Translations under genes and position numbers: made by a program
NCBI GenBank assembly: GCA_028280665.1
Contig: JANQLJ010000031.1
Span: 1-38,959 of the forward strand
Direction: 5' to 3'
From: Alphaproteobacteria bacterium
GTDB taxonomy: Bacteria > Pseudomonadota > Alphaproteobacteria > JAJFIK01
Length of the DNA: 38,959 nucleotides
Shown: positions 1-38,959 of the stretch, one piece after another
Layout of the letters: every line of letters begins with the position of its first letter
Position numbering within the stretch: the first letter of the stretch is position 1
The notes under the pieces: generated by a model
The model's database searches: none
What the model saw: only the letters and a program-made list of their open reading frames with translations
What the model was told of the DNA's origin: nothing

Positions 1-321
1 GAGGCTTTTCAAGGCGCGGAAATCCGCGTGGGCCGCATCACTGAAGTGGATGACTTTCCCGAAGCGCGCAAGCCCGCGTGGAAACTCACCATCGACTTCG
101 GGGCGGAGATCGGCACACGGCGAAGCTCCGCCCAGATCACCGAACACTACGGCAAGGACGATCTTGTGGGCCGTCTTGTGCTGGCGCTCATCAACGTCGC
201 TCCGCGTCAGATCGGGCCGTTCAAATCGGAATGCCTGACTTTAGGTCTTCCCGATGGGGACGGGCATGTGGTGCTGATTGCGCCTGAGCGCGAGGTGCCG
301 CTGGGCGGAAAGCTCTTTTAA
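1..321 (+). CDS. csaA: CsaA-type tRNA-binding chaperone, 5' end outside window
   Basis: The reading frame is open from base 1 and ends at a TAA at 319-321, so the gene begins before the window; a GTG at 28 lies inside the conserved 'AEIRVGRI' strand and is not the start. The visible 106 residues cover nearly the whole small family (about 110 aa). The stretch 'FPEARKPAWKL', the 'SSAQIT' motif, 'PRQIGPF.SE' and the final 'GGKLF' match the CsaA OB-fold, related to the tRNA-binding domain of methionyl- and phenylalanyl-tRNA synthetases. CsaA is a homodimeric cytoplasmic protein reported to have chaperone and export-related activity; its exact role in alphaproteobacteria is unclear. The stop abuts the stop of the convergent kinase gene with no gap. 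Confidence 0.9.
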   Translation, partial: EAFQGAEIRVGRITEVDDFPEARKPAWKLTIDFGAEIGTRRSSAQITEHYGKDDLVGRLVLALINVAPRQIGPFKSECLTLGLPDGDGHVVLIAPEREVPLGGKLF

Positions 322-1701
322 TCAGGTTGGGAGGATCAGCCGTGCGCGCAAGCCCCCGGTGGGGCTGTCACTCAAGCTAATGTCGCCGCCATGGGCCCTG
401 GCGATGTCGCGCGCGATGGAAAGGCCCAAGCCGACGCTGCCGCCCGCGTCCTGATTGCGCGCATCGTCAAGGCGGCGGAAGGGGCGGAACGCTTCGTCGC
501 GCAGATGGGCCTGGATGCCGGGGCCGTCGTCATCCACCGTGATCTCGATTTGCGGTCCCACGGCACGGGCGGTCAGGCGCACGTGTTCGCCGTAAGTGAC
601 CGCATTGTCGAGTAAGTTGTTGACCGCCCGGCGAATAGCTTGCGGCCGCACGGTGGCGCTCAGATCGCGGTCCGCGTCAAGCTCAATGCGAAGTCCCTGG
701 CGCACCATGTCGGCGGTTACATGGTCCAAAAGCTCGGTCAGGTTTGTGGGGCTTGCGGTCTCGCTGCGCTGGCCGCGGGCGAATTCCAGATACTCCTCCA
801 GCATCCGGCCCATTTCTTCGACGTCCGATTTGAGGGCCTGAACGCCTGCGTCGTCCGTGTCCATCAAGGCGAGTTCCAGCTTCATTCGGGTCAGCGGCGT
901 GCGCAGGTCGTGGCTGACGCCCGCGAGCATCTCCGTCCGTTGATGAATATGGCGAAAGATACGGTCGCGCATCTGAATAAAGGCAAGCGCGGCGCGGCGC
1001 ACCTCGCGCGCTCCGGCGGGTTTGAATTCAGGCTCATCAATCCCCTTGCCGAAATTCTCCGCCGCGCGGGCAAGGCGCGCAATGGGCCGCACCTGATTGC
1101 GCAAGAAAAGAAACGCGACGATCAACAAAAACGTTCCGGACACGATCAAGTAAGTCAGAAAAATATGGCCATTGGTGACGAACACGCGGTCGCGGCGGGC
1201 CAAGACGTGCAACACCCCTTCGTCCAGTTGAATGCCGATCTCGATAAAGTCTGCCTGCCCGCGCAGGTCGAACCAAAATGGTTGGGTGATGTGGTTTGCC
1301 AATTCGCGGGACAATGTGTCGTCCAAAATGGAAAACCTGGATCTCGGTTGTTCCCCGGGAAGTTGCTCCCCCCGCATAAACTGAGCTTCCAGGCGCAAGT
1401 TCTGCGTTGCGAATGCGGACAGCTCTTCCCAGTTTATTTCGTCGCCATAGGCGGCTTGAAGTTCGAGAAGCATCGCGATCTCGCCCGCGGTCACGTTGGC
1501 CAGCCGCCGCGAGATGAAATCCCAGTGCCGGTCGAAAAAATACCAGGTCATCAGTGCCTGGGTGATCAGGACCGGCAAAACGATAATGAGAATCGACCGG
1601 CCCAGAAGCCCGCGCGGTGCCACCCGACGCAAAAGTGCTTCGAGCCGGCGCGTAAGCCGTCTAAGGGCGGACATAGGGCTGGAGGCGGGGGTCTCACTCA
1701 T
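322..1701 (-). CDS. EnvZ-like sensor histidine kinase
   Basis: A 459-aa inner-membrane sensor kinase. A first membrane segment lies near residues 36-56 and a second near 180-200, enclosing a periplasmic sensor region of about 120 residues without a recognisable ligand motif. A HAMP-like linker follows. The H-box 'GVSHDLRTPL' places the phosphorylated histidine at about H264. The ATPase domain shows the N-box 'NNLLDNAV', G1 'DDDGPGI' and G2 'GLGLSIARD'. All residues needed for autophosphorylation are present. Its start codon overlaps the end of the response-regulator gene by four bases, implying co-translation, so that regulator is its partner. By family it would transfer phosphate to the regulator in response to an envelope or osmotic signal; the signal is not evident from the sequence. 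Confidence 0.93.
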   Translation of the reverse strand: MSETPASSPMSALRRLTRRLEALLRRVAPRGLLGRSILIIVLPVLITQALMTWYFFDRHWDFISRRLANVTAGEIAMLLELQAAYGDEINWEELSAFATQNLRLEAQFMRGEQLPGEQPRSRFSILDDTLSRELANHITQPFWFDLRGQADFIEIGIQLDEGVLHVLARRDRVFVTNGHIFLTYLIVSGTFLLIVAFLFLRNQVRPIARLARAAENFGKGIDEPEFKPAGAREVRRAALAFIQMRDRIFRHIHQRTEMLAGVSHDLRTPLTRMKLELALMDTDDAGVQALKSDVEEMGRMLEEYLEFARGQRSETASPTNLTELLDHVTADMVRQGLRIELDADRDLSATVRPQAIRRAVNNLLDNAVTYGEHVRLTARAVGPQIEITVDDDGPGIQAHLRDEAFRPFRRLDDARNQDAGGSVGLGLSIARDIARAHGGDISLSDSPTGGLRARLILPT

Positions 1702-2414
1702 TCGGGCACCAGCATATATCCTTTGCCGCGGACGGTCTGCAGATAAAGCGGCGCGCGCGGGTCATCTTCGATCTTGCGGCGGAGCCGTGTCATTTGGACA
1801 TCGACGGTCCGCTCAAGACCGGCGCCGGTATTCTCGCAAAGCTCCGCCCGGCTAAACACCCGGCCCGGATTGTGGGCAAAGAGGTCGAGCAGGGTCGACT
1901 CGGCGGTCGTCAGGTGAACGGGCCGGCCCTCGCGGGTCAGCTCATGACGGTGAAGATTATAGACGCATGGCCCCATCTTGATCTCGCGGCCTTTGCGTTC
2001 TTCGGGCCGGGTGCGTCGCATGATGGTTTGAATGCGCAAAAGCAATTCCTTGGGTTCGAACGGTTTGGCGAGATAGTCGTCCGCCCCCACTTCAAGGCCC
2101 GCGATACGGTCTTGGGGCTCGCCCCGCGCCGTAAGCAGCAGGATGGGAACGTCAAGGGTCTTGCGCAAGGACTCCGTCAGGCTGAGCCCGCTTTCGCCCG
2201 GCATCATGATATCGAGCACAATGAGATCAAACGCGAGGCCTCTCAGGCAATCGCGCGCTTCGGCGGCGGTGCTGGCGGCGGTCACCCGGTAGCCGTTGCC
2301 GCTTAGAAAGCGCTGCAAAAGCGTGCGGATGCGCGTGTCGTCATCGACGATCAGCACATGGGGCAAATCCGCATCGGGCCTGTCGGTCTTAAGGGCGTTC
2401 GTCTCGGCCATCAC
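1698..2414 (-). CDS. OmpR/PhoB-family response regulator
   Basis: A 238-aa cytoplasmic DNA-binding response regulator. The receiver domain (about residues 18-130) has the acidic pocket 'VDDD' (D24-D26), the phospho-acceptor in 'VLDIMMPGESG' (D68), the switch residue in 'LLTARG' and the lysine in 'YLAKPFEP'. The C-terminal winged helix (about 145-236) carries 'LTTAESTLLDLFAHNPGRVFS' -type spacing and 'RTVDVQMTRLRRKIE', typical of OmpR. Two adjacent ATG codons (2414 and 2411) could start it; I give the longer form. It overlaps the marR gene upstream and the kinase gene downstream by four bases, so the three are probably one transcript. The order MarR, OmpR-like, EnvZ-like next to ilvE recurs in alphaproteobacteria as I recall it. 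Confidence 0.93.
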   Translation of the reverse strand: MMAETNALKTDRPDADLPHVLIVDDDTRIRTLLQRFLSGNGYRVTAASTAAEARDCLRGLAFDLIVLDIMMPGESGLSLTESLRKTLDVPILLLTARGEPQDRIAGLEVGADDYLAKPFEPKELLLRIQTIMRRTRPEERKGREIKMGPCVYNLHRHELTREGRPVHLTTAESTLLDLFAHNPGRVFSRAELCENTGAGLERTVDVQMTRLRRKIEDDPRAPLYLQTVRGKGYMLVPE

Positions 2415-2896
2415 TCACCCTGCTCGCTTTGTTCGGCAAGTTTATGAAGGACGGAGCGGAAACCCGCCACCGCTGCCGGTCCCGCCTCCCGAAAGGCGGC
2501 GGCAAGCTCACCGCGCGCTTGATCGGTCAGCTCGCGCACCAGCGCGTCCCCTTCCCGGCTAAGTTTGAGAAGTCGCTGGCGGCGGTCCTTTTCGCCGGGC
2601 GACTGGGTCACCAGGCCCTCGCTCACCAAAGGGGACAGTACGCGGTGCAGGCTTTGCTTCCGTATGCTGAGAAGTTCCAAAAGCCGCGCCACGGGGATGG
2701 ACGGATTGCGCGAAAGCGCGTGCAGAACCCTGAAATGGGCCATGCCGTAGCCCCGTTCGTCCAACGTCTTGCGGGCCGTCCCGGTCAGCCCGCGTGCGGC
2801 GCCCACAAGCAATCCCAAGGCCTCCTCAAGGTCCCGGTCCCGCAGATACAGGGGGCCGGGCGGGGCAGAATCGAGACGGGAATATGCGTCAGACAT
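2411..2896 (-). CDS. MarR-family transcriptional regulator
   Basis: A 161-aa winged-helix repressor. The start is placed at the ATG complementary to 2894-2896; an in-frame ATG 75 bases further upstream would add a tail without family similarity. The HTH region reads 'ARLLELLSIRKQSLHRVLSPL' -like, followed by the wing 'QSPGEKDRRQRLLKLS', where the D-x-R motif of MarR proteins is intact. Flanking helices form the dimer interface. MarR proteins are usually released from DNA by small phenolic or oxidised ligands; no ligand can be read from the sequence. It leads the three-gene minus-strand unit with the response regulator and kinase and is divergent from ilvE across about 190 bp, so it may control itself and possibly ilvE. 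Confidence 0.88.
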   Translation of the reverse strand: MSDAYSRLDSAPPGPLYLRDRDLEEALGLLVGAARGLTGTARKTLDERGYGMAHFRVLHALSRNPSIPVARLLELLSIRKQSLHRVLSPLVSEGLVTQSPGEKDRRQRLLKLSREGDALVRELTDQARGELAAAFREAGPAAVAGFRSVLHKLAEQSEQGE

Positions 2897-3086
2897 GCTG
2901 ACACTTCTACCGTGAAATGATTGCCGAAACAACTGCCATTGAGTGCGGATCGAAACGCCCGAACCCGGCAATGGGTAATCAAGTCCAAAGCAACCCCAGA
3001 GCCACCCGCGAAGCCTTGCCTCGGGGCCCGGATGCGGGCCATGACTCGGCCTCTTGTTGTTTCATCAGCTCCCGGAGGTAGGTCTC

Positions 3087-4004
3087 ATGGCGATCATTCC
3101 CTTTGATGATCGGGACGGCGAAATCTGGCTGGACGGCGAATTTGTGCCCTGGCGCGACGCCAAGGTTCACGTTCTCACCCACGGCCTGCACTACGGCTCC
3201 TGCGTCTTCGAGGGCGAGCGCGTTTACGACCACGAGATCTTCAAATCCAAAGAACACACCGACCGGCTGTTCAAGTCCGCCGAGCTGCTTGCCATCGACG
3301 TTCCGTTCAGCAAGGCGGAGATCGAAGCCGCCAAGGTGGAAACCGCGAAACGGGCGGGCTTTAAAGACGCCTACGTGCGCCCGGTGATTTGGCGCGGCTC
3401 GGGGTCCATGGGCGTCTCCGCACCGGAAGCGGGCGTGCGATGCGCCATCGCCGTTTGGGAATGGCCAGCTTACTTTCCGCCGGAACTGCTCGCCAAGGGC
3501 ATCAAGATGGACATTGCCCGGTGGAAGCGCCCGGGGCCGCAATCGGCACCCTGTACGGCGAAGGCCGCGGGGCTTTACATCATTTGCTCCCTCGCCAAGG
3601 AAGAAGCCGAGGCCAAGGGCTGCCAGGACGCGCTGATGTACGACATCGAAGGCAACCTTGCCGAGGCCACCGGCGCGCATATCTTTTTTGTGAAGGACGG
3701 CGCGATTCACACGCCGGAACTCGGCAACTTCATCGAAGGCATTACCCGCGCGACCGTGATCGATTTGGCCCGGGCGCGCGGCATTACCGTGCATGAGCGC
3801 AAGATCAAGCCCGAAGAACTGGGTAGCTTCGAGCAGTGCTTCCTTACAGGATCAGCGGCCGAGGTGACGCCCGTTGGCGAGATCGGGCCGAACAGCTACA
3901 CCGTGGGCGAGATGACCACACAGCTGCGCGAGGATTATCTTAAACTCGTGCGCCGTCAGCTCGTCCTCGAACAAGATCTGCCGCCGCGCGTCGCCGTCAG
4001 TTAA
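3087..4004 (+). CDS. ilvE: Branched-chain amino acid aminotransferase
   Basis: A 305-aa fold-type IV PLP enzyme that interconverts leucine, isoleucine and valine with their 2-keto acids using glutamate. The ATG at 3087 is preceded at 7-13 bases by a strong ribosome site (GGAGG); an earlier in-frame ATG at 3054 lacks one. The N-terminal 'HGLHYGSCVFEG' motif, the PLP lysine in 'CTAKAAGLY' (K159) and the C-terminal 'FLTGSAAEVTPV' loop that binds phosphate are all present at the expected spacing. Length matches IlvE (about 300-310 aa). It is divergent from marR and followed by a terminator-like hairpin, so it is probably monocistronic. Confidence 0.95.
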   Translation: MAIIPFDDRDGEIWLDGEFVPWRDAKVHVLTHGLHYGSCVFEGERVYDHEIFKSKEHTDRLFKSAELLAIDVPFSKAEIEAAKVETAKRAGFKDAYVRPVIWRGSGSMGVSAPEAGVRCAIAVWEWPAYFPPELLAKGIKMDIARWKRPGPQSAPCTAKAAGLYIICSLAKEEAEAKGCQDALMYDIEGNLAEATGAHIFFVKDGAIHTPELGNFIEGITRATVIDLARARGITVHERKIKPEELGSFEQCFLTGSAAEVTPVGEIGPNSYTVGEMTTQLREDYLKLVRRQLVLEQDLPPRVAVS

Positions 4005-4038
4005 CGGCAATTGCGGGCCTCAGTTTGGGGGGCAGAGT

Positions 4039-4077
4039 GCGGGCCGGGGCCGGTAAGGTTCCGGCCCGCTTCCTTTT
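4039..4077 (+). terminator. Rho-independent terminator after ilvE
   Basis: GCGGGCCGG (4039-4047) and CCGGCCCGC (4061-4069) form a perfect 9-bp stem around a 13-nt loop, followed by TTCCTTTT. It begins 35 bases after the ilvE stop, between convergent ilvE and moaE. The T-rich tail is only on the plus strand, so it should serve ilvE. Confidence 0.75.
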
Positions 4078-4086
4078 GAGGGAGTC

Positions 4087-4533
4087 TCATTTCCACTTGT
4101 CGCGCGCGGCATCGTCTTCTTCACGCGCTTCGACCCAGCCTTCGCGGCCTGCGCCTTGTTCTTTTTTCCAAAAGGGTGCATCGGTTTTGAGAAAATCCAT
4201 CATGAAGCGCGCGGCGTCGAACGCCTGGCCGCGGTGCGGGGCGCAGGCGATCACAAGGACAATGGGATCGCCGGGAGTAAGCTCGCCGACCCGGTGCACG
4301 ATAAGGGAGGCGGTAAGACCGAAGCGGCGCACAGCTTCGGCTTCGATGCGCGCAAGTTCTTTTTCCGTCATGCCGGGATAATGCTCGAGCGTCATCTTTT
4401 GAACGTCCGCGCCATCCGAGAAATCCCGCACTTGGCCCGTAAACGTCACCGTCGCGCCGATGTCGCTTCGCCCGACGGTGAGCGCAGCGAGTTCTTTTCC
4501 AACGTCAAAGGGTTCCTGTTGCACGCGGATCAT
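4087..4533 (-). CDS. moaE: Molybdopterin synthase catalytic subunit MoaE
   Basis: A 148-aa protein of the usual MoaE length. With MoaD it converts cyclic pyranopterin monophosphate to molybdopterin by adding two sulfurs. 'GATVTFTGQVRD', 'LEHYPGM', 'HRVGEL' and 'ACAPHRGQAFDA' are family signatures, and 'DFLKTDAPFWKKE' contains the two lysines that contact the MoaD C-terminus and the substrate. It begins four bases after moaD, so the two subunits are co-transcribed. The molybdoenzyme msrP at 27655-28656 is one likely user of the cofactor. Confidence 0.95.
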   Translation of the reverse strand: MIRVQQEPFDVGKELAALTVGRSDIGATVTFTGQVRDFSDGADVQKMTLEHYPGMTEKELARIEAEAVRRFGLTASLIVHRVGELTPGDPIVLVIACAPHRGQAFDAARFMMDFLKTDAPFWKKEQGAGREGWVEAREEDDAARDKWK

Positions 4534-4537
4534 CTTC

Positions 4538-4789
4538 TCACCCGCCGGTCACGGGCGGGAAGATGGCGATCTCGTCGCCCGCCGATATGGGCGTTCCGGG
4601 CTCAGCGTAAGTTTGGTTGACCGCCACTTTCAAAAGCGCGCCGGGTCCGAGAGCGTGCGCATGGTCCTCACTGCGCCCGCGCAACCATTTCATCAAGTCC
4701 GCCACAGTTTTGACGCCCGCCGGCGGGTCGAGCTTTTCCTCGCTGGTTCCGATTTCTTCGCGCAGCCGGGCGAAATAAAGAATGGTCAT
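4538..4789 (-). CDS. moaD: Molybdopterin synthase sulfur-carrier subunit MoaD
   Basis: An 83-aa ubiquitin-fold protein. The start is the ATG complementary to 4787-4789, giving 'MTILYFARLRE', the normal MoaD N-terminus; an upstream in-frame ATG adds 32 unrelated residues. The C-terminus 'IFPPVTGG' ends in the di-glycine that is adenylated and then thiocarboxylated before sulfur is passed to MoaE. 'VNQTYAEPGTPISAGDEIAIFPPV' -like spacing is typical. The start region overlaps or closely faces the divergent HAD gene, leaving very little room for two promoters. Confidence 0.94.
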   Translation of the reverse strand: MTILYFARLREEIGTSEEKLDPPAGVKTVADLMKWLRGRSEDHAHALGPGALLKVAVNQTYAEPGTPISAGDEIAIFPPVTGG

Positions 4790-5627
4790 GACAGGGACAA
4801 AAATTGATTTCGCAGCCGGATCAGTGTACCTGCCACTAACGCGGATTGCCAATCGGCCAGCGCAGCAAGCGAGGCACGCCATCAAAACTCCGGTTTACGT
4901 CTTCGCGGACATTGACGAGACGATCACCGAACAGGGGCGGATCAAGGCCGCCACCATTGCCGCATTCGAGCGCCTACAAGGGGCGGGCATCCGCACCGGG
5001 CTGCTGACGGGCCGCCCGGCGGGCTGGGCCAATTGCCTGATCCAGTATTTTCCCGTCGACATAATCCTTTCGGAAAACGGCGCGCTGGGGTTCAACAAGC
5101 GCGGCGGCGAAATCCGCACCTGGCGGCATCCCAATTCGGTGCCTATCACCAGCGCGGAGGGGCGCACCTTTATCGACGAGGTGCGCACGCGCTTTCCCAC
5201 CGCGGTTTTTTCACAAGATAACGATTACCGCCTGTTTGATTTCGCAATCGAGATCGCGGCCACGCGGCAAGCGGATGCGTCGTTCGACTTCACTGAGCTT
5301 GTGGGCTTTGTCCAGAAGAACGATTGGCAGGTGAAGGAAAGCTCGATCCACTTCAATATCTGGAAGGGCGTCTACGACAAGGTGGAGGGGCTTGGGCGGT
5401 TTCTTAAAGCCGAAAGCATCGACCCCGAAGACGTGCGCGTGAACGGTGTGTTCGCCGGCGACTCCCCCAATGACGAGCCGTTGTTCGGTTGGTTCGAGCA
5501 ATCCTATGGCGTTGCCGGGGTAGCCAAATACTTGCCCATGATCGAAAAACATCCCAAGCATTTGCTTGAAGGCGACGAAGGTGCGGGCTTCCGTGAACTT
5601 GTCGCGAAGATATTGGGGGACCCATGA
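4782..5627 (+). CDS. HAD-IIB family hydrolase, MPGP-like
   Basis: A haloacid-dehalogenase phosphatase of up to 281 aa. Motif I 'FADIDETIT' supplies the nucleophile and acid aspartates, 'LLTGRP' is motif II, and 'VFAGDSPNDEPLF' is motif IV with the Mg2+-binding acids. A C2-type cap lies between, as in mannosyl-3-phosphoglycerate and sucrose phosphatases. The start is uncertain: ATG at 4782 or 4788 overlaps the divergent moaD start, and an in-frame GTG at 4824 avoids it; the conserved fold begins only near residue 36. The last codons overlap the next gene by four bases (ATGA), implying translational coupling to the CDP-alcohol phosphotransferase. The substrate is unknown; a phosphorylated product made by its partner is a reasonable guess. 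Confidence 0.85.
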   Translation: MVMTGTKIDFAAGSVYLPLTRIANRPAQQARHAIKTPVYVFADIDETITEQGRIKAATIAAFERLQGAGIRTGLLTGRPAGWANCLIQYFPVDIILSENGALGFNKRGGEIRTWRHPNSVPITSAEGRTFIDEVRTRFPTAVFSQDNDYRLFDFAIEIAATRQADASFDFTELVGFVQKNDWQVKESSIHFNIWKGVYDKVEGLGRFLKAESIDPEDVRVNGVFAGDSPNDEPLFGWFEQSYGVAGVAKYLPMIEKHPKHLLEGDEGAGFRELVAKILGDP

Positions 5628-6196
5628 AATCCGCTCTGATCTGGCCAAACCTGCTCACCTTCTCGCGCGTGTTACTCGTCATCCCGTTCGTGATGTATTT
5701 CCCCGATCCGGCAACGCGCGGCCTCTGGGCGGTGGGACTGTTGATCGTCTGTGAACTGACCGATGCGCTGGACGGAATGCTGGCGCGCCGCCTTGGCGCG
5801 GTCTCGAACTTCGGCAAGATTTTCGACCCCTTCGCCGACAGCATCTATCGGCTAACCGCATTTTTGACCTTGCTGATGGCGGGGCTCTTTCCCTGGTGGG
5901 CGTTTCTCGCGCTCTTGTTCCGCGATGTGGCGGTCGCTTATGTGCGCGTTTTCGAGGCGACCCATGGCCATGTGCGGGGCGCGCGCGTCTCGGGCAAGGT
6001 CAAAGCCGTCATCCAAGGGGGCGGGCTTATTTTGCTGACGGCGCTCGGGGTCTATGGCAGCCAGCTAAGCGCGACGCTCTTCAGCAGCGTGTTGTGGGCC
6101 GTTCATTTGGCAATCGTCGGCGTCACGGTGTGGTCGCTCATCGACTACGCTCAGCCCCTCGTTGCTGCCGCCCGGGCGCAGGCGAAAGAGGATTAG
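5624..6196 (+). CDS. CDP-alcohol phosphatidyltransferase, PgsA-like but divergent
   Basis: A 190-aa multi-helix membrane enzyme. The family signature D-x2-D-G-x2-A-R-x8-G-x3-D-x3-D is intact in 'DALDGMLARR' followed by 'GKIFDPFADS'. Such enzymes displace CMP from CDP-diacylglycerol (or another CDP-alcohol) with an alcohol. Typical PgsA has 'DPxADK' after the signature; here the lysine position is serine and the following helix differs, while 'SGKVKA' near residue 123 is PgsA-like. It may therefore make phosphatidylglycerol phosphate or a different phosphodiester. It overlaps the HAD gene by four bases and runs convergent to uvrC. In Rhizobiales, pgsA normally lies between uvrC and moaD on the same strand as both; here the pair is on the opposite strand. 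Confidence 0.85.
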   Translation: MKSALIWPNLLTFSRVLLVIPFVMYFPDPATRGLWAVGLLIVCELTDALDGMLARRLGAVSNFGKIFDPFADSIYRLTAFLTLLMAGLFPWWAFLALLFRDVAVAYVRVFEATHGHVRGARVSGKVKAVIQGGGLILLTALGVYGSQLSATLFSSVLWAVHLAIVGVTVWSLIDYAQPLVAAARAQAKED

Positions 6197-6200
6197 CCCT

Positions 6201-8111
6201 CTAGTCTGAGTGAAAGTGGCCGTAGATGCGGCGCGCCATGGCCTTTGAAATGCCTTCGACTGCCTCAAGATCCGAGAGCCCCGCGCGGCTTACGCCCTTG
6301 GCCGACCCGAAGTGAAGCAGCAGCGCTTTTTTCCGCGCGGCGCCGATGCCTTCGATCTCGTCCAGCGGATTTGACGCGATGGCCTTGGTGCGCCGGGCAC
6401 GGTGGCTGCCGATGGCGAAGCGGTGCGCCTCGTCGCGCAAGCGCTGCAGGTAGTACATCACCGGGCTTGTGCGGTCTAAGGTAAAGGGCTCGCGGCCCGC
6501 CATGAAGAAGCGCTCGCGTCCGGCGTCGCGGTCCGGTCCCTTGGCGATGGACGCAAGCGCCACGTCTTCAACGCCAAGATCGGCGAAAACTTCCTGCGCA
6601 ACGGAAAGCTGACCCTTGCCGCCGTCAATCAGGATAAGCTCGGGCCATGCGGGGAACTTGCCGGCGTCTTCCTCGCCGTCGCGTTCGGCATGTTCCTTGA
6701 GCAGCCGGGAAAAGCGCCGCGTCAGCACCTCGCGCATCATGGCGTAATCGTCACCTGCCGCGATGTCCTTGTTCTTGATATTGAACTTGCGGTATTGCGC
6801 CTTTTCAAATCCGCCAAGGCCCGCAACCACCATGGCGCCCACCGGATGGCTGCCTTGAATATGGGAATTGTCATAGACCTCGATCCGGCGCGGCGGTCCG
6901 TCGAGACCGAAGACCTCGGCAACCTTCTCAAGCAATTGCCTTTGGGCGGCGCTTTCCGAAACGCGCCGGGCCAGCGCCTCGCGCGCGTTCGCAATGGCAT
7001 GATCGACCAGCGCGCGCTTCTCGCCGCGCGAGGGCACGCGCACGTCCACTTTACGCCCGCTCCTCAGCTCAAGCGCCTCGGCCAGCAGCCCCTGTTCTTC
7101 TAAGTCATGGCTTAGCAAAATAAGCCGCGGCGCGGGCTTGTCGTCATAGAACTGGGTGAGGAAGGCCGCAAGAACGTCCGCCGCCGATGCGGACTTGTCG
7201 TGGCGCGGGAAGAAGGCGCGGTTGCCCCAGTTTTGGCCCGCGCGGAAAAAGAACACTTGAATGCAGGTCTGCCCGCCATCGGCAAAGGCCGCCACAACAT
7301 CCGCCTCGTTCAGGGTCTCGGGATTGATCCCTTGCTGGGTATGGATGGCCGTGATGGCGCGCAAGCGGTCGCGGTAATTGGCGGCAATCTCGAAGGCATT
7401 GTCGTCCGCCGCCTCCTGCATGGCACGGACCATCATGTCCTGGATTTTGCGGCTTTTGCCGCCAAGGAAGTCCGCCGCTTCGTCCACCAACTCGCGGTAG
7501 CCCGCATCATCGATCTCGCCGGTGCAAGGGGCGCTGCAGCGTTTGATCTGGTAGAGGAGGCACGGCCGCGAACGCGACTCAAAAACGCCGTCGGAACACG
7601 AGCGCAGCAAAAACGCGCGCTGCATGGTGTTAAGCGTCCGGTTCACGGACTTGGCTGAAGCAAACGGCCCGAAGTAATGGCCCTTGATATTGCGCGCGCC
7701 GCGGTGCTTGCGGATCTGCGGGAAAGGGTGGTCCTCGGCAATAAGAATGTAAGGAAAACTCTTGTCGTCGCGCAGCAGGATGTTGTAGCGCGGCTTGAGT
7801 TGCTTGATGAGATTGGCCTCAAGCAACAACGCTTCGGTTTCCGTGTGCGTGGTGACGATCTCCATGGACGCCGTCGCCGCAATCACGCGGGCGATGCGGT
7901 TCGTGTGGCCGCCGAGCTTGGTATAGCTCGTCACCCGCTTCTTGAGATGGCGTGCCTTACCCACATAAAGAACAGCGCCCTTGGCATCGAGCATGCGGTA
8001 AACCCCCGGCCCGCTGGGCAGGGTACGGACCACGGCCTTGATGACCTCGATGCCGGTCGGCGGCGGGTTCGGCTGTGTGGGTTTGTCATTCATCTCGCGG
8101 GACATAACCAT
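6201..8111 (-). CDS. uvrC: Excinuclease ABC subunit C
   Basis: A 636-aa nucleotide-excision-repair nuclease that makes both incisions around a lesion marked by UvrB. The N-terminal GIY-YIG domain shows 'GPGVYRM' and '[14 protein letters not shown]'. A cysteine group lies near '[20 protein letters not shown]'-type sequence, the UVR motif that contacts UvrB is mid-protein, the RNase H-like domain shows '[18 protein letters not shown]', and tandem HhH motifs end the protein. Length is normal. ATG codons at residues 1, 3 and 7 are all possible starts. UvrB is about 12 kb away at 20290-22497. Confidence 0.96.
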
Positions 8112-8459
8112 CGCTGCGGGGGAAAATCATCCCTCTTGAAGCGCCGCACGTCTGCCTTGTCACGGCTCTGTCATACTATCCACCAAATCTGTGGAGAACT
8201 GTGTGGGCAAGTGACCGCGCGACCGTCTATGTAACTGGAATCGTTTACGTCACACCGCTTTGCCTAAATTTTAAGCAAGTAAATAAACCGCTGATATATC
8301 AAGGCTAAATCCGGTGAACAGAGTTAATAATGTGTAAAGCCAGGGCCGGGCGTTGCGATCGCGGCGCGCCCGCGCAATTTCGTGTCGCTGTGTAAAGAGC
8401 CGCTTTCGAGGCACAAGCCGCGCGCCGAGTCAACCCTAACTCTGCGCACGGGGTGCGCT
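8112..8459. promoter_or_regulatory. 348-bp non-coding region upstream of uvrC
   Basis: No convincing gene is seen. A marked AT-rich stretch (about 8235-8335) follows TCCAC (8179-8183) paired with GTGGA (8191-8195). The right half, TGTGGAGAA at 8190-8198, differs by one base from a consensus DnaA box, and the left half by two. TGTGTAAAG occurs twice in direct orientation (8331-8339 and 8389-8397). A GAATC (CcrM-type) site lies in the AT-rich part. It probably holds the uvrC promoter; anything further is conjecture. Confidence 0.4.
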
Positions 8460-8891
8460 TTATTCCCGGGGCCGCAGATCGGCCTGAATCCGCTCGATCT
8501 CAACGCCCACGCTGGCGGCGGAGTCGATGGCGGCGAGCTTTTCAATGCGCACCCGCGCCACTTGAACGCGGGCGTCTTCCAGGCAGCGCGCGGCGACAAG
8601 TTCGGCAAGGGTCTCGACAAGGCGCACATGGCCCGCGTCCACAATGTCCCGCACCCCTTGCACCACCTCGTGGTAGTCCACCACGTGCTCAAGCTGGTCC
8701 CCTTGCGGGGGCCCGGCATCGGTCACCGTCAGGTCGATATTGATGCGGACCGGTTGGCTGCGCCCTTCCTCGTGGCGGAAGACGCCGATATGGGCGTCGA
8801 GCCGAAGATCGCGAATGAAGACGTGGCGCACGGCCTGAGCCGCATCGGCGATCTTGAGCGGGATGACGCTTTGGGCTTCGGGTTTGGTCAT
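8460..8891 (-). CDS. folB: Dihydroneopterin aldolase
   Basis: A 143-aa cytoplasmic enzyme of folate synthesis that cleaves 7,8-dihydroneopterin to 6-hydroxymethyl-dihydropterin and glycolaldehyde. 'FIRDLRLDAHIGVF' with a nearby glutamate, 'VDYHEVV', 'LVETLAELVA' and the catalytic-lysine motif 'VRIEKLAAI' are all in place. The start is taken as the ATG complementary to 8889-8891; an earlier ATG adds 12 residues. It is divergent from a FolM/PTR1-like reductase and near a PTPS-fold gene, which makes this a small pterin group. Confidence 0.9.
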   Translation of the reverse strand: MTKPEAQSVIPLKIADAAQAVRHVFIRDLRLDAHIGVFRHEEGRSQPVRINIDLTVTDAGPPQGDQLEHVVDYHEVVQGVRDIVDAGHVRLVETLAELVAARCLEDARVQVARVRIEKLAAIDSAASVGVEIERIQADLRPRE

Positions 8892-9025
8892 GGCGCGCGG
8901 GCTCTCCCGGTGGGCTTGGCCGCGCACTCTAGGGGCCTAGCGCCCGGATGCCAACATTTGAGGCTAATACTTGCCGGGTCCGGCCCCATGCGGCATAGGG
9001 AGGCCTCTAAGCGAAGGAGCCCTTT

Positions 9026-9778
9026 ATGCCCGCATGTCTCGTTACCGGAGCCGCCCGCCGGATCGGCGCGGGGCTTGTGCGGGCCCTTGTGGGCGAAGGC
9101 TGGACCGTTGCCGCACACTACAACAGCTCCGCCAATGAGGCGGAGGCACTGGCCGTGGAGCTGGGCGCGCAGGTCAAACCGGTCAAGGCGGACCTTGGGA
9201 ACGATGCCGACGTGGCGGGCCTTGTAACTGCGGCGGCGCAGGCGGCGGGCGAGCCCTTGTCGCTTCTCGTCAACAACGCGTCATTGTTTGCGGAAGACCG
9301 CGCGGGCCGCCTCGATGAAGGGCAGTGGGACCGGCACATGCAGATCAATTTAAAGGCGCCCGCCTTTCTCGCTCAGGCTTTCGCGGACCAGGTGCCTGAA
9401 GGCACGACCGGGCTTGTGGTCAACCTGCTCGACCAGAAACTATGGAACCTCAATCCGGATTTCTTTTCCTACACTGTTTCAAAGGCGGGCTTGCACGCGG
9501 TCACCGAGATGCTGGCCATGGCGCTGGCGCCGCGGGTACGCGTCTGCGGCATCGCGCCGGGGATCGTTTTGCCGAGCACCTATCAAAGCGAAGAACACTT
9601 CAAGCGGGTCCGCAATATGAACCCGCTCGGCCGTGGCGCGGTGGTCGAGGACATCTGCCGCGCGCTTTTGTTTCTGGTGGAAAGCCCCGCGATCACCGGT
9701 GAGACGATCATTGTCGATGGTGGGCAACATCTGGAAGGCCATCCGCGCGATGTGCTCTACGCCGAGCCGCAAAAATGA
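9026..9778 (+). CDS. SDR oxidoreductase, FolM/pteridine-reductase-like
   Basis: A 250-aa short-chain dehydrogenase. The cofactor motif is 'TGAARRIG', where the arginine replacing the usual glycine pattern is typical of pteridine reductase PTR1 and E. coli FolM. 'LLVNNAS' and the catalytic pair in 'YTVSK' (Y149, K153) are present, and 'TGETIIVDGGQHL' ends the fold. Such enzymes reduce dihydropterins with NADPH, for example dihydromonapterin to tetrahydromonapterin. The ATG at 9026 has a ribosome site (AAGGAG) at a good distance. Divergent folB and a convergent PTPS-like gene support a pterin substrate, though direct proof is absent. The stop directly abuts the stop of the following gene. Confidence 0.85.
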   Translation: MPACLVTGAARRIGAGLVRALVGEGWTVAAHYNSSANEAEALAVELGAQVKPVKADLGNDADVAGLVTAAAQAAGEPLSLLVNNASLFAEDRAGRLDEGQWDRHMQINLKAPAFLAQAFADQVPEGTTGLVVNLLDQKLWNLNPDFFSYTVSKAGLHAVTEMLAMALAPRVRVCGIAPGIVLPSTYQSEEHFKRVRNMNPLGRGAVVEDICRALLFLVESPAITGETIIVDGGQHLEGHPRDVLYAEPQK

Positions 9779-10153
9779 TTAGCCCGCGAGCGTATAAGTG
9801 CAGGCCTCGCCGCAAGTGGGGCGCTTGACGGCAACCCGCGTCAGCCCGGGGAAATCCGTCTTCAGTTTTTCCGCAATCCAAATGGCGATGTTTTCGAGGG
9901 ACGGGTTTTCGAGCCCCTCGATCTCGTTCAGATAAGTATGGCACAGGGTTTCACGTAAACCCCCGAGCACGCGGTCGACCTCGTCGAAATCCACCACCCA
10001 GCCATGTTCCGCATCGCGCGCGCCGGCGATAGTCACGTCCACTTCGAACGAATGCCCGTGCACCCGTGCATAGCGGTGACCCTCGCCCATTTGGGGGAAG
10101 TGGTGCGCGGCTTCAAAAGTGAACCGCTTGGTGATTTCAAAGGTGCCACTCAT
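9779..10153 (-). CDS. QueD/PTPS-family protein with altered catalytic residues
   Basis: A 124-aa tunnelling-fold protein. Zinc ligands are kept: H17 in 'FEAAHH' and H32/H34 in 'VHGHSF'. However, the catalytic cysteine of E. coli QueD (four residues before HGH) is tyrosine here (Y28), the aspartate of its Asp-His pair is cysteine (C71 in 'LCHTYLN', with H72 kept), and the distal glutamate is not clearly conserved. Substrate-side 'GLENPSLENIAIW' and a C-terminal 'TCGEACTY' are retained. It may be a pterin enzyme with different chemistry from QueD (which makes 6-carboxy-tetrahydropterin for queuosine). No queC, queE or queF is in the window; folB and a pteridine-type reductase are neighbours. 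Automatic annotation would call it QueD. Confidence 0.82.
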   Translation of the reverse strand: MSGTFEITKRFTFEAAHHFPQMGEGHRYARVHGHSFEVDVTIAGARDAEHGWVVDFDEVDRVLGGLRETLCHTYLNEIEGLENPSLENIAIWIAEKLKTDFPGLTRVAVKRPTCGEACTYTLAG

Positions 10154-10165
10154 GGGTCCAAACCA

Positions 10166-11170
10166 TTACGCCGGGGCCGCCGGGCCGCCGTTCTGAAACA
10201 AAATGAATATGAAGGCAACATAGGCCATCAGAAAGACCACGCCCGACAGCCGTCCGATCCGGCCCTTGGACAGCACGTAAGGCAGGATCAACAAGGCGGT
10301 TCCGAGCAAGACCCACAGCTCGAACGTTTTGAATTCCTGATCGATGGCGATCGGCATTCCATTGGTGGGAACGGCGACCAGGGTCGTAAACCCCATGATC
10401 GCGAGCAGATTAAAGAGGTTGCTGCCGATGACATTACCGATGGCGACGGCGGAGTGGCGATGGAACGCGGCAACCAGGCTGGTCGCCAGCTCGGGCAAAG
10501 ATGTGCCCAGCGCGATGACCGTGAGGCCGATGATCGACGGTGCAACACCCATGCGCTCGGCAAGGTCCTGACCGCCCAGGACACTGTAGTGGGCGCCGGC
10601 GGGAAGCCCGATAATGGCGAGCAGAATGAGCACCGCAATGCCGAATGCGGATTTCGGCAGGCCGCTCATCTGTTCGACTTCCTCGACTTCTTCAAGGGCG
10701 AAGTCGCTGTCGCTGGCGCGGGAGGCGCGCAGCCCCGTATAGGCAAGGTAAAGCGAGATCAGAAGAAACAGCACGATGCCTTCGGTGAGCGTAAAGGCAA
10801 GGTCCCATGCGAAATACATGAACAGCAGCGTCGCGCCGACCATCATCACCGCATTGCGCCGGATCAGCGGCTGGTCGGCGAGAATGGGAAAGATCAGCGC
10901 GGGAACGCCGAGCACCAGCAGCACGTTCGCGACATTACTTCCCACCACATTACCGACGGCAATCCCGATCGCTTCGGGCCCTGCCAGCGCAGCCTGAATG
11001 CCGATGACGAGCTCGGGCGCCGACGTGCCGAACGCGACAATCGTCAGGCCGGTAAAAAGAGCCGGAATGCGCAACCGCTTTGCCAGCGCCACCGAACCGC
11101 GCACGAGGAAATCGCCGCAAACAAGTAGGACAAGAAGCCCGCCGATCACGTAGGCCAGACTGGTTGCCAT
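10166..11170 (-). CDS. Calcium/sodium antiporter, CaCA family (YrbG-like)
   Basis: A 334-aa inner-membrane exchanger with about ten membrane segments in two inverted halves. The alpha-repeat motifs are clear: 'AFGTSAPELVIGI' with 'GNVVGSNVANVLLVLG' in the first half and 'ALGTSLPELATSLVAAF' with 'GNVIGSNLFNLLAIMG' in the second. The glutamates in the two P-E-L motifs bind the cation. An acidic loop between halves ('SDSDFALEEVEEVEQ') may sense or bind calcium. It starts at the ATG complementary to 11168-11170 and lies 12 bp upstream of the PTPS-like gene on the same strand, so the two may share a transcript. Confidence 0.93.
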   Translation of the reverse strand: MATSLAYVIGGLLVLLVCGDFLVRGSVALAKRLRIPALFTGLTIVAFGTSAPELVIGIQAALAGPEAIGIAVGNVVGSNVANVLLVLGVPALIFPILADQPLIRRNAVMMVGATLLFMYFAWDLAFTLTEGIVLFLLISLYLAYTGLRASRASDSDFALEEVEEVEQMSGLPKSAFGIAVLILLAIIGLPAGAHYSVLGGQDLAERMGVAPSIIGLTVIALGTSLPELATSLVAAFHRHSAVAIGNVIGSNLFNLLAIMGFTTLVAVPTNGMPIAIDQEFKTFELWVLLGTALLILPYVLSKGRIGRLSGVVFLMAYVAFIFILFQNGGPAAPA

Positions 11171-11413
11171 CTAGTGCTGTCTCCCGCTGCCGGTAGCTAT
11201 CGGTAAAAGGGCCTTCCTGCCCCCGCGCCGCAGCAGCCCCGCCCCCATGATGCCCAATGGTCCGGCCCGCAAGACCCCGGGCCGCCGCCTGTCATATAAG
11301 AAGCGGCGCGGAAGGACAAAGGATGATTGCGCGCACCTTGCCGCGCCTCAGTGCGCCGCCGTTCCGCCGCCCGCGCAAATCAGATAGTTTGAACGCCGCC
11401 AAAAGGACCCCCG

Positions 11414-13174
11414 ATGCCTGAAGAAGCCTTTCATGCACTACCGTATTTGAGGGAAATCCTCATCTTTCTGGTGGTGGCCGTATTGGTGGTGCCCCTATTC
11501 GGGCGCCTTAAGGTCAGCCCCATTCTGGGGTTTCTGCTTGCGGGGCTTGTCATCGGGCCATTCGGGTTTCGCATCATCAGCGACGCCGAGGAGGTGGGCC
11601 GTTTCGCCGAGCTTGGGGTGGTGTTCCTCTTGTTCAAGGTGGGGCTTGAGCTTTCCCTCGACCGCCTGATCCAGATGCGGCGTTTCGTGTTCGGTATGGG
11701 CAGCCTCCAGGTATTGCTGACGGGCCTCGCGGTCAGCGGCGTCGCCCTTCTCTGGGGTAACGGCACTGCTGCCTCCATCGTCATCGGCTTTGCGCTGGCG
11801 CTTTCCTCCACGGCCATTGTGGTGCGGCTGCTGGTCGAAGGAAACGCCATTGCAACGACCCATGGCCGGGCGAGTTTCTCGGTGTTGCTCTTCCAGGATC
11901 TCGCGGTCGTCCCGATCCTGTTGCTCGTGTCGCTGCTGGGCGGCGCGGGGGAAGGCTCGCTCTGGGGCTCGATTGCCATGGCACTTGGCCGCGCCGCGCT
12001 CGCGGTCGCGGTGATCGCCCTTATTGGCCGCTACGTGCTACGGTCGCTATTCCGCTTTGTCGCCGGGGCAAGGCGCCCGGAAGTCTTCATGGCGATGACA
12101 TTGCTGACGGTGCTGGTCACAGCCGTCGGCACGGCCTATGCCGGCCTTTCCATGGCGCTTGGGGCATTTCTTGCGGGGCTGATGCTTGCGGGCACCGAGT
12201 TCCGTCACCAAATCGAAAGCGACATTGCGCCTTTTGAGGGGCTGCTTCTGGGGCTCTTCTTCATCAGCGTGGGCATGGGCATCAATCTGTTCGTGATCGT
12301 GCCCCAGCTTCCGCTTATCGCCCCGTCGGTCCTGGGGCTGATGATCATCAAAGCGGTTTTCATTATCTGCATCGCCCGGGCTTTCGGGCTTAGTTTTGCG
12401 AACGCGACGCGGTCGGGGATTTTGCTCTCCCAGGCGGGTGAGTTCGCCTTCGTCATTTTTGCGGCGGCCATCATCGCGCCCACCGCCATCCTACCCACTG
12501 AGACCGCCCAGTTCATGACCGTTGTCGCCGCGATCAGCATGATGCTTTCGCCCGCGCTCCCTTTTCTTGCGGAGCGGGCGGGAAGGGTGATCGAAGCGCG
12601 CGGGGCGGCGCGGGCCCAGGACGACAGCGACTTCTCGGGACTCAACGGCCACGTGATCATTGCCGGGTTCGGCCGCGTGGGTCAGACCGTGGCAAAGGTG
12701 CTCGAGGTTGAAGGCATCCCGTACGTGGGCGTGGATACCGACACTCAGCTCGTGGGGCAGTGCCGCGCGGCGGGCGAGTCCGCTTTCTTTGGTGATGGCA
12801 CGCGCGCCGACATTCTCGACCGTCTCGGCATTGGTCAGGCCGGCGCCGTGCTGATCACCATGAACGACACCCATGCGGCGGGCCGGACGCTTTCGGAAAT
12901 ACGCCGCAATTGGCCGGACGTGCCTGTCTTCGTCCGCGCGCGCGATGGGGCCCACCGCGAAGAGTTGCAGTTGCTCGGCGCAACGCACATCGTTCCCGAA
13001 ACCCTTGAGGCAAGTCTTCAGCTTTCGGGCCGCGTGCTCGAGGCCATGGGCACGCCGTCAGAGGCCGTGAATGTGATCATCGAACAATTTCGCGAAAACG
13101 AATACGCGGACCTTGCGGACATTATTGAATCCGCGCCGCCCAGCGCTGACGAGCCGCCCGCGCCGCGAAATTAG
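11414..13174 (+). CDS. CPA2-type cation:proton antiporter with RCK domain (Kef-like)
   Basis: A 586-aa protein: an N-terminal Na+/H+-exchanger domain of about 12 membrane segments (to about residue 385), then a cytoplasmic TrkA-N/RCK domain starting at 'HVIIAGFGRVGQTVAKVLE', a Rossmann fold binding NAD(H). 'GFLLAGLVIGPFG', 'LGVVFLLFKVGLELSLDRL' -type helices and 'FQDLAVVPILLLVSLLGG' are characteristic of KefB/KefC. These proteins export K+ in exchange for protons, often when electrophiles form glutathione adducts. No ancillary KefF/KefG oxidoreductase is adjacent. A ribosome site (AAAGGA) precedes the ATG at 11414. Confidence 0.92.
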   Translation: MPEEAFHALPYLREILIFLVVAVLVVPLFGRLKVSPILGFLLAGLVIGPFGFRIISDAEEVGRFAELGVVFLLFKVGLELSLDRLIQMRRFVFGMGSLQVLLTGLAVSGVALLWGNGTAASIVIGFALALSSTAIVVRLLVEGNAIATTHGRASFSVLLFQDLAVVPILLLVSLLGGAGEGSLWGSIAMALGRAALAVAVIALIGRYVLRSLFRFVAGARRPEVFMAMTLLTVLVTAVGTAYAGLSMALGAFLAGLMLAGTEFRHQIESDIAPFEGLLLGLFFISVGMGINLFVIVPQLPLIAPSVLGLMIIKAVFIICIARAFGLSFANATRSGILLSQAGEFAFVIFAAAIIAPTAILPTETAQFMTVVAAISMMLSPALPFLAERAGRVIEARGAARAQDDSDFSGLNGHVIIAGFGRVGQTVAKVLEVEGIPYVGVDTDTQLVGQCRAAGESAFFGDGTRADILDRLGIGQAGAVLITMNDTHAAGRTLSEIRRNWPDVPVFVRARDGAHREELQLLGATHIVPETLEASLQLSGRVLEAMGTPSEAVNVIIEQFRENEYADLADIIESAPPSADEPPAPRN

Positions 13175-13257
13175 CTTAAATCCGAACAAATCCGTTGCCC
13201 GTATTTTCAGGGCTGCTTGCGAGGATGTCCGCGGAATTTAAGGCAGGAGCGACTCGC

Positions 13258-13755
13258 ATGGATGCGGAGGTTATGGACCGCTCAGGACCGCGGCTTAGTG
13301 AGCCCGTTGAAGAGCTGCTTTCTTATGAAACGGATGAGCGGCGCCTTGTGGGGCGTTTGCTTGCCTATTGGCATTCGATGTGCGATGGGCGCGCGTTCCC
13401 CAGTCTGAAAGACATCGATGCCGACGCGGTCGGCAAAGACTGGCGCTGGGCGTTCATTATCGAGGCGGGCGATTACCGCGCGTTTCCCAACTTCCGTTAC
13501 CTGGGACCCGAGCTCGCGAAGTACTCAGGCGTTTTCCTGGAGGGGCGGGACAGTTTCACAAGCACCTTGCTTGATGTCGCGACCCACAAACTCGACTGCG
13601 TTTACCGCGAAGGCTGCCCCTTGCTGATGGAAGATGTGGTCACGCGGTTTGACGGGCAGCGCCTTATGTTCCGCGCTGTGCTACTGCCGTTGAGCGATGA
13701 TGGTGAGACCATCGATTTCGTACTGGGCGCGGCCAACGGCAAGTTGGAAGACTGA
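13258..13755 (+). CDS. PAS_5-family protein
   Basis: A 165-aa soluble protein. The ATG at 13258 is preferred because AGGAG ends eight bases before it; an in-frame TTG at 13195 would add 21 residues and has no site. The core 'LLAYWHSMCDGRAFPSLKDID', 'WAFIIEAGDYRAFPNFRYLGPEL' and 'ATHKLDCVYREGCPLLMED' pattern is that of the alphaproteobacterial PAS_5 domain (Pfam family from memory), and the protein is nearly all this domain, without an output module. Function is not established; it may be a small sensory or adaptor protein. The 53-aa membrane protein follows 52 bp downstream in the same direction. Confidence 0.8.
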   Translation: MDAEVMDRSGPRLSEPVEELLSYETDERRLVGRLLAYWHSMCDGRAFPSLKDIDADAVGKDWRWAFIIEAGDYRAFPNFRYLGPELAKYSGVFLEGRDSFTSTLLDVATHKLDCVYREGCPLLMEDVVTRFDGQRLMFRAVLLPLSDDGETIDFVLGAANGKLED

Positions 13756-13807
13756 CCCGCAGATCCTTCTGTTTTGCGCAAGCCTCTATTGACGGTTATG
13801 ATTTGCC

Positions 13808-13969
13808 ATGACCGACGAAGACTGGCCGCACTCACGTTTTTCCGAATATCTTGCCCGGTTTTGGCACCGGTTCCGGCAATGGATCGATGTGCCGGCGATT
13901 ATCGGGATCGCATTGATCTTTGCCTTTGCGATCTGGTTCGTGCGCCACTACGCCGTTGAGGTCAGCTAG
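13808..13969 (+). CDS. 53-aa single-span membrane protein, unknown
   Basis: ATG at 13808 to TAG at 13967-13969 encodes 53 residues: an acidic start 'MTDEDWPHSRF', an amphipathic aromatic/arginine segment ('FWHRFRQWIDV'), one hydrophobic helix from about residue 28 to 45 ('VPAIIGIALIFAFAIWF') and a short tail. The amphipathic-plus-TM layout and codon use comparable to neighbouring genes support translation. There is no strong ribosome site. It follows the PAS_5 gene by 52 bp and overlaps the convergent secreted-protein gene by eight bases at their 3' ends. I do not recognise a family. Confidence 0.6.
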   Translation: MTDEDWPHSRFSEYLARFWHRFRQWIDVPAIIGIALIFAFAIWFVRHYAVEVS

Positions 13970-14270
13970 TGACGTCGCCGCGCCAGTTCTGAGAGCGGGC
14001 CTCGCTCCTCACTTCGTTTATGATGTCCGCCGTCAGCCATTCCTCAATATCAATCGGCCCGGCAAAGGTCTCCTCGCGCCCGGTCCGCGTTGCGGTAATG
14101 GTGAAAACCTCACAGATAATGGGCAGGCCGTAATTTTCTTCGACCGGTCCGAGCTGTTCTTCGGTACAGGGCTGTGTTCCTGCGCGGGCAAGGTCGGCGC
14201 CGGTGATCAGCGCCGTGCCGAGAAAAAGCCCGGCAACGCACAGTATGTTGCGAAAAAATGCAGTGTTCAT
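13962..14270 (-). CDS. Small secreted protein, unknown
   Basis: A 102-aa protein. The ATG complementary to 14268-14270 has GGGAG six to ten bases upstream; the longer frame upstream has no site. Residues 1-31 form a classical signal peptide (positive start 'FFRN', hydrophobic 'ILCVAGLFLGTALITG', probable cleavage after 'ARA'). The mature part is about 70 residues with two cysteines (in 'QPCTEEQ' and 'IICEVFTIT') that could form a disulfide in the periplasm, then 'EEWLTADIINEVRSEARSQ', likely helical. No family recognised. It is convergent with the 53-aa membrane protein and overlaps it by eight bases. Confidence 0.72.
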   Translation of the reverse strand: MNTAFFRNILCVAGLFLGTALITGADLARAGTQPCTEEQLGPVEENYGLPIICEVFTITATRTGREETFAGPIDIEEWLTADIINEVRSEARSQNWRGDVTS

Positions 14271-14378
14271 GTCGGTCTCCCTGACCAGCCCCACTAATAC
14301 TTCAGGAGTAAAATTCAGAAGCGAACTTGGGGTTGTCTCATGCGGGACGGGTTGGGGGAAGCCGCCCAGCACCTGAAG

Positions 14379-14407
14379 AATAGGTGCGGGCGCGCCCGCG
14401 CCCTATT
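14379..14407. repeat. GC-rich palindrome with AT flanks
   Basis: The inner 14 bases GCGGGCGCGCCCGC are a perfect palindrome flanked by AATAGG (14379-14384) and CCTATT (14402-14407), giving a long near-perfect hairpin in the gap between the secreted-protein gene and the MFS gene. No clear T-tail, so a terminator role is uncertain; an operator or structured leader is possible. Confidence 0.45.
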
Positions 14408-14468
14408 TAAATGACGGTAAGATTGGGGCACAGACGCGTGAGAAGCATTTCAATTTGGTAAGAAACCA

Positions 14469-14485
14469 GCGTGCGGAGCGCACGC
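14469..14485. promoter_or_regulatory. Perfect hairpin upstream of MFS gene
   Basis: GCGTGCG (14469-14475), GAG, CGCACGC (14479-14485) form a perfect 7-bp stem with a 3-nt loop, 66 bases before the likely MFS start. It could be an operator or a leader hairpin. No regulator gene is adjacent. Confidence 0.4.
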
Positions 14486-14551
14486 TTCGCCTATGGAGCG
14501 GGTCCTCCAGATGCGTTAAGACGGGGCACCCGTACCTCCAAACCGGCTGCA

Positions 14552-15874
14552 ATGCGAATGCCGCAATCGACGGAAATCAAAACCGCCCAGGATTGGGCCC
14601 GGCAAAATAAAACCGCGCGGCGCGTTTCCTACGCCTTGATTTTGGGGTGCATGGTGACCTTTGCCATGGGCCAGACCATACTCTTTACGCTGCTGGGGCC
14701 GCTGGGACGGGAGATCGGGCTGCAGGAATATCAGGTCGGGCTGATCACCACGTGCTCGGGGCTCGCCATGGCCCTGATCCAGCCGGTCTGGGGGCGGCGG
14801 TCCGATCATTGGGGGCGCAAGGCGGTGATCGTGTTCGGGCTGATCGCCTACGGGCTCACCACCATTCTTTTTACGTACTTTGTGCAGATCGGGCTTTGGG
14901 GATGGGTCGCGCCCTTGCCGCTGTTTGGCATGTTGGTGATAGCGCGGGTTCTCTATGCGCTTACCTCTAGCGGTATTCAGCCCGCCGCGTCCGCCTTCGT
15001 TGCCGACACCACCGAGGGCCGCGAGCGGACGCAAGGCCTCGCGCTTGTTGGCGCGGCGGCCGGCGTCGGCACCGCCGCGGGGCCTGTGCTGGGCGCATCG
15101 CTTGTGGGGATCGGCGTGCTGGTGCCGCTCTACACCGCGGCGGGTCTTGCGCTTGTCATGGGAACGACCGCGCTGCTGTTCCTAAGAGAGCCACCGGCTC
15201 ATGTGCGGGCGACGCCCAAGAACCGGCTGCGTGTGCTTGACACTCGTATCTTGCCGTACCTCATCATCACGCTGTTTCTGCTGACCGCGGCGGCGGGGAC
15301 CTATCAGACCGCTGCTTTCTACGTGCAGGACCGGCTGAGCACCGGAACCGCCGGGACCGCGCAACTGGTGGGCTGGGCCATGGGGGCAGCGGCCATCGTG
15401 ACGATCCTGACCCAAGGGGTGGTGGTGCAGTGGCTCAAGCCCGCGCCCGCGGTGCTGGTGCGCGTGGGCCTTTTGATCGGCACCACGGCGTTCATTTTCC
15501 TGAGCTACACCAAGGCCTATGAGGGCCTCGTCTTCGGCTACATGATCATGGGGGTGAGCGTCGGGCTTTTGAACCCGGGGCTGTTGTCGGCCGCCTCGCT
15601 GAGCGTCGGGGCGGACGAACAAGGCGCGGTGGCGGGGCTCGTGGGCTCAGCCATGTCGGCGGGATTTATATTTGGACCCGCCCTTGGCGCGGGGCTGTAC
15701 GAGTACGGACAGATCGTGCCCCTGCAAGTGAACGCGGTGATAATGGGCGTGATGCTAGTGGGCTCGCTGTTCCTTGCCTTTGGGCCAAGAAGCGCGCATC
15801 TGGAACAGCCGGGGAGGGGCCGCCCGCCCGCCAAGGGAAGCGGCCACCCGCAAGGCTTTGAAGGCCTGCGCTAG
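14552..15874 (+). CDS. MFS transporter
   Basis: About 440 aa from the ATG at 14552 (a second ATG follows two codons later); a GTG at 14471 would add 27 residues rich in arginine that do not look native. Twelve hydrophobic segments are visible. The MFS loop 2-3 motif appears as 'GRRSDHWGRKAVIVFG' and the helix-5 antiporter-like motif as 'GAAAGVGTAAGPVLGASL', suggesting a drug:H+ antiporter-like exporter. The C-terminal tail after 'FLAFGPRS' is hydrophilic and proline/glycine-rich. Substrate cannot be told. The gene has no clear ribosome site, so its start is uncertain. Confidence 0.85.
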   Translation: MRMPQSTEIKTAQDWARQNKTARRVSYALILGCMVTFAMGQTILFTLLGPLGREIGLQEYQVGLITTCSGLAMALIQPVWGRRSDHWGRKAVIVFGLIAYGLTTILFTYFVQIGLWGWVAPLPLFGMLVIARVLYALTSSGIQPAASAFVADTTEGRERTQGLALVGAAAGVGTAAGPVLGASLVGIGVLVPLYTAAGLALVMGTTALLFLREPPAHVRATPKNRLRVLDTRILPYLIITLFLLTAAAGTYQTAAFYVQDRLSTGTAGTAQLVGWAMGAAAIVTILTQGVVVQWLKPAPAVLVRVGLLIGTTAFIFLSYTKAYEGLVFGYMIMGVSVGLLNPGLLSAASLSVGADEQGAVAGLVGSAMSAGFIFGPALGAGLYEYGQIVPLQVNAVIMGVMLVGSLFLAFGPRSAHLEQPGRGRPPAKGSGHPQGFEGLR

Positions 15875-15882
15875 AGCGGGTT

Positions 15883-16086
15883 TTAGAGCGGTTTGATGTT
15901 CACCGCTTTGGGGCCGCGCTGGTCGGGCTCAACCTCGAACTCGACTTTCTGATCGCGGTCCAGGGTTCTGAGGCCCGATGCCTCGACGGCGGAGATGTGC
16001 ACGAACACATCCTTCGAGCCGTCCTCCGGCGAGATAAAGCCGTAGCCCTTTGTGGTGTTGAAGAATTTCACGGTGCCGGTCGTCAT
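15883..16086 (-). CDS. Cold-shock protein, copy 1
   Basis: A 67-aa single-domain CspA-type protein. The ATG complementary to 16084-16086 has GAAGGAA upstream; a start 18 bases earlier would add six residues. RNP1 is 'KGYGFI' and RNP2 'VFVHIS', the aromatic nucleic-acid-binding face of the five-stranded OB-fold. Such proteins bind single-stranded RNA or DNA and act as RNA chaperones. It lies about 245 bp downstream of the second copy in the same direction, with a terminator between them, so each has its own promoter. It converges on the MFS gene. Confidence 0.95.
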   Translation of the reverse strand: MTTGTVKFFNTTKGYGFISPEDGSKDVFVHISAVEASGLRTLDRDQKVEFEVEPDQRGPKAVNIKPL

Positions 16087-16136
16087 GACGGGTTCCTTCT
16101 GCAAGTCGAAAGCCCGCCCGCCGCCACGCGCGGCCC

Positions 16137-16148
16137 GCGGGGTGAAGC
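16137..16148 (-). promoter_or_regulatory. Shared leader element upstream of csp copy 1
   Basis: The minus strand reads GCTTCACCCCGC, identical to 16588-16599 before the other csp gene, and lies about 50 bases upstream of the start codon in both. GC-rich sequence capable of pairing follows it in each leader. Confidence 0.5.
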
Positions 16149-16273
16149 AAAACCCACGTCATTCCGAAAAGCGGGATATCCAGCCCGGGACTGGTAGGTC
16201 AGATCACGGAGGCGCTTTTAACACTTTTCCCCCTGAGGGGGTAGGGGGGCGGTAGGGGCCCATGCTGCGGCGC

Positions 16274-16305
16274 AAAGAAAAAGGCCGCCCCGCAAGGGGA
16301 CGGCC
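16274..16305 (-). terminator. Rho-independent terminator after csp copy 2
   Basis: On the minus strand GGCCGTCCCC, a four-base loop TTGC and GGGGCGGCC form a stem with one bulged base, followed by TTTTTCTTT. It starts about 27 bases after the stop of the second csp gene and separates it from copy 1. Confidence 0.85.
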
Positions 16306-16331
16306 CGTAACTTCAGTCAAACAGATGCCGC

Positions 16332-16538
16332 TTAGCCGGCGTCCTTGATGTTGACCGCGCGCTGGCCGCGCTTGTCGGGTTCGACGTCGAACTCGACCTT
16401 CTGGCCGTCGCTGAGCGTGGTCAGGCCCGAGGCTTCGACGGCGGAGACGTGCACGAACACATCCTTGGAGCCGTCGTCCGGGGAGATAAAGCCGAAGCCT
16501 TTTGTATTGTTGAAGAATTTCACCGTTCCGGTGGTCAT
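16332..16538 (-). CDS. Cold-shock protein, copy 2
   Basis: A 68-aa CspA-type protein, highly similar to copy 1 (same 'MTTGTVKFFN' start, 'EASGL' and 'KVEF.VEPD.RG' core). RNP1 is 'KGFGFI' and RNP2 'VFVHVS'. The start has AAGGA nine bases upstream. The two copies probably arose by tandem duplication: their proteins differ at a minority of positions and their 5' leaders share a 12-base element at the same distance. The leader contains a strong GC hairpin (roughly 16570-16593) that could control translation by temperature, as in other csp mRNAs. Confidence 0.95.
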   Translation of the reverse strand: MTTGTVKFFNNTKGFGFISPDDGSKDVFVHVSAVEASGLTTLSDGQKVEFDVEPDKRGQRAVNIKDAG

Positions 16539-16587
16539 GGATCATAGTCCTTTACGTTTGGGTTTCCGGCCCCGCGAACGCCGCGAG

Positions 16588-16599
16588 GCGGGGTGAAGC
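16588..16599 (-). promoter_or_regulatory. Shared leader element upstream of csp copy 2
   Basis: Minus-strand GCTTCACCCCGC, as at 16137-16148. Here the CCCCGC is the left arm of a stem with GCGGGG (about 16571-16576) in the same leader. Spacing to the start codon is 50 bases. Confidence 0.5.
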
Positions 16600-16830
16600 G
16601 TCAGTCACGATCATTGAGGACAAGAAGAAGCCGTAACCAAAGCTGGGTAAGCGTAAGGACGATATCTGCAAATCCGGCTCGTGAAGCCGTCACGGGGGCC
16701 TATATGGGCCAGAGCGGCGGGAAAGGCAAGGGCGGTCTGGCCCGGCCTTTTCGGGGCCCGGCGGGCGGGCGCGGGCGGCCCCCTTATCCCCCCGAAATCC
16801 CCGTGAAGATGACCCTTCCGTTCAACAAGA

Positions 16831-16896
16831 TTAACCCAACACTAAACCTGCGCTAAACTTGATTGAACCTGCATTGAACCTGCATTGAACTTGATG
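16831..16896. repeat. Six degenerate 11-bp tandem units
   Basis: Successive units are TTAACCCAACA, CTAAACCTGCG, CTAAACTTGAT, TGAACCTGCAT, TGAACCTGCAT, TGAACTTGATG (16831, 16842, 16853, 16864, 16875, 16886). The fourth and fifth are identical. The spacing is one helical turn, and the first three units have the TTAA-N7-TTAA layout of a weak CtrA box. Confidence 0.7.
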
Positions 16897-16935
16897 GCCC
16901 ATTTGGGCCCCCATGGGCGCTTTTCGCCCGCGGCT

Positions 16936-16991
16936 CCAAGCCCACAGTCCCAAGCCCGAGCCCCCAAGCCCGCGATCCCAAACCCCGGGCC
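16936..16991. repeat. Four 14-bp tandem units
   Basis: Units beginning CCAAGCCC at 16936, 16950 and 16964, and CCAAACCC at 16978, each 14 bases long, with variable last six bases. Lies 60 bp downstream of the outer-membrane protein stop. Confidence 0.7.
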
Positions 16992-17051
16992 GCCGCTTTG
17001 GGCGGACCCGGGGCTCAGGCGTGATCGGCCATGGCCCAAGGGGCCGGGAGC

Positions 17052-17708
17052 TTACGGCTGGCCGATCAGCCAGGTGAAGGAGATCATGATGGTGTTCAAT
17101 TCATCCTCCGCCTCGTTGACGATCGGGAAGCTGGCAAAGGAAAAGCAGGACTGCCGCTCCGTTCCCAGGTCGATGTAGTTGTACTCGGCGCCGAGGCGGC
17201 CCCGCGGGGTTACGGCGAACTCCGCGCCGAGGCCATAGTAAATGCCGTGGCGGGTTTGGCTGAAATGGCAGCCGGTGGAATCGTTTGAGTCGTACCCGGT
17301 GATCGCGCCGCCCAATTCAACGAATCCCATGAACAGGTCGCCAAACTGATACCCGAGCCGCCCGCCCGCCGTGGCGAGGTAGGCATATTCTCCGTCTGCG
17401 GAATAATCCGACACGACCGTGTCGCCTTCCATCGAGCTGAACGATCCCTCGACGTCGAGCGCCAGGACCAGGTTGGAGCCCGTGGGCAGGTTGTATCCGG
17501 TCTTGGCCCCGACCAGCAGGCCGTCCACCTCGATCCCGAAGGTGCCGCCGTCGCAGTCGGGATCAAGCCCCCAACAGCCCGTGCGGTCGCCCCAACCGGC
17601 GCCCGCCTGGCCGCCGATGTAAAAGCCCTCCCACTGCCCACTATGGGCAGGAAACGGCAAGGCCGCCGCGATCAGCGCCGCGGCGGCAAACAGCATCAAA
17701 TGTCTCAT
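17052..17708 (-). CDS. Outer-membrane beta-barrel protein
   Basis: A 218-aa protein. Residues 1-23 are a signal peptide ('MRHLMLFAAAALIAAALPF', cleavage after 'AHS'). 'WEGFYIGGQAGAGWGD' directly after it is the typical first strand of the Omp25/Opa-like porin family. Alternating strands follow, with 'GGRLGYQFGDLFMGFVELGG' -type barrel segments and 'GLGAEFAVTPRGRLGAEYNY' near the end. It ends in '...WLIGQP', not the usual terminal aromatic residue. Four cysteines lie in two exposed loops. The role is probably structural or permeability-related; no more can be said. Confidence 0.85.
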   Translation of the reverse strand: MRHLMLFAAAALIAAALPFPAHSGQWEGFYIGGQAGAGWGDRTGCWGLDPDCDGGTFGIEVDGLLVGAKTGYNLPTGSNLVLALDVEGSFSSMEGDTVVSDYSADGEYAYLATAGGRLGYQFGDLFMGFVELGGAITGYDSNDSTGCHFSQTRHGIYYGLGAEFAVTPRGRLGAEYNYIDLGTERQSCFSFASFPIVNEAEDELNTIMISFTWLIGQP

Positions 17709-18056
17709 GATGCCCCCCTTGTTGATTCACCCCAAGAGTTCATAATGAACTCACGGCAATCATAGGTGGGGGAGGGCCCTGGGTCTATCAATAAGAGAAG
17801 TAATACAGAAATACAGCTTATGATAGAGAAGGCGGGTGAGCCCAGGCGGGCCCCCGCCGCGCCCGGCGCACCGGATACGCCTATGGCGATAGCTGCACCG
17901 CGAAAGGAGAGCATCAAGGGGCGATGAGGGGCATTGGGCCGCGCGGGCGCGATCAGCTACATCGGCCCCCAAACCCCCGGCGAGCCCGCGTTACGCACGC
18001 CCAGTGGGTAAGGATGGGGTGAGGGGATTATCAAAAGTTCCGGCGGTTTTGGCTGC
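17709..18056. other. 348-bp gap at the left edge of the AT-rich module
   Basis: No gene seen. Besides the palindrome at 17736-17752, it holds CTATCAATAAG (17785-17795) paired with CTTATGATAG (17817-17826) around the direct repeat ATACAGAAATACAG. AT-rich sequence at 17785-17830 may be a promoter. The rest is GC-rich with short C and G runs. No direct repeat or attachment site marking an insertion was found. Confidence 0.45.
17736..17752. promoter_or_regulatory. Perfect 8-1-8 palindrome upstream of the outer-membrane protein gene
   Basis: GAGTTCAT-A-ATGAACTC lies 28-44 bases before the start codon of the minus-strand gene, an ideal place for a dimeric repressor to block transcription. I do not recognise the regulator. 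Confidence 0.55.
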
Positions 18057-19685
18057 CTAATGCCAAGTACGTGTAAAATGCCTTCCTAAAAACCTTACGA
18101 CGGCCGGCGTAGCTCGATGGGGCGTAAGAAGCAGGTACAGGCACCAAATCAGAACATACTGTTGCATGGCAGCGGGAGCGCTGTGTTGAATGTCCTTGCT
18201 ATCGGAAACTAAATCATCCCAATTCTTTGTGATTGGCGGTATCAAGGTAACCTCTGCACCCTTCTCAGACTGAGGGAAGCAGTATCGGTACTTGGGTGAG
18301 CAATCGAAACAAATGTGGTGCAGTTTCGAAAACTCTGGCCAAAAGAGCTTGCATGTCTGTTTTTGATTTGCCCTGACCAAAAGATGCAGCAAGGGCTCAG
18401 CAAACCAAGCGCGTCCACCAAACCGATCTCTCGCAAGATGCTGATGTTCCCCTGGCGTGCGATCACCGACTAGAAGCTGATAGTAGGAATCCAAGTCATA
18501 GTAAGGCGAAAAAACATGCTCCGATCTCTCTCGGGAATTGTTAGCCGCCAGTAGATGTGAAAGGATCGAACGTAAGAACGCTTCAGATTCACTTCCGTGC
18601 AGAGTCTCGTAGTAGTACCAGTACTGAAAGATGAATTGCGGGAACTGCCACTCGCTAAAGATCTCTATGATTTTTATGTCTGAAGGTGCAGGGATGATGC
18701 TGCCGACGTCAATTTCTTCGAGATTAGATTCTAATTCCCCAGTCTTCCGGTTTAGGTAATAAATCGCCGCAAGTGCATACGTGAGCTGCTTTCGATGACG
18801 CACAAATACAATGTCAGCCATCTCATTGCGAACGAAACTAGACGCGTCTAAAGCCTCAACTACGAGCTCCTCCAGGAGTGAGCTGACCTCTGACACGCAG
18901 AGGTCAAAAAACTGTTGACGCCCCCCTGCAACTGAAAGAGCATTTCGCTCACAAAGAGCTACCGCGTGCATGAACAGCGTGACCCACCCGGAGATACAAG
19001 CGTAGTTGTTGTTCTGGTTATAGAAGTTCTTCAACACAAGAGCTGTAAGAATCGCTGCAGAAAAGATTTGTCGCGTACATTCTGCTGAGCGAAGCTTTTT
19101 TCCCTCGAAGGTCAGTATCGACTGCAGCAATGCCGAGAACCTCTTGGTAGGAAACATTCCATCACCCGATTCGGAGAGCAATTCGAAAAGTAGAGAGTAA
19201 TCACCAACTTTCTCCGGCCAAACCTGTAGGGCTACATCTCGCAGTAGATGCAATAATTCCCCGCGTGACATAGTTTGGAGGGTGCGATCTGGATAACCTG
19301 CATTGACTTCGTTTTGGTTCATTTGCGCAATAGCCAGTTGCACTTCCTCCTCAATATTGCCATTGGTCACCAAGACAGATTGGTGCGGGGTGCCAGGCTC
19401 TATAGAAGGATGAAAAACGCTTGTAGTTTTGAGTAATTGAATCTGTGGTTGAAGATCTGAGTATTGCCGAAGTGACAATCGTTGTCCTGGATTTCCTTTC
19501 AACTGATAAGCGATTAGAGCGCCATCGTTGTCTAAGGCGATAATGTCTTTGCCTAATTCGATTGGTGCGTGCCTAGTACTGTGAATAATCTTAAAACCCT
19601 TTGCGGCGAGTCCCATGCAAAAAGCCGATTGATACCCGCGCTCATTGATATTATCCAACCAGTTTTCGAGCAGCTTCTCGATCAC
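18057..19685 (-). CDS. Unknown protein with N-terminal PD-(D/E)XK-like nuclease domain
   Basis: A 542-aa protein starting at a GTG. Residues 1-110 look like an Mrr/restriction-endonuclease fold: a helix with 'ERGYQSAFCMGLAAKGFKII', then 'ELGKDIIALD' (D47) and, 13 residues on, 'IAYQLKGN' with a Q61-x-K63 pair where ExK is usual. Residues 150-540 are mainly helical, with aromatic and histidine-rich stretches, two cysteines near 'HICFDCSPKYRYCF', and no membrane segments I would trust. I do not recognise the C-terminal family. The gene is clearly AT-richer than its neighbours, with different codon use, implying horizontal transfer. It overlaps the preceding gene by 35 bases. A defence or DNA-processing role is plausible but unproven. 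Confidence 0.75.
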   Translation of the reverse strand: MIEKLLENWLDNINERGYQSAFCMGLAAKGFKIIHSTRHAPIELGKDIIALDNDGALIAYQLKGNPGQRLSLRQYSDLQPQIQLLKTTSVFHPSIEPGTPHQSVLVTNGNIEEEVQLAIAQMNQNEVNAGYPDRTLQTMSRGELLHLLRDVALQVWPEKVGDYSLLFELLSESGDGMFPTKRFSALLQSILTFEGKKLRSAECTRQIFSAAILTALVLKNFYNQNNNYACISGWVTLFMHAVALCERNALSVAGGRQQFFDLCVSEVSSLLEELVVEALDASSFVRNEMADIVFVRHRKQLTYALAAIYYLNRKTGELESNLEEIDVGSIIPAPSDIKIIEIFSEWQFPQFIFQYWYYYETLHGSESEAFLRSILSHLLAANNSRERSEHVFSPYYDLDSYYQLLVGDRTPGEHQHLARDRFGGRAWFAEPLLHLLVRANQKQTCKLFWPEFSKLHHICFDCSPKYRYCFPQSEKGAEVTLIPPITKNWDDLVSDSKDIQHSAPAAMQQYVLIWCLYLLLTPHRATPAVVRFLGRHFTRTWH

Positions 19686-20244
19686 GGAATTCTTGCCTCT
19701 TTCTGGATTCTAATTCGTCAAATTTTGCTTTCCATTCTGGTGAGGACTCAATTTCACGTTCCAAATCCTTTATCATTTCGGTCATGTGCGGTCCGATAAC
19801 AAATGAAGTCAGTGGCCTGCCCTCAGAATCGTATTCTCCTGGTATCTTTTCCAGCATTTCATAGATCATCTGTGGGGTTGGCTCACCCTTTCCAAGCACA
19901 ATTGAACTTCCTGGGGAATCTGAAGCCTTTGTTACTTCTTGATAGAAGTGTTCGGACTGTTGTTTTGCTAGTTGCTCGCCAATATTGTCTGCGATCCTAT
20001 AAAGATCCTCGATTGTTGCCTCATCCATTTCGGAGATGGGAAAGTTTTGGAAGGCCTCCGCAGATTGCAGAGGTACCACATCCACCCTGCCGTCGGGATA
20101 CTTGATATTAAATTCATGCCCTTCATGAAGAATGTGAGTGTTGTTTTGGTGTGGTACGGGTGTTCGTTTGGCTCGTTCTTCCTGCATACGCATCTCAATT
20201 GCGGCGTTCATCGCGCTCTTTGATTCACTCCAGTTTGGCAACAT
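19651..20244 (-). CDS. Unknown 197-aa protein, partner of the nuclease-like gene
   Basis: ATG complementary to 20242-20244 with GAGGGA eight bases upstream; an internal ATG at residue 12 is less likely. The protein is soluble and charged: an N-terminal basic helix ('AAIEMRMQEERAKRT'), a short strand-rich part ('HEFNIKYPDGRVDVVPL'), a central acidic helix ('SEMDEATIEDLYRIADNIGEQ'), a possible domain around 'GPHMTEMIKDLEREI', and a basic C-terminal helix 'RKRQEFRDREAARKLV'. I do not recognise a family. It is AT-rich like the next gene and overlaps its start by 35 bases, so the two are translated together and probably act together. The C-terminal 'DREA.RKLV' may be a conserved tail. Confidence 0.72.
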   Translation of the reverse strand: MLPNWSESKSAMNAAIEMRMQEERAKRTPVPHQNNTHILHEGHEFNIKYPDGRVDVVPLQSAEAFQNFPISEMDEATIEDLYRIADNIGEQLAKQQSEHFYQEVTKASDSPGSSIVLGKGEPTPQMIYEMLEKIPGEYDSEGRPLTSFVIGPHMTEMIKDLEREIESSPEWKAKFDELESRKRQEFRDREAARKLVG

Positions 20245-20289
20245 TTTTGGTCCCTCAATGGTTATCCGTTTGCCTTGGGATTCCGCTCC

Positions 20290-22497
<2,208 letters not shown>

Positions 22498-22584
22498 GGG
22501 GGGAATGTAGGCGCGCGCGGGCGCACTGGCCAGAGGAAGGTTTTCCTCTATGCCGCGCGGCTCAACAAGGAAGTCGCGGGGCGG

Positions 22585-23127
22585 CTACTTCGCGCCGCCC
22601 CAGGGTAGCATGGAGGTCAGCACGCCGTTCTTCTTGATGAAGTGGTGATAGAGCGCGGCGGCGATGTGGAGATAGACCACCGCCTGCAGCACCTTGTTGC
22701 CCGTGTGGTGGATTTCCTTGACCACCTCCCAGGTGCTCTCGCTCACGGTGACAAAGCCCGCCACGGGAACCACGCCAAACCCAGCGGCGGGATAGGGCGC
22801 GAGCAGTGCCGTCGCAAAGCCAAAGCCGATCATCAGGAACACGATCAGGTAAAGCAGCCAATGCAAGGCGCGGGCGGACTTGCGCTCCCATCCGGCAAGG
22901 TTTTCGGGCAGGGCGGGGGCATGGTGCCCCGCGCGCCAGAAGAGGCGCAAAGCCATCAGTATAATGATAATAAGGCCCAGCCCCACATGGAGCGCGGTGA
23001 TCTGTGCCCGCACTTCGGGGCTCACGTCGCCGGGCTCGGGCGGGAAGAAAATGTTGTAGAGCACGAGCGCGGCAACGATCCAATGAAGCGCCATGGCGAC
23101 GCCGCTGTATTTCGCCGAAGTGGTCAT
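22585..23127 (-). CDS. Cytochrome b561-family protein
   Basis: A 180-aa inner-membrane di-heme b protein with four hydrophobic helices. Likely heme ligands lie in 'ALHWIV' (H15), 'ALHVGL' (H47), 'HHTGNK' (H141) and 'YLHIAAALYHH' (H154), the YodB/CybB layout. Such proteins pass electrons across the membrane, for example to quinone or superoxide. It starts at the ATG complementary to 23125-23127. A near-perfect Fur-type box lies 38-52 bases upstream, suggesting iron repression. It is not MsrQ, which is a different heme-b family. Confidence 0.92.
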   Translation of the reverse strand: MTTSAKYSGVAMALHWIVAALVLYNIFFPPEPGDVSPEVRAQITALHVGLGLIIIILMALRLFWRAGHHAPALPENLAGWERKSARALHWLLYLIVFLMIGFGFATALLAPYPAAGFGVVPVAGFVTVSESTWEVVKEIHHTGNKVLQAVVYLHIAAALYHHFIKKNGVLTSMLPWGGAK

Positions 23128-23164
23128 GAGGTTTCTCTTGCCTGGGTGTGGTTGATCTTGCAGG

Positions 23165-23179
23165 TGATAATTATTCTCA
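23165..23179. promoter_or_regulatory. Fur-like 7-1-7 box
   Basis: TGATAATTATTCTCA matches the Fur 7-1-7 consensus TGATAATNATTATCA at 13 of the 14 defined positions. It sits 38-52 bases upstream of the cytochrome b561 start codon, in a local AT-rich patch that could also hold the promoter. In alphaproteobacteria the protein bound could be Fur, Mur or Irr. Confidence 0.65.
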
Positions 23180-23312
23180 TATACAATAGGGGCCGTCCGG
23201 CAAGCAAGGCTCTTGGCACGCGGGGGCCATAGAAAGGGTCCGAGGCCGGACTTGCCCGCGGGCCGCTTGCCGTGCTTCGCTGCGCACCTCTAAATCCGGG
23301 GAGGGAGACGAA

Positions 23313-23846
23313 ATGCTCCGTAATGTTCTTGTTGGTCTTGTTGTTTTGATCCTGGTGATCGTTGGCGGTGCGTATCTTACGCCGCGTAACGTCCATGTGG
23401 AGCGCACGCTCACCATCAATGCCTCGGCGGAGGCGATTTTTCCGTATTTGAATGACTACCGGCGCTTTAACGAGTGGTCGCCCTGGGCCGACCGCGACCC
23501 GGACGCGGTCTATACTTACGAAGGCCCGCCCTCGGGCGTCGGCGCGCGCATGAGCTGGGAAGGCAACGACCAGGTGGGCAGCGGCACGCAAGAGATCATC
23601 TTGAGCGATTTTCCCAACCGGCTTGAAACGCATCTGGACTTTGGCGCCCAGGGCCAGGCGGTCGCCTTTTTCGATCTTCAGCCCATGGAAGGCGCCACCG
23701 ACGTGACGTGGGGTTTCGACACGGACATGGGGCTGAACCCCATCGCGCGGTATATGGGCCTGATGATGGATAGCCTGGTGGGGGCCGACTATGAAGAAGG
23801 CCTCTTGAACCTGCGCGACGTGGTGGAAAGCAACACTGCCAACTAG
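23313..23846 (+). CDS. SRPBCC (polyketide-cyclase-like) membrane-anchored protein
   Basis: A 177-aa protein. Residues 1-24 form a signal-anchor ('VLVGLVVLILVIVGGAYL'), followed by an SRPBCC fold: 'VERTLTINASAEAIFPYLNDY', 'FNEWSPWADRDPDAVYTYEG' and 'MSWEGNDQVGSGTQEI', then 'THLDFGAQGQA'. This family binds hydrophobic ligands in a beta-grip cavity; many members are annotated as polyketide cyclase/dehydrase with no known function. It is followed eight bases later by the M61-like lipoprotein and is probably co-transcribed with it, and diverges from cytochrome b561. Confidence 0.85.
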   Translation: MLRNVLVGLVVLILVIVGGAYLTPRNVHVERTLTINASAEAIFPYLNDYRRFNEWSPWADRDPDAVYTYEGPPSGVGARMSWEGNDQVGSGTQEIILSDFPNRLETHLDFGAQGQAVAFFDLQPMEGATDVTWGFDTDMGLNPIARYMGLMMDSLVGADYEEGLLNLRDVVESNTAN

Positions 23847-23854
23847 GCTCCGTC

Positions 23855-25626
23855 ATGAGATGCGTTTTTCTTTTGGCGGCGGCGCTGGGCCTTGCCGCGT
23901 GCAATCCCGCAACTGAGGAACCAGCCGGTCCGCCGGACCCGCCCCGCCTTGCCTATGCCATGACGTTCGACAGCGGACATGTCGAACCCTCGCTGCTGAT
24001 TGAAATGCGCTTTACCGGCGATGGCGACGGGTCCACCTGGCTCGGCTTGCCGAACGACTGGGGCGGGCAGTCGGAGCTCTATAACTCTCTGTCTGATATC
24101 GAGGCGCTGTCGGCGGACACGGAACTTCAGCCCACGGACAGCCCCAGCGTTTTGGAAGTGATCCACGAGCCAGGCGCCGAGGTCTATATCCGCTACCGCT
24201 TGTCCCAGGACTGGGAAGGGGTGCCGGAACCAAGCGGCGGCAACCCCTACCGTCCGGTGGTTCAGCCGGACTATGTACATCTGATCGGTTGGGCCGCTTG
24301 GGCCCTGCCTCAATGGGACGATTGGCCCGGGGAAAACCCGGAGGTCGATTTGACGCTGGACTGGTCGGACCTGCCGCCCGACTGGACCATTGCCGACAAT
24401 TTCGGCGTGGGGCGGGAGCTGCGCACCGCGCGGTCGCCGCTCAACCGGTTGCAGGCGGGCCTGTTTGTTGCGGGCGACTTCCGCTTGATCGCGCGCGAGA
24501 CCGGCCCCGCGCCGCTCAACATCGCGGTCCGGGGAAGCTGGCCCTTTGGCGATACGGAATTCGCCAACATGCTGGCCCGGGTGGTGACGGCCTTGCGCGC
24601 GTTCTGGCGGGAAGACGGCAGTGCCCCGCAGCTCGTGACGCTCATCCCGCTTCACCGCGCCGAGGGTCAAGAACAATCGTCCTCCCACGGGGGCACGGGC
24701 CTGGTGGATGCCTTTGCATTGTTCGCCACCACGAATGTGGAACTCGAAGCGTACCAGACCCTCGCCGCCCACGAGTTTCAGCACCGTTGGACGCCGTCGG
24801 GTTTGGGGGAAATGGCGGACCCTGAAGAGGCGATCTATTGGTTCAGCGAAGGGTTTACCGATTACTACACCTCGCTGCTCTTGCTCCGCGGCGGGCTGAT
24901 CGATCTTGAAGCCTATGGGGACCAAGTGAACGGTGCGCTGCGCGGCTATTACCGCTCGCCCGCGCGCACCGCGCTGGTGGATCAGGTGGTCGAATGGTTC
25001 TGGAGCGACCGCGACTTGCGGCGCCTGCCCTATCAGCGCGGGCGTTTCATTGCCGCGCGCTGGAACGCGCAGCTCATGGCCGCAAACAGTGAAGGCGCCG
25101 GCCTCGATGCGGTGCTCTTCAGCCTTCTCGACGAAGCCCGCGCCATAAAAGCGGCGGGCGAGACCCGGAGCCTTTCCCCCGGCCACATTGTCGATGCGGC
25201 CGCCGCCGCGGGGCTCGGCACCGCCGCGGAAGATCACCGGGCATTCGTGGTCGAAGGCGCCATGGTCCCCATCGAACAAGGCATGTTCGGCCCTTGCTTC
25301 GACGTGCGCGATACGGAATTCGCGGTGTTCGACATGGGCTTTGACATAAACGCCAGCTTTGAGACGCGCGTCGTGACCGGCGTGCGGGAAGGGGGCCCCG
25401 CCTGGAACGCCACCTTGCGCGACGGCATGGGCTTTGGCGGCTATTCGGTTCCCAATTTCGGCGACCCGGAAACGGACGCGACGGTTTTCGTGGGGGTGGA
25501 CGGCGAACCGTTCACCATCACCTACAAGCCGCAAAGTGAAGAGACCGAAACCATCCCGCAGCTTTTCCTGATGGAGGAGCTGACCGACGAGACCCGTGCC
25601 GCCTGCCTTGCCTGGTTGGGTGCCGG

Positions 25627-25630
<4 letters not shown>
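23855..25630 (+). CDS. M61-like peptidase lipoprotein
   Basis: A 591-aa protein. The N-terminus has a lipobox ('GLAAC' at residues 12-16), so it is likely a lipoprotein facing the periplasm. A zinc-protease motif 'AAHEFQHRW' (H306, E307, H310) is followed by 'WFSEGFTDYYTS' (E332), the third ligand; this layout is that of the M61 glycyl-aminopeptidase family. The N-terminal region resembles the M61 beta-sandwich. The C-terminal 150 residues show a weak PDZ-like pattern ('VVTGVREGGPAW'). It follows the SRPBCC gene by eight bases and overlaps the yceI-like stop by four bases. Substrate unknown. Confidence 0.85.
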
Positions 25631-27549
<1,919 letters not shown>

Positions 27550-27654
27550 CTCCCCCCATTCACAAAGGGGTGAGCGGTTTGACCTCGAAACCGTAACCAG
27601 CCCGCCCTAGCATCTATCCAATCACCAGTGCCGTGAGATAGGGAGGGCACCCCC

Positions 27655-28656
27655 ATGCTCATCAAACGCCCCAAAGGCTGGGAAATCCCCGAGGCCCAGG
27701 CAACGCCGGAAAGCGTTTACCTCAACCGCCGCCATTTCATGGGCGGCCTTGCCACGGCTGGCGCGGCGCTGCTGGCGGGCTGCGGCCCGGCGGAGGATGC
27801 GCGGGCACAAGGCGACGGCGCAAGCATCAGCACCGGCCTGACGGGCGGCGCCGAGGCGGAGAGCCTTTACCCCGTGCCGCGCAACGAGACTTTCGTTCTT
27901 GACCGTGAGATCACACGCGAAGACCTCGCCACAACCTACAATAATTTCTACGAATTTGGCTCTCACAAGCGCATCTGGCGCAACGCGCAGAACCTGCCCC
28001 TGACCCCGTGGGATGTCACCATCGACGGCATGGTGGAACAAGAACGTACCATCAGCTTTTACGACCTCGTGCGGCAGATGCCGCTGGAAGAGCGGCTCTA
28101 CCGTCACCGCTGTGTGGAGGCCTGGGCCATGGCGGTGCCGTGGTCGGGCTTTCCCCTAAAGGCGCTTATCGATTGGGCGCGGCCGCTTTCGTCGGCCACT
28201 TATGTCCGCATGGAAACGTTCATGAACCGCCAGGTGGCGAGCGGCCAGCGCGCGCCGGGCTATCCCTGGCCTTATGTGGAAGGCCTCACCATGGCGGAGG
28301 CGGTGAACGATCTCGCCTTCATCGCCACGGGGATTTACGGCCGCGCCATGCCCGCGCAGAACGGCGCGCCGTTACGGCTGGCGGTGCCGTGGAAGTACGG
28401 TTTCAAGTCCATCAAGTCGATCGTGCGCTTTACTTTCACCGACGAGCGCCCGCTTACCTTCTGGGAAAATGTGGGCCCGCGCGAATATGGCTTCTGGGCC
28501 AATGTGAACCCGGAGGTGCCCCACCGCCGCTGGAGCCAGGCGACCGAGGAACTTTTCGGCGTGGAGGCGCGCGTGCCCACGCAACTCTTCAACGGCTACG
28601 GCGAGTACGTCGCGCACCTCTATGATGGGGTCACCGGCGAGGACTTGTGGCATTAG
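27655..28656 (+). CDS. msrP: Protein-methionine-sulfoxide reductase catalytic subunit MsrP
   Basis: A 333-aa periplasmic molybdoenzyme that repairs oxidised methionines in envelope proteins. The N-terminus has a twin-arginine signal ('NRRHFMGGLATAGAALLAG'). The cysteine that ligates the molybdenum is in 'HRCVEAWAMAVPWSGF' (C153), and 'KYGFKSIKSIVRFTF' and 'WENVGPREYGFWANV' are typical. A strong ribosome site (GGGAGG) precedes the ATG. The normal partner MsrQ (heme b membrane subunit) is not adjacent, so electrons may come from elsewhere. moaD-moaE in this window contribute to its cofactor. Confidence 0.95.
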   Translation: MLIKRPKGWEIPEAQATPESVYLNRRHFMGGLATAGAALLAGCGPAEDARAQGDGASISTGLTGGAEAESLYPVPRNETFVLDREITREDLATTYNNFYEFGSHKRIWRNAQNLPLTPWDVTIDGMVEQERTISFYDLVRQMPLEERLYRHRCVEAWAMAVPWSGFPLKALIDWARPLSSATYVRMETFMNRQVASGQRAPGYPWPYVEGLTMAEAVNDLAFIATGIYGRAMPAQNGAPLRLAVPWKYGFKSIKSIVRFTFTDERPLTFWENVGPREYGFWANVNPEVPHRRWSQATEELFGVEARVPTQLFNGYGEYVAHLYDGVTGEDLWH

Positions 28657-28691
28657 GTGCGCCCGCTATACGAATATGTTAAAATACTAAA

Positions 28692-29153
28692 GTGTATGAC
28701 CCCCGGTATGTGAACTGCTCAGTTGACGCGAACATCCTTCGTTTGGATGGGTCTTCAAGAGACCTTCTGGTAAGCAGGCTCTTGGAAATTTGGGAGCGCG
28801 GTGAGGTATCACTTGTGGTTCCTCACACTGTTCGTGCGGAACTCAGTCACCCCAACACCCCTGCGATCGCACGCCAATTGGCAAGTGCCCAAATTTTCTC
28901 TGTACCGACATCGCTTACATCAATTGAGATCAATCAGCGGAATCAAGTTCGCAGAATAATGCAAGGGAATGCGCAACCTGGCCAACACTCTGCTGATGCA
29001 GATCACGTCTTTGAATCCGCAAAGTATGGTGGCTACTTCATTACGGAGGATCGACGGATTCATGACAAGGCTTCGGAGATCAAAGAAGTTGTGCGAGTGC
29101 ATGTGGTTACTCTTGATCAGTTTCTGAACATCTGTGCGAAACACTCGATCTAG
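28692..29153 (+). CDS. PIN-domain protein, orphan
   Basis: A 153-aa protein from a GTG at 28692 (an in-frame stop at 28680 rules out an upstream start; GTG at 28710 is an alternative). PIN-fold acids are visible: D12 in 'SVDANIL', E50 in 'TVRAEL', D102/D104 in 'SADADHVFESAK' and D120 in 'FITEDRRI'. These would coordinate the metal of an RNA-cutting nuclease. No antitoxin gene precedes or follows it, unlike VapBC pairs. The gene is visibly AT-richer than its neighbours. It might be a solitary toxin-like nuclease, part of a remote system, or a remnant that lost its antitoxin. Confidence 0.78.
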   Translation: MYDPRYVNCSVDANILRLDGSSRDLLVSRLLEIWERGEVSLVVPHTVRAELSHPNTPAIARQLASAQIFSVPTSLTSIEINQRNQVRRIMQGNAQPGQHSADADHVFESAKYGGYFITEDRRIHDKASEIKEVVRVHVVTLDQFLNICAKHSI

Positions 29154-29169
29154 CCCGTTCCCCGGTTAC

Positions 29170-29199
29170 AAAAACCCCCGCGCGGTACGCACGCGGGGG
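29170..29199 (-). terminator. Terminator downstream of the LysR gene
   Basis: CCCCCGCG (29175-29182) and CGCGGGGG (29192-29199) form a perfect 8-bp stem with a 9-nt loop. On the minus strand it ends with TTTTTG, so it should end transcripts coming from the LysR gene about 170 bases upstream. It also lies just after the convergent PIN gene. Confidence 0.7.
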
Positions 29200-29367
29200 T
29201 GAGTTGCTGTAGGGAGGATGCTGCGCAGATTAGGGGGCTCGCACGGCAAAGCGGCTCTTTGGTTCTTGGAGGGAGGTCGGAGCCGCCAGGGCGCCAATGT
29301 TCGACGCCTTCAAGAGAGGAGATAAGGCCGCGCCCGCTGCCGGACAATTGTCATAGCCAAGATGCGG

Positions 29368-30303
29368 CTATGCGCTCTCCGCATGGTTTTCGGCAATGCC
29401 GGGGTGGCGCGCGGAATAGCCGAACTCCCGCGCCTTTTGCACCAGGAAATCGCGGAACACGGAAACGCGCTTCGAGGCGCGCAGCTCCTCCGGGTACACA
29501 AAGTAGGTGTCGAACTGGGGCGCTTCGATGTCCGGCAAAATGCGCACCAGCTTGCTGCCGTCCTCAACCAGGTAGTCAGGAATGGCGGCGATCCCCATGC
29601 CTTCGTCCACCGCGCGGCGCACGCCGTAGATATTGTTGATACGCAAGGCGGAATGCCGCGGCTTCTTACCCGGGCGGCCCACCTGCGCCAGCCAGTTCAC
29701 ATCGCGAATGTAATGGGGCGTGCCGTCGCCGTAAGTAATGATCTGATGATTGTCGAGGTCCGCCGCCGTCTTCGGCGCGCCGTGCTTCTCGATATATTCC
29801 GGCGAGGCGTACACATGATACTGAACCGTGAAGAGTTTGCGCTGGATCAGGTTCGGCTGCTGCGGCGCGTGAAAGCGGATGGCCACGTCCGCCTCGCGCA
29901 TGGCGAGGTCAAGGTCGCGGTCATCCACGCGCAAGCTGATATGAATGTCGGGGTAAAGCTCGGCGAACTCCTTAAGGCGCGGCACCAGCCACACGGTGCC
30001 GAGCGCGACGGTGGTGGTGGCGACGAACTCACCGCGCGGCTTTTCTTTTGAATCCGTCAGCATTGCTTCGGCGGTGGAAATTTTCGCCAGCACGTCCTGG
30101 GTGGTTTTGAACAGCAGCTCGCCCTGTTCGGTAAGCAACAGCCCGCGCGCGTGCCGGTGAAACAGCGCCGCGCCCAGGCTTTCTTCAAGACCGGAGATCT
30201 GTCGGCTCACCGCCGATTGCGACAGGCCCAGAAGCTCGCCCGCATGGGTGAAGCTGCCCGCCTCGGCGACGGCGTGAAAGGTGCGGAGTTTGTCCCAGTC
30301 CAT
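29368..30303 (-). CDS. LysR-family transcriptional regulator
   Basis: A 311-aa regulator starting at the ATG complementary to 30301-30303; a longer frame adds 18 residues. The winged HTH occupies residues 1-62 ('FHAVAEAGSFTHAGELLGLSQSAVSRQI'-like order, with each part as expected). The effector domain begins near residue 92, with 'GTVWLVPRLKEFAELYPDI' as in most LysR proteins. Proteins of this type often lie near trxB in alphaproteobacteria, as here, where trxB is about 1 kb upstream on the same strand. The regulated genes and the ligand are unknown. Confidence 0.92.
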   Translation of the reverse strand: MDWDKLRTFHAVAEAGSFTHAGELLGLSQSAVSRQISGLEESLGAALFHRHARGLLLTEQGELLFKTTQDVLAKISTAEAMLTDSKEKPRGEFVATTTVALGTVWLVPRLKEFAELYPDIHISLRVDDRDLDLAMREADVAIRFHAPQQPNLIQRKLFTVQYHVYASPEYIEKHGAPKTAADLDNHQIITYGDGTPHYIRDVNWLAQVGRPGKKPRHSALRINNIYGVRRAVDEGMGIAAIPDYLVEDGSKLVRILPDIEAPQFDTYFVYPEELRASKRVSVFRDFLVQKAREFGYSARHPGIAENHAESA

Positions 30304-30375
30304 GCCCGCGAATATAGGGATTCGCGGGCCAGTTACCAGAAGCGGGCGGGGTGGCACGGCAAGCCCGCAACAATG

Positions 30376-30407
30376 AAAAAGCCGGAGCGGCGTGCGCCCC
30401 GGCTTTT
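30376..30407. terminator. Bidirectional terminator between LysR and the barrel-like gene
   Basis: AAAAGCCGG (30377-30385) and CCGGCTTTT (30399-30407) form a strong stem, with a 13-nt GC-rich middle that can also pair. A-runs and T-runs lie on both sides. It begins about 40 bases after the stop of the minus-strand gene at 30448, whose transcripts it should end. Confidence 0.75.
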
Positions 30408-30447
30408 GTTTCGTTTAGGGTCTTGAACCCGCAAGACCCGTAAAGGA

Positions 30448-31323
30448 TCAGTCGATCTGTTCCGCCCAACCATTGGCGTAGATCGGCACCAGCGGCAGCC
30501 CCACCGACGCGCCCGCCTGCGCCGCGGCCCGGGCCGAGGTGTTGTTAAAGCGGTAGGTAAAGCGCACGCCGAAGATGCGTTCGTCGATGGTGTCGTTCTC
30601 GGTGGTGGAGTCATAGTAATTATAGCTGAAGTAAAGCCCCGCATTCACGTCCGTGTTGGGGATGCGGGTCTCGGCGCGAAGCGTCATGCCATAAAATTCG
30701 CCATTGTCATTGCAGCCGCTGCCGGTGCAACTGCCGTCAATATAGGGGCTGGCTTCCGCATAGGTGCCTTCGGCGCCGATGAACGTGTTATCCGAAAGAT
30801 AATGCTCCCCGCCCACGCGCACGAACCAGCCGCTTTGAAACCCTTCTTCTTCGCCGTCAGTTTGTATAGCGTCACCGTAGCCCGCCTGACCAAACAGTCG
30901 TGTATCGTTCACCATGGTCTGCGCCTCGGGGCCGATCATCCACATGGAGTAATTGTCTTCGTCATGCAGCCAGCTATACGCATAACCAATCAGCAGTCCC
31001 CAATAGACGCCGTTATAGGGCGTAAACCCTAGATGCCCGCCGATGAGCCCCGTATATTCGGGCTGTTCAAACTGGTTGTCGGCGCTGTTGTAGTCATAGG
31101 CCTCGAACATGAGATCCATGTCCCAGCGCACGCCATTGGCGATGTCGAATCCGAACGATGTGTCGGCGCCGCCAAAGGCGTAATCGCCCGAGCCGTCATC
31201 GGTGCTGTCATTGCTGTACATGCCGCCGTAAAGGGAAAGATGGCCGCGCTCGTCGGCGGCCTGCACCCCGGTAATACCGGCAGCCAAGCATATTGCCGCC
31301 GCTGCCGCGCATAGTTTTCTCAT
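30448..31323 (-). CDS. Secreted beta-barrel-like outer-membrane protein
   Basis: A 291-aa protein. Residues 1-22 are a signal peptide ('LCAAAAAICLAAGITGVQA'). Mature sequence has many alternating strands rich in Gly, Tyr and Asp ('GHLSLYGGMYSNDSTDDGSGDYAFGG' spacing, 'GVYWGLLIGYAYSWL', 'FVRVGGEHYLSDNTFIGAEGTYAEA', 'VRFTYRF'). This is typical of porin-like barrels. The C-terminus continues past 'FTYRF' with a low-complexity alanine stretch and 'ANGWAEQID', so it lacks a terminal barrel signature. Function unknown. Confidence 0.75.
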   Translation of the reverse strand: MRKLCAAAAAICLAAGITGVQAADERGHLSLYGGMYSNDSTDDGSGDYAFGGADTSFGFDIANGVRWDMDLMFEAYDYNSADNQFEQPEYTGLIGGHLGFTPYNGVYWGLLIGYAYSWLHDEDNYSMWMIGPEAQTMVNDTRLFGQAGYGDAIQTDGEEEGFQSGWFVRVGGEHYLSDNTFIGAEGTYAEASPYIDGSCTGSGCNDNGEFYGMTLRAETRIPNTDVNAGLYFSYNYYDSTTENDTIDERIFGVRFTYRFNNTSARAAAQAGASVGLPLVPIYANGWAEQID

Positions 31324-31398
31324 GAGTGGTCCCCTCGCTTGTCTGCGCCACTTTTACCATAAAGGGACGCGGGGCGCCAAAACCCCGCGAAAAGCCGC

Positions 31399-32364
<966 letters not shown>

Positions 32365-32450
32365 AAGACTCTCCCAAGTGCCGGGGACCAGGATCAAGAG
32401 GCCGGGATTGGATGCCGGCCCCTGAAGGTAGGTATCATTTGCGCCCGGTG

Positions 32451-33053
32451 CTAGAGCGACTCGGCGTGTTCGGCCAAGTAGCGGGCGACCCCTTGGGGCG
32501 TCGCGCTCATGGCCGCCTCGCCCGGGCGCCAGCCGGCGGGGCACACTTCGCCGTGTTCTTCATGGAATTGCAGGGCTTCGGCCATGCGCACCGCCTCGTC
32601 CGCGTTGCGGCCCAGGGGCAGGTCGTTGACAAGCTGGTGGCGCACCACGCCCTCCCGGTCGATCAGGAAAGTGGCGCGGTAGGCCACGCCATCGTCGTGC
32701 AGAATGCCATAGCTTTCGGCGATGTCCCGGCGCAGGTCCGCCACCATGGGGAAGGGCACGGGGCCAAGGCCGCCCTCGTTCACGGCCGTGTTGCGCCAGG
32801 CGTTGTGGGTGAACTGGCTGTCGATGGAAACACCGATCAGCTTGGTGTTGAGGCGCTCAAGCGCCGGGGCGCGGTGGCCATAGGCGAGGATTTCCGAAGG
32901 GCACACAAAGGTGAAATCGAGCGGCCAGAAGAAGACGATCCCGTAGCTGCCTTCGAGATAGGCGCTCAGATTGAAGTCGTCGGCAATATCGCCATCGGCC
33001 AGAACGGCGGGGGCGGTGAAATCCGGGGCCTTGCGGCCGACAAGCACGCTCAT
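32451..33053 (-). CDS. AhpC/Prx1-type 2-Cys peroxiredoxin
   Basis: A 200-aa protein. The start is the ATG complementary to 33051-33053, with GGAGAG just upstream; an upstream frame adds 22 residues. The peroxidatic cysteine is C51 in 'LDFTFVCPSEI' and the resolving one is C171 in 'EVCPAGW'. It reduces peroxides through thiol chemistry and is recycled by thioredoxin or AhpF; trxB is adjacent. A palindrome that resembles an Irr/ICE site lies 66-78 bases upstream, suggesting control by iron or peroxide. Confidence 0.95.
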   Translation of the reverse strand: MSVLVGRKAPDFTAPAVLADGDIADDFNLSAYLEGSYGIVFFWPLDFTFVCPSEILAYGHRAPALERLNTKLIGVSIDSQFTHNAWRNTAVNEGGLGPVPFPMVADLRRDIAESYGILHDDGVAYRATFLIDREGVVRHQLVNDLPLGRNADEAVRMAEALQFHEEHGEVCPAGWRPGEAAMSATPQGVARYLAEHAESL

Positions 33054-33118
33054 AAAGAACTCTCCTATGTTTTTCACGGCGCAGTTTCGTAGGGTTTCTG
33101 CGGCTGACTGATGCGACA

Positions 33119-33131
33119 TAGAATTATTCTA
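33119..33131. promoter_or_regulatory. Irr/ICE-like 6-1-6 palindrome upstream of peroxiredoxin
   Basis: TAGAAT-T-ATTCTA is a perfect palindrome; with flanking bases the right half reads TTCTAAA. The Irr iron-control element, as I recall it, is TTTAGAA-N3-TTCTAAA. The site lies 66-78 bases before the peroxiredoxin start codon. AATTATTCT is shared with the Fur-like box at 23165-23179. Confidence 0.55.
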
Positions 33132-33205
33132 AAAAGATTTCAAGAGGTGCGGGGAGGAAATTTTGGGGGGAACCTGGAGGGAGCGTGGGCTTGGCGGGAT
33201 TCAGT

Positions 33206-33307
33206 ATGCTCTGGCTTGACCAGAGCATCTGGCTCCCGTTGCAGCAAAATGACAGGCAGCCAGACCCTCTGGTCCTTCTTGCGCTATGGCGCAAATCGGC
33301 CAGAGGG
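33206..33307. repeat. Mosaic palindromic element A
   Basis: Three nested or consecutive inverted repeats: ATGCTCTGG/CCAGAGCAT (33206-33214, 33220-33228) with loop CTTGA; TCTGGCT/AGCCAGA (33228-33234, 33258-33264); CCCTCTGG/CCAGAGGG (33265-33272, 33300-33307), the last holding an inner TTGCGC-TATG-GCGCAA. It lies between the peroxiredoxin promoter and the 3' end of the ELM1-like gene. Layout matches the element at 34991-35088. Confidence 0.7.
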
Positions 33308-33320
33308 TACGATTCACTTC

Positions 33321-34352
33321 TCAATCAGACACCGCACTCAGCGCGGGCGCCGGCGCCGTGCGAAGCCCGGCAAGCGCGCGGATGCGCGGGGCGATGCGCG
33401 CGGCTTCGTTGAGCGGCTCATAGGTCCAGCTTGAAAGCGTACCGTCAAAGGGCCGTGTGAAGCCACGGGTTTCCATGGCGCGGTGGAAGCGGCGGAACTT
33501 TTTGCTGCCGCCGGGGAGGTGCGCCACATGGATCGGCGCGCCGGTTCCGGCGGCCTCCGTCACCATGTTGGTGCTGTCGGACGTCACCACAATATGATCG
33601 GCGAGGGCGAGCATCCCGTAATAAGGGTTTTCGCCTTCTTCGTCCCAGAACCAGATGCCCTCGCCCTTGAGCCGTGTACGGAGTATCCTGGCATTGGCAG
33701 CTCCGGTGCGCCGCGAGGCGGTGATGGCAAGCCCGCAATTGGCGGCCTCGCGCAAGGCGGTCAGCTTGTCGCAAAGGTCCCCCGCGGCTTGTTCATTAAA
33801 GTCATAAGCGTGACTTGTGCCGCCGATCAGCACCGCCACCAGAGGGCGCGGCAGGTTGCTGACTGAGGCGCGCCACTTGGCCGCTTGTTTTTCAAGCCGC
33901 GCGGGTGTGACGCGGCCGGGCGCGCCCAAGATCGGCAGCACATTCTCGCCTACAAGCCCGTCATGGGCGGGCGGCACCACAAGGTCGAAGAACGCCGGCG
34001 AGATACGAGGGTCCTGACATTGCACGGTGAAAATCTTCTGCCCTTTATGGCGCGCGGCTTCGCGCAAGGCGACCGAAAGCCCGGCGGCAACGCGCCCGCA
34101 CCCGATCAGCATGTGCGGCCACGGGGGGCCGAGGGGGTCGGACCCCGGGGCAAGATGGGCGGCGGGGTTCGCCACCGGCGAGGCGAGCAGGGCCTCGGGC
34201 ATCCAGGCCCGGCTCGGCGCCACCTGCGCGCGCTTGAGCACCACCTCCAGATCACCCGCGCCCGCAACCGCTTCGGCCAAGGCCAGGACTTGGTTTTCCA
34301 TACCCCTCCGGCCGTCGGAAAGGGCCCAGCATATGGGTGGGGGTGCGCTCAT
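33321..34352 (-). CDS. ELM1-family protein (mitochondrial fission ELM1-like)
   Basis: A 343-aa protein from the ATG complementary to 34350-34352; a longer frame upstream is the shadow of the Lrp gene. 'CWALSDGRRGMENQVLALAEAV', 'LIGCGRVAAGLSVALREAARHKGQ', 'CQDPRISPAFFDLVVPPAHDGL' and 'VTSDSTNMVTEAAGTGAPIHV' are typical of the family. It looks like a GT-B glycosyltransferase fold; the last motif resembles the nucleotide-sugar end of such enzymes. In plants ELM1 acts in mitochondrial fission, but in bacteria the role is unknown and the name is only a family label. It diverges from the Lrp gene. Confidence 0.88.
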   Translation of the reverse strand: MSAPPPICWALSDGRRGMENQVLALAEAVAGAGDLEVVLKRAQVAPSRAWMPEALLASPVANPAAHLAPGSDPLGPPWPHMLIGCGRVAAGLSVALREAARHKGQKIFTVQCQDPRISPAFFDLVVPPAHDGLVGENVLPILGAPGRVTPARLEKQAAKWRASVSNLPRPLVAVLIGGTSHAYDFNEQAAGDLCDKLTALREAANCGLAITASRRTGAANARILRTRLKGEGIWFWDEEGENPYYGMLALADHIVVTSDSTNMVTEAAGTGAPIHVAHLPGGSKKFRRFHRAMETRGFTRPFDGTLSSWTYEPLNEAARIAPRIRALAGLRTAPAPALSAVSD

Positions 34353-34505
34353 ATGGGCGGGATGTCTAGCGGTTTCGGGGGGTAGAGGCGAGCAAAGAAT
34401 TTCCGCTTGCCATACCCTAACGGAATGGTTTGAATGCCCGCGCAAGATTATTACCCAAACATCCAACCCGTGTTTCGGGTCAGAACGAGGGCAGGTCAGA
34501 CCCCC

Positions 34506-34979
34506 ATGGCCAAAGGCAAACTCGACAATATCGACAAGAAAATCCTCCGCGAGCTTCAGGAGAACGGGCGTATAACCAATGTGGAGCTGGCGCGGCGCGT
34601 GGACATCTCGGCACCGCCTTGTCTGCGCCGGGTGCGCGCACTCGAAGAACGCGGCGTGATCCAGGGCTACCACGCCCAGCTCGACCCTCATACCTTGGGC
34701 TATGACGTGCTCGTCTTTGTCATGGTGGGGCTGGAGACCCAGTCCGACCACGACCTCAAGGAATTTGAAGCGCAAGTGAACGAATGGCCCATGGTGCGCG
34801 AGTGCTTCATGCTCAACGGCGAATACGACTTCTTGCTGAAGGTCGTGGCGCCGGACCTGCCCACCTTTCAGGAATGGCTGACGGCGAACCTCACCGCCGC
34901 GCCGCACGTGGGGACGGTGCGCACCTCGCTTACCATCCGCGCCACCAAAACCGAACCCGGCGTGCCCGTGGACGGGTAG
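34506..34979 (+). CDS. Lrp/AsnC-family transcriptional regulator
   Basis: A 157-aa regulator. The ATG at 34506 starts 'MAKGKLDNIDKKILRELQ', the normal N-terminus; an in-frame start at 34434 adds 24 residues. HTH about residues 8-55 ('NVELARRVDISAPPCLRRVRAL'), then the RAM ligand-binding domain with 'GYDVLVFVMVGLE' and 'RECFMLNGEYDFLLKV'. Ligands are typically amino acids. It starts near the divergent ELM1-like gene and is followed by palindromic element B. Confidence 0.92.
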   Translation: MAKGKLDNIDKKILRELQENGRITNVELARRVDISAPPCLRRVRALEERGVIQGYHAQLDPHTLGYDVLVFVMVGLETQSDHDLKEFEAQVNEWPMVRECFMLNGEYDFLLKVVAPDLPTFQEWLTANLTAAPHVGTVRTSLTIRATKTEPGVPVDG

Positions 34980-34990
34980 GTTTTTGATTT

Positions 34991-35088
34991 GTCATCCTCG
35001 GGCAAGCGCAGCGCGACCCGAGGATCTACTCGTTCCTCCACAATCGCAGAAACGGCAGTAGATGCTCGGGTCAAGCCCGAGCATGACG
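34991..35088. repeat. Mosaic palindromic element B
   Basis: Two stem-loops in inverted orientation: GTCATCCTCGGGC ... GACCCGAGGATCTACT (34991-35030) and AGTAGATGCTCGGGTC ... GCCCGAGCATGAC (35058-35088). The outer ATCTACT/AGTAGAT arms pair as well. This is the common small palindrome of alphaproteobacterial intergenic regions, in a doubled form. It lies between the Lrp stop and the convergent greA stop. Confidence 0.8.
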
Positions 35089-35127
35089 TATGGGGATAGT
35101 CCGAGTCCCGAATAACGAACGGGGAAA

Positions 35128-35601
35128 CTACTTAAACGTCACTTTCAGAATTTCCCAAGAGCGGCCGCCGCCGGGGGTGTTCACTTCCACCACGTCGCCT
35201 TTTTCCTTGCCGATCAGCCCGCGGGCGATGGGCGAGGAAACGGAAATCTTGCCTGCCGCCACGTCCGCTTCGTGATCGCCGACGATCTGGTAAACCGATT
35301 TCTTGTCGGTGTCTTCGTCAACCACGGTGACCGTCGCGCCGAACTTCACCGTATTGCCGGTGAGCGTTTTGGGGTCGATCACCTCGGCGCGGCCGAGCAT
35401 GTCTTCAAGCTCGATCAGCCGGCCTTCGATAAAGCCCTGGCGTTCCTTCGCCGCGTGGTATTCCGCGTTCTCCGAAAGGTCGCCGTGTTCGCGCGCTTCG
35501 GAAATCGCCTTGATGACGGCAGGGCGTTCCACGGATTTCAGATTCTTTAGTTCGGTCTCGAGGGCTTCATGGCCCTCGGCCGTCATGGGCAGTCTTTCCA
35601 T
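35128..35601 (-). CDS. greA: Transcription elongation factor GreA
   Basis: A 157-aa protein of normal length. GreA restores stalled RNA polymerase by stimulating cleavage of the transcript 3' end. The N-terminal coiled coil carries '[20 protein letters not shown]' with the conserved acidic tip, and the C-terminal domain ends '[14 protein letters not shown]'. It is downstream of carB in the same direction by about 250 bp, an order common in alphaproteobacteria as I recall it, and converges on the Lrp gene. Confidence 0.96.
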
Positions 35602-35851
35602 CGAAGGGTCTTTCGCCTCACAACCTTCTAACTACGTTCCAATTCCCTCTCCCCGCGTGGGACTCAAAAGGGGCCGGCCCGGCGGCGCCTTCGCCGCCTG
35701 CCTCAATGCCCCTCCGGGGCAATCCCATCTTTGGGCCGGTATCCGCGGGTTTGTGGCTCGTTGTCGTCAAAAGCGCTGCCCACGCCCGCCGGTCATAGAT
35801 TGGGGGAACCGGCCTTCGCCATGGGCCGCGGCGCCTTCTGCCACGTGCGCG
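35602..35851. other. Gap between carB and greA
   Basis: No gene seen in this 250-bp region. The minus strand contains GGCGGCGAAGGCGCCGCC, able to fold as a hairpin, then a C/T run CCCCTTTT about 25 bases on, and GCCCCGGAGGGGC. This could attenuate or end the carB transcript before greA. The greA promoter presumably also lies here. Confidence 0.4.
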
Positions 35852-38800
35852 CTAATTGTAGGATTGGAGGGGGGCGACTTCAAGGGTTGCCTTCTGCACC
35901 GCATCAATGGCGGTCACCGCCGCATAAGCCCCTGCCACCGTTGTGTAATAAGGAACGCGCTGCATCATCGAGGTGCGCCGGATCGAAAGCGAATCCGCCA
36001 GGGCTTGCGCCCCTTCGGTTGTGTTGAGGACAAGCTGCACGTCGCCGTTTTTGAGGGCGTCCACGATATGCGGGCGGCCCTGGAGCACCTTGTTGATGCG
36101 TGCGACCTCGATCCCTTGTTCGGCCAGGTAATCGGCGGTACCGCCCGTCGCCATGATGGAAAACCCAAGCCGCGCCAGCTCGCGCACCGCGTTCACGATC
36201 AGCGGCTTGTCCCGCTCCTTGACCGAAACGAACGCCGTGCCTTCTGCCGGCACCTTGGTGCTGCCCGCAAGCTGGCTCTTGGCGAAGGCGCGGCCGAACT
36301 TGGTGTCGAGCCCCATGATCTCGCCGGTCGAGCGCATCTCCGGGCCCAGCACCGTGTCGACGCCCGGAAAACGGCGGAAGGGAAAGACGCTTTCCTTGAC
36401 CGCGATGTGGCCGGGCTGGGCGGGGCGCAAGTCAAACTCGGCGAGCTTCGCGCCCGCCATCAGCCGCGCCGCGATGTTGGCGACAGGAAGGCCGATGGCC
36501 TTGGCGACGAACGGCACCGTGCGGCTGGCGCGCGGGTTCACTTCCAGAACAAAAATTTCATCCAATTGGATCGCATACTGAACATTCATCAGGCCCACCA
36601 CGCCCAGCGCCTTGGCGAGGGCGACGGTCTGCCGCTCAAGTTCTTTGATGATGTCGGGCCCCAAGGAATGGGGCGGCAGCGAACACGCGCTGTCGCCGGA
36701 ATGAACGCCCGCTTCCTCGATATGTTCCATGATCCCGGCGACGAACACGTTCTCGCCGTCGCTTAGGGCGTCCACGTCCACTTCGGTCGCGTCGCGCAAA
36801 TACTGGTCGATCAGCACCGGGCCTTCTTCATCCCAGTCGAACTTGTCCGACACCACATGGGTGCGCGCCAGGTGCGGCTCGTCATGCACGATCTCCATGC
36901 CGCGCCCGCCCAGAACGTTCGAGGGGCGCACCACCACGGGCAGGCCCACCTCGCTTGCGCGGGTGAACAGCTCCTCGCGGTTGCGGGCAATGGCGTTGTT
37001 GGGTTGCTTGAGGCCCAAATCCTTGAGCAGCGACTGAAAACGGCGGCGGTCTTCGGCGAGGTCGATGGCATCGAAGGGCGTGCCGAGGATCGGCACGTCA
37101 TGGGCGGCCAGCGCCTTGGCGAGCTTCAAGGGCGTCTGCCCGCCGAATTGGACGATGCAGCCCAACAGCTCGCCCTTGGAACGTTCCTTGGCAATGAGTT
37201 CCAGCACGTCCTCGCCGTAGAGCGGTTCAAAATACAAACGATCGGAGGTGTCGTAATCGGTGGAGACAGTTTCGGGGTTGCAGTTCACCATGATCGACTC
37301 GATGCCCATATCCGAAAGGGCAAAGGCCGCGTGGCAACAGCAATAGTCGAACTCGATCCCCTGGCCGATGCGGTTGGGCCCGCCGCCCAGGATGATGACT
37401 TTCTTTTTGTCCGTGACGCCGGCTTCGCAGTCGGGCGCTGCACCATCTCCGAACGAGGCGGTCTCATACGTGGAATACATGTAAGGGGTCTTGGCTTCGA
37501 ACTCGGCGGCGCAGGTGTCGATGCGCTTGTAAACCGGATAGATGCCGAGGGCGTGGCGTTCGTCGCGGATGGCAAGGGGGTCGCGGTCCGTTAGCTGCCC
37601 CAGGCGCTTGTCGCAAAAGCCCATGGCCTTGACCGCGCGCAAGGAGGCTTCATCCGCAGGCAGACCGTTGTCACGGACGGCGTTTTCCGTATCGATAATC
37701 TCCTTGATCTGTTCAAGAAACCACATGTCGATGCGGCAGGCCTCGTAAATCTTGTCGAGCCCCATGCCGAGCCGCATGGCCTGTGCCACTTGCAAAATGC
37801 GTTCGGGGGTCGGATGGGCGAGGGCGGTGAAGATGGCGTTTTCATCGTCCCCTTCACCAAGGCCGGGGATGGCAATCTCATTAAAGCCGGTCAGCCCGGT
37901 TTCGAGACTGCGCAAGGCCTTTTGAAAACTTTCCTGGAAGGTGCGCCCGATGGCCATGGCCTCGCCCACCGACTTCATGGCGGTGGTGAGATTGGGTTGC
38001 GCGCCCGGAAACTTCTCAAACGCAAAGCGCGGGATCTTGGTAACGACGTAATCGATGGTGGGCTCGAACGAGGCAGGGGTCGCGCCGGTGATGTCGTTGT
38101 CGAGCTCATCCAATGTGTAGCCCACGGCGAGCTTGGCCGCGACCTTGGCGATGGGAAAGCCGGTCGCCTTGGAAGCCAGCGCGGAGGAGCGCGAGACGCG
38201 CGGGTTCATTTCAATGACCACCAGCCGCCCGTCCGCCGGGTTCACCGCGAACTGCACGTTGGAGCCGCCGGTCTCCACCCCGATCTTGCGCAAGACAGCG
38301 AGGGAAGCGTCGCGCATGATCTGAAATTCTTTGTCCGTGAGCGTCAGTGCCGGGGCGATGGTGATGGAATCGCCCGTGTGCACGCCCATGGGGTCGAGGT
38401 TCTCGATGGAACAGACGATGATGGCGTTGTCAGCCTTGTCGCGCACCACCTCCATCTCGAACTCTTTCCAGCCGAGCACGCTTTCTTCCACCAACACTTC
38501 CGTGGTGGGGGAGGCGGCGAGGCCTTCGCCCACGATCTCGAAATACTCTTCGACGTTATAGGCAATCCCGCCGCCGGTGCCGCCCAGGGTGAACGAGGGC
38601 CGGATGATGGCGGGTAGCCCGATCTTGTCGAGCGCGGCTTGCGCCTCGTCTTTGTCATGGGCGAGGGCCGACCGCGGCGTCTCCAGCCCGATCTCCGCCA
38701 TGGCGATCTTGAACAGCTCGCGGTCCTCGGCCTTGTCGATGGCCTCGCGGTTGGCGCCGATCAGCTCGACCCCGTGCTCGGCAAGAACGCCCTGGCTCGC

Positions 38801-38959
38801 AAGGTCGAGCGCGCAGTTGAGCGCCGTCTGCCCGCCCATGGTGGGGAGGAGGGCGTCGGGCTGTTCCCGCTCGATGATCTTGGCGACGAACTCCGCCGTG
38901 ATGGGCTCGATATAGGTGGCGTCCGCCACGCCCGGGTCGGTCATGATGGTGGCGGGGTT
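35852..38959 (-). CDS. carB: Carbamoyl-phosphate synthase large subunit, 5' end outside window
   Basis: The frame is open to the right edge, reading '[18 protein letters not shown]' from base 38959, so an ATG at 38944 is internal ('SNPAT(I)MTDP' is conserved). About 65-70 N-terminal residues are missing. Two ATP-grasp halves are seen: the first with '[16 protein letters not shown]' and '[20 protein letters not shown]', the second with '[16 protein letters not shown]' and '[16 protein letters not shown]'. An MGS-like allosteric domain ends it ('[18 protein letters not shown]'). It makes carbamoyl phosphate for arginine and pyrimidine synthesis, with the small subunit carA presumably upstream, outside the window. 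Confidence 0.97.

Follow-up and report, generated by a model that had tools for sequence, protein, structure and literature searches.

The two co-oriented, overlapping genes at positions 18057 to 20244 of the window (the whole analysed stretch of 38,959 nucleotides from an alphaproteobacterium) have a fair likelihood, judged by their sequences, of being a mobile anti-phage module of two genes that would represent a reduced relative of the Olokun system. In detail, the pair is probably an Olokun-like variant without the repeat platform of OloA, in which a defence nuclease is controlled by a small partner.

Both open reading frames are present where originally placed and overlap by 35 bases, as stated then; the overlap lies at 19651–19685 (table 1). 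The pair is AT-richer than its flanks, with a GC content of 0.468 versus 0.621 elsewhere in the window, and in 1-kb windows the drop to 0.45–0.49 is confined to this region. The insert is not flanked by direct repeats, and no tRNA lies nearby. Searches of Pfam, NCBIfam, PADLOC 2.0.0, and PHROGs gave no useful match for either protein of the window, and the pair adds a conserved family that these four profile libraries leave unannotated here.

Table 1. Features of the gene pair, in coordinates of the window
Feature	Position	Strand	Basis
Small partner gene	19651..20244	-	197 aa, ATG start, translated first; homologue precedes the large gene in 11 of 11 other loci
Small protein, residues 20–87, resembling the C-terminal tail of OloA (probable)	19984..20187	-	Profile comparison, probability 49.5–60.9
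Small protein, C-terminal part, residues 100–197	19654..19947	-	No match; conserved basic stretch at the end
Large gene, OloB-like nuclease (predicted)	18057..19685	-	542 aa, GTG start; OloB profile match, probability 97.3
Overlap of the reading frames, 35 bp	19651..19685	-	Length of 35 or 44 bp and identical frame offset at all 12 loci
Predicted N-terminal PD-(D/E)XK nuclease domain, residues 1–165	19191..19685	-	Predicted structure, Foldseek, match to OloB N-terminus
Putative active-site motif E43-L-G-K-D47 ... Q61-L-K63	19497..19559	-	ExG(K/R)D...QxK in 12 of 12
Helical C-terminal region, residues 166–542	18060..19190	-	No credible match; C-terminal part alone fails against OloB
GAGGG, resembling a ribosome-binding site	20252..20256	-	Upstream of the small gene's ATG; read in the sequence

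The pair is a real, rare, and mobile two-gene unit. Among 385 sampled genomes of the same class, the larger protein has two credible matches, that of the window included, and a scan of 84,980 species genomes produced nine loci with relatives of it, a number which is a lower bound because the scan relies on short conserved words. Together with the window, another alphaproteobacterium, and a Rhodococcus plasmid (the single record with the pair in the plasmid search), these nine make 12 distinct loci, the entries L005 and L010 being the same place. The hosts are Alphaproteobacteria, Myxococcales, and, through the plasmid, one Rhodococcus. E. coli genomes searched at blastn sensitivity showed no match. 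Weak matches of the small protein in two genomes (G463 and G546) and one of the larger protein (G146) were judged to be due to chance. One of the loci (L009, CAMDOZ010000008.1) is titled Candidatus Marinimicrobia; its flanking genes look alphaproteobacterial and the assembly is possibly mislabelled.

The small gene comes before the large gene at each of the 12 loci, the start homologous to that of the window being taken for the overlap. The recurrence of the pair, its order, its frame offset, and the overlap of 35 or 44 bp in 11 further loci excludes chance. The genomic sites differ among the loci, and at every one of them the pair has a lower GC content than its flanks. Between the Caulobacter and Brevundimonas copies, dN/dS is 0.215 for the small and 0.078 for the large gene, which indicates that both are maintained by purifying selection. 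Both protein trees place the copies of Rhodococcus and Myxococcales apart from the rest and join those of Caulobacter and Brevundimonas; other branches are weak. These results support the original prediction of a horizontally acquired unit, and the genes are not core genes kept at one site in relatives.

By raw count, defence genes adjoin the pair at five of the 12 loci. In Brevundimonas, the pair has an MNT-HEPN protein and a homologue of PD-T7-1 (E 5.6e-151) as neighbours; in Caulobacter, its neighbours are AbiJ and DUF4365 proteins; in a Hyphomonadaceae genome, it adjoins UzuA of Uzume (E 4.9e-71); and in Myxococcales, it is placed immediately 3′ of a type I methyltransferase gene (HsdM). 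On plasmid pdjl-6-4 of Rhodococcus qingshengii (L004:1421-16062), it is found among OLD-like, PDC-M23B/Hachiman-like helicase, and PDC-S48 genes, and this region is itself a plasmid-borne defence island. Six loci have ordinary chromosomal neighbours at differing sites, and the short Sphingomonas contig (L011) leaves little neighbourhood to be read. The window's own locus is one of the six.

In the window, uvrB lies directly upstream of the pair, shares its strand, and is separated from it by 45 bp with no predicted terminator in between. Together with the GAGGG before the ATG, this arrangement makes transcriptional read-through from uvrB possible; promoter and terminator matches around the pair do not exceed their count in shuffled sequence. 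This position would also suit a repair function connected with uvrB, or the remnant of a phage; a DNA-processing or phage-derived role had been considered equally possible. None of the other loci found, however, lies beside uvrB, and a congener (G002, contig C75, L023:927-2894) carries a convergent OLD/Gabija-type gene (AAA plus TOPRIM) directly downstream of its uvrB. The adjacency is therefore probably an accident of neighbourhood. With this gene in the position that the pair has in the window, the region 3′ of uvrB seems to be variable; the far flank could not be matched, so the insertion point is only possibly the same. Neither protein has a relative in 2.9 million scanned viral contigs, the larger one has none in 50,697 phage records, and the pair is very rare within the class. 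A repair accessory or a phage remnant is accordingly highly improbable.

The structure model of the large protein (pLDDT 76.6, pTM 0.83) comprises an N-terminal alpha/beta domain and a mostly helical remainder. For the N-terminal domain, Foldseek returned NucS (2vld), EndoMS, and restriction-type phage proteins with probabilities of 0.97–1.00 and E-values above 0.001. The nuclease-like N-terminus noticed earlier is hence recovered as a PD-(D/E)XK fold in the predicted structure, with its motif in every member. A weak fold match links the protein to 9hr5 (Lamassu LmuA; probability 0.44–0.51). WD-repeat and other PDB matches of its profile were judged spurious.

Mrr_cat (PF04471) matches three of the 12 large proteins, weakly or better (best E 1e-4); among members scored singly, the Rhodococcus homologue is the only one to pass the Pfam cut-off. 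These matches, and the location of the Myxococcales copy next to HsdM, would be consistent with type IV-like restriction, in which an Mrr-like nuclease would directly recognize DNA that is modified or foreign, with the small protein as a stabilizer. On the contrary, the protein of the window has no Mrr_cat match, the pair has an obligate small partner, which is not known as a part of Mrr, and OloB, not Mrr, is the most closely related family. This explanation is thus quite unlikely.

In a PADLOC scan of the 12 large proteins, the OloB model matches three (best 1.5e-7), that of the window not being among them. For comparison at the level of families, genuine OloA–OloB pairs were gathered from genomes and plasmids. 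The profile of the large-protein family matches that of OloB with a probability of 97.3 (E 1.7e-11, 423 columns), against at most 1.3 for shuffled or reversed profiles and at most 1.4 for eight other defence-type proteins of the neighbourhoods (one of them DUF4365). Single OloB sequences reach 49–95 against the family in nine of ten cases and 13.7 in the tenth. It is the N-terminal domain that carries the signal (97.6); compared by themselves, the C-terminal parts show no match (0.3). By profile comparison, the large protein and OloB are distant homologues, with support confined to the nuclease domain. The pair is therefore not without relatives: the view that neither protein belongs to a nameable family no longer holds for the larger one. 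A sequence search returned no solved structure related to OloB.

The small protein is probably connected to Olokun as well. Its family matches the C-terminal tail of OloA with a probability of 49.5 (60.9 when its N-terminal half is compared) and a score of 31.8 versus at most 18.6 in 100 shuffles; the profile comparison gave no match to the rest of OloA or to OloB. When just 12 sequences were searched with an HMM of OloA tails, a single small protein scored 3.4e-5, most of the others being non-significant, and in most cases single OloA sequences fail to match the family. The structure model is weak (pLDDT 65.7) and a fold search with it was empty. These comparisons make it probable that the small protein resembles the tail of OloA in its N-terminal half.

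This likeness is aided by natural intermediates. In one genome (G539, L041:4231-6806), an OloA of 300 aa retains the tail and is followed by a full-length OloB, and on plasmid pMSMB2035 of Burkholderia ubonensis (L058:1874-4975), a stand-alone OloA tail of 141 aa is immediately followed by OloB. The former case also illustrates the strong variation of OloA length within Olokun-like loci. The plasmid row consists of a nucleotidyltransferase, a protein of 174 aa that apparently has membrane helices, the OloA tail, and an OloB shortened beside an IS3 transposase gene.

The N-terminal part of OloA matches HEAT/ARM-type repeat proteins, and these repeat-type matches were the only ones in the sequence search. 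The OloA family (PDLC03925) is absent from the genome of the window and from five other carriers; in Caulobacter (G614), the only OloA lies next to another OloB, a genuine one, at a distance of about 48 kb from the copy of the pair. Because OloA was looked for and is absent, the pair is not filed as Olokun, and instead of belonging to an already named system it is a relative of one.

Under the preferred reading of a reduced Olokun relative, the large protein would be an OloB-like effector, with an N-terminal PD-(D/E)XK (Mrr-like) nuclease and a helical region, and with about the length of OloB. The small protein would be translated first and coupled to the large gene by the overlap of 35 or 44 bp. 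Most likely, it would form a complex with the nuclease through the domain shared with the OloA tail, while a module of its own, of about 100 residues, would replace the HEAT/ARM-like repeats of OloA. It would then most likely keep the nuclease quiet, or target it, until infection, upon which phage DNA, host DNA, or both may be cut. Complex formation, the direction of control, the target, and the anti-phage outcome are what we infer. The compact partner-plus-nuclease pair of defence type, which had been proposed for the window, is supported, and it recurs in all 12 loci with the nuclease motif.

In many toxin–antitoxin operons the small gene comes first. Here as well, the small gene leads and overlaps the nuclease gene, and the distribution is mobile with one plasmid copy, as would be the case in an addiction pair whose small upstream protein neutralizes a DNA-cutting toxin and whose main role is stabilization of the element. 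Type II toxin–antitoxin proteins, however, are usually smaller than an effector of 542 aa and a partner of 197 aa, the majority of the copies are chromosomal, and OloB, the relative of the effector, is part of a defence system. An abortive-infection defence would look like toxin–antitoxin, so the two readings overlap: the latter is compatible with abortive infection and differs mainly in a small protein that is a plain inhibitor and in the stabilizing role. As a separate explanation it is unlikely, if somewhat less so than type IV-like restriction.

Beyond a reduced Olokun, the pair might tentatively be seen as a separate type of defence system, in which an OloB-type nuclease is controlled by a new small sensor or regulator; OloB nucleases would then swap partners and the OloA tail would serve for docking. 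The reduced Olokun reading leads to the prediction that the OloA tail contacts OloB and that the repeat platform is dispensable or exchangeable, and a form whose partner has 197 aa offers biochemistry a smaller subject.

As regards known systems, DefensePredictor validated 13 PD-(D/E)XK systems (PMC13092281). The pair shares with Mrr-type (type IV) restriction endonucleases the PD-(D/E)XK fold, the QxK motif, and, in a quarter of its members, Mrr_cat; it differs in the obligate small partner, the long helical C-terminus, and the better match to OloB. With Lamassu LmuA it has in common a nuclease effector in a defence operon, besides the weak fold match, but an SMC-type LmuB is lacking and the conserved unit consists of two genes only.

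Olokun (OloA plus OloB) was reportedly described by Millman et al. in 2022, and is represented in PADLOC by models PDLC03925 and PDLC03926. It is named in two further works (PMC10121019 and PMC12592470) and is described as not thoroughly characterized (PMC12592470); no account of the mechanism of OloA and OloB was found in the literature searched. Its operon has an OloA of about 570 aa with HEAT/ARM-like repeats, whereas the pair has the 197-aa partner instead, and its genes overlap by 4 bp in contrast to 35 or 44 bp; the C-terminal halves of OloB and of the pair's nuclease are without demonstrable homology. On the other hand, both are two-gene operons with the nuclease-like subunit second, OloB and the large protein are similar in length and have homologous nuclease domains at their N-termini, and the first protein of the pair has, with moderate support, a region like the OloA tail. 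The pair is related to Olokun and probably has a similar way of working.
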